A DNA stretch of 64,000 bases, from assembly GCF_900120405.1 (NCBI RefSeq), contig NZ_LT635493.1, positions 1,085,452 to 1,149,451 of the forward strand, given 5' to 3'. Shown here in pieces: positions 1 through 64,000 of this stretch (within the stretch, counting starts at the first letter, position 1; each line of letters opens with the position of its first letter). A program made the position numbers and the translations under genes. The notes beneath the pieces were generated by a model. It saw nothing but the letters and a program-made list of their open reading frames with translations. It made no database searches and was not told the origin of the DNA. This DNA comes from Urinicoccus massiliensis (GTDB taxonomy: Bacteria; Bacillota; Clostridia; Tissierellales; Peptoniphilaceae).

Positions 1-213
1 ACCCAAAATGGTCAGACCCTGGACTAGGTCGTCTTGGAGGTAGGAAAGCAGGGTCCGGGTCTCCTGGTCTGTCCAGGGGTCTCCGGCCTGGAAGTCCTGG
101 TAGTCTAGATTAAAGCAGTCGGGGCAGTGGTGGCGGCAACCGGTGACAAAGATGGAAGTCCGGATGCCGGGGCCATTGGCCACATCGTACTGGCGAATTT
201 GTCCGTAGCGCAT
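1..213 (-). CDS. nrdG: Anaerobic ribonucleotide reductase activating protein (partial)
   Basis: The 5' portion of the radical-SAM activase that installs the glycyl radical on NrdD; the rest lies beyond the left edge. The visible 71 residues start MRYGQIRQYDV and contain the radical-SAM cluster motif CxxxCxxC (GCRHHCPDCFN), which binds the 4Fe-4S cluster and S-adenosylmethionine. The start ATG (213-211) shares one base with the nrdD stop codon (TGATG), so translation is probably coupled to nrdD. Family assignment rests on this motif and on the nrdD neighbour. Confidence 0.9.
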   Translation of the reverse strand, partial: MRYGQIRQYDVANGPGIRTSIFVTGCRHHCPDCFNLDYQDFQAGDPWTDQETRTLLSYLQDDLVQGLTILG

Positions 214-2336
214 CAGATGTGGAGGACCCGACTGTTGATTTCCTTGGTCCGGCCGTCATTCCAGAAGTTTTCTCCCAGGTAGCCGCAGGTTCGACGGACC
301 ACGGACAGGGTGGCCTTGTCGGTGTTGCCACATTGGGGGCATTCCCATTGGTCATGGTCGTTGAACTTGATTTCTCCGTCAAAACCACATTGGGAGCAGT
401 AGTCGGACTTGGTGTTAAATTCGGCGTATTGGATGTTGTCGTAGATGAAACGGACAATGGTTTCCAAGGCTTCTAGGTTGTGGCTCATGTTGGGAATTTC
501 TACATAGGAGATGCAGCCTCCGGTGGACCGATCTTGGAACTTGGCTTCAAAGGTAAATTTTTCAAAGGCTGTGATTTTTTCCCGGACATCCACATGGAAG
601 GAGTTGGTATAGTAGCCCTTGTCAGTGACATTTTCAATTTCTCCAAACCGGTCCTTGTCAATCTTACAGAAGCGGTTGGTGAGAGACTCTGCTGGGGTGG
701 CATAGAGGGTAAACTTGATGTCGCTTTCTTGGGTCCACTTCTTCACCGCATCGTTTAGGTGGTCCATGATCTTCATGGCAAAGTCGTAGCCCTTGGGGTC
801 TGTATGGGAGACTCCCTTAATGAGCATGGTGGCTTCGTAGATGCCGATATAGCCCAAAGAAACGGTGGCATAGCCGTTATGGAGCAGGTCAGTAATGGGT
901 TGGTGCTTACCCAGCCGGGCAATGGCCCCGTGTTGCCAGTGGATGGGGGAGCTGTCGGACCGGACATTTTTCAAGTGGTCGTAGCGGATGAGGCCCACCC
1001 GGCGGACCAGGTCCAGACGCTTGTCTAAGAGTTTAAAGAATTTGTCTTCGTCTCCGGAGGACAAAATGGCAATTTGGGGTAGGTTGATGGAGCAGGCTCC
1101 AATGTTAAAGCGGCCTTCAAATTGGTAGTGGCCATTTTTGTCCTTCCAGGGGGGCAAAAAGGCCCTGCAACCCATGGGGGAAAAGACATTGCCCTCGTAG
1201 TTGGCCCGCATCTTCTTGGCGGAGATATAGTCGGGGTACATTCTCTTGGCAGTACAGTGGATGGCCAAGGAGGTTAAATAGGCATACTTGGAGTCCTTGT
1301 GGACATTGTTTTCGTCCAAGACGTAGATGAGCTTGGGGAAGGCCGGGGTGACATAGACGCCGGCGTCGTTTTTAATGCCCTTGATTCTTTGTCTTAGGAT
1401 TTCTTCAATAATTTGGGCCACTTCGTCAATATAGGGGTCTTCCTCATCCAGGTACATAAAAAGAGTAACAAAGGGAGCTTGACCATTGGAGGTCATCAGG
1501 GTGTTGATTTGGTACTGGATGGTTTGGATGCCGCTTTCCAGGTCCTTTTTGGTCATGGAGTCGGCCATTTTTTCAGCCAGGGTGACGTCGCCTAAAGTTT
1601 CTAGGGCCAGGCTGAGATTTTTTTCATAGGACCTGCGGAGGTACTTGCCCAGGCAGGCAATGTTGATGGATTGGCCCCCGTATTGGTTGGAGGCAATTTG
1701 GGCAATGATTTGAGTCATGACATTACAGGCCACTTGGAAGGACTTGGGGCTTTCAATCATCTTGCCGTTGACGACAGTTCCCTTGTCCAACATGTCCTTC
1801 ATGTTGACCAGGCAGCAGTTGAAGATGGGTTGGATCATATAGTCCAAGTCGTGGATGTGGATGGCGCCGCTGTCATGGGCTTCCACCAGGTCTGCCGGCA
1901 AAATTTTTCTCTTGGCAATATCCTTGGAGACTTCTCCGGCAATGAGGTCTCTTTGGGTAGAGGCAATGACGGCGTTTTTGTTGGAATTTTCATTCATGAC
2001 ATCGTCATTGGTGGAATTTAACAGGCCTAAAATTTCCTTGTCTGTGGTGTTTTGCTCCCGCTTATAGGCTTGGACAGACCGGTAGGACTCATAGGCCCGG
2101 GCTGTGGCGGGGTTTTTATTTTCCAAGAGCTTGTAGTAGACTTGGTCTTCAATGTCGTAAATGGTCAATTGGCTGTCCAATTGATGAGCATAGGCTTCAA
2201 TTTCATCGGCAATGAGGTCTGCCTGTTGGTCTACAAAAACACCATTGCTGGAGTGCATGGCTTTTTCAATGGCAATTTTAATCTTTTCCTTGTCAAAGTC
2301 TGCCAGGTCTCCATTTCTTTTGATTACTTGTAACAT
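213..2336 (-). CDS. nrdD: Anaerobic (class III) ribonucleoside-triphosphate reductase
   Basis: Reduces ribonucleoside triphosphates to deoxyribonucleotides under anaerobic conditions with a glycyl radical. 707 residues. The N-terminus (MLQVIKRNGDLADFD) is an ATP-cone allosteric domain. The C-terminus carries two CxxC zinc pairs (CSQCGF and CPQCGN) followed by the radical loop RRTCGYLG, radical glycine near residue 685. I place the start at 2336, not at the upstream ATG at 2390, because AAGGGAG lies just upstream and ATP cones begin at this point. It forms an operon with nrdG. The promoter carries a pair of NrdR-like boxes, so repression by NrdR is likely. Confidence 0.95.
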   Translation of the reverse strand: MLQVIKRNGDLADFDKEKIKIAIEKAMHSSNGVFVDQQADLIADEIEAYAHQLDSQLTIYDIEDQVYYKLLENKNPATARAYESYRSVQAYKREQNTTDKEILGLLNSTNDDVMNENSNKNAVIASTQRDLIAGEVSKDIAKRKILPADLVEAHDSGAIHIHDLDYMIQPIFNCCLVNMKDMLDKGTVVNGKMIESPKSFQVACNVMTQIIAQIASNQYGGQSINIACLGKYLRRSYEKNLSLALETLGDVTLAEKMADSMTKKDLESGIQTIQYQINTLMTSNGQAPFVTLFMYLDEEDPYIDEVAQIIEEILRQRIKGIKNDAGVYVTPAFPKLIYVLDENNVHKDSKYAYLTSLAIHCTAKRMYPDYISAKKMRANYEGNVFSPMGCRAFLPPWKDKNGHYQFEGRFNIGACSINLPQIAILSSGDEDKFFKLLDKRLDLVRRVGLIRYDHLKNVRSDSSPIHWQHGAIARLGKHQPITDLLHNGYATVSLGYIGIYEATMLIKGVSHTDPKGYDFAMKIMDHLNDAVKKWTQESDIKFTLYATPAESLTNRFCKIDKDRFGEIENVTDKGYYTNSFHVDVREKITAFEKFTFEAKFQDRSTGGCISYVEIPNMSHNLEALETIVRFIYDNIQYAEFNTKSDYCSQCGFDGEIKFNDHDQWECPQCGNTDKATLSVVRRTCGYLGENFWNDGRTKEINSRVLHI

Positions 2337-2408
2337 TTTTAACTCCCTTAAAACACACGCTAACGACAACTTACATAACGTATTTAACACCCCTATTAAT
2401 ACTTTTAT

Positions 2409-2437
2409 ATAATACTATATATAGTGGTGATATGCAA
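2409..2437 (-). promoter_or_regulatory. nrdD promoter
   Basis: On the minus strand a -35 TTGCAT (2437-2432), a 17-bp spacer and a -10 TATTAT (2414-2409) lie about 75 bp upstream of nrdD. The spacer is occupied by the first NrdR-like box, so a bound repressor would block the polymerase. Confidence 0.7.
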
Positions 2438-2467
2438 TAGATTTAGGAAAAAATAACATTATATAGT
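2414..2467. promoter_or_regulatory. Tandem NrdR-like boxes
   Basis: Two similar palindromic boxes, ACTATATATAGT (2414-2425) and ACATTATATAGT (2456-2467). In each the conserved C and G are nine bases apart, and the two boxes are offset by 42 bp, four helical turns. NrdR boxes are known to occur in pairs a whole number of turns apart and to overlap promoters of ribonucleotide reductase genes. The match to the family consensus is by eye. Confidence 0.7.
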
Positions 2468-2532
2468 AATGCCTCCTGGCTTAAAGCAAGGACTTTAAAG
2501 GCTTTGGAGATGAAAAATTTTTTATAAAAAAA

Positions 2533-2554
2533 TCCCTCCCGAAAAAGGGAGGGA
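2533..2554 (-). terminator. Rho-independent terminator of the helicase gene
   Basis: Eight-bp perfect stem (TCCCTCCC / GGGAGGGA) with a GAAAAA loop, followed on the minus strand by seven T. It lies immediately downstream of the helicase stop codon. Confidence 0.85.
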
Positions 2555-2565
2555 AAAGATTGGGG

Positions 2566-4371
2566 TCAGGTTAAGATTTTTCCCACTTCTTTTAAGAAGA
2601 GACTTTTTTCTGTAGGCATGGAAAAAATCCTCTTGGGCCTTAAAAGGTAGAGTTCCTTTTTGGCCCGGGTCATGGCCACGTAAAAGAGCCGCCGTTCTTC
2701 TTCCAGGACCAGGGGGTCTTCCAGGGATTGGAGGCTGGGAAATTCTCCGTTAACCAGGTCCAGGATAAAGACCTGGTCAAATTCCAGGCCCTTGACCCCG
2801 TGGATGGTGGAAAAGGTCAGGGGGCCATCTTCCGGTGCCTGGAGGATACTGTCTTTTAAAAAGGCCAGCCGACCCTTAAAGTCTGCCAGATTTTTACAGG
2901 CCTTGGCAATTTCCATAAAGTGCTTGTAGACGGAGTAGAGTTGGTCCAGGCTGGTCTTGGATTTTTTGTGGAGGTCCATGAGATATTGGTCGTATTCCAG
3001 GTCCTTTAGGATAAAGCGGACCTGTTGCCAGGGACTCAGGGCACTTAGGTGGATAAAGTCCTCTTTGATTTCGTAGATGGTTCTCTTTTGGAAGTCCTGG
3101 AGGCCTGGAGTGGAGGCCATGGCCACAAAGACATTGCCCCGGGATTTTCCTGCCTGGGCCACCATCTTCTTGGAAAGATAGCCTCGCATCTTGTAGTAGA
3201 TTAGGGAGAGGGCTTCATGATCCTTGGGGTTTTGGGCCAGGTCCATAAAGGCCAGCAGGTCATAGAGGATGGGGTGGCGGAAAAACCGGGCCTCTTTTTG
3301 CCGGATGGAAAAATCTTCCCGGGAAAAGGCGTTGACCAGGCCCATGGAGGAGACAGTGTTGCGGTAGAGGACGGCGGCCCGGGCATTTTTCTTCAGCTGT
3401 TTTTTGATAAAGTCGTATTGGTCCTGGGGTTGGGCCAGGTCCACCAGCTGGACATCCAGGCCCTGGCCCTTGTGGCCCAGCATATTTTTTTCATAGCGGG
3501 ACTTGTTGGCCTGGATAAAGGTCTTGGCCAGGTGGATGATTTGGTCGGTGGACCGGAAGTTGTCTTCCAGATAGTATTTTTTGGCCCCAAAGTCCCTTTC
3601 AAAGGTCAAAAGGTCCTGGGGCTTGGCCCCCCGAAAGCCGTAGATGGATTGGTCGTCGTCGGCCACCAAAAAGACCTCCCCCTTGGAGGCGATTTTTTCG
3701 ATAATCCGCATTTGCAGGCTGGAGGTGTCCTGGGCCTCGTCCACCTGGACCAGGTCAAAGGCCCCCTGGACCTTTTTGGCAATGGAGTCCCGACTCAGGA
3801 GGTCCAGGGCCAGGGCCAGCATGTCGTCAAAGTCAATGAGATTGGCCTTGGCCTTGGCCGCCTCATAGTCCCGGGCAATTAAATGGAAGTGGGCTGTCTT
3901 GCATTCCTTGTCTAAGACATAGGAGTCAAAGGGGATCATGAGGTTTTTGGCCCGGGAAAGTTCTTGAAAAAACTGGTCTCTTTTTTCTTCCGACGGGGTG
4001 ATTTGGTTGTGCTTTAAGTAGGCCCGGGTCAAGAGGTCCCGGCGGATTTTATAGTCCTTGTCGGCCAGGACCTGGATGCTCTTGGCCTGGGGGTGGAATT
4101 GGCGGATGATTTGAAAGCACAAGGCATGGATGGTCATAAAGTGGGGGCTTTCCAGTTGGGGAAAGAGGTCCCGAAAGCGTTTCTTCATATCCAGGGAGGC
4201 ATTTTTGGAAAAAGTAATGGTTAAAAGTTTTTCTGCAGGATAACCTAGCTGGATTAGTCGGGCCAGCCGGGCCATTAAAACTGTGGTTTTACCAGCTCCG
4301 GGCACGGCTAAAACCAGGGCGGGTCCCCGGGTATGGTGGATAGCATCTAATTGGGCGTCTGTAAAGTTCAT
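2566..4371 (-). CDS. UvrD/Rep-family ATP-dependent DNA helicase
   Basis: Superfamily 1A 3'-5' DNA helicase, 601 residues, somewhat shorter than PcrA/UvrD (about 720-750). Motifs in order: Walker A AVPGAGKTT (near residue 24), Walker B VDEAQDTS, motif III region DDDQSIYGFRGA, motif V STIHGVKGLEFDQVF and motif VI RRLFYVAMTRAKKEL. The short length and divergent middle suggest a PcrA paralogue rather than PcrA itself; the exact role (repair, plasmid or RecA displacement) cannot be told. Start at 4371 has GATAGGAGG upstream. It is divergent from the nitroreductase gene, sharing a compact promoter region. Confidence 0.9.
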   Translation of the reverse strand: MNFTDAQLDAIHHTRGPALVLAVPGAGKTTVLMARLARLIQLGYPAEKLLTITFSKNASLDMKKRFRDLFPQLESPHFMTIHALCFQIIRQFHPQAKSIQVLADKDYKIRRDLLTRAYLKHNQITPSEEKRDQFFQELSRAKNLMIPFDSYVLDKECKTAHFHLIARDYEAAKAKANLIDFDDMLALALDLLSRDSIAKKVQGAFDLVQVDEAQDTSSLQMRIIEKIASKGEVFLVADDDQSIYGFRGAKPQDLLTFERDFGAKKYYLEDNFRSTDQIIHLAKTFIQANKSRYEKNMLGHKGQGLDVQLVDLAQPQDQYDFIKKQLKKNARAAVLYRNTVSSMGLVNAFSREDFSIRQKEARFFRHPILYDLLAFMDLAQNPKDHEALSLIYYKMRGYLSKKMVAQAGKSRGNVFVAMASTPGLQDFQKRTIYEIKEDFIHLSALSPWQQVRFILKDLEYDQYLMDLHKKSKTSLDQLYSVYKHFMEIAKACKNLADFKGRLAFLKDSILQAPEDGPLTFSTIHGVKGLEFDQVFILDLVNGEFPSLQSLEDPLVLEEERRLFYVAMTRAKKELYLLRPKRIFSMPTEKSLFLKEVGKILT

Positions 4372-4392
4372 GCTTACCTCCTATCAAAGTCT

Positions 4393-4398
4393 ATTATA
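4393..4398 (-). promoter_or_regulatory. Extended -10 of the helicase promoter
   Basis: Minus-strand TGATATAAT, an extended -10 element, 22 bp before the helicase start. No good -35 is seen, as is usual for extended -10 promoters. Confidence 0.5.
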
Positions 4399-4407
4399 TC
4401 ATGGTCC

Positions 4408-4436
4408 TTGTGAAAGGTTTGCAAAAAGGGTATAAT
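4408..4436 (+). promoter_or_regulatory. Nitroreductase gene promoter
   Basis: TTGTGA (4408-4413), a 17-bp spacer and TATAAT (4431-4436), about 50 bp upstream of the start codon; it is back-to-back with the helicase promoter. Confidence 0.7.
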
Positions 4437-4485
4437 AAAAGTAAGTAATTTAATTTTGAGAAGAATGGATTGAGAGGAAAGACAA

Positions 4486-5292
4486 ATGGTAATGACAAAT
4501 TTTTTGCAAGAGAGAAAGTCCGTCCGGGACTATAAGGACCAAGGCCTGTCTGCAAAGGACCTGGAAAGGGTCCAAAACATTGTAGACCGTGGAAACACCA
4601 ACTGCAAGGCAGCTGGAATTTCTTTTAATTTTTTCCAAAATGGCCAAGTGGTTTGTGACCGCCTCCAAGGGAAGGCAGGATATGCCGGAGTCATGATCAA
4701 GGCTCCCCACTACCTATCCATGACCGTTGCCGGTCGGGAAGCAAGAGACCAATTAAAAACCGGCTACACCCTGGAAGAAATCAACACAGACCTGGTTAAC
4801 CTGGGCCTTGGAACCTGCTGGATCACCATGGACCATGTAGACGCCCAAGCCAAACAAGAAGCCTTTGGCAGCGAGGGAAAAGACATTGACTACATCATCG
4901 CCCTGGGTTATCCCAAGAAGAAAAAACTCTTTGAACCCGAAAAGCACAGTGCTCGGATGGATGTGAGGGAATTTGTTTTTGAAAATGACCTTAATACACC
5001 AGCCAACCCGGAAACCTTGGACCAACTGGGTCTTTTTGATGTATTTTCTTCCGTTCGTTATGCTCCAAGCCACAAGAACACCCAACCCTGGCGCTTTGTC
5101 CTGGAAGGAAGCCAAGTAAAACTCTATATGGTTACCGGCCAAGAAGACAACCGGTCCCTGGTAGACTGTGGCGTTATGATGTTCTACTTCCAAGAAATGA
5201 TGAAGACTCTCGGCAGCCAAAAAGAATGGGTTATGGAAGACCAATTTGCCCAAGAAGGAAACTACCTCTATCTTGGATCCTATTCCCTATAA
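4486..5292 (+). CDS. Nitroreductase family protein (TM1586-like)
   Basis: 268-residue flavin-dependent oxidoreductase of the nitroreductase superfamily, resembling the TM1586-type putative nitroreductases that contain two nitroreductase-like halves in one chain. The N-terminal FMN-binding signature is ERKSVRDYKD; a second half begins near FDVFSSVRYAPSHKNTQPW, where the SVRYAPS..NTQPWRF pattern repeats the flavin-site motif. Substrate unknown. RBS GAGAGGAAAG precedes ATG 4486; a second in-frame ATG at 4492 is possible. Monocistronic between its promoter and a terminator. Confidence 0.85.
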   Translation: MVMTNFLQERKSVRDYKDQGLSAKDLERVQNIVDRGNTNCKAAGISFNFFQNGQVVCDRLQGKAGYAGVMIKAPHYLSMTVAGREARDQLKTGYTLEEINTDLVNLGLGTCWITMDHVDAQAKQEAFGSEGKDIDYIIALGYPKKKKLFEPEKHSARMDVREFVFENDLNTPANPETLDQLGLFDVFSSVRYAPSHKNTQPWRFVLEGSQVKLYMVTGQEDNRSLVDCGVMMFYFQEMMKTLGSQKEWVMEDQFAQEGNYLYLGSYSL

Positions 5293-5313
5293 GATTTGAA
5301 AAATAAAAGAAGC

Positions 5314-5338
5314 CCTCTCCATTGGAGAGGACTTTTTT
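5314..5338. terminator. Bidirectional terminator between nitroreductase gene and pepT
   Basis: Seven-bp stem CCTCTCC / GGAGAGG with an ATT loop. It is followed by a run of seven T on the plus strand and a T-rich stretch on the minus strand, so it can serve both convergent genes. Confidence 0.8.
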
Positions 5339-5343
5339 TGTGC

Positions 5344-6552
5344 CTAGTTTCTTTGACCCAGGGAGGCCACCAGAGAGATTAAAACATCTACAGCCTTTTG
5401 CAGGTCTTCCAGGGCGATGCATTCATAGCGGCCGTGGAAGTGATGGCCACCGGTAAAGAGGTTAGGGCAGGGGAGGCCCTTGTAGGACAACATGGCCCCG
5501 TCAGTGCCTCCACGGATGGGTTCCAAGCGGACAGGCACGGAATTTTCTTCCATGGCCTTGAGGACTTCTTGGATTAAAAAGTCCACCTGGTCCAGCTTTT
5601 CTTTCATATTATAGTAGGAGTCCTTAATGTCTACTTGGATTTGAGTATGGTGCTTTTCTGCCATAAAGTCCCCCAGCTTTTGGATTAGGTCCTTTTTTTC
5701 CTGGAAGAGGTCCGGGTCAAAGTCCCGGATAATGTAGTTGAGTTGGGCCTCTTCAATGGTGCCGGAAAAAGTGTGGAGGTGGATAAAGCCTTCCCGGCCC
5801 TCTGTGTGTTGGGGCCTTTGGGCTACAGGCAGGGCTTGGTGGAAGTCCGTGGCAATGTCCAGGGCGTTGACCATCTTGTCCTTGGCAGACCCGGGATGGA
5901 TGTTCAAGCCTTGGATGGTGACAGTGGCAGAAGCGGCATTGAAGTTTTCAATGCTGAATTCTCCCAGGCCCCCTCCATCTACCGTTAGGGCATAGTCGCA
6001 GGCAAAGTCTTGGACGTCAAAATTTTCCGTCCCTCGACCTACTTCTTCATCGGGAGTAAAGGCCACTTTAAGACTGGGGCGGGGGATATCAGGATGGGCC
6101 ACATAATAGGCCAAGACTTCCATAATGGCTGCCACTCCGGCCTTGTCATCCGCCCCTAAAAGGGTAGTCCCATCGGATGTAATGACGGTTTTTCCCACCA
6201 GGTCTTTTAGGTCTGGGAAGTCCTTGGGGTCCATGGTTAGGTCGGCTCCCTTTAAGTGGATAGGGCCTCCGTCATAGTTTTCAATGACTTGGGGCTTGAC
6301 CCCTTGACCGGAAAAGTCCGGGGAGGTGTCCATATGGGCAATGAGGCCCAGGCTTTCCTTGGAAGACCCGGGAAGGCTACCTGTGACAATACAGTGGTCG
6401 CTGACCTTGACATCTTCCAGGCCCAGGTCCAGCAATTCATCCCGGAGGATGTGGGCCAGGTCAAATTGCCGGTGGGTAGAGGGAGAAGTGGTGGATTCTT
6501 CCGAGGAAGTTGTATAGACTTGTACATACTTTAAAAATCGTTCTTTTAGCAT
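5344..6552 (-). CDS. pepT: Peptidase T (tripeptide aminopeptidase)
   Basis: Cytoplasmic M20-family zinc metallopeptidase that removes the N-terminal residue of tripeptides. 402 residues, the usual PepT length. Metal-site motifs are visible: AHMDTSPDFSG near residue 78, GADDKAGVAAIM, TPDEEVGRGT and the C-terminal GGTDGAMLSYKGLPCPNLFTGGHHFHG. Start at 6552 is preceded by GAAAGGAGT, with a promoter just upstream. Monocistronic. Confidence 0.95.
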   Translation of the reverse strand: MLKERFLKYVQVYTTSSEESTTSPSTHRQFDLAHILRDELLDLGLEDVKVSDHCIVTGSLPGSSKESLGLIAHMDTSPDFSGQGVKPQVIENYDGGPIHLKGADLTMDPKDFPDLKDLVGKTVITSDGTTLLGADDKAGVAAIMEVLAYYVAHPDIPRPSLKVAFTPDEEVGRGTENFDVQDFACDYALTVDGGGLGEFSIENFNAASATVTIQGLNIHPGSAKDKMVNALDIATDFHQALPVAQRPQHTEGREGFIHLHTFSGTIEEAQLNYIIRDFDPDLFQEKKDLIQKLGDFMAEKHHTQIQVDIKDSYYNMKEKLDQVDFLIQEVLKAMEENSVPVRLEPIRGGTDGAMLSYKGLPCPNLFTGGHHFHGRYECIALEDLQKAVDVLISLVASLGQRN

Positions 6553-6584
6553 AGGGACTCCTTTCTTGTTCCTTGAATGACTCT

Positions 6585-6613
6585 ATTGTAAAATGAACTT
6601 TGGAAAATTACAA
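6585..6613 (-). promoter_or_regulatory. pepT promoter
   Basis: Minus strand TTGTAA (6613-6608), 17-bp spacer, TACAAT (6590-6585), about 33 bp upstream of the pepT start. Confidence 0.7.
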
Positions 6614-6676
6614 GATAGGGGAAAAATTTCCCGGAACTTTGTGGTAAGATAAAAGGAGTTTGAAAGAGGTGATGGT

Positions 6677-7888
6677 GTGAAAATTGCAATTGTTGGTGGC
6701 GGAGCCGGAGGCCTATTTTTAGCCAGCCTCCTGCCGGGAGCCACTGTATTTGAAGGAAAAGACCGGGTGGGAAAAAAATTATTGGTAACAGGTAACGGCC
6801 GTTGTAACCTGTCCAACCAAGACATGGACCTAGGCCACTTCCATGGAAATAAGGACCTAATCCAGGCCGTCTTTCAAAGGGCCAGCCAGGACCAAGTCCT
6901 GGACCATTTTAGCCTTCTGGGCCTGGATACCCTGGCCGACCACCGGCAAAGGATCTACCCCAGGACCCTCCAGGCCTCCAGCCTGGTCAACATCTTAAGA
7001 CGCCGGGTCCAAGAAAACAACCAAGTCTTTTGCCAAAGAGAAATCCTAGCCATCCGACCTGAAAAAGAAGGCTTTGTTTTAAAAGACCAGGAGGGCCAAG
7101 AAGAATTTTTTCACAAGCTAGTCCTGGCTACTGGGGGCCTGGCCATGCCCAAGTCCGGGTCCCGGGGACAAGGCTACAAGTTAGCCCAAAGCCTGGGCCA
7201 TACAGTGACCCCAACCTTTCCTGCCATTGTCCAGGTCAAGACCCAGGACCCCTTTTTAAACCACCTCCAAGGTGTTAAAGTAGAAGGTCTCTTGGAAGCC
7301 TACCAGGATGGGGAAAAGCTGGCTCAGGAGGCTGGAGAAATTTTAATCACCAACTACGGCCTGTCAGGACCTCCGGTCCTGGACCTGTCCCGGAGGGCCA
7401 ACCTGGCCTTTAGGGAGGGGAAAAAAGTAACCTTTCATTTCAGCCTCTTAAATGGAAGCCAGGACCTAGACCAAGTCTACACCTATGTCCAGGAAAGAAC
7501 CTACCAATACTACCACCTGAGCCTGGAAGAATTTTTAGAGGGCCTGGTCCATAAAAAATTCATCCATGTCCTGGCCAAGAGCTTGGACCTGTCCAAGGAA
7601 ACCCCCTTGCAGGACCTGGCCTACCAAGACCTGGAAAGATTTTGGCGGCTCCTGGCCCACTACCAAATGGATATGACGGGGACCATGGGCTATGACCAAG
7701 CCCAGGTAACCTGTGGTGGAGTGTCGGGCCTGGAAGTAGATGGGACCTGCCAGTCCAAGATCCATCCCGGCCTCTACATGATAGGGGAGCTTTTGGATGT
7801 GGATGGAGATTGCGGGGGCTACAATCTCCAATGGGCCTGGTCCTCAGCCATGGCCTGTGCCCAGGGGATTTTACAGGAAGAAAAATAG
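6677..7888 (+). CDS. NAD(P)/FAD-dependent oxidoreductase, YhiN/HI0933 family
   Basis: 403-residue flavoprotein of the HI0933-like (aminoacetone oxidase-like) family. The N-terminal dinucleotide-binding motif is IAIVGGGAGGLFLASLL; further family landmarks are KLLVTGNGRCNLSN, VLATGGLAMPKSGSRGQGYKLA and the C-terminal GELLDVDGDCGGYNLQWAWSSAM. The physiological substrate of the family is not settled. Starts at GTG 6677 behind AAAGAGGTGATG. Its 3' end meets the ABC ATPase gene tail-to-tail with a weak inverted repeat (AGGATTT/AAATCCT) between them. Confidence 0.9.
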   Translation: MKIAIVGGGAGGLFLASLLPGATVFEGKDRVGKKLLVTGNGRCNLSNQDMDLGHFHGNKDLIQAVFQRASQDQVLDHFSLLGLDTLADHRQRIYPRTLQASSLVNILRRRVQENNQVFCQREILAIRPEKEGFVLKDQEGQEEFFHKLVLATGGLAMPKSGSRGQGYKLAQSLGHTVTPTFPAIVQVKTQDPFLNHLQGVKVEGLLEAYQDGEKLAQEAGEILITNYGLSGPPVLDLSRRANLAFREGKKVTFHFSLLNGSQDLDQVYTYVQERTYQYYHLSLEEFLEGLVHKKFIHVLAKSLDLSKETPLQDLAYQDLERFWRLLAHYQMDMTGTMGYDQAQVTCGGVSGLEVDGTCQSKIHPGLYMIGELLDVDGDCGGYNLQWAWSSAMACAQGILQEEK

Positions 7889-7923
7889 GATTTAAAAGTT
7901 TTGAGGAGAAGTATTTTCAAATC

Positions 7924-8781
7924 CTAGATGTTTTGGTTTTTATGAAGAATGTAGTAGTCTTCAAGGGTAGCTTCTACGGAAACAGAATTTTCTAATAACT
8001 CTCCTGTATATCGAATTTTTAATCCCTTTTCCTCATAACGCATTCGAATAATATGAACTTTTTTATCATAGATTTTGAGAGCTTGGAAGGGAATGTACTT
8101 TTCAAAAATTTTTCCACCCATTTTATCAATGAGTATATCGGATGTAGTTTTTGCTCTAATTTTCCCATCATTTAAAATAATAATATTTTTTGTAATGGCT
8201 TCAATGTCGGAAATGATATGTGTAGAGAAGAGAATAATTTTGTCCTTGGACATATTAGATAGGATATTTGAAAATCGAATTCTCTCCCCAGGGTCTAGAC
8301 CTGCCGTTGGCTCATCTAAAATAAGAATTTTTGGATCATTGAGGATAGCCTGGGCGATACCTACTCTTCGTTTCATTCCTCCGGAAAAATTGGATACTTT
8401 TTTGTCCTTTACATCCTCTAAGTTTACAAAAGATAGAACTTGGGGGATTTTTTCTTTTAGTGTGGCTTTACTTAAACCTTTTAGGGCACCCATATAGGTT
8501 AAAAACTCATAGGCTGTAAAACCAGGAAAAACAGAAAATTCTTGGGGCATGTAACCTAAGAGACTTCGATATTTTTCCTTTAACTGAGAAATATCCTCTT
8601 CTTGGTAATAAATTTGACCACTACTTGGCTTGTCTACACCGACTAAAATCCGCATTAAGGTAGATTTCCCAGCACCGTTATCTCCTAAAAGACCATAAAT
8701 ACCAGAATTTAATTCTAAATTGATGTCTGAAAGGGCAAGTTTTTTTCCAAAATGTTTGCTTAAGTTTTCAATTTTTAACAT
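7924..8781 (-). CDS. ABC transporter ATP-binding protein
   Basis: 285-residue cytoplasmic ATPase powering the two adjacent permeases. Walker A GDNGAGKST at 33-41, Q-loop MPQEF near 78, signature FSGGMK at 132-137, Walker B ILILDEP at 152-158 and H-loop STHI. It has the short C-terminal extension common in ABC-2-type exporters. Last gene of the minus-strand cassette, 18 bp after the second permease. Codon use is AT-richer than in flanking genes, like the rest of the cassette. Substrate unknown. Confidence 0.92.
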   Translation of the reverse strand: MLKIENLSKHFGKKLALSDINLELNSGIYGLLGDNGAGKSTLMRILVGVDKPSSGQIYYQEEDISQLKEKYRSLLGYMPQEFSVFPGFTAYEFLTYMGALKGLSKATLKEKIPQVLSFVNLEDVKDKKVSNFSGGMKRRVGIAQAILNDPKILILDEPTAGLDPGERIRFSNILSNMSKDKIILFSTHIISDIEAITKNIIILNDGKIRAKTTSDILIDKMGGKIFEKYIPFQALKIYDKKVHIIRMRYEEKGLKIRYTGELLENSVSVEATLEDYYILHKNQNI

Positions 8782-8799
8782 GATAAAATCTCCTTATTG

Positions 8800-9891
8800 C
8801 TAGCTGAAAGTTTTCTTTTTTCTAAGAGATAGACCAATCCATAAGATAATAGAGAAGAGGAGAGGAAAGATTAGAGAATCTAGGTAATAGGATTGTAAAC
8901 TGTGATAGGATAAACTAGAATTAAAGTTTTCGATGTTGATTAGAGAGAGGGGAGATAAAAGAAGAAACTTCCTGGAAGACGGGGAAGTCCATAGGGATTG
9001 GAGTAAAAAATGGATAGAGACATAGGCTAGGACAAGGGAGAAGGAAAGCTTGGTGTCTTCTACTAATTCTCCCAAAAGAAGGAAGAGGAGAACAAAGCAA
9101 AGAGTTAGTAAAAGACCGTTACAAAGTTTATAGATAAAATATTGGAGATAGGTGACCTGAATGGGAAAGAGAAAAAACTCTTTAGAATTTTGAATGAAGA
9201 GGTCCTGGCCATCCCTTCCATAAATAAAAAAGACCAGGAGGGAAAAGAGGAAAACTCCACCGAGATAGGTGAAAAGACCAATTTCTAGACTATTCACGAT
9301 GCGAGCTTCAAAGAGCTTTTTCTTCCCATAAAGAGTGGCTTCCACCAGGTCCTTAGTTTTAAGCCGGTCATCCTCCTTCATAATGGGAAGGAGAAGAAAG
9401 ACCAAGGCCAGAAGGACTGCGTAGAAAATCTTATCAAAATTTCGAAGAAGAACCTTCCAGCCTTCACAATAGCCAATGAGGATTTTGTCCAAATCTTTTA
9501 TGGTATTATCCTGGTAGGTCTTTTTGATTAAGTCCATTCGGTAGTCAAAGAAACCTTGTGTTGAAGGCTTTTCTCCTTGGAGGAGGGCATCATTTAGATT
9601 TTCAACAAATAAAAAGTCTTTAATATCAACCTTCTCTTTTGCCAAATGTTCTTGGGGGAGTTTGTATTTACTTATTAATCGATTTACTTCTTCATTGTCG
9701 TACCATTTTTGATTCATGAGATAGCGGTATTCTGTCCCATCTGAAATTTCCACATGGAAGCTCCCTTGTAAGTATTGATTTTGTTCATCCTTAATGAAAT
9801 AAATGGAAGAAACCAATAAAAATAGACAGAGGGTCAAAAGATAGGAGAAGGGAAGAATCCTTCTTCGGTTGACTGTTAATAAATACTTCAT
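8800..9891 (-). CDS. ABC-2-type permease-like membrane protein (second)
   Basis: 363 residues with a topology of one N-terminal membrane helix (about 14-33), a long hydrophilic stretch of about 110 residues predicted to be outside the cell, then five or six helices (from about 155 to the C-terminus). This is typical of permease subunits in exporters of the ABC-2 / bacitracin-lantibiotic immunity type. I recognise no specific family. It overlaps the first permease gene by 4 bp (ATGA), so the two are translationally coupled and probably form a heterodimer. Confidence 0.75.
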   Translation of the reverse strand: MKYLLTVNRRRILPFSYLLTLCLFLLVSSIYFIKDEQNQYLQGSFHVEISDGTEYRYLMNQKWYDNEEVNRLISKYKLPQEHLAKEKVDIKDFLFVENLNDALLQGEKPSTQGFFDYRMDLIKKTYQDNTIKDLDKILIGYCEGWKVLLRNFDKIFYAVLLALVFLLLPIMKEDDRLKTKDLVEATLYGKKKLFEARIVNSLEIGLFTYLGGVFLFSLLVFFIYGRDGQDLFIQNSKEFFLFPIQVTYLQYFIYKLCNGLLLTLCFVLLFLLLGELVEDTKLSFSLVLAYVSIHFLLQSLWTSPSSRKFLLLSPLSLINIENFNSSLSYHSLQSYYLDSLIFPLLFSIILWIGLSLRKKKTFS

Positions 9892-11111
9892 TTTCCCTTC
9901 CCTCCTTTTAAGTAGTAGTGATTCATGAAAGGCATGGCGAAGATTCGACTGATAGAAATGTAGGCCAAAGATAAGAAAAAAGCTGTCAAAGTATAGGGAA
10001 AGACGTGGCCTTTAAGGACCAAAAGTTTGGAAAGAGAAAAGTTGTAGCGGACAAAATTTTGCGGCGTAAAGAAGGCGAGGGTATTGGCCCAGGGCTGGGG
10101 AGAGGCCGCCCACTTATTCAGCCAAATTAAAATGAGGGTCAAAAGAACAAGAGATACCCTTGTCTTGTGGAAAAACATGGAGACAAAAAGAATAATATTG
10201 ACCATGACCAGGCTAGCAAAATACCCGGATAGGGCCTCTAGGAAAAAGCCCTGGCAGGTGGTGAGGTTAAAAATAGCTGGGCTGGAATAAAATTCTATCG
10301 AGGCATTAGCTCCGTGGAGGGAGTAAATCATCCAGTGATAAACCAGTAAAAAGCCTAGGTAAGCGAGATAGGCTAAACTGGCAAAAATTTCTCCTGCTCT
10401 TAGCTTGGCCAAGTAAAGACCAAAACGACCTTTTTTTGTGTGTAAGTCCATTTCAGTAAATCCCTGCTCATCATCAGATGAAGTTAGAGCAGAGAGGGCC
10501 AGGACTAAATAGATTAAAAACAGATAAAAAGTCATGTGGAGAAAGTCTCGCATATACCGCCAGCCTTCATTATAAGCATAGTAGAAAGGACGTTTCACCT
10601 GACGCGCCTGGTGCAAGATACTTTGAACTTGGGCTTGGCTATAGGGATGGTCCGATCTATGGATCCAAGCTTTTACGGCCTTTAAACGGTCTTGGTAAAA
10701 ACCTTCAATCTCTTGGTCGCTCATCTGGATGGAGAAGTCTTGAATTCCATTACTAGAGGGAAAATTCAAACTTTCCGCGAGCCATTGAAAGGGGTAAATC
10801 AACTTTAAGCCAAGGTCTTTTTCTTCAGATCGTGCGCCTTCAACAAAGTCTTTTTCTTTACTTTGCCTATAGAGAGACCGAACTTTTTTCATTTGACTTT
10901 TAGTTAAAAAGCCATCGTATTTGACTCCTTCTTTTTTCAGTAAAGCCCAATAGGAAAGGCCAGATCCAAAATTTTCTTCGTCTAAGACCATGTCTAGAGA
11001 TTGACCATAGGGAAGCATCTTGGCCAAGCAAATTAAAAGAAATAGGCAGGCAATGAGAAGATTATTCTTAGTAAATATTTTTTTACATTCGAGTTTTGTT
11101 ACAACAAACAT
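9888..11111 (-). CDS. ABC-2-type permease-like membrane protein (first)
   Basis: 407 residues. Membrane helix near 17-35, a large hydrophilic domain (about 37-185) predicted to be external, then roughly five helices (near 190-212, 240-265, 288-312, 316-336 and 366-392). The layout matches its partner downstream, suggesting gene duplication with strong divergence. No family beyond ABC-2-like permease can be named. The large external domain is compatible with binding a peptide or antibiotic. Third of four structural genes in the cassette. Confidence 0.75.
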   Translation of the reverse strand: MFVVTKLECKKIFTKNNLLIACLFLLICLAKMLPYGQSLDMVLDEENFGSGLSYWALLKKEGVKYDGFLTKSQMKKVRSLYRQSKEKDFVEGARSEEKDLGLKLIYPFQWLAESLNFPSSNGIQDFSIQMSDQEIEGFYQDRLKAVKAWIHRSDHPYSQAQVQSILHQARQVKRPFYYAYNEGWRYMRDFLHMTFYLFLIYLVLALSALTSSDDEQGFTEMDLHTKKGRFGLYLAKLRAGEIFASLAYLAYLGFLLVYHWMIYSLHGANASIEFYSSPAIFNLTTCQGFFLEALSGYFASLVMVNIILFVSMFFHKTRVSLVLLTLILIWLNKWAASPQPWANTLAFFTPQNFVRYNFSLSKLLVLKGHVFPYTLTAFFLSLAYISISRIFAMPFMNHYYLKGGKGK

Positions 11112-11177
11112 TGATTTTCAGCTCCTGAGTATACTTGTCTTAATGTAGTCGTCATTGTTTCCCTTTTTTCCAAGCTT

Positions 11178-11816
11178 TTATTGAAGGGCCTTTTTTAAGT
11201 CATAGTAAGACCCGGCAAAGACTACTCTCCATTCTTTTTGTCCCTGGGGTTTGGCCAGGATGAGCTCATCATACTTGCCATCCAACCGTCTGGCTTCATA
11301 GGCAAAGAGGTCTTCGTTTTTAAGACCTTGGATTGGGCCCTTTCGTTTGTCTAAAGGAATGGAGCCAATTAAGTCAACTACTCGATAGTCTACAGTTTGC
11401 ATAAAGACCAAATCTGCATTGTGGTCGTTCTCGTGACCGTCCTCTCTTGGAGGATAAACATCTGGTTTTGATTCAATATAATTTTCAGTCGCTTGATCTA
11501 AATCTGCAAACAAGCCTTCAGTCCTTTGAGAGTCTATAGGCCCTAAAACAATGTCTCCACCTCTTTTAACAGATCCGGCCCAACCTTCTTCTAACCAATC
11601 CTTTCTATTCTTTGCCCTTTGTTTGGCAATTTTTTTATCTGCAGCAATGTCTTCAAGACTTCGGCCGTCAGGATTTTCCGATTTTTGTCCTTGAGGATTT
11701 TCGGTTTTTGCTTGGTCTTGAACCAGGGAATAGGTGGATTCTTTTTTCAGATAGAGGGCAGAAGCTAGAATAATTAGGACCACGAGAAGGCCTAGGATTA
11801 TTTTTTTACTTTTCAT
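11178..11816 (-). CDS. Membrane-anchored exported protein of unknown function
   Basis: 212 residues. One hydrophobic helix (about 5-22, after MKSKK) with no lipobox cysteine, so an N-terminal membrane anchor or uncleaved signal. A charged linker follows (Gln/Asn/Pro/Asp-rich, 25-60) and then a soluble external domain. I do not recognise the domain. Start chosen at 11816 because AAAGGAGATG lies 7-8 bp upstream; the longer frame back to 11918 would cover the promoter. The gene sits between the two-component pair and the permeases and has its own promoter with the cassette's shared box, so it may be a co-sensor or accessory subunit of the transporter. Confidence 0.7.
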   Translation of the reverse strand: MKSKKIILGLLVVLIILASALYLKKESTYSLVQDQAKTENPQGQKSENPDGRSLEDIAADKKIAKQRAKNRKDWLEEGWAGSVKRGGDIVLGPIDSQRTEGLFADLDQATENYIESKPDVYPPREDGHENDHNADLVFMQTVDYRVVDLIGSIPLDKRKGPIQGLKNEDLFAYEARRLDGKYDELILAKPQGQKEWRVVFAGSYYDLKKALQ

Positions 11817-11840
11817 TAGAATACATCTCCTTTTTCTCTG

Positions 11841-11881
11841 ATTATAGGGGAGAAACTCATCAAAAACAGTTAACTTTTGTC
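11841..11881 (-). promoter_or_regulatory. Promoter and shared operator of the anchored-protein/ABC genes
   Basis: Minus strand: GACAAAAGTTAACTG (11881-11867), exactly 20 bp, then TATAAT (11846-11841). The -35 hexamer position reads CTGTTT, a poor match, as expected of an activator-dependent promoter. The same box and spacing occur upstream of the kinase gene. Confidence 0.7.
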
Positions 11882-11924
11882 CGAAATCTTCCGAAAAAAA
11901 GAAGAAGGTCTTAGACACTTCTTC

Positions 11925-12527
11925 TTAAAAGGGGTCAATATAGCCAATTTCTCTGGCTTTTTGAACCATCTCCTGGTAATTTTTAACCTCTAACTTGCTG
12001 TAGATACGGTTTAAAAGAACAGCCAAGGAGGAGGTGGACATAAAAGACTCTTTAGCAACTTCTTTCCGAGGTTTTCCTGAAGCATAGAGGCGGAGAATTT
12101 TTAGTTCTGTCTCTGTTAATTTTTCTGGAAGATGATTTTTAGGAGGGAAGTAGGTTTTATTTTCCAAGCAAACACTTCGAATTTTATTCAAAAGACTTTG
12201 GGCAGATTCTTCCTTAGAAATAAAGCCGGAACAACCAATTTCTTTCGCCTTTTCTTGGTAGTAGTCTAAATTATAACCGGTTAAAATTAAAACCTTGCTT
12301 TCATATTCTCGGATTAAAGTTTCACTTAACTTTAGGCCATTTTCTCCCTTAGCTAAGCCATCTAAGTTAATATCAACGAGAAATAAATCATAGGCTTCTT
12401 CTTTTAATTTTGCTTCGAGATCTTGTCTATTTTCTAGGATATCCACTTGGATTTCTCCGCTGGATTCTAGATCTGTCTTTAAATATTGGGCCAACATTTT
12501 ATGATCTTCGATTAACATAATCTTCAT
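11925..12527 (-). CDS. LuxR/NarL-family response regulator
   Basis: 200 residues. Receiver domain 1-120 with acidic pair E7/D8, phospho-acceptor D52 (LFLVDINLDG), T83 and K105. C-terminal helix-turn-helix from about 138 (LTETELKILRLYASGKPRKEVAKES). It overlaps the upstream kinase gene by 29 bp, so the two are co-expressed partners. Likely binds the GACAAAAGTTARCTG box found before both the kinase gene and the anchored-protein gene; that link is inference from position and spacing. Confidence 0.92.
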   Translation of the reverse strand: MKIMLIEDHKMLAQYLKTDLESSGEIQVDILENRQDLEAKLKEEAYDLFLVDINLDGLAKGENGLKLSETLIREYESKVLILTGYNLDYYQEKAKEIGCSGFISKEESAQSLLNKIRSVCLENKTYFPPKNHLPEKLTETELKILRLYASGKPRKEVAKESFMSTSSLAVLLNRIYSKLEVKNYQEMVQKAREIGYIDPF

Positions 12528-14070
12528 GGATTCGCTCCTTTTTTATGGGGAGGTCTAGATAAAAAGCCAGGTAGCCTTCTTCTTGGTTTTTACCTTCCTT
12601 CATTTTAAAGTGACCTCCCAATCGTTTGGTCTCAAAGGTCAATAACTTTAAACCTGTGCTAGTGTTTGGGCCGGAATTTTTGTCCAAATAATCCCCATAG
12701 TTCACCATTGATAAAAAAATTTGCTCTTCTTTATTCGCTAGGTTGATTTCTGTGTAGGAACCCTTGCCATGTTTAAAGAGATTGCTGACGAGCTCATAAA
12801 GAACCTTGTAGATAAATCGGTCATAGGGACCAGGAAGGAGGAAATCATCAGGGCAAGTGAAGTCGATTAAAATGCCCTGGTTTTGATACTTGTCTTCCAA
12901 GTCCTTAATGAGCTGGTAATAAGTGTTATTTAAACTTTCCCTGGGATTTAAGATAGGGTCATAAGCATTTAACTCTTGGCGAATTTTTTTGATATTGCTA
13001 GAGAGAATTGCTAGAATTTGTTCTTTTTCTTCAAAAGGCTGAGCTCTTTGGACTAATTTTTGCAAGAGGATGTTATCTTGCAGAATCATATCATGGAGAA
13101 AACGAGTATTTTTTTCGGCATAGAGTTGGGCATACTTATCTAGTAAGAGGTTTTCTTTGCTCTTGTCTAATAGACTATCAATATCTTGATGGCTGAGGTC
13201 TTGGTAATTGAAATAAGAAGAAATCATGACAAAAAATGCACTTAAGTAAAAAGCCAGGAAGAAGAGTTGGAAAAAATTACTTGGAAAGCCATTAACCATA
13301 AAAAGAATTAAAAAAAGAAGAAAGCAGACTTGAATCCATTTTTTTAAGGGAGAAGAGAAGTCTTTGAAGGATAAGTGGTAAGATTTTACCAACAAATAAA
13401 TTAAAATTCCTGCCAAAACGCTCATCATATAGAATTCCTCAAAATTATTTAAATAATTCCAAAAAGAGGAGAAATAAAAACTTCCTAATAAATAGAGGGC
13501 TAAGAAGCTAGAAGTTAAAATCATAAGTTGATAACTATAAAGCCCCCGATCGTCAATATCTTTTCTTTTGATGAGAAAAAAGAGGAGGGGAAATAAGCAA
13601 AGGAGAAAGTAAATCCATAGAAACAAAAAATTGACATCAAGAGAGGAGAAGTTTGATAAAAGAAAAATTATTAGGAAGAAGAGAACAGTTCCAAGGCGAA
13701 AGAAGTTAAAATGATATTGGCCTTCTAAAATAATATCCATATAGGAAAAAATAAGTTGAAAGATAAAAAAATACCGAAGAAGCAGAAGGTTGTTTAGGAC
13801 ATAAGAGACGAGGGTGTCTTCTAAGATAAAATAAAGAGGAATCCATAGGAGGGTTGTGCAAACCCTGTAAATATAGGTTTTCTTCCGCTCTTCTAAAAGA
13901 ATGAAAAAAGAAATAAAAATTGTGAGGGAAAAAAGGCTGGATAGAATTAAGATATGGGGATTATTGGCTCCCTTTTTGATAAAGATTAAGTAAAACCAAT
14001 ATAGGGAAAATTGGGTGATAATATGAGCCCAAAGTAAAATTGGTTTTTTATAAGATAAAATTTGTTTCAT
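12499..14070 (-). CDS. Polytopic sensor histidine kinase
   Basis: 523 residues. Eight or so membrane helices fill residues 10-290 with short loops, so the input is probably sensed within the membrane or through a partner rather than by a large external domain. A phospho-acceptor helix follows, with RFLHD near H326, in the style of kinases paired with LuxR-type regulators. The ATPase domain has N-box ELVSNLFKHGKG (about 426-437) and G-box STGLKLL (471-477). Start at 14070 is preferred to 14109 because GGAGGAAG precedes it. AT-rich relative to neighbours. Confidence 0.88.
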   Translation of the reverse strand: MKQILSYKKPILLWAHIITQFSLYWFYLIFIKKGANNPHILILSSLFSLTIFISFFILLEERKKTYIYRVCTTLLWIPLYFILEDTLVSYVLNNLLLLRYFFIFQLIFSYMDIILEGQYHFNFFRLGTVLFFLIIFLLSNFSSLDVNFLFLWIYFLLCLFPLLFFLIKRKDIDDRGLYSYQLMILTSSFLALYLLGSFYFSSFWNYLNNFEEFYMMSVLAGILIYLLVKSYHLSFKDFSSPLKKWIQVCFLLFLILFMVNGFPSNFFQLFFLAFYLSAFFVMISSYFNYQDLSHQDIDSLLDKSKENLLLDKYAQLYAEKNTRFLHDMILQDNILLQKLVQRAQPFEEKEQILAILSSNIKKIRQELNAYDPILNPRESLNNTYYQLIKDLEDKYQNQGILIDFTCPDDFLLPGPYDRFIYKVLYELVSNLFKHGKGSYTEINLANKEEQIFLSMVNYGDYLDKNSGPNTSTGLKLLTFETKRLGGHFKMKEGKNQEEGYLAFYLDLPIKKERIHEDYVNRRS

Positions 14071-14104
14071 GACTTCCTCCACATTTTGCTTTTTCTTTAT
14101 TCTT

Positions 14105-14145
14105 ATCATACTGGATTAAAAAGAAAAATGCAGCTAACTTTTGTC
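14105..14145 (-). promoter_or_regulatory. Promoter and shared operator of the histidine kinase gene
   Basis: Minus strand: GACAAAAGTTAGCTG (14145-14131), exactly 20 bp, then TATGAT (14110-14105). It differs from the copy at 11867-11881 at one position, and the 8 bp further upstream are also partly conserved. Suggests autoregulation. Confidence 0.7.
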
Positions 14146-14230
14146 TAAATTTTATAGAAAGAATTTTTTAAAAAGTCCCCTAAAAAGGCCAAACATTCTA
14201 TGAAAAAGAAAGATGAAATCTAAAAAATAA

Positions 14231-14259
14231 TTTATACTATACCTTTTCTATGTTATAAT
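14231..14259 (+). promoter_or_regulatory. Promoter of the SAF-domain oxidoreductase gene
   Basis: TTTATA (14231-14236), 17-bp spacer, TATAAT (14254-14259), with AAGGAGG and ATG 14280 close behind. Confidence 0.6.
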
Positions 14260-14279
14260 AGGGAAATAAGGAGGCTTGG

Positions 14280-15527
14280 ATGAAAGAACTATATAAAGAG
14301 CTAAAAGCCTATGGCAAGATCAGGGTGGGCATCGTGGGATGCGGCCTAATGGGAAGCCATCTTTTGGCCCAACTAAACAAGCTTGACCACTTCATCCCTG
14401 TAGCCATTGCAAGTCGCAGGATTGAATCCATCCAAAGGGCTTGCCAGGAAGCGGGAATCGACCAAGCGGAAGTCAAAGTATGTCATGATTTAGAAGAAGC
14501 AAAAAAATACATAGCCCATGGCTACCTCATTGCCACCACAGACAACCAACTCCTAACTGACCTGGACCTGGATTGCCTGGTAGATGCAACGGGTAATACC
14601 GTAGCTGGGGCTGAAATCAGCCTGGCTGCCCTGAAAAAGGGCATCCACCTGGTGTCTTTAAATGTGGAAATGGATGTCTTAATTGGCCCCTATTTAAGAG
14701 AGTTGGCCCGGGAAAATAAGCTGGTCTACACCGGGACCTATGGCGATGAGCCGGGGTCCATCCAAGAGCTTTACGAGTTTTGCAACTTTGTGGGCCTGGA
14801 AGTTATTGCCCTGGGTAAGGGGAAAAATAACCCCCTTAACCGCCATGTGACCCAGGAGGAAGTCCGGGAAGAGGCCTTGAAAAAGGGCCTGTCCCCCCGG
14901 ATGTTGACGTCCTTTGTAGATGGGACCAACACCATGATTGAACTCAACTGCGTTTGCAATGCCACGGGCTTTTTACCCGATATAGACGGCTGTCACGGCC
15001 TCAAGGCTGACCCGGAAAGTCTGGTGGACTTCTTTGGACCGGACAAAAAAATCAAAAAAACGGGCGTTGTGGACTTTGTCCATGGCATGGCTCCAGGGGT
15101 TTTTGCCCTAGTCAAGGGCCAAGACGCCATGATGGACAAGGAACTCCAATTTTTAAAGATGGGCAAGGGGCCCTACTATACTATTTTCAGGCCCTACCAC
15201 CTAACCAGTATTGAAACCCCCATCTCCATTGCCAAGGCCGTTTTAAGACAGGAGGAAAGTGTCCTGTCTACAGACCTTGTGGCCCAAACTGTGGCCATGG
15301 CCAAAAGGGACTTAGACCCCGGCCAAAGCCTGGGAGGCATTGGGTCCAACCAGGTTTATGGACTTTTAACTTCAGCCAGCCGGGCCAAGAGGGAAAACTT
15401 GGTCCCCATAGGTCTTTTAACAGACAAGGCCTATCTCAAGGACAAGGTCTATAAAGACCAGCCCCTGACCTTTGACCAAGTAGACCTGGAGGATACCTTG
15501 CTTTACCGGATCTACCAAGAAATGTAA
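14280..15527 (+). CDS. NAD(P)-dependent oxidoreductase, homoserine-dehydrogenase-like with C-terminal SAF-type region
   Basis: 415 residues. The N-terminal Rossmann motif is VGIVGCGLMGSHLL (about 17-30), followed by SRR and a VDATGNTVAGAE segment typical of homoserine-dehydrogenase-like NAD(P)-binding domains. The C-terminal third (from about 320) resembles the SAF domain found fused to such dehydrogenases. Substrate unknown; it is not a recognisable biosynthetic homoserine dehydrogenase, since the usual substrate-binding domain and ACT domain are missing. Monocistronic or read into the Rrf2 gene 47 bp downstream. Confidence 0.75.
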   Translation: MKELYKELKAYGKIRVGIVGCGLMGSHLLAQLNKLDHFIPVAIASRRIESIQRACQEAGIDQAEVKVCHDLEEAKKYIAHGYLIATTDNQLLTDLDLDCLVDATGNTVAGAEISLAALKKGIHLVSLNVEMDVLIGPYLRELARENKLVYTGTYGDEPGSIQELYEFCNFVGLEVIALGKGKNNPLNRHVTQEEVREEALKKGLSPRMLTSFVDGTNTMIELNCVCNATGFLPDIDGCHGLKADPESLVDFFGPDKKIKKTGVVDFVHGMAPGVFALVKGQDAMMDKELQFLKMGKGPYYTIFRPYHLTSIETPISIAKAVLRQEESVLSTDLVAQTVAMAKRDLDPGQSLGGIGSNQVYGLLTSASRAKRENLVPIGLLTDKAYLKDKVYKDQPLTFDQVDLEDTLLYRIYQEM

Positions 15528-15533
15528 TTGCCT

Positions 15534-15562
15534 TTGACAAAGGGAAAAAAATACATTAGAAT
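15534..15562 (+). promoter_or_regulatory. Promoter of the Rrf2-family regulator gene
   Basis: TTGACA (15534-15539), 17-bp spacer, TAGAAT (15557-15562): a near-consensus housekeeping promoter. Transcription would begin near 15569, leaving only about six bases before ATG 15575, or making GTG 15569 a leaderless start. Confidence 0.8.
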
Positions 15563-15574
15563 GAGAGGGTGACT

Positions 15575-16027
15575 ATGAGAATCACACTAGAAATTGATTA
15601 TGCCTTTCGGATTGTAGCCCATCTTGCTGAAAGACAAGGGCAAGTTGTAGGGGCCCCTATAATTGCAGACCAAGAATGCATTCCCGACCGCTTTACCCTG
15701 CGAATTCTTCGCAAGTTAAACCTGGCAGGAATTACAGGCTCCAAGAGGGGGGCCAATGGAGGCTACTACCTGGCCAAGGATAGGGACGATGTAACCCTAT
15801 ATGATATTATCCTGGCAGTAGACGGGCCCATTGAAATCAACCGTTGCCTCATGGCAGAAAATTCTTTTTGTTCCAGACGGGAAAAGGGCCATCAAATTTG
15901 CAATTGCCCCTTCCACATCAAGCTTGAAGAAATCCAGGGAGATGTGGTAGAATCATTTAAACAGCAAAAAATTTCAGATTTTTTAAGAACAAAAAACCCT
16001 GAAGAGACGGCTGTAGACGAATCTTAA
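15575..16027 (+). CDS. Rrf2-family transcriptional regulator with candidate Fe-S ligands
   Basis: 150 residues. N-terminal winged helix typical of the Rrf2 family (MRITLEIDYAFRIVAHLAE... through KRGANGGYYLAK). After the helix-turn-helix come cysteines in the order C-x7-C-x9-C-x-C (INRCLMAENSFC...ICNCPF). Rrf2 proteins such as IscR and NsrR bind an Fe-S cluster with a three-cysteine set here, the first two spaced x7 in NsrR, so a redox, iron or nitric-oxide sensor is plausible. ATG 15575 follows GAGAGGGTG; an in-frame GTG at 15569 adds two residues. The T-box of ileS begins directly after the stop. Confidence 0.85.
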   Translation: MRITLEIDYAFRIVAHLAERQGQVVGAPIIADQECIPDRFTLRILRKLNLAGITGSKRGANGGYYLAKDRDDVTLYDIILAVDGPIEINRCLMAENSFCSRREKGHQICNCPFHIKLEEIQGDVVESFKQQKISDFLRTKNPEETAVDES

Positions 16028-16030
16028 TCT

Positions 16031-16207
16031 AGAGAGTTGGGACTAGGTGGAAGCCCGATATTAAGATGTCTATGGGATCAGCTCTGAGTTTTGGCTAGGA
16101 AATGAGCCAACAGTTGTCCCCTGTTATAGGACCTAGAGTGCAGGAAACTGTAGTAGGGTGGTACCGCGGATATTTCGTCCCTGAGCGTAAGCTTGGGGAT
16201 TTTTTTT
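16031..16207 (+). ncRNA. T-box riboswitch (isoleucine) controlling ileS
   Basis: The leader contains the T-box core GGGTGGTACCGCGG (16156-16169), which pairs with the 3' end of uncharged tRNA. A Stem I base pairs AGAGTTG (16033-16039) with CAGCTCT (16079-16085). The specifier is ATC (16077-16079), an isoleucine codon, in agreement with the downstream gene. The terminator is a 9-bp hairpin (16178-16186 with 16191-16199, GTAA loop) followed by eight T. Uncharged tRNA-Ile should favour the antiterminator and ileS expression. Confidence 0.95.
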
Positions 16208-16226
16208 ATAGTAAAAAGGAGGAGAC

Positions 16227-19200
16227 ATGGAAAAATTTGCACCCTTAAGTAAAAAACCGGTTGTTGAAAGAGAGAAGGAAGTTGCCGATTATTGGGATAA
16301 AATTGACCTTTTAGATCGGTCTGTAGATAGTCGGGAGGGCTGTGAGCCCTTTGTCTTTTATGAAGGTCCCCCAACGGCCAATGGTCGCCCGGGGATCCAC
16401 CACGTCATGGCCCGGACCCTCAAGGATCTGACCTGCCGCTACAAGACCATGCAGGGCTTCCAAGTCCGGAGAAAGGCCGGCTGGGACACCCACGGTCTGC
16501 CAGTGGAAATTGAAGTGGAAAAGAAGCTGGGTCTCCACGACAAAAAAGATATTGAAAAATACGGCGTAGAAGCCTTTAACAAAAAATGCCGGGAGTCCGT
16601 CTTTGAATACGAGTCCCTTTGGCGGCAAATGACCAAGGAAATGGGCTACCTCATTGACCTGGACGACCCCTATATCACCCTGGACAACGACTATATTGAA
16701 ACAGTTTGGTGGATTCTAAACAAGATGTATGAAGACGGCTTAGTCTACGAAGGCCACAAGATCCTGCCCTACTGCCCCCGCTGTGGAACCGGCCTGGCCT
16801 CCCACGAAGTGGCCCAAGGCTATGAAGAAATTTCCACCAAAACCGTAACGGTAAAATTCAAAAAATCCGATGAAGATGCCTACTTTTTGGCCTGGACCAC
16901 AACTCCCTGGACCCTGCCCTCCAACGTGGCACTAACAGTCAATCCGGAAGTGATCTATGCCAAGGTCAAGGTGGATGATACAGTCTACTACCTGGCCAAA
17001 AACCTCATCTCCAATGTCTTTGGAGATGCTCAAGTAGAAATTTTAGAAGAATTCAAGGGCCAAGACATGGAATATTGGGAATACGACCAATTGCTTCCCT
17101 TTATCAAACCCGACAAAAAGGCCTTTTTCATTACAGTAGCCGACTATGTAACCATTGAAGATGGGACTGGGATTGTCCACTCTGCTCCAGCCTTTGGGGA
17201 AGATGACTACCAAACTGGTCGTCGCTACAACCTGCCCATGATCAAGCCTGTAGACGAGGAAGGCAAGTTCACCGACACCCCCTGGAAGGGGACCTTTGTC
17301 ATTGATGCTGACCCGGATGTGCTCCACTATTTAAAAGACCACGGCCTCATGTTCAAGTCCCAAAAGATGAAGCACAACTACCCCCACTGCTGGCGCTGCC
17401 ATACTCCCTTGATCTACTACGCCCACCCCTCCTGGTATGTGGAAGTAACCAAATTCAAGGACAAGCTAGTAGAAAACAATAAAAAAGTCAACTGGTATCC
17501 AGACTTTGTAGGAGAAAAACGCTTTGGCAACTGGTTGGAAAACCTAAATGACTGGGCCATTTCCCGGTCCCGGTATTGGGGAACCCCATTGCCCATCTGG
17601 CGGTGTGAAGAATGTGGAGAAACCACTTCTGTAGGATCCCGTCAAGAATTGGCAGACCGAGCCATTGAAGATATTGACCCCTCCATCGAACTCCACCGCC
17701 CCTATGTAGATGACGTCCATCTAAAATGTAAGTGTGGCGGCCGCATGACCCGGGAAAGTGACGTTGTGGATGTTTGGTTCGATTCAGGAGCCATGCCCTT
17801 TGCCCAATGGCACTACCCCTTTGAGCACAAGGAAGACTTCTTCGAAAAGAAGTTCCCAGCAGACTTTATCAATGAAGGAATTGACCAAACCCGGGGCTGG
17901 TTCTACTCTCTTTTGGCCATCTCCACCTATATCACTGGAGAAAGCCCCTATAAAAATGTCCTGGTCAACGACCTGATCCTGGACAAGGACGGCAAGAAGA
18001 TGAGTAAGAGCCGGGGCAACACCGTGGACCCCTTCAAGCTCTTTGACCAATACGGGGCCGATGTGGTCCGTTGGTATTTGATGTATGTATCTCCCCCATG
18101 GTCTCCCACCAAGTTTGATGAAGACGGCCTGAGAGATACAGAATCCAAGTTCTTCCGGGGCCTGAAAAATATCTACCACTTCTTCAGCCTCTATGCCAAT
18201 ACTTCTGGCATCCAAATGGAAGACTTAGGCCTGGAAGGAAAGGACCTGACAGAAATCGACCTTTGGCTTTTATCTAAATACAACCACCTGGTAGCTGAAG
18301 TTGTAGAAAACATGGAAAAATTTGAACTCACCAAGGTGGTCCGGATGATCCAAGACTTTGTTGTGGAAGACTTCTCCAACTGGTATATCCGGAGAAACCG
18401 TCGTCGTTTCTGGAAGTCCGATGCAGATGGGGACCTAAAGGCCGTTTTTGCCACCACCTATGCTGTGCTTTTAGGCGTGGTAAAACTCTGTGCTCCCTTT
18501 ATCCCCTTCCTGACAGAAGAACTCTACCAAGAACTCACTGGCAAGGAATCTGTCCACCTGGACCACTATCCCAAGGCAGACCCCAGCTATTATAGAAATG
18601 ACTTAGAAGAACAAATGGACCTGGTTCGCAACCTGGTAACCCTGGGCCGGGCCAGCCGGGAAAATGCCGGTATCAAGGTCCGTCAACCCCTGTCCGAAGT
18701 CTTAGTAGACGGAAAATACAAGGCCATCATTGGCGACTTAACCGACCTGATCCAAGAAGAATTAAATGTCAAGGAAGTACGCTATGAAGACGACTTGAGC
18801 CAATTCATGAACTATGAATTAAAACCCAACTTCCCGGTAGCCGGACCCAAGCTTGGGAAAAATATCCGGGCCTTCCAAAACTACCTGGCAGAAGCCAAGG
18901 CCAAGGACCTGGTGGACCAATTAGACCAAGGGCCTGTAAGTGTGACCCTGGAGGGCCAAGACTACTCCATTGAAAAAGATGACATCCTGGTCCGGATCCA
19001 CTCCAAGGAAGGCTTTGATGTCAGCATGGAAAACAACCTCTTTGTCATCTTGGACACAGAATTAAGTCCAGACCTGATCTTGGAAGGGGACATGCGGGAA
19101 TTTGTCTCCAAGGTCCAACAACTGCGTAAGGCAAAAGACCTGGATGTGGCTGACCATATCCACCTGACCTATGACGGAGACCCCGACATCCTAAAGGCCA

Positions 19201-19325
19201 TTGACCACTACAAGGACTTTGTCCAAAAAGAAGTCCTGGCCGACAGTCTAACCCAAGGAAAGGTAGATGGAGAAGCCATCTCCCTAAATGGCAAGGACGC
19301 CTATATCCAAATCACAAAGGCATAA
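16227..19325 (+). CDS. ileS: Isoleucyl-tRNA synthetase, type II (eukaryote-like) form
   Basis: Charges tRNA-Ile. 1032 residues, class Ia. The HIGH-equivalent is GIHHV (56-60) within FYEGPPTANGRPGIHH, the KMSKS motif is GKKMSKSRGN near residue 592, and zinc-type CxxC pairs occur (CPRCGTG near 183, CEEC and CKC near 460-500). The active-site sequence and the long C-terminal region place it with the eukaryote-like type II enzymes, known for low sensitivity to mupirocin; that property is inferred. Controlled by the upstream T-box. RBS AAGGAGGAG. Confidence 0.96.
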   Translation: MEKFAPLSKKPVVEREKEVADYWDKIDLLDRSVDSREGCEPFVFYEGPPTANGRPGIHHVMARTLKDLTCRYKTMQGFQVRRKAGWDTHGLPVEIEVEKKLGLHDKKDIEKYGVEAFNKKCRESVFEYESLWRQMTKEMGYLIDLDDPYITLDNDYIETVWWILNKMYEDGLVYEGHKILPYCPRCGTGLASHEVAQGYEEISTKTVTVKFKKSDEDAYFLAWTTTPWTLPSNVALTVNPEVIYAKVKVDDTVYYLAKNLISNVFGDAQVEILEEFKGQDMEYWEYDQLLPFIKPDKKAFFITVADYVTIEDGTGIVHSAPAFGEDDYQTGRRYNLPMIKPVDEEGKFTDTPWKGTFVIDADPDVLHYLKDHGLMFKSQKMKHNYPHCWRCHTPLIYYAHPSWYVEVTKFKDKLVENNKKVNWYPDFVGEKRFGNWLENLNDWAISRSRYWGTPLPIWRCEECGETTSVGSRQELADRAIEDIDPSIELHRPYVDDVHLKCKCGGRMTRESDVVDVWFDSGAMPFAQWHYPFEHKEDFFEKKFPADFINEGIDQTRGWFYSLLAISTYITGESPYKNVLVNDLILDKDGKKMSKSRGNTVDPFKLFDQYGADVVRWYLMYVSPPWSPTKFDEDGLRDTESKFFRGLKNIYHFFSLYANTSGIQMEDLGLEGKDLTEIDLWLLSKYNHLVAEVVENMEKFELTKVVRMIQDFVVEDFSNWYIRRNRRRFWKSDADGDLKAVFATTYAVLLGVVKLCAPFIPFLTEELYQELTGKESVHLDHYPKADPSYYRNDLEEQMDLVRNLVTLGRASRENAGIKVRQPLSEVLVDGKYKAIIGDLTDLIQEELNVKEVRYEDDLSQFMNYELKPNFPVAGPKLGKNIRAFQNYLAEAKAKDLVDQLDQGPVSVTLEGQDYSIEKDDILVRIHSKEGFDVSMENNLFVILDTELSPDLILEGDMREFVSKVQQLRKAKDLDVADHIHLTYDGDPDILKAIDHYKDFVQKEVLADSLTQGKVDGEAISLNGKDAYIQITKA

Positions 19326-19328
19326 AAT

Positions 19329-19937
19329 TTGAAGATCTATATCGTCCGCCACGGACAGACCCAGTGGAATACCGAAAGTAGGATGCAGGGAGCCCTGGAT
19401 TCCCCCCTGACCCAGGAGGGAATCCGGGCAGCCCATGCCCTTAAGGAAAAAATAAAAGACCTGGACCTGGATGCCATCTACACCTCTCCCCAAGGTCGGG
19501 CCCTGACTACGGCCCAAATTTTAAGGGGAGACCGGGACCTGGCCCTGGTCCAAGATCCGGACCTGAGAGAATTATCCGTTAAGATTTGGGAGGGGCGAGT
19601 TTTCGACCAAGTGAAAAAAACCCACCCTCAAGACCTCCACCGCTATTTAAAGGAGCCTCAAAATTACCATCCTCCCGGAGAGGAAAACTACTATGACCTT
19701 ATGGACAGGGCCAGGGGTTTTTTAAACCGCCTCAAGGCCCAGGACCATAAAAATGTCCTGGTGGTTAGCCATGGAGTCACTATCAACGCCCTTTTAAATG
19801 TCATGGAGGGGATTCCTGTAGAAGATTTTTGGAAAAAGCCCCTGGTTCTGGGAACAGAACTTTCCCTTGTAGAAGAAAAGGACGGGGCCTACCAAGTAAT
19901 TTACAGGGCCGGCCCAGTGAATGATGTAACTTATTAG
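19329..19937 (+). CDS. Histidine phosphatase family protein
   Basis: 202 residues of the phosphoglycerate-mutase-like superfamily. The catalytic RHG motif is IVRHGQTQWN (5-14), and the second catalytic histidine is in VVSHGVTINAL. Members include CobC-type and broad-specificity phosphatases; the substrate cannot be told here. It starts at TTG 19329, three bases after ileS, with only AAAGG as RBS, so it is probably translated from the ileS transcript. A strong terminator follows. Confidence 0.85.
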   Translation: MKIYIVRHGQTQWNTESRMQGALDSPLTQEGIRAAHALKEKIKDLDLDAIYTSPQGRALTTAQILRGDRDLALVQDPDLRELSVKIWEGRVFDQVKKTHPQDLHRYLKEPQNYHPPGEENYYDLMDRARGFLNRLKAQDHKNVLVVSHGVTINALLNVMEGIPVEDFWKKPLVLGTELSLVEEKDGAYQVIYRAGPVNDVTY

Positions 19938-19966
19938 AAGCATAGGATCCTATGCTTCTTTTTTTG
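19936..19966 (+). terminator. Terminator of the ileS operon
   Basis: A perfect 24-bp palindrome (19936-19959, centre GGATCC) followed by T-rich sequence. Confidence 0.9.
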
Positions 19967-20034
19967 TCCCCAAAGGCCTGGCCAGGAAGTAGAACAACCT
20001 CCCTTAAGGCTTTTTGAGAATTCCTCCTAATGAA

Positions 20035-20063
20035 TTTACAAGGTCCGCCGGCTATGGTATAAT
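20035..20063 (+). promoter_or_regulatory. Promoter of the EF-G-like gene
   Basis: TTTACA (20035-20040), 17-bp spacer, TATAAT (20058-20063) with a TGG extension, so both -35 and extended -10 contacts are present. Confidence 0.8.
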
Positions 20064-20104
20064 GAGGACATAAAAACGTTATCATATGTAAGGAGGAATC
20101 AATT

Positions 20105-22162
20105 TTGAAGGTTTATACAACAGAAAATGTACGCAACTTAGCCCTAGTAGGCCATAGCGGCAGTGGGAAGACCAACTTAACCGAAGCCATGCTTTTCCAA
20201 TCCGGAGCCATTCAAAAGATTGGCCATGTGGATGAAAAAAATACAATGTCCGACTTTTCAAAAGAAGAAAGAGAAAGAGGATCGTCCATTGGCACCAGTA
20301 TTATTCCCGTTGAATGGCGGAATAAGAAACTCAACATTATTGATACTCCAGGGACCATCGACTTTATTGGAGAAGCCCAAGGAGCTCTAAGGGCCAGTGA
20401 AGCCGTCCTGATGATTATTGATGCCACAGCCGGAGTCCAAGTAGGTAGCGAAAGAATGTGGAAGTACACAGAAAAAATAGGCCTGCCCCGGATTATTTTT
20501 GTCAATAAAATTGACGGAGAAAATGTCAACTTCAGAGCCCTTATGGAAGAGCTAGAAGATAAATTCGGTAAAAAGGTCATTCCCTTTTCCGTTCCCATAG
20601 GAGAAGGCGAAGACTTTGTAGGTGTAACAGACGTTATCTTCCAAAAAGGCTACAAGTACACCAAGGGTGCTCCTGAAGATGCTCCCTTAAACCACGACCA
20701 AGTCAAGGCCACAGAACGGATGTATGAAGAAATCGCCGAAGTGGTAGCTGGAGCCGATGAAGTTTTAATGGAAAAATACTTTTCCGGAGAAAAATTCACC
20801 CGGGAAGACCTCTTACGGGGAGTTACAGAAGCCCTGGTAGCCGGAGATGCCGTTCCTCTATTGGTGGGTTCTGCTGAAAAAGGCATCGGGATTGACATCC
20901 TTCTAAATACCATCATCAACTACATGCCAGCCCCCAACCACGACCAAGCCCATATCGGCTTCCGTTATGAATCTGGGGAAGAACGCCAAGTTTCTCCAGA
21001 CCAACCCTATTCTGCTGTCGTCTTTAAAACCATTACCGACCCCTTTGTTGGAAAAATTTCCATCTTCAAGGTCCTGTCCGGTAAGATCACCAAGGACACA
21101 GCCCTCTACAATGCCAATGAAGAAAGCCCAGAAAAAATGGGCGGCCTCTATATTATGCGGGGCAAGGAACAAATGGCCGTAGATGAAATTTACGCCGGGG
21201 ACATTGGAGCCACCACCAAACTAGCCCACACCCTAACAGGCCACACCCTTTGTGACAAGGCCCACCCTGTCCTTTACAAGATGATGAAACAACCATCTCC
21301 AGTTATCTACTATGCCATCGAACCTGAATCCAAGGGAGACGAAGAAAAAATTTCCACCTCCCTCCACCGCCTCCAAGAAGAAGACCCCTCCTTTGTTATT
21401 GAACGCAACCCTGAAACCAAACAATTAACCATTGGAGGTCAAGGAAGCGTCCAATTGGATGTCATCTTGGAAAAATTAAAGAACACCTTTGGCGTTGCCA
21501 CCAAGAAGGTTCCCTTTATCATTCCCTATCGGGAAACCATCAAGGGCAAGACCGAAGTCCAAGGAAAGCACAAGAAACAATCCGGTGGCGCCGGCCAATA
21601 CGGAGACGTTTGGATCCGCTTTGAACCCTGTGATGAACACTTTATCTTTGCTGAAGAAGTCTTTGGTGGAGCCGTTCCTAAAAACTACTTCCCAGCCGTA
21701 GAAAAAGGCCTGGAAGAAGCCATGGAACATGGAGTCCTGGCAGGCTTCCCCATGACCGGAGTCAAGGCCACCCTCTACGATGGATCCTACCACGATGTAG
21801 ACTCCAACGAAATGTCCTTTAAATTGGCTGCAGCCCTGGCCTACCGCAAGGGGATTGAAGAAGCCAAACCCATCCTTCTAGAACCCATCATGAAGGCCGA
21901 AGTCTCCATTCCAGATGAATACCTGGGAGATGTTATGGGAGACATGAACAAGCGCCGCGGCCGGATCCTAGGTATGGACCAAAAAGCTGACGGAACCCAA
22001 GTTCTCATCGCCGAAGCCCCCCAAGCAGAAATGTATGAATACGCCATAGACCTCAGGGCCATGACCCAAGGTCGGGGATCCTTCACCATGGAATATGCCC
22101 GTTACGAAGAAGTACCCAAGGACATTGCAGAAAAAATTATTGCAGACCATAAGGCGGAATAA
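20105..22162 (+). CDS. Elongation factor G-like translational GTPase (paralogue)
   Basis: 685 residues of the EF-G-like group distinct from canonical FusA: N-terminus MKVYTTENVRNLALVGHSGSGKTNLTEAML, with the G1 loop GHSGSGKT, G3 IDTPGTIDF and G4 VNKIDGE. Domains II-V follow to the C-terminal RGRILGMDQ / QGRGSFTMEY segment. It stands alone, not next to rpsL-rpsG-tufA, which also argues for a paralogue. Exact role unknown. Begins at TTG 20105 behind AAGGAGGAATCAA. Confidence 0.88.
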   Translation: MKVYTTENVRNLALVGHSGSGKTNLTEAMLFQSGAIQKIGHVDEKNTMSDFSKEERERGSSIGTSIIPVEWRNKKLNIIDTPGTIDFIGEAQGALRASEAVLMIIDATAGVQVGSERMWKYTEKIGLPRIIFVNKIDGENVNFRALMEELEDKFGKKVIPFSVPIGEGEDFVGVTDVIFQKGYKYTKGAPEDAPLNHDQVKATERMYEEIAEVVAGADEVLMEKYFSGEKFTREDLLRGVTEALVAGDAVPLLVGSAEKGIGIDILLNTIINYMPAPNHDQAHIGFRYESGEERQVSPDQPYSAVVFKTITDPFVGKISIFKVLSGKITKDTALYNANEESPEKMGGLYIMRGKEQMAVDEIYAGDIGATTKLAHTLTGHTLCDKAHPVLYKMMKQPSPVIYYAIEPESKGDEEKISTSLHRLQEEDPSFVIERNPETKQLTIGGQGSVQLDVILEKLKNTFGVATKKVPFIIPYRETIKGKTEVQGKHKKQSGGAGQYGDVWIRFEPCDEHFIFAEEVFGGAVPKNYFPAVEKGLEEAMEHGVLAGFPMTGVKATLYDGSYHDVDSNEMSFKLAAALAYRKGIEEAKPILLEPIMKAEVSIPDEYLGDVMGDMNKRRGRILGMDQKADGTQVLIAEAPQAEMYEYAIDLRAMTQGRGSFTMEYARYEEVPKDIAEKIIADHKAE

Positions 22163-22184
22163 GCCGACAATAGAGAAAAACCAT

Positions 22185-22214
22185 GCCGGGACTGGCCTAC
22201 AGCCCCGGCTTTTT
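22185..22214 (+). terminator. Terminator after the EF-G-like gene
   Basis: Stem GCCGGG (22185-22190) / CCCGGC (22204-22209) with a 13-nt loop and five T. Confidence 0.75.
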
Positions 22215-22255
22215 ATGTCCAGCCTAAGAAAAATAAAAAGGAAGCCCTTCCAACA

Positions 22256-22284
22256 TTGTCGGGGGAAAAGCCCTGTGTTAGAAT
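22256..22284 (+). promoter_or_regulatory. Promoter of the TPR-map-MATE-cyclophilin operon
   Basis: TTGTCG (22256-22261), 17-bp spacer, TAGAAT (22279-22284). Confidence 0.65.
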
Positions 22285-22302
22285 AGAGGAAGAGGTGACC
22301 TT

Positions 22303-23190
22303 GTGAATCCCAAATATGCCAACTATCTCATTTTAGCCAATGACTTTTTAGAAAAAAACCAATTAAAAAAGGCCCAAAGAGCCTTTGAAAAATCCTTACA
22401 TTTTGCCCAGACCAAGAAGGAGCAGGTGGACAGTCTGTTTGAACTGGCGGACCTTTCCCTGCAACTAGAGGACCCGGCTGGGGCCCAGGACCTTTTTCGC
22501 CAGATTTTGAGCCTGGAAAACCACCCTGGGGCCTACTACGGCCTGGCCATTAGCGGAGAGAGTTTGGGCCAGGACAAGGACCAAATCATTCAAAACTATC
22601 AAGAGGCCATCCGCCTGGACCCTTCTTACACCAAGGCCTATTTTTACCTGGCCCATGTCTATTTTGACCTGAAGGACTATGACCAGGCCCGGGACCTCTT
22701 CCTCCGTTGCCTGGACCTGGAGCCGGAGGACTTTGTCTGCTACAACGACCTGGGCAGTCTCTATGAAGAGCAAAAAGACTACCAAAAGGCCCGGACCTAT
22801 TTTTTAAAGTCCCTGGACCTCTGTCCCAGCTATGCCCGGGCCCTCTACAATATGGGGGTGGTGGAAAACCGCCTGGGTCGGCCTCGACAGGCCCTGGCCT
22901 ATTATGAAAAAAGCCTGGAGGAATACTCCCATCCCTATACCTATCTAAACATGTCGGCCATCTACTTCGCCTTGCAGGAGGACCGGGAGGCCGAAAAGAT
23001 CCTCAAGCGGGGTTTGACCCACCACCAGGACAGCGTCAACCTCCACTATAACCTGGCCTGTGCCTATGTCCACCTAAAGGACCCGGCCCGAGCCCTAGAA
23101 GAATTAAAAAAAGCCATAAAAATAAACCCCCATGCCCGGAATTGGGCAGGGACGGATATAGACTTAAAAGAACTTGTAAAGGAGCTATAG
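22303..23190 (+). CDS. Tetratricopeptide-repeat protein
   Basis: 295 residues made almost wholly of TPR helical pairs: repeated A-x-x-x-Y/F patterns such as SYTKAYFYLAHVYFDLKDYD, DLGSLYEEQKDYQKA and YNMGVVENRLGRPRQALAYY. No signal peptide, so a cytoplasmic scaffold or protein-binding module. The partner is unknown. Starts at GTG 22303 behind GAGGTGACC. The next gene begins at the base after its stop, so they are co-transcribed. Confidence 0.85.
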   Translation: MNPKYANYLILANDFLEKNQLKKAQRAFEKSLHFAQTKKEQVDSLFELADLSLQLEDPAGAQDLFRQILSLENHPGAYYGLAISGESLGQDKDQIIQNYQEAIRLDPSYTKAYFYLAHVYFDLKDYDQARDLFLRCLDLEPEDFVCYNDLGSLYEEQKDYQKARTYFLKSLDLCPSYARALYNMGVVENRLGRPRQALAYYEKSLEEYSHPYTYLNMSAIYFALQEDREAEKILKRGLTHHQDSVNLHYNLACAYVHLKDPARALEELKKAIKINPHARNWAGTDIDLKELVKEL

Positions 23191-23952
23191 ATGATTATTA
23201 TAAAGACACCCCAACAAATCGAAAAAATGCACCAAGCTGGCATCCTCTTAGCCAGCGTCCATAAGGAATTAAGAAAGAGAATCAAACCCGGAGTCAAAAC
23301 CATCGAATTGGACCAATTTGTGGAGGACTACCTGGTCCAAAGAGGGGCCTACCCAGAACAAAAAGGCTACGAGGGCTTCCCCTATAGCATCTGCGCCAGC
23401 GTCAACGACGAAATTTGCCACGGCTTTCCCAGCAACCGGGTCTTGGAAAATGGCGACATCATCACCGTAGACATGGTGGTCCGGATTGGGGACTGGCTGG
23501 CAGATTCCGCCTGGTCCTACCGGGTGGGTCAAGTTTCCAAGGAAGCCGACGACCTTCTAAAGGTCACCAAGGCCTGCCTCTATGAGGGTATTAAAAAGGC
23601 CCAAATCGGCAACCGACTAGGGGACATTGGCCACGCCGTTCAAAGCTATGCCGAATCCCGGGGCTACAGTGTGGTGCGGGAATTTGTAGGCCATGGCATC
23701 GGCCAAGAAATGCACGAAGACCCCCAAGTCCTCCACTATGGCAAGGAGGGCCGAGGCCTGAGAATCCAAGAAGGCATGGTCTTTACCATTGAACCCATGA
23801 TCAATATCGGCAAGGCCGACCTAACCATGGACGACAACGGCTGGACAGCCCGGACCCTGGACGGATCTTTAAGTGCCCAATACGAACATACCCTGGCCAT
23901 TACCAAGGACGGTCCCATCATCCTGACAGACCAGGGAGATGAGGATGAGTAA
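23191..23952 (+). CDS. map: Methionine aminopeptidase, type I
   Basis: Removes initiator methionine from nascent proteins; 253 residues. All metal ligands of the family can be placed: Asp in TVDMV, Asp in WLADSAW, His in GHGIGQEMHEDP, Glu in FTIEPM and Glu in QYEHTLAI, plus the active-site His in NDEICHGFPS. The start directly follows the TPR gene; the RBS AAGGAG is inside that gene. Confidence 0.96.
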   Translation: MIIIKTPQQIEKMHQAGILLASVHKELRKRIKPGVKTIELDQFVEDYLVQRGAYPEQKGYEGFPYSICASVNDEICHGFPSNRVLENGDIITVDMVVRIGDWLADSAWSYRVGQVSKEADDLLKVTKACLYEGIKKAQIGNRLGDIGHAVQSYAESRGYSVVREFVGHGIGQEMHEDPQVLHYGKEGRGLRIQEGMVFTIEPMINIGKADLTMDDNGWTARTLDGSLSAQYEHTLAITKDGPIILTDQGDEDE

Positions 23953-25339
23953 GTCTGTCAATCTCTTGGAGGGATCCATTAGCCGGGGACTCTTAAAACT
24001 TTCCCTGCCCCTAATGGCTTCTTCCTTAATTGGCATTGCCTATACCATTACCGATGCCATGTGGCTGGGTCGCCTCAGCACCCAGGCCGTGTCCTCAGTG
24101 GGAACCACCCACTTTTACGTTTGGATGCTCCAAGCCCTGGCCCTCATTGCTTCAGTGGGGATTAGCGTGGGTCTTTCCCAGGCCTTTGGCAGCAAAAACC
24201 AAGAAGAGGCAAGACGGGTTATGAAGGCTGGCCTGACCGTTTGTCTGGGCCTAAGCCTCCTGGCTGCCCTGGGCCTCTTTTTGGCCAGCGACCCCATTAT
24301 TTCTATCTATCAACTTTCAGCCAAGGCCCACCAGGATGCCGTGACCTATTTAAAAATCATCAGCCTGGGGACTGTCTTTATCTTTATGACCCCCTTTTTA
24401 ACGGCAAGTTTTTACGCCCGGGGCGATAGCCTGACCCCCTTTAAGATTTCCATCCTGGCCCTGGTTTTTAACATCGTCTTTGACCCAGTCTTGATCTTTG
24501 GCTGGGGACCCTTTCCCCGACTGGAAGTAGCTGGAGCCGCCATTGCCTCTGTCTTGGCCCAGGTCCTGGCCACATCCTTACTCCTCTACGCTTCCTACAT
24601 CAGAAAAGGTGTTATCTTCCAAATGAAGAAAACCACCCCCCTGGACCTCCACCATGTCAAGGACATTTTCAGCCTGGGGATTCCGGCCTGTATCCACTCC
24701 TTGATCCACGCCTTTGTGGGGATGGTCCTGGTGAGTTACGTTTCAGGCTTCGGCCAAACCTATATTGCCGTCTACACCATCGGGTCCCAACTGGAGAGCC
24801 TGGCCTGGATGAGTGCCGAGGGTTTTTCCCAAGCCATGACCACCTTTATGGGACAAAACTACGGGGCCAAAAAATTCCACCGCCTCCACCAAGGCTACCT
24901 AACGGGCATGGTCATTGTGGGTTGCTTTGGCCTGGCCTCCACCCTCATGCTTTTTTTCGGCCGCTACCACCTCTTTAGCCTCTTTTTACCCAAGGACTTG
25001 GAAACCGCCTACCATGGGGGCCAATACCTGATTATTTTGTCCTTTTCACAAATTTTTATGACCCTGGAAATTGGCACAGCCGGGGCCTTAAACGGCCTGG
25101 CCTTGACCAAGTACCCGGCCATTATTGCCACTGTCTTTAACCTCTTCCGGATTCCCCTGGCCCTGGCCCTGATGCCGGCCTTTGGAGTCAACGGAATTTG
25201 GGCCGCCATGAGCGTCTCCAGCATCCTCAAGGGGACCTTCCATGTGGCCGCCTACTTTTACTTTCAAAAACGCACTGACCACTTTTCCAAAAACATGGCC
25301 AAGTATGTCAGTAGAATTGCTCAGGAGGGAGAACTATGA
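23945..25339 (+). CDS. MATE-family multidrug/cation antiporter
   Basis: Inner-membrane efflux transporter, 464 residues and twelve predicted helices, the family's standard size. N-terminal [30 protein letters not shown] and the mid-protein repeat [21 protein letters not shown] show the two related six-helix halves. Substrate unknown. I prefer ATG 23945 over 23939 because GGGAG would touch the earlier codon. It overlaps map by 8 bp and the cyclophilin gene by 4 bp. Confidence 0.92.
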
Positions 25340-25935
25340 CCTTAAAACAACTTGCACAAAAAACCCACGGCGAAAAAATTGCCGTATTTGAAACAGACCT
25401 AGGCCGGATTAAATTCCGCCTCTTCCCAGAAGTAGCCCCCAAGGCTGTGGAAAACTTTATAGGCCACATCCAAGAAGGCTACTACGACGGCATCCTCTTT
25501 CATAGGGTCATTGACGGCTTTATGATCCAAGGGGGCGACCCCACAGGCACCGGCATGGGGGGAGAATCCATTTGGGGCAAACCCTTTGAAGATGAATTCC
25601 ACACCGACTACCGAAACTTTCGAGGAGCCCTGTCCATGGCCAATGCCGGTCCCAGAACCAATGGCAGCCAATTTTTCATCGTCCAAGGATCAGACATCGA
25701 CCCCCACATCATCCGGCAAATGAGGGCCCTGGGTCCAGACGGGGGCTACCCCGACCCAGTGGTGGAAGCCTATGAAAACCTAGGTGGCGCCTACTGGCTA
25801 GACGGCAAACACACCGTCTTTGGCCAAGTTTTGGAAGGCATGGAGGTAGTGGATGATATTGCTGCTTCGTCTGTCGATGCCCAAAACCGTCCTTTAAAGG
25901 AAATAAAAATTCAAAAAGCCTATATGGAAGATTGA
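25336..25935 (+). CDS. Cyclophilin-type peptidyl-prolyl cis-trans isomerase
   Basis: 199 residues, cytoplasmic (no signal peptide). Catalytic signatures [27 protein letters not shown] and [16 protein letters not shown] are intact; the tail has [17 protein letters not shown]. Overlaps the MATE stop by 4 bp (ATGA), last gene of the operon before a terminator. Confidence 0.95.
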
Positions 25936-25940
25936 AAGGG

Positions 25941-25960
25941 GACCCGCCAGGGTCTCTTTT
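25941..25960 (+). terminator. Terminator of the map/cyclophilin operon
   Basis: Stem GACCC / GGGTC with GCCA loop (25941-25954), then CTCTTTTT. Confidence 0.7.
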
Positions 25961-25986
25961 TACTTTTGGGCCAATAGTGGATAGGC

Positions 25987-26015
25987 TTGATAGAGATTGG
26001 CAAGTATGGTAAAAT
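25987..26015 (+). promoter_or_regulatory. ctsR operon promoter
   Basis: TTGATA (25987-25992), 17-bp spacer, TAAAAT (26010-26015). Transcription should start near 26022, upstream of the CtsR operator. Confidence 0.8.
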
Positions 26016-26045
26016 AAAAAAAGGACAAAAGATTTTTATCTTAAA

Positions 26046-26062
26046 GGACAAAGATGGTCAAA
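26046..26062 (+). promoter_or_regulatory. CtsR operator
   Basis: Direct heptads GGACAAA-GAT-GGTCAAA. The known CtsR site is a tandem GGTCAAA pair with a 3-bp spacer of form NAN; the second heptad is exact and the first has one mismatch. It lies between the transcription start and the ctsR start codon, a roadblock position that implies autorepression. A lone GGACAAA also occurs at 26023-26029. Confidence 0.85.
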
Positions 26063-26072
26063 GGATGATTTT

Positions 26073-26525
26073 ATGGCAAAACTGACAAATTCAATAGAAG
26101 AATACATTATCAAGCTTTTAGAAAGTGGCGACGGGATTGTGGAAATCCAACGTAGCCTTTTGGCAGAGCATTTTTCCTGCGCCCCCTCGCAAATCAACTA
26201 CGTTTTAACCACCCGCTTTACCCCCTACAAGGGCTACTTTGTAGAATCCAGACGGGGTGGCGGAGGCTACATCCGGATTGTGGAAGTAGACATGACAGAC
26301 GAATTTTCCCTCTATGCCAAGGAGCTGGAAGACGGCATCACAGTCCTCCATGGGAAAAATATCTTGCGGTCCCTCTATGACCAGGGGCATATTTCTCTCA
26401 GGGAAAGGCAAATTTTAGACCTGGCCCTGTCCGATGCCTCCCTTCAAGGGGCCCAAGATAAGAACAAGGTCCGGGGAGATATTTTAAAAAATATCCTCCT
26501 ATCGGTTTTCAATAAGGAGGTTTAA
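26073..26525 (+). CDS. ctsR: CtsR, repressor of class III heat-shock genes
   Basis: 150 residues. N-terminal helix-turn-helix and glycine-rich wing are visible: NSIEEYIIKLL..., CAPSQINYVLTTRF, then SRRGGGGYIRI. Represses the clp operon; heat or McsB activity relieves this. First gene of ctsR-mcsA-mcsB-clpC with its own operator in the leader. Confidence 0.95.
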   Translation: MAKLTNSIEEYIIKLLESGDGIVEIQRSLLAEHFSCAPSQINYVLTTRFTPYKGYFVESRRGGGGYIRIVEVDMTDEFSLYAKELEDGITVLHGKNILRSLYDQGHISLRERQILDLALSDASLQGAQDKNKVRGDILKNILLSVFNKEV

Positions 26526-26526
26526 G

Positions 26527-27045
26527 ATGTTGTGCCAACATTGCCACGAAAAACCCGCAGTTATTTCCTACCTGGTAACCAGGGAGGGCCAGCAAAAAGA
26601 AATGCAGGTCTGCCAAGACTGCCTGGAAGAACTCATGAAAGAAGACCTGGGCATCAGCAAGACCATGGATGAAGGCCTGGGAGGAGTTCTTTCAGCCATG
26701 CTGCAAATGATGATCCAAGACCCTGGAGAAGAAGCCCGGGGCAGGGAATGTCCCCACTGCCACACCAGATGGAAGGACTTTAAGGACACCGGACGTTTGG
26801 GCTGTAGCCAGTGCTACCAGGCCTTTGCCCCGGACCTCAATAAGATCATCAAGCAATTCCACGGCCAAGACCACCACCAAGGGGAAATCCCCCGGGCCTT
26901 CCAGGAAGAAGTCTACCGGGACCGGAAGATTATGGACCTCAAGGCCCAACTGGACCGGGCTGTGGAAGAAGAAAACTACGAACAAGCAGCAGACCTAAGA
27001 GACCAAATCAACGGCTTAAAGGAGCAGGCCCATGAATCCCATTAA
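26527..27045 (+). CDS. mcsA: McsA, zinc-finger activator of McsB
   Basis: 172 residues with two zinc-binding segments (CQHCHEKPA...CQDC at the N-terminus; CPHCHTRWKDF...CSQC in the middle) and a C-terminal UVR motif (KAQLDRAVEEENYEQAADLRDQI). Partners and activates the McsB arginine kinase. One base after ctsR; overlaps mcsB by 14 bp. Confidence 0.94.
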   Translation: MLCQHCHEKPAVISYLVTREGQQKEMQVCQDCLEELMKEDLGISKTMDEGLGGVLSAMLQMMIQDPGEEARGRECPHCHTRWKDFKDTGRLGCSQCYQAFAPDLNKIIKQFHGQDHHQGEIPRAFQEEVYRDRKIMDLKAQLDRAVEEENYEQAADLRDQINGLKEQAHESH

Positions 27046-28042
27046 AGACGACAAAACCCATATTATTTTAACCAGCCGGATCCGCCTGGCCCGAAATCTA
27101 AAGGACTACCCCTTTACCGAGGTCTTGAAGCCGGACCAGGAGGAAGAAATCACAAAAAAAGTCCACGATGCCATTGACAGTTGGCCCGACACCTATACCT
27201 TTTACCCCCTAAAGCAAGTTTCCCTCTTGTCCCGGCTCCACTTTGTGGAACAACAGTGGATCAGCCCCGGCATGATGGAGCGAACCGACGGGGCCTCCTT
27301 CTTTTTAAGAGAGGACAAGGAAGTCTCCATTATGGTCTTGGAAGAGGACCACTTGCGACTCCAGGCCATCCTGCCGGGATTGGCCCTGGAAGAAGCCTAC
27401 CAGGGTCTTTTGCAAGTAGAAAGAGACCTGGATAAAGACCTGGACTTTGCCTATGACCGCCAATACGGCTACCTAACCGCCTGCCCCACCAATGTAGGCA
27501 CCGGTCTTAGGGCCAGCGTCATGGTCCACCTGCCGGCCCTGGAAATCAGTGGCCTGAAAAGTCTCAAACAAAGTCTGACCAAAATGGGCCTGGTTTTACG
27601 AGGCTTCCATGGCGAAGGCTCCAAGTCCGTAGGAGGCATCTACCAGGTTAGCAACGAACAAACCCTGGGCTTTACCGAACAAGACTACATCCGTCGCCTG
27701 GAAAAAGCCGTTTTGGAAATTGTGGCCCTGGAAGAAGCCAAGAGAAAAGAACTTTATTTTCAAGAAAAAATTAAATTAGAAGACAAGGTCTGCCGGTCCT
27801 TTGGGATCCTCCGCAATGCCCGCATTCTTTCCTATGAAGAAATGTGCCATTGCCTGTCCATGATCCGCCTGGGCATCGACCTGTCCATTATCAAGCAAGA
27901 AAACCAATTAGACATATACGAAACCATATTTCGCCTGCAAAACGCCAGCCTGCAAATCCAAAAGCAGGCTCGGCTGGACCAAGAATCGAGAGATATCTAC
28001 CGGGCCGACCTCTGCCGGCGAATGATGAAGGAGGGATTTTAA
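27032..28042 (+). CDS. mcsB: McsB, protein-arginine kinase
   Basis: 336 residues of the ATP:guanido phosphotransferase fold. Marks proteins with phospho-arginine for ClpCP degradation and inactivates CtsR. Visible motifs: ILTSRIRLARNL, the SIMVLEEDHLRLQ segment with the catalytic acid, and CPTNVGTGLRASVMVHLPAL around the active-site loop. Translationally coupled at both ends (14-bp overlap with mcsA; TAATG junction with clpC). Confidence 0.95.
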   Translation: MNPIKDDKTHIILTSRIRLARNLKDYPFTEVLKPDQEEEITKKVHDAIDSWPDTYTFYPLKQVSLLSRLHFVEQQWISPGMMERTDGASFFLREDKEVSIMVLEEDHLRLQAILPGLALEEAYQGLLQVERDLDKDLDFAYDRQYGYLTACPTNVGTGLRASVMVHLPALEISGLKSLKQSLTKMGLVLRGFHGEGSKSVGGIYQVSNEQTLGFTEQDYIRRLEKAVLEIVALEEAKRKELYFQEKIKLEDKVCRSFGILRNARILSYEEMCHCLSMIRLGIDLSIIKQENQLDIYETIFRLQNASLQIQKQARLDQESRDIYRADLCRRMMKEGF

Positions 28043-30513
28043 TGGGAATGTATGGACGATTTACAGAAAAAAGTCAAGCCATGATCATCCGGGCCCAAGA
28101 AGAAGCCAAGAGCCAGGGCCATAACTATGTAGGCTCAGAACACTTAATTTTATCCATGCTAAAGGACCCGTCCCAGGGAGCCGGAGCCTTTTTGGCCCAG
28201 GCCGGCCTGGACTATGAGTCCTTTAAAAAAGTCAGCATGGACCTGGTGCCACCGGAAATGACTCCGGTTCAAACCGCCAACTACACCCCGCGAACCAAGC
28301 GAATTTTTGAAATCTCCTTTGAAATCGCCCGGTCCTTGGGCCAAGGCTATGTGTCCACAGAACACATCCTCCTGGCCATTTTAAGCGAGGGCAAGGGGGT
28401 AGGAGTCCTGGCCATGCGGAACATGGGCATAGACCCCAACCAATTGGAAAAATCCATCTACCAGTCCATCCAAACCATGATGGGCCAAGGCCAAGCCCCC
28501 CAAGGGGACAAGCAAGAGGGAGAAGAATCCTACCTGGAAAAATTCGCCAGCAACCTGGTAGAGGTGGCCAAAAAGGGAAAAATTGACCCCGTCATTGGCC
28601 GGGAAGAAGAAATCCAACGCATCATCCAGGTCCTGAGCCGGCGGAGGAAAAACAACCCCGTCCTCATTGGCGAACCTGGAGTAGGAAAAACTGCCATAGT
28701 GGAAGGTCTGGCCCAAAAAATGGCCACCGGCAATGTCCCAGAAATCATCAAGGGGCAAAAAATTTACTCGGTGGACCTGTCAGCCATGCTGGCTGGAGCC
28801 CGCTACCGAGGCGACTTCGAAGAACGCCTCAAGGGCCTCCTGGAAGAAGTCCAAGAAGAAAAAAACGCCATCCTCTTTATTGATGAACTCCATGTCGTCA
28901 TGGGAGCCGGCGCCAGCGAAGGAGCCATGGACGCCTCCAACATCTTAAAACCCGTCCTGACCCGGGGAGACCTGCAAATGATTGGGGCCACCACCATAGA
29001 CGAATACCGCCGCTACATTGAGCAAGATACCGCCTTTGAACGCCGTCTCATGCCCATCTATGTTGACGAGCCCACCGAAGAAGACTCCATCACCATCATC
29101 CAGGGCTTGAGAGACAAGTACGAAGCCCACCACGGAGTGAAAATCACAGACCAGGCCATTGAAGCCGCAGTGGAATTAACCCACCGCTACATCAACGACC
29201 GCTTCCTGCCCGACAAGGCCATTGACGTCATAGACGAAGCCGCCTCCAAGCTTAGGGTCCACTCCATGGTTAGCCCTTCCTCCATCCAGGACCTGGAAAA
29301 GAAGCTGGAAAAATATAAAAACGAAAAACAAGCAGCCGTCGATGCCCAAGACTTCGAAGCCGCTGCCAAACTCAGAGACCAAGAAAAAACCACCAAGGCC
29401 CAATTAGACCAAGAAAAAGCCCTTTGGGACAAGGAAAGCAAACAAAGCAAGATGGTGGTAGACCAAGAAGAAATTGCAGAAATCGTCGCCGACTGGTCCG
29501 GCGTTCCCATTACCAAAATCAGCCGGGAACAATCCAAAGAACTCCTGGACCTAGAAGCCAACATCAACAAGGTCGTCAAGGGCCAAGAAGACGCCGTCAA
29601 GGCCATAGCCAAGTCCGTCAAAAGAGCCCGGGTGGGCCTGAAAGATCCCGAAAAACCCATTGGGTCCTTCCTCTTTGTGGGCCCCACCGGCGTGGGTAAG
29701 ACCTTCCTGGCCAAGCAACTGGCCAAGGAACTCTTCGGCTCCCAAGATGCCATGCTCCGCTTCGACATGAGCGAGTACATGGAAAAACACACCGTCAGCC
29801 GCCTGGTAGGGTCCCCTCCAGGCTATGTAGGCTACGACGAAGGAGGCCAGTTAACCGAACAAGTCCGGACCAAGCCCTATTCCGTCCTGCTTTTTGACGA
29901 AATTGAAAAAGCCCATCCCGACGTCTTTAACATCCTCCTCCAAGTCCTGGACGACGGTCGCCTGACAGACGGCCAAGGTCGGACCATAGACTTTAAAAAT
30001 ACCCTGGTGATTATGACCTCCAATGCCGGGTCCGCCTACTTGAAAAAACAAAACACCCTGGGCTTCGGCCTGGGTCAAGAAGACCAAGAAGACCGAGAAA
30101 AAATCAAATCAACCATCCAGGAAGAATTGAAAAAACTCTTCCGGCCCGAATTCCTCAACCGGATCGACGAAGTCATCGTCTTTAACAAACTGGGCCAAAA
30201 AGAAGTCCAAAGCATCGTGGAAAGACTCCTAGAAGACCTCCAAGACCGCCTAGAAGACGTGGGAACCCAGATAAACTTCGACCCAAACCTGGTCCCCTTC
30301 ATCGCCCAAAAAGGTTACGACCCCCAATACGGTGCCAGACCCCTGGAAAGGTCCCTGCGTAAACTCGTTGAAGAACCCCTAACCGATAAAATCCTAGAAG
30401 GCAAGCAAGACCAAGGCCGGACCTTCCACATCAGCGTCCAAGGCCAAGAAATCCAAATCCAAGAAGACCAAGAGGAAAAAGATGAAGAAAGTCAAGAGCC
30501 AGTACAAGTGTAA
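28042..30513 (+). CDS. clpC: ClpC, Hsp100 AAA+ unfoldase of the Clp protease
   Basis: 823 residues. N-domain with two Clp repeats ([31 protein letters not shown]), AAA-1 Walker A GEPGVGKT, middle domain with a UVR-like stretch ([16 protein letters not shown]) that docks McsA/McsB-type adaptors, and AAA-2 Walker A GPTGVGKT. The start is ATG 28042 with AAGGAGGG upstream; the frame extends further upstream but that part lies inside mcsB. Overlaps radA by 32 bp. Confidence 0.96.
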
Positions 30514-31846
30514 AGAATGCGGCTACACCAGCATAGGCTACCTGGGCCGGTGTCCATCCTGCGGAGAGTGGAATAGCTTCGAAGAAGAAATTCAAGAAGA
30601 CCAAGCCATCCAAGGCCCCGGCAAGGCCAAGGCCAAACCCTCCCGGGCCAAAAAACTCCAAGAAAGCAAGGTCAGCACCACCAGCCGCTATAAAACCCAA
30701 ATCCAAGAATTCAACCGCGTCCTGGGGGGAGGCGTCGTTCGCGACTCCATCAGCATCCTGACAGCCAAACCCGGCGCCGGCAAGTCCACCTTGCTCCTGC
30801 AAGTCTCCAGCGACTTCGCCCAAGCCGGCCTCAAAGTCCTCTATGCCAGTGGAGAAGAATCCAGCTCCCAAATCTACCAAAGAGCCCAAAGAATCCTAAA
30901 AAAAATTCCAGAAAACATCTGGGTTACCTCCACCAACTCCCTGGAACAAGTCCTATCAGACGTGGCCGAAATTGACCCCGACCTCATTATCCTAGACTCC
31001 ATCCAAACCTTCCAAAGCCAAGATTACACCTCCAGACCCGGCACCCCCACCCAAACCATGGCCTGCGCCAACCAAATGCTAGAATTAGCCAAGGGAGCTA
31101 GACCCCGGATGGTCTTTATGGTGGGCCAGATGACCAAGGAAGACGAACTAGCCGGAGTCCGGTCCCTAGAACACCTGGTAGACACCGTCCTGGTCATAGA
31201 AGGCGACCCCGGTGACCCCCTAAGAACCCTCTACACCACCAAAAACCGCTTCGGGTCCACCGGCGAAATGGGCTTCTTTTCCATGGAAGAAGATGGCCTC
31301 CAATCCATCGACAACCCCTCCGCCTACTTTATGACCAAAAGAGACCCTGGAGAAGAAGTCCCCGGGTCCGCCTTAACCGTCCTAAGAGAAGGCACAAGAC
31401 CCATCGTCGTAGAAGTCGAAGCCCTGGTGAGCCGGAGCTTTACCCCCTATCCCTTGCGGATCGGCGAGTGCGTTCGCAAAGAACACCTCCAAACCCTGAT
31501 CTCCGTCTTGGAAGAAAGAGGCAAACAACGCCTCACCGATAAAAACGTCGTGGTTAAAACCACCGGCAACATCCCCTTAAGAGAAACCGCCGCCAACCTG
31601 GCCCTGATCATGAGCGTCTACTCCAGCTTGAAAAACACCCCCATCCCCGCCAATACCATCTTCCTGGCCGACGTGGGCCTCACCGGCGAACTTAAAGCCA
31701 TCCCCAACCTAGAAGCCAGGATCCAAGAAGCCCACCGCATGGGCTTCGACCAAATCTACACCCCACCCATCCAGGAAAAACTTAAAGAAAAATACAAGAC
31801 CAAAAGTTTAAGAACCCTGAGAGAGGTATTAGGAGAGTTCAGGTAA
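30482..31846 (+). CDS. radA: RadA/Sms DNA repair helicase
   Basis: 454 residues. N-terminal C4 zinc finger ([21 protein letters not shown]), RecA-like ATPase with Walker A AKPGAGKST, the RadA-specific KNRFG motif, and a C-terminal Lon-like domain. Helps process recombination intermediates and branch migration. It starts within the clpC 3' end, so expression is probably tied to the stress operon. A REP hairpin begins four bases after its stop codon. Confidence 0.95.
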   Translation: MKKVKSQYKCKECGYTSIGYLGRCPSCGEWNSFEEEIQEDQAIQGPGKAKAKPSRAKKLQESKVSTTSRYKTQIQEFNRVLGGGVVRDSISILTAKPGAGKSTLLLQVSSDFAQAGLKVLYASGEESSSQIYQRAQRILKKIPENIWVTSTNSLEQVLSDVAEIDPDLIILDSIQTFQSQDYTSRPGTPTQTMACANQMLELAKGARPRMVFMVGQMTKEDELAGVRSLEHLVDTVLVIEGDPGDPLRTLYTTKNRFGSTGEMGFFSMEEDGLQSIDNPSAYFMTKRDPGEEVPGSALTVLREGTRPIVVEVEALVSRSFTPYPLRIGECVRKEHLQTLISVLEERGKQRLTDKNVVVKTTGNIPLRETAANLALIMSVYSSLKNTPIPANTIFLADVGLTGELKAIPNLEARIQEAHRMGFDQIYTPPIQEKLKEKYKTKSLRTLREVLGEFR

Positions 31847-32037
31847 AAATGTAGGGGCGGCCCTGTTCATGACCTAACCCGATGAGAGCGAAGCTCGAAT
31901 CGTAGGTAGGTCAGATGCAGTCTTTCACAGCGAAAGGAGCGTAAGTGAACTTGAGCTGATGAAAAGTTGTAGCCGGCCCTTTATACATACCCGAACATGT
32001 AACCACAAGGGCCTATGGTCTATTTTCGAATAACTTT

Positions 32038-32060
32038 GTAGGGGCGACCTGGTGTCGCCC
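32038..32060 (+). repeat. REP-like hairpin, GGGCGAC stem
   Basis: GTAG followed by a perfect stem GGGCGAC / GTCGCCC. The GTAG-plus-foldback layout is that of REP sequences processed by RAYT transposases. Confidence 0.85.
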
Positions 32061-32146
32061 GTGTTAGTGGGCAGGATATATAGATATATGAGAAACATGT
32101 TCATGAAATTTGTTGACCTTGTGTATATAAATCCTGTTTTGCAAAT

Positions 32147-32169
32147 GGGCTGGACAAGCCAGCCCCTAC
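32147..32169 (-). repeat. REP-like hairpin, GGGCTGG stem
   Basis: Reverse orientation copy ending CCCCTAC. The stem GGGCTGG / CCAGCCC differs from the common GGGCGAT stem on both arms, so pairing is kept by compensatory change. Confidence 0.85.
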
Positions 32170-32183
32170 AAAATCGCTCCTAC

Positions 32184-32540
32184 ATTAAGAAATCAAAGAT
32201 TTCGGGTTAGGTCATGTCACTGTCGATTTCTACCAATCGGCCTTCGTTTCTCTCGGCCTCTTGGGAAATCTTAGTATCTGACCTACCTACGATTCGGGCT
32301 TCGTTTCTCTCGCCCTCATCGGGTTAGGTCATTATCTTATCTATAGCAGGGATGGTCGCTTGCTGACAAATCAAAGATTTGAAACGCCGCGACCTCTTCC
32401 AGACCTAACTTGGCGACGAAGGAGCCTTAGTAGGTCTTATGCAACCAATTGCCCAAATTTTTAATTTGGCTGCAATTGTCTGCGAACCTTCCTCAATTCA
32501 GCCGACGCTTCGCTTGGCTTCATTGGGATAGGTCATGAAT
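32184..32540 (-). repeat. Concatenated modular stem-loop elements
   Basis: Reading the minus strand: module A variant (GACCTAT..AGGTT), C (paired AATTGC/GCAATT), B (AGACCTA..TAGGTCT), H (GGTCGC..GCGACC), then a second A (GACCTAAC..TAGGTC), F (GATTTC..GAAATC) and a further A start. Each module is its own inverted repeat. It lies just upstream of the rpmG promoter. Confidence 0.75.
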
Positions 32541-32545
32541 AAACC

Positions 32546-32574
32546 TTGACAGCCCCCCAAAACCGTGATACAAT
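32546..32574 (+). promoter_or_regulatory. Promoter of rpmG-secE-nusG-rplK-rplA
   Basis: TTGACA (32546-32551), 17-bp spacer, TACAAT (32569-32574): near-consensus and strong, placed six bases beyond the end of the modular element. Confidence 0.9.
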
Positions 32575-32588
32575 ACTACAGATTGAAG

Positions 32589-32608
32589 ACCCCGATCATA
32601 GTCGGGGT
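32589..32608 (+). promoter_or_regulatory. Leader hairpin before rpmG
   Basis: ACCCCGA / TCGGGGT stem starting about 8 nt into the predicted mRNA. T-rich sequence follows (TCTCTTT), so it could be an mRNA-stabilising 5' hairpin or a weak attenuator. Confidence 0.45.
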
Positions 32609-32642
32609 TCTCTTTAAGTTGCATAAAAACAGGAGGTGCAAA

Positions 32643-32792
32643 ATGGCTGATCGCGCAATCATGGAATGTGAAGAGTGCAAGAACCGCAACTATGTCACAT
32701 TTAAAAACAAAAAAAACACAACAGAACGTCTGCAACTAAAAAAATATTGCAAATTCTGCAAGACCCATACCAACCACAAAGAAACAAAATAA
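32643..32792 (+). CDS. rpmG: 50S ribosomal protein L33
   Basis: 49 residues, zinc-ribbon form with CEECKNRNY and CKFCKTHT cysteine pairs. The start at ATG 32643 follows AGGAGGTGCAAA; an upstream extension of the frame to 32565 would overlap the promoter. First gene of the secE-nusG operon, its common position in Firmicutes. Confidence 0.95.
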
Positions 32793-32804
32793 AGGAGGGA
32801 ATAG

Positions 32805-33050
32805 ATGGCAAGCCCAAGTAAACCCGCGAAAACAACCAACAACCTGGCCAAGGCCGAACAAGACCAAAAAAGCCTGGGAAAATACTTCCGCGGAGTTCGT
32901 TCAGAATTCAAAAAAGTAATCTGGCCGACCAAGAAGCAAATCTTCACCTATTCACTCGTCGTCATTGTCGTTAGTATCATTGTAGCACTTGCAATCTACG
33001 GACTTGACTACGTCATTCGTGGCATCTTAAGCCTCTTCATCAAAGCATAA
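32805..33050 (+). CDS. secE: Preprotein translocase subunit SecE
   Basis: 81 residues: basic N-terminus, FRGVRSEFKKVIWPTKKQ amphipathic segment and one C-terminal membrane helix (about 48-72). Part of SecYEG. RBS AAAGGAGGGAA. Confidence 0.95.
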   Translation: MASPSKPAKTTNNLAKAEQDQKSLGKYFRGVRSEFKKVIWPTKKQIFTYSLVVIVVSIIVALAIYGLDYVIRGILSLFIKA

Positions 33051-33060
33051 GGTGATTCAA

Positions 33061-33606
33061 TTGACAGACCAACAAATCGAGTCTAAAGAACAAGAAGCCA
33101 AGTGGTACGTCATTCATACCTACTCCGGACACGAAAACAAAGTAAAGGCCAACATGGAATCCCTGGTAAAAAACAGGAACATGGACAACCTCATCTTTGA
33201 CATCCAAGTCCCCATGGAAGAATACATCTCCGTGCGTAATGGAAAAGAAGTCGTCAAAGAACGCAAAGTCTTTCCATCCTACGTTCTCGTCAAGATGATT
33301 ATGAATGACGAATCCTGGTACCTAGTACGCAATACCCGAGGAGTAACAGGTTTCGTAGGGCCGGGATCCAAACCCGTCCCCCTAACAGACGAAGAAGTCC
33401 TCTCCCTAGGCGTAGCCGACAAGAGAGACTATTCAGGACTGTATGAAGTCGGAGACATCGTCGAAGTTATTGATGGGCCCTTTAAAGACTTTATGGCCAC
33501 CATCAGCCAAGTCGACGAAGACAGAGGAAAACTTACCGTCGTCATCTCCATGTTTGGTCGAGACACCAACATGGAACTTGACTTTAGACAAGTCAAGAAA
33601 AACTAA
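33061..33606 (+). CDS. nusG: Transcription termination/antitermination factor NusG
   Basis: 181 residues. NGN domain (AKWYVIHTYSGHENKVKANMESL) and C-terminal KOW domain (GDIVEVIDGPFKDFMATI). Start chosen at TTG 33061, since AAGGTGATTCAA lies just before it; a GTG at 33052 would add three residues but has no RBS. Binds RNA polymerase and couples it to ribosomes or Rho. Confidence 0.95.
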   Translation: MTDQQIESKEQEAKWYVIHTYSGHENKVKANMESLVKNRNMDNLIFDIQVPMEEYISVRNGKEVVKERKVFPSYVLVKMIMNDESWYLVRNTRGVTGFVGPGSKPVPLTDEEVLSLGVADKRDYSGLYEVGDIVEVIDGPFKDFMATISQVDEDRGKLTVVISMFGRDTNMELDFRQVKKN

Positions 33607-33628
33607 TCGTACGCATATCACAAACTAG

Positions 33629-33653
33629 TGGGAGGGAAACCCCGCTATACCAC
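33629..33653 (+). promoter_or_regulatory. Candidate L1-binding site upstream of rplK
   Basis: GTGGGAGGGAAACCCCGC...ACCAC can fold with GTGG / CCAC closing pairs. A second copy with the same framework precedes rplA. Known L1 autoregulation in the L11-L1 operon uses an mRNA mimic of the 23S site, so this pair is a good candidate; not proven here. Confidence 0.5.
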
Positions 33654-33670
33654 ATTTGAGGAGGTGCACT

Positions 33671-34093
33671 ATGGCAAAGAAAGTCATAGCAATCGTAAAA
33701 TTACAAATTCCAGCAGGAAAGGCAACTCCTGCACCACCAGTCGGTACCGCCCTAGGACCACACGGTGTTAACATCATGCAATTTACCAAAGAGTTCAACG
33801 CCAAGACCCAAGACCAAGCCGGTCTAATCATCCCCGTTGTACTCACCGTCTACCAAGACCGTTCCTTTACATTCATCACCAAGACACCACCAGCAGCCGT
33901 TTTAATCAAAAAAGCATTAAAACTCAACAAGGCATCCGGTGAACCCAACAAGACCAAGGTTGGAAAACTCACCAAAGCCCAAGTAAAGGAAATCGCAGAA
34001 CTTAAAATGCCCGACCTAAACGCAGCCAACCTAGAATCAGCCATGAGCATGATCGCAGGAACCGCACGCAGCATGGGCATTGAAGTTGAATAA
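33671..34093 (+). CDS. rplK: 50S ribosomal protein L11
   Basis: 140 residues, standard length: [24 protein letters not shown]-terminal 23S/release-factor-facing domain and C-terminal rRNA-binding domain. Start ATG 33671 with GAGGAGGTGCACT upstream. Preceded by a candidate L1-binding structure. Confidence 0.96.
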
Positions 34094-34120
34094 GTGGGAG
34101 AGAAAACTCGTTTGCACCAC
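34094..34120 (+). promoter_or_regulatory. Candidate L1-binding site upstream of rplA
   Basis: GTGGGAGAGAAAACTCG...CACCAC, closing pairs GTGG / CCAC and inner GAG / CTC. It shares framework with the site before rplK, and its bases differ where paired. Confidence 0.5.
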
Positions 34121-34135
34121 AAGGAGGTAAAGTAA

Positions 34136-34837
34136 ATGGCAAAAAGAGGAAAAAAATACCAAGAAAGCCTAAAGCAAGTAGACCGTAGCAAATTCTACGA
34201 CGTAAAAGACGCCCTAGAACTCATCGGTAAAATTGCCAAGGCAAACTTTGACGAAACAGTAGAACTCGCAATGCGACTGGGCGTAGACCCAAGACACGCC
34301 GACCAACAAGTCCGCGGAACCGTCGTTTTGCCCCACGGAACAGGAAAAACCAACCGCGTATTAGTCCTGGCAAAAGGCGACAAAATTAAAGAAGCAGAAG
34401 CAGCAGGCGCAGACTACGTCGGTGGACAAGAATACATCGACAAAATCCAAAACGAAAACTGGTTCGAATTCGATACAATCGTTGCAACTCCTGATATGAT
34501 GGGTCTTGTCGGACGTATCGGACGCGTATTAGGACCCAAGGGCCTAATGCCAAACCCCAAATCCGGCACCGTAACCTTCGAACTAGCCAAAGCCGTAGAA
34601 GACATCAAAGCAGGGAAAGTAGAATACCGCGTTGATAAAGCAGCCATTATCAACGTACCCATTGGAAAAGTATCCTTCGGTCCCGAAAAACTACGCGATA
34701 ACTTCAAAGCCCTAGCATCCGAAGTTATCAAAGCAAAACCTGCCGCAGCAAAAGGAAAATATTTAAAATCCGTAACCGTGTCCACAACCATGGGACCTGG
34801 AATCAAAATCAACGGACAAAAATTAATGGAAGACTAA
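34136..34837 (+). CDS. rplA: 50S ribosomal protein L1
   Basis: 233 residues, full length: [45 protein letters not shown], and the C-terminal [13 protein letters not shown]. Binds the L1 stalk of 23S rRNA and its own operon mRNA. A modular repeat starts directly after the TAA, then the operon terminator. rplJ-rplL-rpoB do not follow. Confidence 0.96.
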
Positions 34838-34958
34838 TGACCTATCCCAATGAAGCCAAGCGAAGCGAAGGCTGAATTGAGGAAGGTCAGATACTAAGAT
34901 TTCCCAAGAGGCCGAGCTAAGCGAAGGCCGATTGGCAGAAATCGATAGTGAAATGACC
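34838..34958 (+). repeat. Modular stem-loop element abutting the rplA stop codon
   Basis: Modules A' (GACCTATCCCAAT...ATTGAGGAAGGTC) and F (GATTTCCCAAGAGGCC...GGCCGATTGG...GAAATC) inserted between rplA and its terminator. Both are inverted repeats with GCGAAG-type tips. Confidence 0.8.
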
Positions 34959-34960
34959 AA

Positions 34961-34993
34961 AAAAGAGGTGAATGAAAATTCACCTCTTTTTTT
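34961..34993 (+). terminator. rplKA operon terminator
   Basis: A perfect 13-bp stem (34961-34973 with 34978-34990), GAAA loop, and a run of seven T. Confidence 0.9.
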
Positions 34994-35058
34994 AAAATAA
35001 ATTTAAAAATGTAGGGGCGACCCTTGAAGCCCTAGCCCGAAATCTCCGATTTAAAAAT

Positions 35059-35273
35059 GTAGGGGCGATTTTATTCATGACCTAGCCCGATGAGAGCGAA
35101 GCTCGAATCGTAGGCAGGTTCGCAGACAATTGCAACCAAATTAAAAATTTGGGCAATTGGTTGCATAAGACCTACTATGGCTCCTTTGTCGCCAAGTTAG
35201 GTCTGGAAGATGCAATCTTTCACAGCGAAAGGAGCGTAAGCGAACTTGAGCTGATGAAAAGTTGTAATCGCCC
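35059..35273 (+). repeat. REP hairpin split by a four-module insertion
   Basis: Left arm GTAGGGGCGAT (35059 on) and right arm ATCGCCC (to 35273) are separated by about 190 extra bp in what is the loop of empty copies. Modules in order: A (about 35079-35119, GAGCGAAGCTC tip), C (35123-35166, AATTGC/GCAATT), B (35168-35204, AGACCTA/TAGGTCT) and D (35212-35264, TTTCAC..GAAAAG type). Confidence 0.8.
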
Positions 35274-35333
35274 GCCCCGCAACCCAAAAACATATAAACA
35301 CAAGGGAACATATAAATAAACAGAAAAACCCAT

Positions 35334-35356
35334 GTAGGGGCGATTTTATATCGCCC
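35334..35356 (+). repeat. REP-like hairpin, canonical GGGCGAT stem
   Basis: Uninterrupted reference copy: GTAG + GGGCGAT / ATCGCCC with a five-base loop. The same sequence recurs at 37129-37151 and 43756-43778. Confidence 0.9.
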
Positions 35357-35414
35357 GCCCCGCAAACCCGAATATGTAAATACAGGGAATCATATAAATA
35401 TCCAGAAAACCCAT

Positions 35415-35497
35415 GTAGGGGCGATTTTATTCATGACCTAGTCCGATGAGGCCGAGCCAAGCGAAGGCCGATTGGCAGAAATCGACAGTGAAAGCCC
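35415..35497 (+). repeat. REP hairpin with short modular insertion
   Basis: GTAGGGGCGATTTTAT then TCATGACCTAGTCCGATGAG, a GGCC..GGCC hairpin, and the F-type ending GAAATCGACAGTGA, closed by GCCC. It looks like a recombined A/F element. Confidence 0.7.
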
Positions 35498-35583
35498 GAC
35501 CCGCAACCCAAAACATATAAACACAAGGGAACAATGACAACATACATTTATTCCCAATATAAACATATTTCCAATTGCAACAA

Positions 35584-35606
35584 GGGCGATATAAAATCGC
35601 CCCTAC
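35584..35606 (-). repeat. REP-like hairpin upstream of the RAYT gene
   Basis: Reverse copy with intact GGGCGAT stem, ending CCCCTAC. With the forward copy at 36472-36494 it flanks the RAYT gene as an inverted pair. Confidence 0.85.
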
Positions 35607-35883
35607 AAGACCTTTTCGCGGGGCATGTATAAATATGGGGGATATATTCCCGGGCATATCGCCCGACCCGCAACCCCGAATATATAAATATTGGTAAAAT
35701 ATTTCCCAAACCATCAAAAGCCCGCAACCCCGCAAATATACATATAGGGAATAATTTAAATACACACAAATTCCATCCACCAACCACCCAACCACCCCAA
35801 TAAAAACCAAAAAATAGACAGAAAAAACAAAAAAAGATATAATGATGAAAACGAAAAACCACCCAAAACCACAGGAGCAAACC

Positions 35884-36354
35884 ATGAATCCACACAGAAA
35901 ACAACTTCGCCTAAAAAACTATGACTACCGCTGGAATGGAGCCTACTTCATCACCATAGCAAGCCATCATCGCCAAAAACTTTTCCAAGGCCCCAACCCC
36001 TGCCTAGACCAAATCATCCAAGAAACCTACCAACACATAGAAACCACCTACCCCTATTGCCAAGTCATTGAACAAACCACCATGCCCGACCACCTGCATT
36101 TCCTCCTCATGATCGACGGCCCCGAAAAAATCGAACACCGCCAACCCCTACCCACCATCATCAAAAACTTTAAAGGCTACCTATCCAACCAATACATAAA
36201 AAAAGTAAAACAGGGAAAGCTCCCGCCCTTTCATGAAAAAATATGGCAAAAAGGATATTATGAACGCGTCCTCCGTAGCGAAGAAGAAGTATACCAAGTC
36301 CGAAAATACATCCAAGAAAACCCGTTAAAATTAGCCCTGTTAAAAGAAGAATGA
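35884..36354 (+). CDS. REP-associated tyrosine transposase (RAYT, IS200-like)
   Basis: 156-residue Y1-type HUH endonuclease. N-terminal RLKNYDYRWNGAYFITI is the usual IS200/RAYT start; HUH residues are H70-L71-H72 in MPDHLHFLL; the C-terminal YIQENP (Y142) matches the catalytic-helix motif of RAYTs. Such proteins nick single-stranded REP hairpins next to a GTAG tetranucleotide. The ATG at 35884 has AGGAGC upstream; a longer frame to 35842 lacks one. No partner accessory ORF (TnpB/IscB) is nearby, and inverted REPs flank the gene. Complete and apparently intact. Confidence 0.88.
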   Translation: MNPHRKQLRLKNYDYRWNGAYFITIASHHRQKLFQGPNPCLDQIIQETYQHIETTYPYCQVIEQTTMPDHLHFLLMIDGPEKIEHRQPLPTIIKNFKGYLSNQYIKKVKQGKLPPFHEKIWQKGYYERVLRSEEEVYQVRKYIQENPLKLALLKEE

Positions 36355-36471
36355 AAAAAGAAACAGTAGGGGCATATATAAATATGGAGGTATATTCCCG
36401 GCCATATCGCCCGACCCACAACCCCGAAAATATAAATATTGGCAAAATATTTCCATGCCCGGAACAAAAAT

Positions 36472-36494
36472 GTAGGGGCGATTTCATATCGCCC
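36472..36494 (+). repeat. REP-like hairpin downstream of the RAYT gene
   Basis: GTAG with GGGCGAT / ATCGCCC stem and a TTCAT loop variant. Confidence 0.85.
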
Positions 36495-36546
36495 GTATTG
36501 ATAACCAGGACAGGTAAACACAGGAAACAATATAAATACCCAAACA

Positions 36547-36953
36547 ATCCATTCCCAACCCCCCCAACCCTGAAAATATAAATATTGGGCACAATATAAA
36601 TAACCCCAACAACACCCCGCAATCTCGAATGTGTAAATATGGGGAACAAATTATATTTAACTATTCCCCTCATTTTCACATTTTAACAATTGCAAAAAGG
36701 GCGATATTAAATCGCCCCTACAAGACCTTTATGTGGGGCATATGTAAATATGGGGGACATATTTCCCGGACGATCCATTCCCAACCCCCCCCAATCCCGA
36801 AAATATAAATATTGGGCACAATATAAATAACCCCAACAACACCCCGCAATCTCGAATGTGTAAATATGGGGAACAAATTATATTTAACTATTCCCCTTAT
36901 TTTCACATTTTAACAATTGCAAAAAGGGCGATATAAAATCGCCCCTACAAGAC
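36547..36953. repeat. Direct duplication of about 180 bp
   Basis: The segment 36547-36727 recurs at 36773-36953 with few changes (offset 226 bp). Each copy spans an AT-rich linker and ends with a reverse REP hairpin plus CAAGACCTT. A small number of substitutions separates the copies, so the duplication is recent. Confidence 0.85.
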
Positions 36954-37128
36954 CTTTTCGCGGGGCATGTATAAATATGGGGGTATATTTCCCGGACAAT
37001 CCATTCCCGCCCCGCAACCCTAAAAATGTAAACATAGGAAATAAGGTAAATAACCCCACCAAAAATCCCACTCACAAACCCGAACATATACATACAGGGC
37101 ACAACATAAATACCCAGAAAAACCAATC

Positions 37129-37151
37129 GTAGGGGCGATTTTATATCGCCC
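37129..37151 (+). repeat. REP-like hairpin, canonical stem
   Basis: Same sequence as the copy at 35334-35356, about 230 bp upstream of the S-layer gene promoter. Confidence 0.85.
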
Positions 37152-37362
37152 GATACCGCAACCCCGAATATGTAAATATAGGGAACAATACAAATACCCC
37201 AACCACCCCAACCCCACAAACCCCACAAACCCCAAAATATACATACAGGGCACCATACACCCCACCCCCAATACAAAAAATTGTGAACCCTTTACCAAAC
37301 CCCAAAGGGCATAAAATACAGCCCCGAAACCACTTGACCCTGTTTTGTAACACTTTTGTAAT

Positions 37363-37390
37363 TTTACAAAAAGCCAAACTTGTGTATAAT
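37363..37390 (+). promoter_or_regulatory. S-layer gene promoter
   Basis: TTTACA (37363-37368), 16-bp spacer, TATAAT (37385-37390). The predicted 5' leader is about 145 nt. Confidence 0.75.
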
Positions 37391-37431
37391 GAATATATAA
37401 GAAATGTTCTATGACAACTGAATACATTCCC

Positions 37432-37510
37432 CTCGCGCAAGCGAGACAGGAAATGACTGTTCGTTGTCCGGAACTTTCTGAAAGTACGACAAAAACCTCA
37501 CGGTTTTTGT
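37432..37510 (+). promoter_or_regulatory. Structured leader of the S-layer mRNA
   Basis: Two hairpins: CTCGC-GCAA-GCGAG (37432-37445), with a GNRA tetraloop close to the 5' end, and a 9-bp stem 37489-37497 / 37502-37510 ending GGTTTTTGT. Surface-layer mRNAs often have long stabilising leaders; the second stem could also act as a weak attenuator. Confidence 0.6.
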
Positions 37511-37544
37511 AGATCTACAAATTTTAAGGAGGTCGAAAGACAAT

Positions 37545-39962
37545 ATGAACAAGAAATTTCTTTCACTAGTACTAGCACTAGTCATGGTACTAGGAACTTT
37601 CGGTTCTGTCTTTGCTGAAACTAAAGCTCCAGAAGCTAAAGATGCTAAAAAATCTGAAGTTAAAGTTCCAGAAAAGAAAGAAACCAATGAGAAAGTTCAA
37701 TGGCTTGTTGACAACGAAATCGTTGTAGGACGTAAAGTCAACAAAGACGACAAAAACGCTGACCTAGCATTGGATAAAGACATCCAAAGAGCAGAAGTTA
37801 CCAAACTTCTAATCTATGCTATTGGCCAACAAGACTTAGCTGCACGTCTAAACGGAGTTTACGCTCCCTATACTGACGTTCCAGCTAACCACTGGGCAAA
37901 TGGTCTAATCGCTGCAGGTTCTACAGTTGCTAGCCCTGCTAACGCACTTCCTTTCTTACATGGTATTGGACACAACATGTTCCAACCTGAAAGACAAGTA
38001 CGTTACGACGAATTAGCAAAAATGTTAGTCGTTTTAGTTAAAAAAGACTTAACTAAAGACGGACTTGCTGCTGCTAAATGGCCAACAGACTGGATGAACT
38101 GGGCTGCTCAATTAGGAATCTTCGACGGAATCAACACTCCTGTTGATGGATCCAAACCTGCCGTTCGTCAAGACGCTTTTGTAATGCTTTACAATGCACT
38201 TTACAAATTAGGCGACTTAGTTGCTTATCCATCTCATGAAACAATGGGTATCATCTCTGATGCTACTTTCAACAAGTTCACTGTAAACCAAGGTGACCTT
38301 AAGAAAGAATTCACAGTAAATGCAAACACTAACTTTGTTCCTTCCAAGTATACAAAGGTAGATGGAAAACCTGAATACATTTCTTGGTCAAATGTATATG
38401 GTAATGAAAAAGAATATTACATTGGTTCTTTAGTTCGCGTTTTAGCTGACGATAAAGGCAATGTAACTCACATTATCCAATTAGGTAACCCAGCTGAACT
38501 TGCTAAAGAAGGTAATGGATGGGAAGCTGTAGCTAGTCATGTAGCAGAAACTAAAGATGTAGTTGCATTAGGAACTGTATCTGAGTTCAAATTATCTAAT
38601 GCTAATGTTTATGATTTAAAAAATAAACTAGCAGATAAAGAAGTAACTGTTAAAACAACTGATTCTACTCGCTACTTTGTAGCTGACAACAAAAACGAAG
38701 TATTAACAGAAGTTAAAGATAAAGCTGCTTTATTAGCTCTTTTTGACCGTGCTAAACTTGATGTTAAAAACGGTGTTTATGTAGGATACAACGTATTACC
38801 AAATGCTAAAGTAAATGAAGCAAAAGTTGTTGTAGTTCACGATGTAGACACAAGCAATATTAGCAGTGATATCGTTCGTATTTCAACTCCAGGAACGTTC
38901 AACTATGTTCTTAAAGCACAAAAACCAGGTTATACACCTACTAAAGTTGAAAAATTCGATTTACGCAACTACAAAGCTGCATTCCCAGCTAACTATGGAT
39001 TTGATGGTGAAGATGTTGTTGATTTAGGTTCTAAATCTGGTGACATTCTAATCAACCGTAGTGAAGATCCTGTTTACAAGATCTTAGAAGTTAAGACACA
39101 ACCAGCTGTTAAAGACAACTATTTAACAGGAAAGACAAGCCGTGTTACTACTCTTAAAATTGCTGATAAAGGCAATGGCATTGGATATGTAGACTTACGT
39201 GAAGATACTAAAGTATTCTTCGGCAACCAATTAAAAGAAAATGCTAAAATCCAACTTCACTTTGAAAAAGGTTACAATAATCTAGTAGATGTTGTTTCTG
39301 TACTTGCAGAAAACACTCCACTTAAAGGTTTCTTACCAGAAAAAGTTAAGAACGTTGAAGATGCTCGTGAAGTAAAAGCTGAATTCATTTCTGCTACAGA
39401 ATTAGGAAAAACTGGAAGATACACTGTAAAAGTTTACCTAATTGAAAATGGTACAAAAGCAAGAACAGCTACTACTTTTGAGTTACGTAACGAAGGAGTT
39501 GACTTAACTAAACTTGTACCTGGTCAAGAAATTACTTTCAATGACCTAGGAGTTAAGGGAGCTAGCAACTTACCATTAATTGGTGACCTTAAGGGTGCTG
39601 ACGTTAAAGCAGATGCTAAAGCTGAAATTGCTAAATTAACTGACTTAGAAGCAGCTGAAAAAACTGCTGCTGAAGGTAAAGTGGATGCTGCAGCAACAAA
39701 AGCAGATGTAGACAAAGCAGTTCAAGACGCTAAAGACTTAAACGATGTAAATACAGTGCTAAAAGCAACTACAAAAGTAGTACTTCCAAAAGGATCTACT
39801 ATTGATGAAGCTACTGTAAAAGCAAATCTTCCAAAGAATGAAAAAGGCGTTAAGGTAGAAGCTACTAAGGTAGATTCTGGTGCTAAAACAGCTGATTTAA
39901 AATTCACTAAAGGTGACGCAAGCAAACCTGCAACTGGTGTTACAGTTGTAGTTGCTAAATAA
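37545..39962 (+). CDS. SLH-domain S-layer protein
   Basis: 805 residues. Cleavable signal peptide (MNKKFLSLVLALVMVLGTFGSVFA, cut after A24), then a Lys/Glu-rich linker and three diverged SLH repeats (about 48-225; YTDVPANHWANGLIAAGS is the clearest), which bind pyruvylated wall polymer. The central part is beta-rich and unrecognised; the last 150 residues are Ala/Lys/Asp-rich helical repeats (AAEKTAAEGKVDAAATKAD) followed by a small beta domain. Codon use is strongly biased (GCT, GTT, GAA, AAA) and unlike the neighbours, consistent with very high expression. RBS AAGGAGG. Confidence 0.9.
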   Translation: MNKKFLSLVLALVMVLGTFGSVFAETKAPEAKDAKKSEVKVPEKKETNEKVQWLVDNEIVVGRKVNKDDKNADLALDKDIQRAEVTKLLIYAIGQQDLAARLNGVYAPYTDVPANHWANGLIAAGSTVASPANALPFLHGIGHNMFQPERQVRYDELAKMLVVLVKKDLTKDGLAAAKWPTDWMNWAAQLGIFDGINTPVDGSKPAVRQDAFVMLYNALYKLGDLVAYPSHETMGIISDATFNKFTVNQGDLKKEFTVNANTNFVPSKYTKVDGKPEYISWSNVYGNEKEYYIGSLVRVLADDKGNVTHIIQLGNPAELAKEGNGWEAVASHVAETKDVVALGTVSEFKLSNANVYDLKNKLADKEVTVKTTDSTRYFVADNKNEVLTEVKDKAALLALFDRAKLDVKNGVYVGYNVLPNAKVNEAKVVVVHDVDTSNISSDIVRISTPGTFNYVLKAQKPGYTPTKVEKFDLRNYKAAFPANYGFDGEDVVDLGSKSGDILINRSEDPVYKILEVKTQPAVKDNYLTGKTSRVTTLKIADKGNGIGYVDLREDTKVFFGNQLKENAKIQLHFEKGYNNLVDVVSVLAENTPLKGFLPEKVKNVEDAREVKAEFISATELGKTGRYTVKVYLIENGTKARTATTFELRNEGVDLTKLVPGQEITFNDLGVKGASNLPLIGDLKGADVKADAKAEIAKLTDLEAAEKTAAEGKVDAAATKADVDKAVQDAKDLNDVNTVLKATTKVVLPKGSTIDEATVKANLPKNEKGVKVEATKVDSGAKTADLKFTKGDASKPATGVTVVVAK

Positions 39963-39987
39963 GACATCGTCTTACAAATAAAAAAAG

Positions 39988-40010
39988 AAGCCCTCGGGCT
40001 TCTTTTTTTG
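39988..40010 (+). terminator. S-layer gene terminator
   Basis: GAAGCCC / GGGCTTC palindrome preceded by A-rich and followed by T-rich sequence. Confidence 0.9.
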
Positions 40011-40474
40011 TACTTATTTTTAAAGAAAAAGAGAGAGGGCCCCGGCAGGAAGGCCCCCGCCCCCTAGGGATACACTTGGCTTTGGAAATCGCCCCTACAA
40101 TTGGAATTTCTGAATATTTATCTTGTTCCCTTGTGTTTATATGTTCGGGTTTGCGGGTCGGGCGATATAGCCGTCGATTTCTAGCTGCTCAAGCAAAGCT
40201 TTCGCAGGAAATCTTGGCATGAGACCTGCCACGAAATCAAAGATTTCGGGCTAGGGCTTCAAAATCGCCCCTACGACTGGTTTTTCTGTTTATTTATATT
40301 GTTCCCTTGTGTTTATATATTCTGCTTATTCATGCGGGCGATATAAAATCGCCCCTACGATTGGTTTTTCTGGGTATTTATCTTGGACCTATATTTACAT
40401 ATTCTGTTTATCAATACGGGCGATATGAAATCGCCCCTACGATTGGTTTTCCTACAAACCCATCCCACGAAAAA
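40011..40474. repeat. Repeat block 4: reverse REPs after the S-layer gene
   Basis: No gene. A half REP (40088-40097), a REP interrupted by a modular insertion (40160-40274), and simple reverse REPs at 40336-40358 and 40418-40440, with linkers of the CTTGTGTTTATATATTCTG type. Confidence 0.85.
40160..40274 (-). repeat. REP hairpin with A/F modular insertion
   Basis: Arms GGGCGAT and ATCGCCCCTAC surround about 92 bp of modules. On the minus strand these read: CCCTAGCCCGAAATC / GATTTCGTGGCAGGTC (A-type), then an F-type GATTTC..GAAATC hairpin with a CTGCG..CAGC-like interior. Close relative of the copy at 41862-41976. Confidence 0.75.
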
Positions 40475-40475
40475 A

Positions 40476-40496
40476 CCCTTGACCATTGGTCAAGGG
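40476..40496 (-). terminator. Terminator of the YvrJ/DUF2922/DUF1659 operon
   Basis: Perfect 9-bp stem CCCTTGACC / GGTCAAGGG with ATT loop; on the minus strand it is followed by six T. Confidence 0.88.
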
Positions 40497-40510
40497 CTTT
40501 TCTTTCTTTC

Positions 40511-40654
40511 TTACTTCAATTGTTCGATAGCGGCCATCAACCGGGCTAGGGTTTCGTTGAGTTCTTCCATTTTGGACTCCATTCTCAGGAGCATAAAGGA
40601 AGCCACAACGATGGGGAAGCCCATATTGGCGATGGAGGATAGGATGTCTTCCAT
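40511..40654 (-). CDS. YvrJ-family small membrane protein
   Basis: 47 residues, easily missed because it is so short. MEDILSSIANMGFPIVVAS has one hydrophobic helix with the family's GFPIVV core, followed by an amphipathic helix rich in Glu/Met/Leu (RMESKMEELNETL). Strong RBS AAGGAGGACC before ATG 40654. Last gene of a minus-strand trio with DUF2922 and DUF1659 proteins. YvrJ of B. subtilis lies beside the SigO/RsoA sigma genes; a sigma-like gene is also close by here. Function unknown. Confidence 0.85.
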   Translation of the reverse strand: MEDILSSIANMGFPIVVASFMLLRMESKMEELNETLARLMAAIEQLK

Positions 40655-40667
40655 AGGTGGGTCCTCC

Positions 40668-40880
40668 TTAAATCAAGGAGGATACTTTGGTTTCGATGAG
40701 CTTGGCGGAGAGCTTGTCTACGACTAAGTCGTTTTTACCAAAGATTTTTTCTGTAATCATGGCGTCCATGACGCCGGTTACGGCTGTGGTGTCTAGGTCT
40801 TTTTTGACGTCTTTGATCCGCAGGGTCAGGTTTTTGTCAGCTTGGGTTTTAAAGGTGCATTCGAGTTGGTATCTGTTCAT
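40668..40880 (-). CDS. DUF2922-family protein
   Basis: 70 residues: NRYQLECTFKTQADKNLTLRIKDVKKDL matches the family pattern (beta strand, K..ti.i.d.k.dl). Cytoplasmic, no signal. RBS AAGGAGGTAAACC. Between the DUF1659 and YvrJ genes, a grouping often seen in Firmicutes from memory. Function unknown. Confidence 0.8.
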   Translation of the reverse strand: MNRYQLECTFKTQADKNLTLRIKDVKKDLDTTAVTGVMDAMITEKIFGKNDLVVDKLSAKLIETKVSSLI

Positions 40881-40891
40881 GGTTTACCTCC

Positions 40892-41110
40892 TTAGGCTTC
40901 TGGGTTTAGGCGGACGGTTTCGATCTTCAAGATTCCTGTGCAGGTCTCGTCAAAGAGTTTGGTCAGGGCTTGACCGCCTCTTAAGAGGGCCTGGTCATCA
41001 ATGGCTTCATTGATGTTGGAGAAGGACTTGGTCTTTAGGATGGGTTTTCCATTTTTTTGGACTCCTGTGTCCAGTTCTAAGCGTAGGGCGATTTTTTCTT
41101 TTTTTGCCAT
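40892..41110 (-). CDS. DUF1659-family protein
   Basis: 72 residues: LRLELDTGVQKNGKPILKTKSFSNIN is the characteristic DUF1659 segment. RBS GAAAGGAGCC. First of the trio. Its size and fold pattern resemble the DUF2922 product, and the two may be distant paralogues. Function unknown. Confidence 0.8.
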   Translation of the reverse strand: MAKKEKIALRLELDTGVQKNGKPILKTKSFSNINEAIDDQALLRGGQALTKLFDETCTGILKIETVRLNPEA

Positions 41111-41176
41111 GGTTGGCTCCTTTCTTTTTCTTTCAACGGCTTACACTTTACATATGTTTTTGGATTGAATTTTCCC

Positions 41177-41692
41177 CTAGTCTTTTTGGAAAAAATTTTT
41201 TTGGTAGTCGGCGAGGATTTTCTCGGCCAGGATTCCATTGTTGTAGGCTTTTTGGGCGGTGGCTAGGCTACAGGCCAGGGGGATTTGGTAGTGGGGCAGG
41301 ATAAAGCTGGCGGGTGGGACTAGGTCTTGGATGGCCTGGTAGGCGATAAAACCGTAGCAGGGGTCGCGGGAGATTTTTGGTTTACGGACCTTGCAGGAGA
41401 TGAAGATTTGTCCGGCCAGGTAGAGGGGCAGGGGGCCTGTCAGGCCTTTTTGCCGGAAGAAGGATTTCAGGGCCTTGGGGTCTAGGAAGTAGGTCTTGGC
41501 GAATTGGTCCATAAAGTGGGTAATGGGGACGGGCAGGGTGGTGGTTTGCCCGTCTTGGGTGTAGATTTGTGTTCCGTCGCCGGTTTGGTCTAGGTAGACG
41601 GGAAGGATGGTTTGGATCCTTTCGTAGGGGACGGGGTGGGGTTTTTGTTTTTTTGTGGTTTGTGGTTGTGGTTGGTTTGGTTGATTTTTCAT
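41177..41692 (-). CDS. Hypothetical protein upstream of the DUF1659 operon
   Basis: 171 residues, cytoplasmic. Pro/Gln/Lys-rich N-terminus (1-20), then a globular part with PLYLAGQIFISCKVRKP and RDPCYGFIAYQAI. I do not recognise it with confidence. The order 'LP-x-YL..IF...R....DP..YGFI' faintly recalls ComK-type regulators, which would suit a gene next to a sigma factor, but this is a guess. RBS GGGAGGCAAC. Same strand as the DUF1659 operon, 66 bp upstream. Confidence 0.7.
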   Translation of the reverse strand: MKNQPNQPQPQTTKKQKPHPVPYERIQTILPVYLDQTGDGTQIYTQDGQTTTLPVPITHFMDQFAKTYFLDPKALKSFFRQKGLTGPLPLYLAGQIFISCKVRKPKISRDPCYGFIAYQAIQDLVPPASFILPHYQIPLACSLATAQKAYNNGILAEKILADYQKNFFQKD

Positions 41693-41861
41693 GTTGCCTC
41701 CCTTTTTTGTTTGGATTGGGTGGGGTGGATTATTTGGACATATTTTTGCAATTGTGTATATGCAACAATGAGGGGGATGGGTAAATATTATTGAATTCCA
41801 TGGGAATTCTGTTTATTGACGTGATTTTTTACATTTACATTTTAAATTGATGGATGATCTT

Positions 41862-41976
41862 GTAGGGGCGATTTTGAAGCCCTAGCCCGAAATCTATGAT
41901 TTCGTGGCAGGTCTCATGCCAAGATTTCCTGTGAAAGCTTTGCTTGAACAGCTAGAAATCGACGGCTATATCGCCC
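41862..41976 (+). repeat. REP hairpin with A/F modular insertion
   Basis: GTAGGGGCGATTTT, then GAAATCTATGATTTC (A-type) and GATTTCCTGTGAA...CAGCTAGAAATC (F-type), closed by TATATCGCCC. The F interior (CTG..CAG) differs from other copies while staying paired. Confidence 0.75.
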
Positions 41977-42147
41977 ACCCGCAAACCCGAATATGTTTGT
42001 ATTGGGAATAAATGTGTATTGACCTTGTTTCCTTGTGTTTATATATCTTGTTTATCCATGTGGGCGACACAGGGTCGCCCCTACAAAACTACATCAAACC
42101 AACCTACATTTTCCTGAAATATACCGATCCGATGATTCAAATTGAGA

Positions 42148-42228
42148 GAAAAAATCGATGAGCCGTTAAAAAAATTCAATGTTTGAGCGAAGCGAGTTTT
42201 GAATTTTTAGGCTTGTCGATTTTTTCTT
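42148..42228. repeat. Long hairpin with GAGCGAAGCGAG tip (copy 1)
   Basis: Outer arms AAAAAATCGA / TCGATTTTTT, then GAGCC / GGCTT, TTAAAAA / TTTTTA and ATTCAA / TTGAAT, tip GTTTGAGCGAAGCGAGTTT. Copy 2 near 46.45 kb has a different arm sequence but equally good pairing. Confidence 0.75.
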
Positions 42229-42237
42229 ACATCCAGG

Positions 42238-42388
42238 GCGTTAGGGTGAGAGGTAGGGGTTTGGGGAAGGATAGGGCGAATCAAGACGCCCTACTTCCTT
42301 CCCCAATATATAGGGAAAAGGGTATATATAGAGAAGAATGTAAATAGGGATGTTCCCTATATAAAATATCCCTGGGAACGGAATAACG
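42238..42388. repeat. 150-bp repeated block (copy 1)
   Basis: From GCGTTAGGGTGAGAGG to GGGAACGGAATAACGGGC; nearly identical to 46535-46688. Contains GGGGAAGG / CCTTCCCC and AGGGCG / CGCCCT inverted repeats, and GTTCCC / GGGAAC further on. It sits between a long hairpin and a REP in both places. Confidence 0.85.
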
Positions 42389-42481
42389 GGCGACACCAGG
42401 TCGCCCCTACAATGGTTTGTGCATTTACACAATCCCCAATCCATTTTTTGGCGAAGGCTGCATTCATTTACGAACAAAAAA

Positions 42482-42493
42482 GAACATACGTTC
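42482..42493. promoter_or_regulatory. LexA-like (SOS) box 1
   Basis: GAACATACGTTC, an exact match to the Firmicute core GAAC-N4-GTTC, embedded in AGAAC..GTTCT. Confidence 0.65.
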
Positions 42494-42593
42494 TAATCAA
42501 TATGATACATCAATTTTTCTTGTCTTTCAAGAATTTTTCCCGGCTTATTTTTTGATCTAAGGGGAAATTTTTTCAATAAAAGCTTCAGAAAAT

Positions 42594-42627
42594 GCCCTGT
42601 AGTTTTGAAAACTACGGGGGATTTTTT
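42594..42627 (+). terminator. Orphan plus-strand terminator
   Basis: Stem CCC-GTAGTTTT / AAAACTAC-GGG and six T. No plus-strand gene ends here, so it may close a short transcript starting near the first SOS box, or insulate the sigma gene. Confidence 0.65.
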
Positions 42628-42671
42628 CTTTTTGTCCAGGTTTTTGGAAAAGAACAGGGGTAGGAAGAAAA

Positions 42672-42683
42672 GAACATATGTTT
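42672..42683. promoter_or_regulatory. LexA-like (SOS) box 2
   Basis: GAACATATGTTT, one mismatch from GAAC-N4-GTTC, overlapping the -35 of the sigma-gene promoter. Confidence 0.6.
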
Positions 42684-42709
42684 TACTTTTTGGCTTTTTC
42701 TCCTATACT
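42681..42709 (+). promoter_or_regulatory. Sigma-factor gene promoter
   Basis: TTTTAC (42681-42686), 17-bp spacer, TATACT (42704-42709), followed by GGTGGGGAAAGGAGG and the start codon. Confidence 0.6.
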
Positions 42710-42732
42710 GGTGGGGAAAGGAGGTGAAATGT

Positions 42733-43284
42733 ATGAAGGTTATTTTGGATCCCCGAGAGTATTCTATGGAGGAAATTTATGAGGCTTATGAGGGTCTTTG
42801 TCGCAAGACGGTCCGGGCTTATGGCTGGGAGGGGGCTTCTAAGGAGGATCTTTTCCAGGAGTGTGTCTTGGAATTGTGTCGCTGTGTCCGGGATTTTGAT
42901 CCGGGGCGGGGGGTTGCTTTTCCGGCTTATGTCCAAAGGGCTTTAAAGTACCGGGTCTATGGGGTGCAAAGGAAGTGGTTCAAGGGCCAGGTGGAGTCTT
43001 TGGATGCCGGGGAGGATTTTCAGGAGGCCTTGTTGGATCCTTTTGACTTGGAGGAGGCGGTTTGCCGGGAGGACGGGCAAAGGCGGCTGGATTTTTATCT
43101 GGGGTCTTTGCCTCCCCGGCAGGGGGAAGTTTTGCGGCTCTATTATTATGAAAATTTGTCTTTGTCGGAGATTGCTGGTTTTTTGGGCCTGGCTTATAAG
43201 TCGGTGGAGAACACCAAGGCGGCTGGGCTGAGGAATTTAAGGAGGTTATTTGATGTTTGTGAAGAAGAAGTTGATTCGTTTTAA
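42733..43284 (+). CDS. Sigma-70-family RNA polymerase sigma factor (small, alternative)
   Basis: 183 residues with only regions 2 and 4. Region 2: YEAYEGLCRKTVRAYGWEG...EDLFQECVLELCRCVRDFDPGRGVAFPAYVQRALKYRVYGVQRK. Region 4: LPPRQGEVLRLYYYENLSLSEIAGFLGLAYKSVENTKAAGLRNLRRLF (about 127-175). Size and layout fit ECF-like or UviA/SigO-type alternative sigma factors. ATG 42733 follows AAAGGAGGTG. Overlaps the amidase gene by 32 bp. LexA-like boxes upstream suggest DNA-damage control (inference). Target promoters unknown. Confidence 0.85.
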   Translation: MKVILDPREYSMEEIYEAYEGLCRKTVRAYGWEGASKEDLFQECVLELCRCVRDFDPGRGVAFPAYVQRALKYRVYGVQRKWFKGQVESLDAGEDFQEALLDPFDLEEAVCREDGQRRLDFYLGSLPPRQGEVLRLYYYENLSLSEIAGFLGLAYKSVENTKAAGLRNLRRLFDVCEEEVDSF

Positions 43285-43729
43285 TTTTTCCAGTCGCAAG
43301 GGGGCTCGGGTTTCTTATATTGTGGTTCACGATACGGGAAACCGGGCGGCCAGTGCGGATGCCATGAATCATTTCCGGTATTTTAACGGGGGCAACCGCC
43401 GGGCTTCGGCGCATTATTTTGTGGACGACAAGGGGGTGGTCCAGCTGGTGGAGGATTGGAATGCGGCCTGGCATTGTGGCGACGGTCGGGGCCGGTATGG
43501 GATTTCAAATAGGAATTCTATCGGGGTGGAGTTGTGTATCAACCAGGGCAACGACATGGCCAAGACTTATGCCTATGCCCGGGATTTGATCCGAGTCTTG
43601 ATGGCTCGGTATGGGATTCCCAAGTCCCGGGTGGTCCGGCATTATGACGCCAGTCGAAAGATTTGCCCGGGCCATATGGTGGGCCAGGGGGATTGGGGCC
43701 CATGGTGGGGTTTTTGGGAGAGTTTGTAG
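43253..43729 (+). CDS. N-acetylmuramoyl-L-alanine amidase (Amidase_2)
   Basis: 158 residues, T7-lysozyme-like fold that cuts the amide between muramic acid and the stem peptide. Zinc ligands H26 (IVVHDTGN), H130 (VRHYDASRK) and C138 (ICPGHM); E93 lies in IGVELC. No signal peptide and no wall-binding domain, so it resembles a phage-type endolysin that needs a holin or lysis for export. ATG 43253 is preceded by AAGGAGGTT. Coupled to the sigma gene. Confidence 0.92.
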   Translation: MFVKKKLIRFNFSSRKGARVSYIVVHDTGNRAASADAMNHFRYFNGGNRRASAHYFVDDKGVVQLVEDWNAAWHCGDGRGRYGISNRNSIGVELCINQGNDMAKTYAYARDLIRVLMARYGIPKSRVVRHYDASRKICPGHMVGQGDWGPWWGFWESL

Positions 43730-44128
43730 GTTTTTTTGAATTATGGGGTGGTCTTGTAGGGGCGATTTTATATCGCCCACCCGCAAACTCGAATATGTTT
43801 ATATTGGGAATAAATGTGTATTTACCTTGTTCCCTTGTATTTATATATTCTGTTTATCCATACGGGCCGGACAGGCCGGCCCCTACAATTGGAATTTCTG
43901 TTTATTTACATGTTCCATAATATTTACCTATCCTGTTTATCCATATGGGCGATATAAAATCGCCCCTACATTACGAAATCAAAGATTTCGGGCTAGGGCT
44001 TCAGAGCCAGCCCCTACAGACCATCCAGACAATTTACCCGAAAATGCAAAGGGGGATAATGCCCAATACAAACAACTGCACCAATTCTCTTCCATTTTTT
44101 CAATCTTCTTCTTTAATGCCTGGCCTGG
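43730..44128. repeat. Repeat block 6 after the amidase gene
   Basis: No gene. REPs 43756-43778 (+), 43864-43886 (-), 43948-43970 (-) and a damaged copy at about 43991-44018. The first two form a head-to-head pair around a linker also present at 41977-42061, like a BIME unit. 44019-44128 is AT-rich and holds nothing clear. Confidence 0.8.
43756..43886. repeat. BIME-like unit: two inverted REPs and linker
   Basis: Forward REP (43756-43778, GGGCGAT stem), 85-bp linker, reverse REP (43864-43886, GGGCCGG / CCGGCCC stem). The reverse stem differs on both arms from the usual one, keeping all pairs. Confidence 0.8.
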
Positions 44129-44134
44129 GTATGG

Positions 44135-44140
44135 TATAAT
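44135..44140 (+). promoter_or_regulatory. folT promoter (extended -10)
   Basis: TATGGTATAAT gives a TGn-extended -10 at 44135-44140; TTTAAT at 44112-44117 is a weak -35 with 17-bp spacing. Confidence 0.65.
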
Positions 44141-44208
44141 ATTTTTATAAATGGGCCGGGTTTTTGGGCTTGTTTATTCAATTGAAAGAATGTTTGTAGA
44201 AAAGAAAG

Positions 44209-44323
44209 ATGCGCGTTAAGTGTTTATGGAATGGAGATGCCATAAAACGAAGAGTTGGCTCGCGATGCTCTTTCGATCCGCTGCGACATAGGACCTCCTA
44301 TGCTACCAGCGAGAATAGGAGGT
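44209..44323 (+). ncRNA. THF (folT-type) riboswitch with RBS-sequestering expression platform
   Basis: The conserved strings of the tetrahydrofolate riboswitch are present in order: GCGTTAAGTG (44213-44222), GGAATGGAGATGCC, AACGAAGAG, CTCGCGATGC and CGATCCGCTG (to about 44284). Downstream, ACCTCCTAT (44293-44301) can pair either with CATAGG just upstream or, over nine bp, with ATAGGAGGT (44315-44323), the folT ribosome-binding site. The second pairing would block translation. Confidence 0.9.
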
Positions 44324-44332
44324 TATTTTCAT

Positions 44333-44863
44333 ATGAAATCTACATCTTCAAAACGTACTTTATTTTTAGTTGTAATGGCTTTTTTTGTGGCCTTGCAAGT
44401 GGTAGTGGCCCGGGTGGTTTCTCTGGAAATCGGAAATGTTTTTCGGATTAACTTTGCCTTTCTTGTGTCGGCTCTTTGTGGGGCCTTGCTGGGACCGATC
44501 CCGGCGGCGGTTTGCGGGGTCTTATCGGACTTTTTGGGTTTTCTGATCCGGCCTGTTGGGGCTTATCATCCGGGTTTTGCTTTTACGGCGGCCTTGGTGG
44601 GTCTGGCTTATGGTTATTTGCTTCATAAGAAACGTCCGATTTCGATTCCAAATATTATCTTGGCGGGGCTTTTCCAAGTAGTCATTTGCAACTTTTTATT
44701 AAATTCGGCTTGGATTATGTCTTTTACGGGAAATACTTATGTGCAAACTTTGTGGACACGGCTTCCTGTGGAAGGGGTACAAGCTATTGCCAAGCCACTT
44801 ATTTTGGCCCTTGTGCTTCCCCTAGTGGTCCCTATTGTGGAAAGGGAAGTGCATTTAGATTAG
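44333..44863 (+). CDS. folT: Folate ECF transporter S component FolT
   Basis: 176-residue integral membrane substrate-binding subunit of an ECF transporter, about six helices: TLFLVVMAFFVALQVVVARVVSL, INFAFLVSALCGALLGPIPAAVCGVLSDFLGF, PGFAFTAALVGLAYGYLL and so on. It would pair with EcfT/EcfA encoded elsewhere. Start ATG 44333 behind AGGAGG; an upstream extension of the frame covers the riboswitch. The THF riboswitch supports folate as substrate. Confidence 0.93.
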   Translation: MKSTSSKRTLFLVVMAFFVALQVVVARVVSLEIGNVFRINFAFLVSALCGALLGPIPAAVCGVLSDFLGFLIRPVGAYHPGFAFTAALVGLAYGYLLHKKRPISIPNIILAGLFQVVICNFLLNSAWIMSFTGNTYVQTLWTRLPVEGVQAIAKPLILALVLPLVVPIVEREVHLD

Positions 44864-44871
44864 GAGTATAC

Positions 44872-45243
44872 ATGTTTACGATAGAAGAAGTACAGGAGCT
44901 GCTGGATGAGGCAGCTCTTCGTTTACCCCAAGGAATTTTTGACGGGTTAACGGGTGGGGTGATCTTGTCTGAGGAGGAGGTCTACCATCCGGAGGATTTG
45001 AACCACGATTTGTTGATTATGGGGCAATACCAGGTGGATTCTTTCGGGTCCCGGATTGTGATTTATTATGGATCTTTGATGAAGGTTTATGGGAATGAGT
45101 CCCGGGGGTTTTTGTACCAGGAAGTGGAAAAGTTGCTGCACCATGAGCTGCGGCACCATATTGAGCGCTTGGCCGGGGTCAATGACTTGGCTGAGGAGGA
45201 TGCGGTCTTTTTAGAAGGCTATCGAAAGGGGCATCATGAATAA
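44872..45243 (+). CDS. Putative zinc metallopeptidase-family protein
   Basis: 123 residues with an HExxH site in [11 protein letters not shown] (about 90-100), acidic residues following ([12 protein letters not shown]). Resembles the small metallopeptidase-family proteins annotated in many Firmicutes. No signal peptide. Eight bases after folT, and overlaps the J-domain gene by 8 bp, so the three genes are an operon. Substrate unknown. Confidence 0.78.
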
Positions 45244-46030
45244 ATTTTTGGGTCATGTGAACCAGGGCATCGGGGTCTTTGTTGACTATTTGTTGAGTGC
45301 CCTGATTACTGTGGTGTCGATTTTAGTGAATATTTTCGGTTCTTTAAAGGATTTATTGACGGCGGCGTTGACTTTTGGCGGGTGTTTTTTGTTTTTGGTT
45401 TTTTCCAATGTATTAATGTTTTCCCGCTATTCTTTTATTTTTTTGCTGATTTTTGTCTTTCCTTTTATTGGCAAGGTTGCCGTGTCTTATCTCAAGTATT
45501 TGCAGTATATGGTGACGGAGTATTTTTACGAAAAGGCGGATTTTTACCTCCAAGGCAAGGATGCTTCTTTTGATTCTATGGGGGATTATGGTCGCCGTTA
45601 CAAGCGGATGCAGGAACAGGAGAGGATCCGCCAGGAACAGGAGTGGATGCGGCAAGAGCAGACTCGTCGGGCGGCTCAAGAGGAGGCCTACCGCCGGCAA
45701 TGGGAGGAATTTGCTCGGTCTTTTGGTGACCAATTTACTTATGGTTATGGCAACCGGGAGTCTTATGGGGGCTACCAGGGGGCCGGCCAAGGAGGACCTG
45801 GGTCTTTGGGTTTTGTCGACCAATATGAAAAGGCCGCTGGGGTTTTGGGAATTTCTCCTTTGGCGGACAAGTATGAGGTGAAGTTGGCCTATCGGAAGTT
45901 GGCCAAGAAGTACCATCCGGACATTAACAAGGACCCTTCGGCCACCAAGAAGTTCCAGGAAATTAACGATGCCTATGAGTTTATGAATGAGGACAATATG
46001 AATCGTTACCGACAAATGAAGAAGGGGTAA
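45236..46030 (+). CDS. Membrane-anchored J-domain protein
   Basis: 264 residues. Two hydrophobic stretches (about 14-40 and 44-84), a charged coiled-coil of Arg/Gln/Glu (about 120-165; [19 protein letters not shown]), a Gly/Tyr-rich linker and a C-terminal J domain (about 197-262) with intact HPD in [11 protein letters not shown] domains stimulate DnaK ATPase; the reversed order (membrane part first) suggests DnaK recruitment to the membrane face. It is not DnaJ: zinc-finger and client domains are missing. Confidence 0.85.
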
Positions 46031-46041
46031 GGAGTGGGATT

Positions 46042-46068
46042 CGGGCCTGGCCCGGGTCTCTTTTTTTG
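46042..46068 (+). terminator. Terminator of the folT operon
   Basis: GC-rich palindrome CGGGC-CTG-GCCCG then GGTCTCTTTTTTT. Confidence 0.7.
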
Positions 46069-46116
46069 TGGGATTTTGTTTCTTATGTTTACCTATTTGG
46101 GGATGTAGAGATTTAT

Positions 46117-46139
46117 GTAGGGGCTTGCTTGTCAAGCCC
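46117..46139 (+). repeat. REP-like hairpin, GGGCTTG stem
   Basis: GTAG followed by GGGCTTG / CAAGCCC: another fully compensated stem variant. Confidence 0.85.
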
Positions 46140-46218
46140 GTATAGGGAAAAGAATGACATAGTAGAATATTGTATGTAAGATAATGCCCTATATAAACAA
46201 ACCCGGGAACGGAATAAC

Positions 46219-46389
46219 GGGCGACACCAGGTCGCCCCTACAGACCATCCACAAATATATCCCCAATATAAACAAACCCGAATCCACAACATGGGCGGCA
46301 CAGGGCCGCCCCTACAGACCATCCACAAATATATCCCCAATATAAACAAACCCGAATCCACAACATGGGCGGCACAGGGCCGCCCCTAC
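46219..46389 (-). repeat. Tandem array of 74-bp REP units
   Basis: REP starts at 46219, 46293 and 46367 are exactly 74 bp apart. The linker (CAGACCATCCACAAATATAT...CCCGAATCCACAACAT) is identical between units, while the first REP has a GGGCGAC stem and the next two GGGCGGC, both arms altered. Confidence 0.9.
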
Positions 46390-46446
46390 AGACCATCCAA
46401 AATTTTTCCCGGATATGTATCGATTCGACTATTTAAAATGAGGTCA

Positions 46447-46522
46447 AAAAATTTGAGATTCGTTAAAAAATTTTGCTGTTTGAGCGTAGCGAGTTCAAAA
46501 TTTTTAGAATCTCAAATTTTTT
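46447..46522. repeat. Long hairpin with GAGCGTAGCGAG tip (copy 2)
   Basis: Outer arms AAAAAATTTGAGATTC / GAATCTCAAATTTTTT, inner TTAAAAATTTTG / CAAAATTTTTA, tip GTTTGAGCGTAGCGAGTT. Arm sequences differ from copy 1 on both sides, so pairing is conserved rather than sequence. Confidence 0.75.
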
Positions 46523-46534
46523 GCTTCTTTCAGT

Positions 46535-46688
46535 GCGTTAGGGTGAGAGGTAGGGGTTTGGGGAAGGATAGGGCGAATCAAGACGCCCTACTTCCTTCCC
46601 CAATATATAGGGAAAAGGGTATATATAGAGAAGAATGTAAATAGGGATGTCCCCTATACAAAATATCCCTGGGAACGAAAGAACGGGC
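46535..46688. repeat. 150-bp repeated block (copy 2)
   Basis: Near-identical to 42238-42388, differing at a handful of positions near the 3' end. Confidence 0.85.
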
Positions 46689-46901
46689 GATCACTGTCGA
46701 TTTCTACCAATCAGACTGCACTTCGTTTGTCTTCTTGGGAAATCTTAGTATCTTCCAGACCTAACTTGGCGACGAAGGAGCCATAGTAGGTCTTATGCAA
46801 CCAATTGTCCAAATTTTAATTTGGCAACAATTGTCTGCGAACCTACCTACGATTCGAGCTTCGCTCTCATCGGGTTAGGTCATGAACCAGGTCGCCCCTA
46901 C
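46685..46901 (-). repeat. REP unit with 194-bp modular insertion (filled site)
   Basis: Arms GGGCGA and AGGTCGCCCCTAC of a 23-bp REP are separated by 194 extra bp. On the minus strand the insertion reads TTCATGACCTAACCCGATG (A), C (AATTG..CAATT), B (AGACCTA..TAGGTCT) and F, ending GAAATCGACAGTG. Subtracting 194 bp puts this REP exactly 74 bp before the REP at 46953. Confidence 0.85.
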
Positions 46902-47048
46902 AGACCATTCACAAATATATCCCCAATATAAACAAACCCGAATCCGCAACATGGGCGGCACAGGGTCGCCCCTACATGGGAAATTCTGCATATTTATCTT
47001 GGACCTATATTTACATATCCTGTTTATCAAAACTTGCACAAAAAAACA

Positions 47049-47094
47049 TTTTCACGCCCCAGGCCTTTTATTTACTTGTTTTCGGGGGTGAAAA
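47049..47094. promoter_or_regulatory. Imperfect inverted repeat upstream of the V-ATPase promoter
   Basis: TTTTCAC-G-CCCC and GGGG-GTGAAAA arms about 28 bp apart, ending 13 bp before the -35. Could be an operator or a leftover repeat. Confidence 0.35.
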
Positions 47095-47107
47095 TAATTT
47101 ATTTTTC

Positions 47108-47136
47108 TTGAACTTATGGTATAATAGGCATATAAT
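47108..47136 (+). promoter_or_regulatory. V-ATPase operon promoter
   Basis: TTGAAC (47108-47113), 17-bp spacer, TATAAT (47131-47136). A second TATAAT at 47120-47125 is within it. Confidence 0.85.
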
Positions 47137-47159
47137 AATCTTTGGAAAGAAGGGATGTT

Positions 47160-47492
47160 TTGAAAAGAAGTATTGAAAGCATTCTTGATATTGACCGAAA
47201 GACAAGGGAATTGGAGGGGGACACCAAGCGGTCTATTGACCAAATGGATGAGTCTTACCGCAAGGAGCTTTCTTCTTTGGAATATCAAAGGTCTAAGGAG
47301 GCTAAGGAAAAGGCGAAGAAGTCTTATGACGAAACCCTGGATTCTTTCGCAAGGGATATTGAAGCGGTAAAAAGTGCTTCTCAGGTCCAATTGAAGAATA
47401 TGGATCTTGAGTACAGCAAGGTGAAGGATGCCTTGGTGGAACGTGCTTTTACGAAAATTCTCGGGAAAGAAAGTGCAGACGATGATCAATAA
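47160..47492 (+). CDS. V-type ATPase peripheral-stalk subunit (G/H-like)
   Basis: 110 residues, entirely charged coiled coil (RKTRELEGDTKRSIDQMDESYRKEL...), matching the small stator subunit that heads V-ATPase operons and pairs with subunit E. Start at TTG 47160 with AAGAAGGGATG upstream; an in-frame TTG at 47142 lies at the transcription start. Overlaps the next gene by 11 bp. Function inferred from position and coiled-coil character. Confidence 0.75.
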   Translation: MKRSIESILDIDRKTRELEGDTKRSIDQMDESYRKELSSLEYQRSKEAKEKAKKSYDETLDSFARDIEAVKSASQVQLKNMDLEYSKVKDALVERAFTKILGKESADDDQ

Positions 47493-48522
47493 ATTTGCGG
47501 CTTTGAATGCCAAAATAGATCATATGTATGGTCAATTTCTAAAGGATGATGACATTTTGCTGCTTGCAGGCAAGCAGGACTTGGAAGATGTTTTTCGAAG
47601 GGTCAATGACTATGGTTTTTTGGCCGAGTTTGATGCCTTTGAAAATGTGTATGATGCCCAAGATGTTTTAAAGGCCTATGAGGGGGGTCAGGTTAACAAG
47701 CTGACGCATTTTTTAACGGGACCCTACAAGGAGTTTATGCAGGCCTACACCCGGAGTGAGGAAATGAACCGGCTGAAATTGGTTTTACGTTGCCTCCGTT
47801 TCCACAAGAATGTGGGGGATTTGACTTTTAACCAGCTGGTTTTAGGCAAGCAAAAGATTCAACTCAAGAATGAAACAATCGCACAATTTGTTGATAGACT
47901 AAAGATGACCAAGTATTACAGAATTTTAAAGCCTTATCAAAATGAGGAGGAGGATGTAATACTTTTTTATATGGAAATGAACCTGGACAAGCTCTACTAC
48001 CAAGATTTGTTGGGGGCTACGGCCAAGTTTTCTAAGGAAAACAAGGACTGGTTCAAGAGGATCTTTGGTCGCAAGATTGACTTGTTGAATATTCTCTGGA
48101 TGGCTCGGGCCAAGAAGTATTATCAGCTCTTACCGGAAGAAATTATGAATTTCTGTATTCTTGGTGGTGACTATTATAATTATAAGCGTCTATCGGACCT
48201 TTGTTACACCAAGTCGGAGGGGGAATTTTTAAAGAGGATCGCCCAAACGCCCTATGCCTTTTTGTTTGAAGGGGAGGATGTGTATTTATACAGCCACCGC
48301 AGGGCCAGTCGGTTTTTGTATTATTATTGCAAGAGCCAGATCAAGTTTTCTAAGGGGAACATGGGCAAGTTGTTTTGCTATTTGATTCTCCTGGAAAGTG
48401 AGATGAATGACTTGAGGATCTTGTTTGAAAGTGCTCGTTTCCACATTGATACGGAGGATAAGCTGAAGTATTTAACGAGGCATTTAGGACATATAGAAGG
48501 AAGTGAAGTGAATGGCTATTGA
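47482..48522 (+). CDS. V-type ATP synthase subunit C (d-like)
   Basis: 346 residues, mostly alpha-helical, the subunit that caps the membrane rotor ring and links it to the central stalk. Recognised from operon position, length and helical bundle character (YGQFLKDDDILLLAGKQDLEDVFRRV...). Start at ATG 47482 inside the preceding gene's end; overlaps subunit I gene by 11 bp. Confidence 0.85.
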   Translation: MINKFAALNAKIDHMYGQFLKDDDILLLAGKQDLEDVFRRVNDYGFLAEFDAFENVYDAQDVLKAYEGGQVNKLTHFLTGPYKEFMQAYTRSEEMNRLKLVLRCLRFHKNVGDLTFNQLVLGKQKIQLKNETIAQFVDRLKMTKYYRILKPYQNEEEDVILFYMEMNLDKLYYQDLLGATAKFSKENKDWFKRIFGRKIDLLNILWMARAKKYYQLLPEEIMNFCILGGDYYNYKRLSDLCYTKSEGEFLKRIAQTPYAFLFEGEDVYLYSHRRASRFLYYYCKSQIKFSKGNMGKLFCYLILLESEMNDLRILFESARFHIDTEDKLKYLTRHLGHIEGSEVNGY

Positions 48523-50449
48523 GCAAATGCGAATGATGAATTTAATTGGTCCCAAGCCCACCATGAATTCTGTCTTGGTGGATTTATTGCGCTTGGATGC
48601 CTGTGAATTTATTCATGCTCAAGGGGAAGTAGACAAGAATAATTTTGCCCTAAGTTTGGAAGATGAAGACAACCTGGACAAGAATATTGAACTCAACTAT
48701 GTCAAGCCCTTTGGGACGAGTCAATCTCTGGACCAGGGACGGGACTTGCTCCAAGGTCTTAGGGATTTTTACGGGTTCAAGGATATTGACCGGGTCTATA
48801 CGGACCGGGTGGATATGGACAAGGACTACGACCCCATCATTGATATGATGAAAAAGCAAAGGGCGGACCATGACCAAATCCACAAGAGTTTGGAAATTTT
48901 GGAAGAAATTGAAAATAACCGGGCTCTTTTTGACGATATTGATGCCAACTTGGAGGACTTGTCTGAGCTGGAAAATTTCAATGTCCGCTTTGGCTTTTTA
49001 ACGGCGGAAGGCCGCTTCCGCTTGAAGAAGAATTACAGCAATATCCTGGCGGTTTTTTACCACACAGGGACCCTGGACAAGGACCGGGAAATTTATTTCA
49101 CCATTTATCCCAAGGAAATGGACAATGAAATTGACCGGGTTTTGAAGTCTTTGGGCTGGATGGATATTGATATTTTAGGGCATGATGAGCGGATTTCCAA
49201 GGATATTATCCTGAATTTGGGTGTGGAAATCCAAGAGCTTAGGAGCCAATCGGACCAAATTGAGTCGGAAAGGGTCCAATATGTTCATGACCACCAAGAG
49301 GACATGAAGGAGGCTCTGGCCTATATTTATTTGAAGGATAAGATTGAAGAGTTAAAGACCATGATGCTGCAGTCGGACCACTATTATTTCTTATCTGCCT
49401 GGGTTGGATTGTCGGATATTGAAGCCATCAAGGCCTTGGAAGGCAAGTACAAGGGCTTATCTATTGACTTTATCGACCCCAAGAAGAATTCCAACCCACC
49501 GACAAAATTAAAGAATTGGAAATTTTTCAAGCCTTTTGAATTCTTGATCAATATGTACGGTACACCGAATTATTATGAATTTGATCCTACGGTGATTTTT
49601 GGGATTACCTATATGGTCTTATTCGGCGCCATGTTCGGTGATATTGGTCAGGGGGCAGTATTCTTCTTAGCAGGAATGCTCTTGTCCCGCAAGCTGGGCG
49701 CCTTTGGACAGCTTTTAAAACGCCTGGGCCTGTCGTCTATGGTCTTTGGGGCCCTCTACGGGTCTATTTTTGGGAGTGAGGAAATTTTCTCGGGGCTTTG
49801 GTTTAAGCCTTTTGACCAAATCAACCGGACCCTGGTTACGGCCATTTGTTTCGGGGTTCTTCTCCTCCTGATTTCTTATGCAATTGGGATTTATAACCAA
49901 GTCAAGCAGGATGAAAAGAGCCAGGCTTTCTTTTCAAAAGAGGGCGTTTTGGGTCTTGTGATTTTTTTGAATGTTATCAATATTGGGGTTTACCTACTGG
50001 CTAAGCTGGTAGTGGTCCCGATTTTTGTCAGTGTATTTTTCATTGTCCTGTCCTTGGTCTTGATGTTGTTCCAAGGACCCATTGTGGAAAAGCTGACCCA
50101 CAAGAAGGTGGTTGAATCTAAGGTGGACTATTACACGGAAGGGATTTTCTCCCTGGTGGAAACCATGCTTTCTACGGTTACGGGGATTATTTCCTTTATC
50201 CGGGTAGGGGCCTTTGCCATCAACCATGTGGGCTTGTTTTTAGCCTTCCAAACCCTGGGCAAGATGATTGGGTCTTCCGGGGGAAATACGCTGGTTTTAA
50301 TTGTAGGGAACATTGTCATTATTGCCCTGGAAGGATTGATTGTTTTTATCCAATCCTTGCGTTTGGAATACTATGAAATGTTCAGTCGTTTTTACAAGGG
50401 AAATGGCCGCTTGTTTAAGGCGGATAAGATATCCATGAAGGAGGATTAA
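48512..50449 (+). CDS. V-type ATP synthase subunit I (a-like)
   Basis: 645 residues. Soluble N-terminal half with coiled-coil arms (to about 340), then seven or eight helices starting at NMYGTPNYYEFDPTVIFGITYMVLFGAMFGDIGQGAVFF and ending with RVGAFAINHVGLFLAF and the QSLRLEYYEMFSRFYKG tail. Forms the ion half-channels; the conserved rotor-facing Arg is expected in the RVGAFA helix. Confidence 0.94.
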   Translation: MAIEQMRMMNLIGPKPTMNSVLVDLLRLDACEFIHAQGEVDKNNFALSLEDEDNLDKNIELNYVKPFGTSQSLDQGRDLLQGLRDFYGFKDIDRVYTDRVDMDKDYDPIIDMMKKQRADHDQIHKSLEILEEIENNRALFDDIDANLEDLSELENFNVRFGFLTAEGRFRLKKNYSNILAVFYHTGTLDKDREIYFTIYPKEMDNEIDRVLKSLGWMDIDILGHDERISKDIILNLGVEIQELRSQSDQIESERVQYVHDHQEDMKEALAYIYLKDKIEELKTMMLQSDHYYFLSAWVGLSDIEAIKALEGKYKGLSIDFIDPKKNSNPPTKLKNWKFFKPFEFLINMYGTPNYYEFDPTVIFGITYMVLFGAMFGDIGQGAVFFLAGMLLSRKLGAFGQLLKRLGLSSMVFGALYGSIFGSEEIFSGLWFKPFDQINRTLVTAICFGVLLLLISYAIGIYNQVKQDEKSQAFFSKEGVLGLVIFLNVINIGVYLLAKLVVVPIFVSVFFIVLSLVLMLFQGPIVEKLTHKKVVESKVDYYTEGIFSLVETMLSTVTGIISFIRVGAFAINHVGLFLAFQTLGKMIGSSGGNTLVLIVGNIVIIALEGLIVFIQSLRLEYYEMFSRFYKGNGRLFKADKISMKED

Positions 50450-50450
50450 A

Positions 50451-50876
50451 ATGGGGAAAATTATTTTGTTTTTATCTTTAACAGTCGTTGCACTTTTTGC
50501 CGGGGCAGGTTTTCTTGCCTACAACAGGACAGAAAAGTCCAAGAAGTTTGTTCGTTCAGTCATTAAGTTAAATTTATTTATCTTTGTACCGGTTTTCGTC
50601 TTTGGTCTTGTGACCCTAGTACCAGAAATCACTCAAGCTGCCAGTGAAACTGCTTCCGGCAGTGGCCAAGGCCTGGGTTATTTGGCTGCCGGCCTATCCA
50701 CCGGTCTTGCTGCTTTGGGTGCTGGTGTTGCCGTATCTAATGTAGGTTCTGCAGCCATTGGGGCTGTCAGTGAAGATCCGGACATTCTTGGTAAGTCCAT
50801 GATTTACCTGGGACTTGCTGAAGGGATTGCCATTTACGGTCTGATTATTTCTATTATGATTTTAGGATCCCTATAA
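50451..50876 (+). CDS. V-type ATP synthase subunit K (rotor proteolipid)
   Basis: 141 residues, four helices. The second hairpin is the canonical rotor unit: GLGYLAAGLSTGLAALGAGVAVSNVGSAAIGAVSEDP and LGLAEGIAIYGLIISIMIL with the ion-binding Glu in LAEGIA. The first hairpin (3-24, 38-60) has no acidic residue. This arrangement is seen in other clostridial K subunits. Whether H+ or Na+ is used cannot be decided by eye. RBS AAGGAGG. Confidence 0.92.
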   Translation: MGKIILFLSLTVVALFAGAGFLAYNRTEKSKKFVRSVIKLNLFIFVPVFVFGLVTLVPEITQAASETASGSGQGLGYLAAGLSTGLAALGAGVAVSNVGSAAIGAVSEDPDILGKSMIYLGLAEGIAIYGLIISIMILGSL

Positions 50877-51199
50877 TGCGCTCTTTGGCCTTAACGGATA
50901 ATCGAGATATTTTAACTGGTTTGCGAATGGCGGGAATTGAAGGGGTCTTGTGTGGAAATGAGGAGTCCTTAAGGGACGAATTCCACCGGGCCCTGGCCAA
51001 TGACAAGGTGGGCTTAATTATTTTAACCACCCGGGGTTTTTACGCCCTGGAGGAGGAAGTCATTGACGTGAAGATGCACAGGGCATCTCCTCTAATTGTC
51101 ACAATTCCGGAAATCGACGGTCATATGGACCAAGATTTTATCTTAAAGTACATTCAAGAATCCATCGGTATTGGAATGAAGGATGATGCAAAGGAATGA
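50876..51199 (+). CDS. V-type ATP synthase subunit F
   Basis: 107 residues, small Rossmann-like central-stalk subunit (SLALTDNRDILTGLRMAGIEGV..., VGLIILTTRGF, PLIVTIPE). Shares one base with the K gene stop and overlaps E by 4 bp. Confidence 0.9.
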   Translation: MRSLALTDNRDILTGLRMAGIEGVLCGNEESLRDEFHRALANDKVGLIILTTRGFYALEEEVIDVKMHRASPLIVTIPEIDGHMDQDFILKYIQESIGIGMKDDAKE

Positions 51200-51822
51200 T
51201 TTATCTTGAAAAGAAAATCGCCATCTTTAATGAGATGGTGTATTTAAAAAAAGAAAAAGAGTCCAAGGAAAAAATAGAGGCAGAAAAGGCCCGGTTGGAC
51301 CAAGCCTTGGCAGATAAGACCCGGGAAATGGACCAAAAGGAAAAGGACTTAATTGCCAGAAGGATCCAATTGGCCAAGGAACAGGGCTATGACCAAGTCA
51401 TGAACACCAAGGAAGAAACCCGGATTGAGGTTTTAAAGAAGGAACAAGCTCTTTTTCAAGACTTTATTGCCAGCTTGAAGGAAAAATTAAAGGCCTTTCG
51501 GGAAAGTGAAGCCTATGTCCAAAGGGAAGGGGATATCTTCAAGGGGATCTTGGCTGATGTCAATGAGGAAAGGATTACGGTCCACCTTATGGACCAAGAC
51601 CGAGACCGCTTGGAAGGCGCCTTTAATAAGATCGCCGAGGAAGAAGGGGTCCACTTGGACTTTGTCTCCTTGGAAAAAAAGGCCCTGGGGGGCTTTATGG
51701 TATCGGACAAGGAAGAAAGCTTCTTTATCAATGCCAGCTTTCAAGCAAAAATTGACAGTTTGAATTATGAATTAGGAAAGATGCTGCATAATCAGTTGAA
51801 AGTTGAAGGTGGTATGGATTGA
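51196..51822 (+). CDS. V-type ATP synthase subunit E
   Basis: 208 residues. Long N-terminal coiled coil (KKEKESKEKIEAEKARLDQALADKTREMDQKEKDL) and a globular C-terminal half that contacts the catalytic head. Peripheral stalk partner of the operon's first product. Overlaps both neighbours by 3-4 bp. Confidence 0.9.
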   Translation: MIYLEKKIAIFNEMVYLKKEKESKEKIEAEKARLDQALADKTREMDQKEKDLIARRIQLAKEQGYDQVMNTKEETRIEVLKKEQALFQDFIASLKEKLKAFRESEAYVQREGDIFKGILADVNEERITVHLMDQDRDRLEGAFNKIAEEEGVHLDFVSLEKKALGGFMVSDKEESFFINASFQAKIDSLNYELGKMLHNQLKVEGGMD

Positions 51823-53585
51823 AAACAGCATATGTAAAAATTGTGGACGGTCCTGTTGTCAAAGCAACTGGTATGAAGGATTTCCAAGTAAGGGAAATGG
51901 TGGTTGTCGGGGAAAAGAAGTTAATCGGCGAAGTCATTTCCATAGATGGGGACCTGGGGACCATCCAGGTCTATGAAGAAACAGAAGGCCTCAAGAGGGA
52001 TGAAGAAATCCAATCCACTGGGGCGCCCTTGAGTGTTAAGTTGGGCCCTGGTATGGTGTCCAACATCTTTGACGGGATCCAACGTCCCCTAAAGAGCATC
52101 CAAGACAAGCACGGCAACTTTATGCCGGAAGGAATTGGTCTGATTTCTCTGGACCAAGAAAAGCTCTGGCCTGTGACTTTTACGGTGAAAAAGGGAGACT
52201 TTGTCCAAGAGGGACAAATCTTCGGAACGGTTCCTGAAACGGACTCCATGACCCACCGGCTCCTGATTCCCATGGGGGTTTCCGGAACCATTGAAGAAAT
52301 GGTGGAAGAGGGGTCCTACAATATTGAAGAGGTCCTCTTAAGAGTCAAGGACGAAAATGACAAGATCCACGAAGTGAAGATGGCCCAAGAATGGCCAGTC
52401 CGGGTTCCCCGTCCTGTAAAGCACAGGAAGGCCACCCGGGAAATCCTCTTGACAGGGCAAAGGGTTTTGGATACCTTTTTCCCCATTGCCAAGGGGGGAA
52501 CTTGTGCCGTTCCCGGTGGTTTCGGAACGGGCAAGACCATGACCCAACACCAAATTGCAAAATATTGTGACGCTGACTTGATCATCTATATTGGTTGCGG
52601 GGAACGGGGTAACGAAATGACCGAGGTATTGGAAGACTTTCCAAACCTGGTGGACCCCTATACCAAGCAATCTCTTATGAACCGGACCATCTTAATTGCC
52701 AACACATCCAACATGCCGGTAGCTGCCCGGGAAGCCTCCATCTATACTGGAGTTACCATGGCAGAATACTTCCGGGACCAAGGATATGACGTGGCCCTGA
52801 TGGCGGATTCCACCTCTCGTTGGGCCGAAGCCCTAAGGGAAATTTCTGGTCGTTTGGAAGAAATGCCAGCGGAAGAAGGCTATCCAGCCTACCTACCCTC
52901 TCGGGTTGCGGGCTTTTATGAACGGGCCGGGTCGGCAGAAACTTTTTCCGGTAAGGACGGGTCTGTTACCCTGATTGGGGCTGTATCCCCGGCTGGTGGA
53001 GACTTTTCCGAACCTGTTACAGAAAACACCAAGCGCTTTGTCAATGTCTTCTTGGCCCTGGACAAGAACCTGGCCTATGCAAGACACTATCCCGCCATCC
53101 AATGGATGACCTCTTATTCCCAATACATTGCCGATTTGAAAAACTACTATGAATTGGCCCTGGATGGGGATTTAGTGGGTCTACGGAACAAGTGCATGGA
53201 CATCCTCCATCAAGAAGCCAAGTTAAACGAAATTGTCCTCTTGGTTGGGGAAGAAGTCTTGCCAGATGACCAAAGGTTACTTTTGGCCATTGCCCGGGTT
53301 TTAAAGGTGGGCTTTTTGCAACAAAATGCCTTTAACAAGATCGACACCTTTGTGCCCTTGGAAAAGCAATACAATATGTTAAAAACCATTGACCACTTGT
53401 ATGAAGCCGGGAAGAAGGCCTTGAGCCAAAAAATTCCCATCCGGCAAATTAAGAATGAAGACCTCTTTGGAAAAATTATCAACATGAAATACAACATTGA
53501 AAATGACGATGAAGAAGCCTTTGTCCATTTAAGCAATGAAATTGACAATTTTTACGAAGATTTGATAAAAGATAATAGGGGATGA
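51819..53585 (+). CDS. V-type ATP synthase catalytic subunit A
   Basis: 588 residues. N-terminal barrel, non-homologous insert (about 110-190), P-loop [15 protein letters not shown], Walker B region [38 protein letters not shown] and helical C-terminal domain. Catalytic nucleotide site of the A3B3 head. TTG start 51819 overlapping the E stop (TTGA). Confidence 0.96.
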
Positions 53586-53589
53586 GACA

Positions 53590-54978
53590 TTGAAAAAAGA
53601 ATATGTGCGTTTAAAACATGTGGAAGGTTCCATGATTGAACTTGACCGTTTGCACCACGTAGGCTTTGGGGAAATTGTTGAAATTAAATCCCTAGACACG
53701 GGCAAAAAACAAGTGGGTCAAGTGACAAAAATTGATGGAGATTCCTGTGTCCTTCAAGTATTTGGAGACAACCTGGGGGCTTCGACCAGAAACCGGAGTG
53801 TAACCTTTTTAGGTAAGCCCTTTGAGATTCCTGTATCCAAGGAAATTCTCGGCCGGGTTTTCAACGGAATTGGAGAGCCCATTGATGAAGGGGGTCCCAT
53901 CTATTCCAATAAATTTTTAAATGTCAATGGACGGCCCATGAACCCAGTTTCTCGCCAATACCCCCGGAACTTTATCCAAACGGGGATTTCCTCCATTGAC
54001 GCCCTAATGACCCTGATTCGGGGACAAAAGCTCCCTATCTTTTCCGGGTCCGGCCTGCCCCATAATGAACTGGCAGCCCAAATTGTTCGCCAAGCAAAGA
54101 TCACCGGAGATGCAGGGGAAGACTCCTTTGCTATTGTCTTTGCGGCCATCGGCGTTAAACACGACGAAGCCGACTACTTCCAAAATGCCTTTAAAAATTC
54201 TGGGGTTTCTGAAAAGGTCGTTATGTATATCAACTACGCCGATGACCCCATTATGGAACGGTTGATTGTGCCCAAGTGTGCCCTGACAGCGGCAGAATAC
54301 TTGGCCTATGAAGAAAAGAAACACGTCTTGGTCATCATGACCGACATCACATCCTATGCCGAAGCCTTGCGGGAAGTTTCCTCTTCTCGGGAAGAAGTTC
54401 CCTCCAGAAAGGGCTACCCGGGCCATCTCTATTCTGACTTGGCCATGCTCTATGAACGGGCCGGGATGATCCAAGGCATTGATGGATCGGTAACCTTGAT
54501 TCCCATCCTGACCATGCCCAATGACGACATCACCCACCCCATTGCCGACTTAACGGGTTACATTACCGAGGGGCAAATTGTACTTTCTCGAGACTTGGCA
54601 GGCCAAGGTCTTTATCCACCCATCCAGGTCCTACCCTCCCTGTCCCGGCTAATGAAGGACGGCATCGGGGAAGGCTACACCAGAAAGGACCACGACAGCC
54701 TGTCCTCCCAATTGTTTGCTTCCTATTCCCGGGTGCAAGAAGTGCGGGCCTTGGCGCAAATTATTGGAGCCGACGACCTGTCTCCGGAAGACCAAATGGT
54801 CTTGAAGTTCGGCCAAGCCTTTGAAGACAAGTTTATCAACCAAGGTAGCGAAAGCAACCGGGATATTGAAACAACCCTGGACTTGGGTTGGGAACTTTTA
54901 AGACTCCTACCGGAAACCAGCCTGGACCGGATTTCTCCTGAATTAAAAGAAGAATTCTTGGGGAAGAAAGATGAGTAA
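53590..54978 (+). CDS. V-type ATP synthase regulatory subunit B
   Basis: 462 residues. Same fold as A, but the P-loop is replaced by [14 protein letters not shown], as in all B subunits, so it is non-catalytic. Contains [17 protein letters not shown] and [22 protein letters not shown] start at 53590; overlaps D by 8 bp. Confidence 0.96.
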
Positions 54979-55591
54979 CCGTGTAATTCCCACCAAGGCC
55001 AATCTCTTAAACCTAAAAGACCAGGTGGCCTTTGCCCAAAAGGGATATGAACTTTTAGATAAGAAAAGAACCGTTTTGATCCAAGAAATGATGCGGTTAA
55101 ATGGGGTGGCCAAGGACCTCCAAGGGGAAATCCATAAGATGATTGAACAATCCTATGGGTCCTTGATTGACGCCACCATTGTCATGGGGTCTGAAAATGT
55201 AGAAGGCCTCTCCCAATCCATGGCCCTGGAACCAGGCTTTGACCTCCAATCCAGGTCCGTTATGGGGGTGGAAGTGCCCAAGATCAACTACAAGAAACGT
55301 CCCCTAAAGACGGAGTATTCCTTCCACCAATCCACAGCCGCCTTTGACCAGGCTTCCTTGGATTTTAACCAACTTCTCTACTATATCTACCAGCTGGCAG
55401 AAATTGAAACCAGCGTTTTCCGGATTGCCCAGGAAATCAAGCAGACGGCCAAAAGGGCCAATGCCTTGGACAAGATCCAAATTCCCAAATTTACGGAAAA
55501 TATTAAGATGATTGAAGACGTCTTGGCAGAAAAGGAAAGAGAAGACTTCTTTCGTTTGAAAAAAGTAAAGAAAAAAAGAGAAGACAAATAA
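54971..55591 (+). CDS. V-type ATP synthase subunit D (central shaft)
   Basis: 206 residues, long coiled-coil hairpin: [36 protein letters not shown] at the N-terminus and RRVNALDKI-type segment ([40 protein letters not shown]) at the C-terminus. Rotating shaft inside A3B3. Last gene of the operon. Confidence 0.94.
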
Positions 55592-55594
55592 AAG

Positions 55595-55627
55595 AACCCT
55601 TAAGCTTGACGGCTTAAGGGTTTTCTT
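55595..55627. terminator. Terminator between the V-ATPase and hem operons
   Basis: Perfect 11-bp stem (55595-55605 with 55612-55622), six-base loop, and T-rich ends on both strands; shared by the convergent operons. Confidence 0.88.
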
Positions 55628-55637
55628 TGTTTGGCTC

Positions 55638-56912
55638 TTATTTACAAATTTTTTCCAAGACCCGGCGGTTGGCCTGGATGGTTTTTTCAATGATGTCTTC
55701 TGTATGGGCGTCGCTAAGGAAGATGGCTTCAAATTGGGCCGGAGCCATGATAAAACCTTCCTTGACCATGCCTTGGAAGTACTTGGCATAGAGGTCGGTG
55801 TCGGCCTTTTGGACGTCGTCAAAGGACTTGATTTGGTCAAATTCTCCAAAGAAGAGGCTCAGCATGGAGTGGAAACGGGTAACCTTGCCAGGAATGCCCA
55901 GGTCAGAAAGGTTTTTGCTAAAGCCTTGGTCCAATTCATAGGCAAAGCGGTCTAATTTTTCATAAATTTCCGGATGGGCTTCCAGGACTTTTAGGGTGTC
56001 CAGGCCAATTTTCATGGCCAGGGGGTTGCCGGACAGGGTTCCTGCCTGGTAGACCCCTCCCAGGGGAGAGAGTTTTTCCATAATTTCTCTGGACCCAGCA
56101 AAGGCTCCTACGGGAAGGCCACCACCGATGATTTTTCCATAGGTATAGAGGTCGGCCTTGACGTCAAAATAGTCGCCAACAGACCCGTAACGGGTCCGAA
56201 AACCGGTAATGACTTCGTCAAAAATAAAAAGGGCCTTGTTGTCGTCGCAAAGCCTTCTCAAGCCTTGTAGAAATTCTTTGTCAGGAACCACAACCCCCAT
56301 GTTGCCGGCAATGGGTTCGATGATGATACAGGCAATTTGGTCCTTGAATTGGTCAAATTTTTCCCGGACATCGGCCAGGTCGTTGTAGCGACAGACGATG
56401 GTATCTTGGATGGTGCCTTGGGGAACGCCAAGAGAGGTGGGGGCATAGTAGGTCAGGGTTCCGGACCCACTTTTTACCAAGAGGCCGTCGGAATGGCCGT
56501 GGTAGCAACCCTCAAACTTGATAATCTTGTTGCGGCCAGTGTAGCCCCGGGCCAAACGGATGGCCGACATGGTGGCTTCGGTGCCGGAGTTAACCATCCG
56601 GACCATGTCGGTTTTGGTGGCCCGGGTAAAGGTCTCGGCCATGGTGACTTCCACATCGGAAGGTAGTCCCAGGGTTAGGACTTCATCCAGGTAGCCTTGG
56701 GCTTTTTTAACCAGGTCCTCCCGGCCATGGCCCAGGATCATGGGGCCCCAGGAGCAGATATAGTCGATGTATTCCTTGCCATCTGTAGAATAGAGATGAC
56801 ATCCCTTGGCCTTGTTAAAAAAGATGGGGTCCATATGGACAGAGCCAAAGGCCCGGACTGGAGAGTTGACTCCTCCGGGAATGACTTTTTTTGCGCGGTC
56901 AAAAAGGGTCAT
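55638..56912 (-). CDS. hemL: Glutamate-1-semialdehyde 2,1-aminomutase
   Basis: 424 residues, PLP enzyme forming 5-aminolevulinate from glutamate-1-semialdehyde. PGGVNSPVRAFGSV at the N-terminus, LIFDEVITGFR-type segment (FIFDEVITGFRTRYG), and the PLP lysine in TYGKIIGGGLPVGAFAG. Last gene of the tetrapyrrole operon; overlaps hemB by 4 bp. Confidence 0.96.
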   Translation of the reverse strand: MTLFDRAKKVIPGGVNSPVRAFGSVHMDPIFFNKAKGCHLYSTDGKEYIDYICSWGPMILGHGREDLVKKAQGYLDEVLTLGLPSDVEVTMAETFTRATKTDMVRMVNSGTEATMSAIRLARGYTGRNKIIKFEGCYHGHSDGLLVKSGSGTLTYYAPTSLGVPQGTIQDTIVCRYNDLADVREKFDQFKDQIACIIIEPIAGNMGVVVPDKEFLQGLRRLCDDNKALFIFDEVITGFRTRYGSVGDYFDVKADLYTYGKIIGGGLPVGAFAGSREIMEKLSPLGGVYQAGTLSGNPLAMKIGLDTLKVLEAHPEIYEKLDRFAYELDQGFSKNLSDLGIPGKVTRFHSMLSLFFGEFDQIKSFDDVQKADTDLYAKYFQGMVKEGFIMAPAQFEAIFLSDAHTEDIIEKTIQANRRVLEKICK

Positions 56913-57886
56913 TCTTGGGCCTCCTTTAATTTTTTGGCCACTTCCTTGGCATGGTAGCTGATGATGATTTGGGCTCCAGCCCGTTTCATGGCAATCATGG
57001 TTTCGTAGATAATGGATTCATCCACCAAGCCTTGGGCAATGGCATTTTTCAACATGGAATATTCTCCACTGACATTGTAGACCACCAGGATGGTGTTGAA
57101 GTTTTCCTTGACTTCCTTCACCACATCCAGGTAGGCCAGGGCGGGTTTGATGATGATAAAATCGGCATCTTCGTCCAGGTCCAGGGCCACTTCTTTCAAG
57201 GCTTCTTGGCCATTGTGGAAGTCCATTTGGTAGGACTTGCGGTCCCCAAAAGAGGGGGCGGAGTGGGCGGCTTCCCGGAAGGGACCATAGTAGCTAGAGG
57301 CAAATTTTGCACTGTAGGCCATAATGGGGGTGTTTTCGTAGCCGTTCATATCCAAGAGCTGGCGAATTTCCCGGACCCGAAAGTCCATCATGTCGGAGGG
57401 AGCCACAATGTCGGCTCCGGCTTGGGCATGGGACAGGGCAATTTTTGCAATGTACTTGGTGGTGGTGTCATTAAGGACTTGGCCATTTTCATCCAGGATG
57501 CCACAGTGGCCATGGTCTGTGTATTCACACATACAGACGTCGGTTACTACTAAAAGGTTGGGGTGGAGGGACTTGATCTTCCGGACCCCTCTTTGGATGA
57601 TGCCGTCTTCAGCATAGGCTTGAGACCCGTGGGCGTCCTTGTGGTTGGGGATGCCAAAGAGGATGACTCCGGAGATGCCCAGGTCTTCAATTTCTTTAAT
57701 TTCTTGGTCCAGTTGGTCCAGGGAAAAATGGTAGACTCCCGGTAGGGAGGGGATTTCTTTCTTGATGCCCTCTCCTTCAACTAGGAAGAGGGGGTAGATA
57801 AAGTCCTTGGGGGAAAGACTGGTTTCTTCCACCATCTTCCGCATCAAGGGGTTGTTTCTAATTCTTCGCATGCGCATGGTCTGCAT
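56909..57886 (-). CDS. hemB: Porphobilinogen synthase (delta-aminolevulinate dehydratase)
   Basis: 325 residues. Zinc-type active site CMCEYTDHGHCG, catalytic lysines in AYSAKFASSYYGPFR and IIIKPALAYLD. Condenses two aminolevulinates. Overlaps the cobA/hemD gene by 29 bp. Confidence 0.96.
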   Translation of the reverse strand: MQTMRMRRIRNNPLMRKMVEETSLSPKDFIYPLFLVEGEGIKKEIPSLPGVYHFSLDQLDQEIKEIEDLGISGVILFGIPNHKDAHGSQAYAEDGIIQRGVRKIKSLHPNLLVVTDVCMCEYTDHGHCGILDENGQVLNDTTTKYIAKIALSHAQAGADIVAPSDMMDFRVREIRQLLDMNGYENTPIMAYSAKFASSYYGPFREAAHSAPSFGDRKSYQMDFHNGQEALKEVALDLDEDADFIIIKPALAYLDVVKEVKENFNTILVVYNVSGEYSMLKNAIAQGLVDESIIYETMIAMKRAGAQIIISYHAKEVAKKLKEAQE

Positions 57887-59342
57887 CCTCCTTTATCCAT
57901 TGGACCATAGAGGGGATGGTGGCTTTTTCCGAGCATCCTGCAATTTCCAAACCATGGGCCTGGATGGCCTGGCTGGTAATGGGTCCAATGCTGACAATTT
58001 TTGCGTCTTCTAAAAGTTCTTTTCCATAGTGGTCAACAAAGTTGTCCACGGTGGAGGAAGAGGTAAATAAAACATAGTCGATGGGGCCTGAAAGGTCTTC
58101 CATTTTTTCAGGCTTGATGTTTCGATAGATGACCAGGTCGTCTACTTGACCCAGGTCCTTGTATTGGTCCATGAGTTCTGGCCGGGACTTGTTGGAATGA
58201 GGAATAAAGAGTTTCTTGTCCGGGCTGGGGTCTTCTTTTAAGGCTTGAACCAGGGCTTCGCCTACATAGTCCTTGGGCACCAGGTCGGCCTTGAGGCCAT
58301 AGGACCTCAGGGCTTTTTCTGTTTTTTCGCCAATGACACAGAGCTTAACCGGGGCCAGGTCTCTTAAGTCTCTTACGGACAAATAGCTATCCATGAAAAT
58401 TTCCAGGGCATTGACAGAATGGAAGATGACATGGGTAAAGTCTTGGGCCAGGATCCGTTTTTCCAGGGTCTTTTTGTGGACAGCCTGGAGTTGGATACAG
58501 GGGGCTTCCATAACTTGGGCTCCCAGGTCTCTTAAGGCTTGGGCCAGGCTGGAGGCTTGGCTTCTAGCCCGGGTAATGACAATCCGCTTGCCAAAAAGGG
58601 GACGGGATTCGTAAAAGTTCAAGTCCTTTCTCAGGTCCACCACCTCGCCAATGACAATGAGGCTGGGAGAGCCGAAGCCCTTGCCTTGGATATCTTGGCA
58701 GATGTTTTCCACAGTGGAGGTCAAGACCTTTTGGTCGGGATAGCCCCCGTGCATGATGACGGCACAGGGTCTCTTGGGGTCCATGCCGGCTTCTAAAAGT
58801 TCCCCTGTAATCAAGGGGAGGTTGTTAAGGCCCATGTAAAAGACCAGGGTGCCTTCTAATTTTGCATAGGAGTGGAAGTCTCCTGGGTCGCCCTTTTCCC
58901 GGTGGCCGGTAATAAAGGAAACCGAGGTGGACTTGCCCCGGTGGGTGGCGGGAATTCCTGCATACATAAGGGAGACAATCCCCGATGTAACGCCGGGAAT
59001 GACTTCAAATTCGATGCCGTGGTCCTTGCAGTAAAGGGCTTCTTCGCCGCCACGACCAAAGACATAGGGGTCGCCCCCCTTGAGCCGGAGGACTTTTTTT
59101 CCCTCCAGGGCCTTTTCCACCATCAGGGCATTGGTCTGGTCCTGGGTCAGGTAGTGGTTGTTGGCGGCCTTGCCGGCATAGTAGACTTCTTTTTTATCCA
59201 GGTAGGGGGCAATGAGGTCGGGGTTTAAAAGCCGGTCGTAGATGACGACGTCACAGTCTTCCAAGACCTTGATGGCCCTTTGGGTAATGAGATCGCTGGG
59301 GCCGATGCCGGCGCCGGTAATATATACTTTTCCTTTAGTCAT
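57858..59342 (-). CDS. Uroporphyrinogen-III C-methyltransferase / uroporphyrinogen-III synthase fusion
   Basis: 494 residues, CobA and HemD in one chain. Residues 1-245 are the SUMT domain (VYITGAGIGPSDLITQRA, LRLKGGDPYVFGRGGEE, HRGKSTSVSFITGH). Residues 250-494 are HemD (KRIVITRARSQASSLAQALRDLGA ... SSSTVDNFVDHYG). Makes uroporphyrinogen III and methylates it twice to precorrin-2. Such fusions are usual in clostridia and direct flux to siroheme/corrinoids. Overlaps hemC by 8 bp. Confidence 0.95.
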   Translation of the reverse strand: MTKGKVYITGAGIGPSDLITQRAIKVLEDCDVVIYDRLLNPDLIAPYLDKKEVYYAGKAANNHYLTQDQTNALMVEKALEGKKVLRLKGGDPYVFGRGGEEALYCKDHGIEFEVIPGVTSGIVSLMYAGIPATHRGKSTSVSFITGHREKGDPGDFHSYAKLEGTLVFYMGLNNLPLITGELLEAGMDPKRPCAVIMHGGYPDQKVLTSTVENICQDIQGKGFGSPSLIVIGEVVDLRKDLNFYESRPLFGKRIVITRARSQASSLAQALRDLGAQVMEAPCIQLQAVHKKTLEKRILAQDFTHVIFHSVNALEIFMDSYLSVRDLRDLAPVKLCVIGEKTEKALRSYGLKADLVPKDYVGEALVQALKEDPSPDKKLFIPHSNKSRPELMDQYKDLGQVDDLVIYRNIKPEKMEDLSGPIDYVLFTSSSTVDNFVDHYGKELLEDAKIVSIGPITSQAIQAHGLEIAGCSEKATIPSMVQWIKEDADHAHAKN

Positions 59343-60225
59343 AAACTTCCTCCTTTAGGGCTTGGGCCAAGTCTTGGGCCAGTTGGACTCCATCTTCCAG
59401 GGGACCTTCCAGGTCTTTTTGGCAAAAGACGCTGCCGTCTTCATTGCCGAAGCAGGCCCTTAGGTAGACCCTTTGGTCGTCAATCCGGCTGGAAATTCCC
59501 ATGGGGCTTTGGCAACCACCGTTGAGGGTCTTTTGGAAGGCCCTTTGCATTTGATAGCGGAGGGTGGTTTTTTCATGGGCCAGGGGCTTCAAGAGGTCTT
59601 GGATTTCCCTGTCGTCCTCCCGGACTTGCAGGGCCAGGATCCCCTGGCAGGGGGCGGGAATCAACTCATCTTCTGAAAAAATGTGTTGGACCCGGTCCTG
59701 GTAGCCTGCCCGGATGAGGCCGGCATAGGCCAAAACCACTCCGTCTAAATTTTCGCTTTGGATTTTCCCCATACGGGTTTCAATATTTCCCCGGATGGGA
59801 AGAGTTTGGCAGTTGGGGTAGAGCCTTTTTAATTGTAGGGCCCGACGGAGGCTCCCGGTGCCGATTTTATAGGCACCGTCTTTTTTCAGAGGCTTGTTGT
59901 CCCTGGTAATTAAAACGTCCCGGGGGTCCTCCCCTCTTGGGGGGTCTACAAAGCAAAGTCCGGGAGTCACTTCCCCAGGCATGTCCTTCATGGAGTGGAC
60001 GGCCAGGTCAATTTTTCCATCCAGGAGGGCTTGTTCAATTTCCTTGACAAAGACCCCCTTGCTGCCCACATCCTTAATGGCCTTGTGTAAAATTTCATCT
60101 CCCTTGGTGGAGATTTTGACAATTTCTATAGTTAAATCGGGGTAGCGGTCCTTAAGCATCTTGGCCACTAGCTGGGTCTGAACCACTGCCAGGTTGCTCT
60201 TCCGGGTCCCTAGTCTGATTTTCAT
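59335..60225 (-). CDS. hemC: Hydroxymethylbilane synthase (porphobilinogen deaminase)
   Basis: 296 residues. KIRLGTRKSNLAVVQTQLVA start, GTGSLRRALQLKRLYP, and the cofactor-attaching Cys in LNGGCQSPMG. Polymerises four porphobilinogens. The start at 60225 is fixed by the conserved N-terminus, so the gene really overlaps its upstream neighbour by 74 bp. Confidence 0.96.
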   Translation of the reverse strand: MKIRLGTRKSNLAVVQTQLVAKMLKDRYPDLTIEIVKISTKGDEILHKAIKDVGSKGVFVKEIEQALLDGKIDLAVHSMKDMPGEVTPGLCFVDPPRGEDPRDVLITRDNKPLKKDGAYKIGTGSLRRALQLKRLYPNCQTLPIRGNIETRMGKIQSENLDGVVLAYAGLIRAGYQDRVQHIFSEDELIPAPCQGILALQVREDDREIQDLLKPLAHEKTTLRYQMQRAFQKTLNGGCQSPMGISSRIDDQRVYLRACFGNEDGSVFCQKDLEGPLEDGVQLAQDLAQALKEEVYD

Positions 60226-60820
60226 TCTTTTCCTCCAAATACTTTTTCACAGCGTCCTTATCTTGTTTAAACAAGTCCTTTACAATTTGACTCCGGTCTT
60301 GGGGGTCCAAGTCCATGAGCTTGTCCCGGACCTGGGTTAAAAGGTCCAATTTTTCCAGGTCATAGTCTTCCAAAAAATCTTGGACTTCTTGGCCAATGAG
60401 CATGGTTAGAGTGGGGCTGAGGCCGTCAGATGAAAGACTTCCATGGATGGGGCCCCTTTGGAGGATTTTTTCCATAATAAAGGAAGAATCCCCCCTCTTG
60501 TCACAGCGGACATAGAGGATTTTTTTGGTCTTGGCATAGTCTTCCATGGCCTGGTTCAAGTCCGGGTCGCCAGTGGCAATAACCAAGAGGTCGTAGCCCA
60601 TAAAGACAAAGTCCTTTCTCAGGACCTGGCCCTTTAAATGGAGCCGGTGGGGGTAGAGCCGCACCAGGTCCACCAGGTCTTGGTCAAAATCCTCAGCCAG
60701 GACATAGATTTCAAATTTCCCCCTTAAGAGGGACTTGATCTTGCGGCTGGCAATTTGTCCGCCACCCAGGACCAAGACTTTTTTATCAGTGGAATTAATG
60801 GAAATAGGATAGTATTTCAT
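60152..60820 (-). CDS. Precorrin-2 dehydrogenase / sirohydrochlorin ferrochelatase-type protein
   Basis: 222 residues, like the CysG N-terminal half / Met8 family. NAD-binding VLVLGGGQIASRKIKSLL (14-31) and PIHGSLSSDGLSPTLTMLIGQEVQ match the family. Oxidises precorrin-2 to sirohydrochlorin, possibly also inserting iron or cobalt. The last ~25 residues (Pro/Gly/Ser/Asp-rich) lie in the overlap with hemC and look like unconstrained extension. Overlaps hemA by 4 bp. Confidence 0.9.
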   Translation of the reverse strand: MKYYPISINSTDKKVLVLGGGQIASRKIKSLLRGKFEIYVLAEDFDQDLVDLVRLYPHRLHLKGQVLRKDFVFMGYDLLVIATGDPDLNQAMEDYAKTKKILYVRCDKRGDSSFIMEKILQRGPIHGSLSSDGLSPTLTMLIGQEVQDFLEDYDLEKLDLLTQVRDKLMDLDPQDRSQIVKDLFKQDKDAVKKYLEEKNENQTRDPEEQPGSGSDPASGQDA

Positions 60821-62046
60821 GCTCCAAAAACCTCCTTTAATACGGATATGGTAATTTCTTTGCGGTCGCTTTCGTCCATCTGCCGGACAGACAAGAGGGG
60901 TTCTCGAACCACCTTTTTCAAGGCAGACCGGACAATTTTTTCCACCTTGAGCTGCTCATTGTGGGTCAGGTCGGTTTTGCGGAAGATATAGCGGAGGGTG
61001 TCATCGGCAATTTCATCGCAACGTTGGTTTAAAGACTTCATAATGGGGTCCACCTTGGATTCAGAAATCCAGTGCTTGAGTTCTTGGATGACCTGGTCGA
61101 TTTCTGGCTTGTAGCCATCCAGGATCCGCTTGTTTTCCTCCAGGTTGTGTTGGCCAATTTCTTGGAGGGAGTCAATGTCATAGAGGGTGACATCCTCCAG
61201 ACTAGCCACAGCCGGGTCCACATCCCGAGGCAGGGACAGGTCCATAATGGCCAGGGGCTTGGTCCGCCGCAAGAGGTCCCGGGAGTTGATAATGGTGTGA
61301 GGGCTGGAAGTGGCAGAAATGAGAATGTCCACATCCACCAGACCCTTGAGCCGGTCCTCAAAGGGGAGGATTTCCAACTCATGGTATTTTTGCTGCATCT
61401 TAATGGAATTTTCATAGGTCCGGTTGCAAGCCACCACCTCGGCTCCCCTTTCAATAAGGTAGCCCAGGGCTAGAGATCCCATTTCTCCCAGGCCGATGAT
61501 CATACACCGGGACAGGGAGAGGTCGAAAAGTTCTTCCATCTTTTTCACCCCGATATAGGCAATGGACACCGGCCGGTCAGAGACGGTGGATTCCGTCTTG
61601 ACCCTCTTGGCAAAGGTAATGGCCTCCCGGAAGATCTTGTTTAAAATCTTTTGGGAACTGTTTAAGTCCATGGCCGTAGTATGGGCGTCGACGACTTGAC
61701 CCAGGATTTGGTCCTCACCAATAATCATGGAGTCCAGGCCAATGGCCACATAAAATAAGTGGTGGAGGGCCTGGTCTCCCACCTTGGCAATGAGGTCCTT
61801 GTCCTGTAAATCCAGCTGGAAGTAGTCTCTTAGATAGTCTGCAACCCTTTTGACATCCTGGTCCGGTTGGTTGGACAAAAAGTAAATTTCCGACCGGTTG
61901 CAGGTGGACAGGATGACCAATTCCAGGATGGATTCATCCAACAAGGCATCCGTAACCTCAATAATATCCGTTTCCTTAAAGTGGACTTTTTCCCGGATTT
62001 CAATAGGAGCAACATGGTGGTTGATCCCAACGACACAAAATTTCAT
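60817..62046 (-). CDS. hemA: Glutamyl-tRNA reductase
   Basis: 409 residues. Catalytic C49 in LSTCNRSEIYFL, GINHHVAPIEIREKV at the start, NADPH-binding GLGEMGSLALGYL and a C-terminal dimerisation helix region. First committed step of C5-pathway tetrapyrrole synthesis and first gene of the operon. RBS GAAGGAGAT. Confidence 0.96.
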   Translation of the reverse strand: MKFCVVGINHHVAPIEIREKVHFKETDIIEVTDALLDESILELVILSTCNRSEIYFLSNQPDQDVKRVADYLRDYFQLDLQDKDLIAKVGDQALHHLFYVAIGLDSMIIGEDQILGQVVDAHTTAMDLNSSQKILNKIFREAITFAKRVKTESTVSDRPVSIAYIGVKKMEELFDLSLSRCMIIGLGEMGSLALGYLIERGAEVVACNRTYENSIKMQQKYHELEILPFEDRLKGLVDVDILISATSSPHTIINSRDLLRRTKPLAIMDLSLPRDVDPAVASLEDVTLYDIDSLQEIGQHNLEENKRILDGYKPEIDQVIQELKHWISESKVDPIMKSLNQRCDEIADDTLRYIFRKTDLTHNEQLKVEKIVRSALKKVVREPLLSVRQMDESDRKEITISVLKEVFGA

Positions 62047-62089
62047 TCTATAAAATCTCCTTCAAATTTCCCTCGTTTATTCTTTTTTT

Positions 62090-62118
62090 ATTATATCTCA
62101 AACAGGGGGAGAATTAAA
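62090..62118 (-). promoter_or_regulatory. hemA operon promoter
   Basis: Minus strand TTTAAT (62118-62113), 17-bp spacer, TATAAT (62095-62090), 43 bp before hemA. The -35 is weak. Sequence from 62119 to 62235 is AT-rich with no other feature I can support. Confidence 0.55.
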
Positions 62119-62239
62119 GGGAATGAGGGAATCAAATGAAAATGATTTAGATTTATATTTTTTGGAAGAGGAGGATAAAATTACTTGCTGGGCCAGGGGA
62201 AAATTTTAGAAAATAAAAAGGAAAAATTTCCATAAAAAA

Positions 62240-62255
62240 GCACCCCGGAGGGTGC
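62240..62255 (-). terminator. Alanine dehydrogenase gene terminator
   Basis: GCACCC / GGGTGC stem with a four-base loop and six T on the minus strand. Confidence 0.85.
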
Positions 62256-62263
62256 TTTAAGAT

Positions 62264-63379
62264 TTAAATTAAATCGTCTACATCTTTATAGTCCAAGGCC
62301 AGGTCATCGGCTACGCCCTTGTTGGTTACATAGCCGGCAGCGGTGTTGAGGCCCTTGTGGAGGCCTTCGGATTCTTTCACGGCTTCCTTCCAGCCCTTCT
62401 TGGCCAGGATCAGGGCGTATTTGGTGGTGGAGTTGGACAGGGCAGCGGTGGAGGTCATGGCCACAGCGCCGGGGATGTTGGCTACGGCATAGTGGATGAC
62501 GCCGTGCTTAACAAAGACGGGGTCATGGTGGGTGGTGGGGTGGTTTTCTGTCAATTCGGTGGACCCACCTTGGTCAATGGCCACATCCACAATGACCGAT
62601 CCTGCTTCCATACTCTTGACCATGTCTTCGGTAATGAGCTTGGGGGCCTTACGACCAGGAATCAGGATGGTGGAAATAACCATATCGGCGTGTTTGACGC
62701 ACTTTTCAATATTGTAGTGGTTGGAGAAGAGGGTTTCAATCTTGTCGCCAAAGATGTTGAAAAGTTCTCCTAGGCGGTCAATGTTGACATCCAAAACAGT
62801 GACCCGGGCGCCCATTCCCACGGCAATCCGGGTGGCAGCTGTTCCTACAGTTCCGCCACCAACGACAATAACATGGGCCGGTTGAACTCCCGGCACCCCT
62901 TGGAGGACAATGCCCTTGCCGCCGTTGGGCTTGGTTAAAAAGTGGGCCCCTTCTTGGACGGCCATCCGACCGGCCACTTCACTCATGGGTTTTAAGAGGG
63001 GGAGCTTGTGGTCTTCTTCCACCGTTTCAAAGGCAAAGGCCACCATCTTACTGTCGGTTAAGGCCTTGGCCAGGGAGGGGTTGGCAGCCAGGTGGAGGTA
63101 GGTGTAGAGGATCAGCCCTTCACGGAAATATTTGTATTCCGAGGCCAGGGGTTCCTTGACCTTGTAGATGAAGTCGGATTTTTCCCAAACATCCTTGGCT
63201 TGGTCCAAGATCTTGGCTCCGGCATCTTCATAGGTATCGTCGGAAAAACCGGATTCAAGGCCGGCGCCCTTTTCTACATAAACAGTATTGCCGGCTTGGA
63301 CCAATTGGTAGACAGCCGCCGGGGTACAGGCCACACGACTTTCTTGTTCTTTAATTTCCTTGGGTACACCAATAATCAT
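62264..63379 (-). CDS. ald: Alanine dehydrogenase
   Basis: 371 residues, NAD-dependent interconversion of alanine with pyruvate plus ammonia. MIIGVPKEIKEQESRVACTPAAV at the N-terminus, nucleotide-binding VIVVGGGTVGTAATRIAVGMGA and the HPTTHHDPVFVKHGVIHYAVANIPGAV segment are diagnostic. Start at 63379 behind AAAGGAGAG rather than 63406. Monocistronic. Confidence 0.96.
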   Translation of the reverse strand: MIIGVPKEIKEQESRVACTPAAVYQLVQAGNTVYVEKGAGLESGFSDDTYEDAGAKILDQAKDVWEKSDFIYKVKEPLASEYKYFREGLILYTYLHLAANPSLAKALTDSKMVAFAFETVEEDHKLPLLKPMSEVAGRMAVQEGAHFLTKPNGGKGIVLQGVPGVQPAHVIVVGGGTVGTAATRIAVGMGARVTVLDVNIDRLGELFNIFGDKIETLFSNHYNIEKCVKHADMVISTILIPGRKAPKLITEDMVKSMEAGSVIVDVAIDQGGSTELTENHPTTHHDPVFVKHGVIHYAVANIPGAVAMTSTAALSNSTTKYALILAKKGWKEAVKESEGLHKGLNTAAGYVTNKGVADDLALDYKDVDDLI

Positions 63380-63417
63380 AGACTCACTCTCCTTTTTCTT
63401 TAACAATTTACTGAAAT

Positions 63418-63461
63418 AAAATGAATAGACTCATTTTATCACTTTTTAAGTCCCTTGTAAA
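63418..63461 (-). promoter_or_regulatory. ald promoter with palindromic operator candidate
   Basis: Minus strand TTTACA (63461-63456), 17-bp spacer, TAAAAT (63438-63433). The perfect inverted repeat AAAATGA-ATAGAC-TCATTTT (63418-63437) covers the -10 and the start of transcription. Confidence 0.7.
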
Positions 63462-63561
63462 CAATCCACCGGGGGAAAACTTTAGAGAAAATGGGCTAAA
63501 GATAGGGGGCTTTCCTTAGACAATGATATTAAAATGTAATATTTTTCAAAAAATCCTATGG

Positions 63562-63567
63562 TATAAT
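63562..63567 (+). promoter_or_regulatory. Promoter of the second SLH gene (extended -10)
   Basis: TATGGTATAAT with a TGn extension; no clear -35. About 35 bp before the start codon. Confidence 0.65.
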
Positions 63568-63606
63568 AGACATAACAAAAGAACCTTTAAGGAGGGGAAA
63601 TTTATA

Positions 63607-64000
63607 ATGAAAACAAAATTTGTTAAGAGAAGCTTAGCCCTAGCCTTGTCGGCAGCTGTTTTAGCACCGTCAACCTTTATCCAAGCGGCTCAATTTAAAG
63701 ATGTTCCAGCCAACCACTGGGCCTATTCCTATATTGATGCCATGAGCAACCGGGGAGTGATTGCTGGTTATTCAGACCACACCTACAAGCCGGCTAAAGA
63801 AGTTCAATTCTTAGAAGTCATGCGTTTACTGGAAGGAGTTATCAACCTTTCCTCTTCAGAAACTGCCAATGCCAAAGCCCAATACGGAGAAGTTGTTCGT
63901 CAAATGAACGTGCCAACCTGGGCCCAACAATCCATTTGCGTGGCCCTTTACCGGGGAGTATTGGATGTAGAAACCCTAAACCAAGCCAAGAAAAATGGCA
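63607..64000 (+). CDS. SLH-domain surface protein (partial)
   Basis: 131 residues before the window ends. Signal peptide MKTKFVKRSLALALSAAVLAPSTFIQA followed at once by an SLH repeat: AQFKDVPANHWAYSYIDAMSNRGVIAGYSDHTYKP. Unlike the 37.5-kb S-layer protein, the SLH domain begins right after the signal. RBS AAGGAGGGGAAA. C-terminal function is out of view. Confidence 0.88.
   Translation, partial: MKTKFVKRSLALALSAAVLAPSTFIQAAQFKDVPANHWAYSYIDAMSNRGVIAGYSDHTYKPAKEVQFLEVMRLLEGVINLSSSETANAKAQYGEVVRQMNVPTWAQQSICVALYRGVLDVETLNQAKKNG

Follow-up and report, generated by a model that had tools for sequence, protein, structure and literature searches.

A locus in Urinicoccus massiliensis raises the question of what the 194 extra bases in the loop of one of its short palindromic repeats are, and how they came to lie there. 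The whole stretch of DNA analyzed, 64,000 nucleotides of a 2.09-Mb genome in 13 contigs (G000; positions C13:1085452-1149451), is referred to here as the window, and coordinates are those of the window unless a locus is named. It contains GTAG-tagged palindromic repeats, flanked by a DnaJ-domain gene and V-type ATPase genes. The host unit is a REP, being a short multicopy palindrome beside GTAG; searched on both strands of G000 with up to 3 mismatches allowed, the GTAG-tagged REP pattern matches 35 times and its reversed control not at all. In the REP at 46685-46901, the extra bases (46692-46885) sit in the loop.

The loci at 42388 and 46219 match one side each of the filled REP, and both of its flanks therefore have empty paralogues. 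The left side, 46535-46690, which is 156 bases long and closes with the left REP arm, is 97.4% identical to 42238-42393, which leads into an empty REP at 42388-42411. From ACCAGG on, the right side shares 96.7% identity over 91 bp with 46226-46316, which takes in the empty REP at 46219 together with the sequence downstream of it. As an earlier note on this DNA had claimed, the empty sequence exists at both loci, the REPs at 46219, 46293, and 46367 recur every 74 bp (a tandem array of empty REPs at 46219-46410, period 74 by TRF), and the filled unit, with 194 bp subtracted, falls 74 bp before the next REP (46685 + 194 + 74 = 46953). Its reading of the junctions was right in placing the insertion in the loop, but the exact ends needed correction: the filled site reads GGGCGAT/CACTG...GGTCATGA/ACCAGGTCGCCCC and the empty site GGGCGAC/ACCAGGTCGCCCC, the left arms differing by one C/T. 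No target duplication is present in the pair formed by 46685 and the empty paralogues. On the minus strand, the host REP provides the GTAG tag, 5' arm, and loop start (46886-46901, GTAGGGGCGACCTGGT) and, beyond the insert, the 3' arm (46685-46691, ATCGCCC; GGGCGAT on the plus strand), six bases of which pair with the 5' arm.

Read on the minus strand, the filled unit is GTAGGGGCGACCTGGT / TCATGACC...CAGTG / ATCGCCC, with hairpin modules in the order C, B2, B1, A. The insert (46692-46885, minus) combines two elements of one covarying family, designated R1, which is ~117 nt long, gene-free, and composed of two unlike hairpins. Module C (46840-46885, minus; TCATGACCTAACCC...GTAGGTAGGT) is the first hairpin of the outer R1, and C with B2 (46797-46883, minus) matches the R1 model at 31.1 bits (E 5.5e-05). 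Module A (46693-46749, minus) is its second hairpin; elsewhere, the C+A form without B scores with R1, at 59.3 bits at 32219-32332 of the window and at 64.7 bits at L016 702-815. The inner R1, B1 followed by B2, lies in the C-A linker in the opposite orientation (46756-46838, plus; 32.2 bits, E 3e-05). The linker from C to the second hairpin measures 1 nt in 14 copies (11 in this genus and 3 in others) and 87 to 88 nt in three G000 copies, where B2-B1 fills it; the count omits the L299 row (111 nt), in which the pattern ran through a second hairpin. Thus, an outer C+A element on the minus strand carries an 87-nt inner B1-B2 element on the plus strand, and since B1-B2 belongs to the family of the element whose linker it occupies, and that element lies in a REP loop, the locus is an element within an element within a REP. 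The second hairpin that follows C may be of the A type or of the alternative kinds D and E. No ORF of 80 or more amino acids lies within the 194-bp insert, and no transposase is encoded by it. Counting the unit itself, G000 contains 25 complete or partial matches to the 217-bp sequence, which together with a constant 12-nt spacing in 18/18 REP cases argues that the insert is not there by chance.

The spacing was determined for loci of G000 and a congener, G001, that were chosen for matching R1 and not by a whole-genome census. In all 18 cases (nine in each genome), including the window copy, the element begins exactly 12 nt after GTAG, as found with a pattern that allowed 8 to 22 nt after GTAGGGG; seven GTAG rows not reading GTAGGGG were set aside. 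These cases have 13 distinct 12-nt arm-and-loop sequences and 8 distinct 7-base stems. The second REP arm is fully complementary (7/7, G.U allowed) at the expected place in 10 of the 18, as judged, like the linker, with a pattern that had the 12-nt spacing built in and so lends the spacing itself no support. Of the remaining eight, the window copy has six paired bases, two (L006 and L020) seem damaged, and the second copy of L005, L007, the first copy of L038, L039, and L178 have altered second arms. At least four kinds of second hairpin follow C in the REP-loop cases of G000, while the D kind is present in 9/9 of those of G001 despite their differing arms (8 distinct 12-nt arm-and-loop sequences and 6 distinct 7-base stems among the nine composites). 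The claim that a second, modular element occupies the REP loop is thereby borne out, and the diversity is easier to explain by REP loops having been entered repeatedly than by the spread of one composite; arm exchange may be a source of the varied arms.

Other copies in the window are of both sorts. REP-loop insertions on the plus strand are found at 35059-35273 (modules C, B2-B1, D; arms GGGCGATTTTAT / ATCGCCC; R1 matches at 35077-35174 plus and 35122-35205 minus), at 35415-35498 (a fused C/A copy with the second arm altered to AAGCCC), and at 31851-31979 (C+D form; arm GGGCGGCCCTGT; R1 match at 31869-31970, 40.8 bits). REP arms are absent from the C+A copy at 32219-32332 (minus; 59.3 bits, E 1.9e-11) and from the R1 at 34837-34949 (plus; 42.6 bits, E 1.3e-07), which begins at the stop codon of a gene that by its reading is ribosomal-protein-L1-like (ORF 34136-34837). 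A further AT-rich palindromic repeat with a GAGCGAAGCGAG-like tip adjoins the REPs at 42121-42230 and 46430-46535; its similarity to the R1 model is borderline (42121-42208, 18.1 bits). The window also contains a THF riboswitch (44195-44285; Rfam RF01831, 51.4 bits), which precedes a predicted membrane-protein ORF ending at 44863.

R1 extends well beyond this genus. The hairpin C pattern is present in 30 of 249 genomes of the order (reversed control, 0), and the R1 model finds matches in 115 of the 249 at E<=1e-3, a count for which no genome had more than 14 candidates scored. Among the hosts are Peptoniphilus, Sedimentibacter, Gallicola, [Clostridium] ultunense, Clostridium aminobutyricum, Emergencia, and Gallibacter. 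Three genomes searched deeper have 64 (G160), 40 (G239), and 32 matches at E<=0.01, and across the order the number per genome runs from 0 to 64. In a phylum-wide sample of 398 genomes, matches were confined to the window genome and its congener. In C. aminobutyricum (L133 4535-4748), three tandem C hairpins stand 87 to 88 bp apart and have a different, shorter second module. Some G160 copies (L091, L093, L097) are ~41 bases longer, with an extra hairpin within the second hairpin, a further level of nesting.

The fold was assessed by covariation in an alignment (A1) of 29 two-hairpin copies, the remainder of 33 extracted copies after four of 150 to 159 nt were dropped. Compensatory double changes occur at 18 of 36 pairs, and the double-change cells number 131 vs. 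a mean of 39.0 (sd 5.1) after shuffling and 10 to 17 with slid partners. Because part of helix 1 and the terminal ACTG were prescribed by the collecting pattern, conservation and invariance there are partly by construction; the free evidence for covariation is mostly that of helix 2, in which 15 of 21 pairs covary. G.A-type internal loops (GCGAAGC, GA/GA) suggest that folding takes place on the strand reading ATGACC first, whether in DNA or in RNA form. Rfam has no match for R1 at the thresholds used; none was obtained for the window copy at E<=5, and the region around a consensus-like copy gave five weak, unrelated matches, the best at E 0.063. Nor does R1 figure in any title found in the literature searched (open-licence PMC text), where short R1 consensus strings led only to papers with unrelated titles. 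The window insert is the visible tip of an order-wide element family absent from Rfam and from the literature searched, and R1 would seem to be a family of very small mobile elements not described before.

Where these copies sit was examined most closely in G160. Among the 8 bases that precede the element, five or more are T at 34/44 of its array heads, compared with 6.9% of 8,800 control positions at the same loci and 10.0% (244/2,440) of intergenic positions with long open frames excluded. The 50 nt upstream of the heads fold at a mean of -13.5 kcal/mol vs. -5.4 and -5.9 in two controls. This analysis used 55 of 58 rows and omitted three weak ones (L094 868, L280 618, L286 653). Outside G160, 80 unique C copies, reduced to 75 heads by dropping five tandem followers (two tandem C copies of L133 were kept as heads), gave 50/75 behind T-rich ends vs. 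8.0% of 3,210 control positions. Neither a T-rich end nor a GTAG arm precedes 20 of the 75; tRNAs or rRNA leader stems lie ahead of some of these, and about half have no recognizable stem. At 12 of 14 loci chosen by eye for T-box-like upstream sequence, a T-box leader lies upstream of R1 on the same strand at the Rfam T-box threshold, and at one T-box locus R1 is kept in three species of one genus (the G032 stretch being partly masked). Other heads have their start at the 5S rRNA 3' end or two bases past a tRNA CCA, and in three rRNA/tRNA regions of G191 all 23 R1 matches are on the transcribed strand. T-runs, CCATT, AGGT, TGGTTC, and GGAAA are among the sequences before the R1 start, with no fixed preceding base, and most copies outside this genus lack a GTAG tag. 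R1 prefers the 3' side of folded stems, mainly terminators. The tip of a REP foldback, which the earlier note took for the target of the element, does not hold as its general target: REP loops are a local one, in this genus, and in the rest of the order R1 is found mostly downstream of terminators and in other cases of tRNAs and rRNAs.

We considered targeting of a replication strand and rejected it. In G160, with replichore limits set at 0.5 and 2.5 Mb from skew, 59/64 R1 are on the leading strand, but so are 159/183 long ORFs in 20 sampled stretches, and the bias is uninformative beyond gene orientation.

Several observations were made in passing at these sites. At prophage-like loci (L071 1381-1620, also L029, L069, and L166), R1 follows a terminator-like hairpin between portal-like and protease-like genes, within what appears by eye to be a short duplicate of the start of a ClpP-like head protease gene; this site recurs in several genomes. 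A Clostridiales-2 RNA (RF02937; L266 17418-17512) lies just downstream of a tRNA cluster rich in R1. The 16S rRNA copies of G191 (L266, L267, L268) have Rfam match lengths of 1507, 1507, 1682, 1797, and 1798 bases, which suggests intervening sequences in some of them.

Filled and empty states can also be compared among the rRNA operons of G191. The 16S-23S spacer reads GAGAA/CGACATT in three operons and GAGAA/(GATGTCC...GAGACTGCG)/CGACATT in two, an insertion at one point without target duplication, accompanied by a single additional A in the flank. Downstream of 5S rRNA, a complete R1 starts from the gene end in one operon, an internally deleted remnant is present in two, and two have none. 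Tandem copies of R1 are common. The earlier note had looked to the position of inserts within REPs and to orthologous empty sites as tests of its reading. Insert positions relative to the REP loop are indeed nonrandom; the orthologue of the window locus in G001 (L028) is also occupied, however, and empty states were seen only at paralogous sites. No transposition of R1 was observed, and the comparison with this congener yielded no strain pair with an orthologous empty site.

As to the enzyme, a putative RAYT-like Y1 transposase is encoded at 35842-36354 (plus) within a dense REP array. It scores 41.5 bits with Pfam Y1_Tnp, above the cut-off, and its nearest NCBIfam family is REP_Tyr_transpos (72 bits, below the cut-off of 80); as a candidate REP mobilizer, this protein may serve the REPs. 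A Y1 match is missing from 7 of 20 R1-bearing genomes searched, including G032 with at least 14 R1 matches, and reverse transcriptase (PF00078) is missing from 5 of 14 (G239, G237, G169, G225, and G005). IS200-like loci were tried as a source of R1 and rejected: of seven Y1 loci in G000, only the RAYT locus (L026) matches R1 modules, and L026 is also the only one among 36 Y1 loci of this and other genomes with R1 within ~1.5 kb of the Y1 gene. A gene-bearing parent element was sought at L153, where the C hairpin precedes an ordinary glycolytic gene (phosphoglycerate-kinase-like by reading). Clustering of 681 ORFs beside R1, which omitted the rRNA regions and several other loci, gave no recurring transposase among the 25 largest clusters as judged by eye; these comprise housekeeping and prophage genes.

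Anatomy, covarying fold, site preference, filled and empty paralogous sites, and nesting are matters of direct observation. Taking them together, we think it probable that R1 is a family of small non-autonomous mobile elements that insert 3' of folded stems and leave the target unduplicated. Such an element, ~117 nt long with two hairpins that would fold on one defined strand, would insert mostly behind the T-run of intrinsic terminators, but also at tRNA and 5S rRNA 3' ends and in rRNA spacers. In this genus it would enter the loop of GTAG-tagged REP hairpins as well. It is found within other R1 copies, too, and 46685-46901 is a REP loop with an outer C+A element holding an inner B1+B2 element in its linker. 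Movement would use a folded single strand, most likely single-stranded DNA together with a hairpin-binding nuclease acting in trans. A far broader proposition, which we advance tentatively and hold to be rather doubtful, is that R1 is the first known gene-free mobile element to target the 3' side of folded stems in general (terminators, tRNAs, 5S rRNA, REP foldbacks, and R1 itself), and that its integration as a folded single strand through a host or trans-acting enzyme has produced self-nesting hairpin arrays in rRNA operons and T-box leaders across the order.

Might R1 not be mobile at all? It could instead be a structured RNA with a function, such as the processing or stabilization of transcript 3' ends, that ordinary recombination duplicated and selection kept. 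Strong covariation, G.A-rich internal loops on one strand (read by eye), the transcribed strand at 23/23 sites in the three G191 regions, and retention at a T-box locus in three species, which fits selected function too, all speak for this. Against it, one genome has paralogous rRNA operons with no R1 at the spacer position in question, copies are found after terminators unrelated to one another, in REP loops, and in other R1 copies, and genomes of the order differ in the number they have, from 0 to 64; we regard a purely functional RNA as unlikely. The same palindromic nesting could result from enlargement of a REP by template switching or hairpin slippage in place of insertion, all modules being palindromic and nested and the 5S site having deletion remnants. 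The same modules with the same ends also occur outside REPs and in other families of the order, by which this explanation is largely refuted and hardly credible.

If R1 does move, the machinery might be that of its REP neighbors, R1 being mobilized as single-stranded DNA by a Y1 enzyme (RAYT/IS200-like) and REP plus R1 forming a larger REP spread by the RAYT of 35842-36354. The RAYT-like gene indeed lies in the REP array of the window, the REP+R1 composites retain the GTAG tag, and folded single-stranded REPs are substrates of TnpAREP (PMC8266576). We nonetheless find this improbable: the nine G001 composites combine one kind of R1 with 8 arm-and-loop sequences and 6 stems, which is not what amplification of a single unit would give; Y1 matches are missing from G032 despite its 14 or more R1 matches; and most R1 copies elsewhere lack the GTAG tag. 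Alternatively, R1 could move as RNA, by reverse transcription onto or beside transcript 3' ends, in the manner of group IIC introns at terminators. Many junctions do fall at natural RNA 3' ends (T-runs, the 5S end, two bases past tRNA CCA), and terminators are insertion sites of those introns (PMC4424553). Against this stand the absence of features of group II introns (at the thresholds tested Rfam gave no match, and the length is only ~117 nt), the lack of a reverse transcriptase match in G239 (40 R1 matches) and G237 (at least 14), and the fact that REP loops are not known RNA 3' ends, so that we consider a route through RNA quite improbable. Insertion of a small non-autonomous element beside folded stems remains the reading that we prefer.

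If that reading is true, about half of the sampled genomes in one anaerobic Firmicutes order carry an unnamed folded element behind terminators and in rRNA operons, REP loops can serve as landing pads for gene-free elements, and R1 is a natural probe of the structures recognized by an integration machinery. R1 also affects the annotation of terminators, T-box leaders, and rRNA spacers.

How does R1 compare with known systems? Like MITEs, it is short, gene-free, and multicopy. Its ends, ATGACCTAACCC and GAGACTGC, are not mutually inverted, and a target site duplication was found neither in the 16S-23S spacer pair nor in the REP filled/empty pair. Integron attC sites have the motifs RYYYAAC and GTTRRRY; a likeness to them was rejected, because ACCTAAC in R1 fits RYYYAAC but the other side fails GTTRRRY. 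Palindrome-associated elements derived from IS200/IS605 have two subterminal imperfect hairpins, no inverted repeats, and no duplication, and elements of the IS200/IS605 type recognize, at their left end, an invariant target of four or five nucleotides. R1 shares with them two subterminal hairpins folded on one strand but lacks an invariant short target motif, and some of its hosts are without a Y1 match.

GTAG REPs, REPINs, and RAYTs, as described in the main text of PMC3733652, are close to the host unit: the REP of the window has the GTAG tag and the arms, and a RAYT-like gene is nearby. R1 itself is mostly without GTAG outside REPs, has two unlike hairpins, and is present in genomes without a Y1 match. 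Words beginning with Clostridi, Firmicutes, or Peptoniphilus are absent from the main text of that survey. Insertion sequences that enter REPs are known, among them IS1397, ISKpn1, IS621, ISPpu9, and ISPa11 (PMC1525189). Specific entry into REP palindromes is common to them and R1, but they are full insertion sequences with transposases, whereas R1 is gene-free and REPs are only one of its site types. Group IIC introns insert behind a terminator motif, with a smaller fraction at folded attC sites (PMC4424553). R1 likewise lies behind intrinsic terminators (34/44 and 50/75 heads, with a T-box upstream at 12/14 chosen loci); it differs in its length of ~117 nt, in having neither Rfam-recognized intron domains nor a reverse transcriptase, and in residing also in REP loops and in its own copies. 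The statement of the earlier note that no named family behaves in this way consequently stands for the combination only, and not for its parts, REP-entering insertion sequences and terminator-entering group IIC introns being known (PMC1525189 and PMC4424553).

BOX, RUP, and SPRITE of Streptococcus pneumoniae are small folded repeats that insert into one another (PMC3049150). By that account they are, like R1, small, gene-free, folded, modular (BOX), inserted in each other, and enriched between convergent genes. BOX and RUP are reported there with terminal inverted repeats and target duplications, of which R1 has neither, and BOX was compared by anatomy only; SPRITE is described there as itself terminator-like, whereas R1 follows terminators. 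R1 fails at least one tested defining feature of MITEs, group IIC introns, IS200/IS605-type elements, and REP-targeting insertion sequences. It belongs among the small non-autonomous folded repeats, with features common to several known systems.
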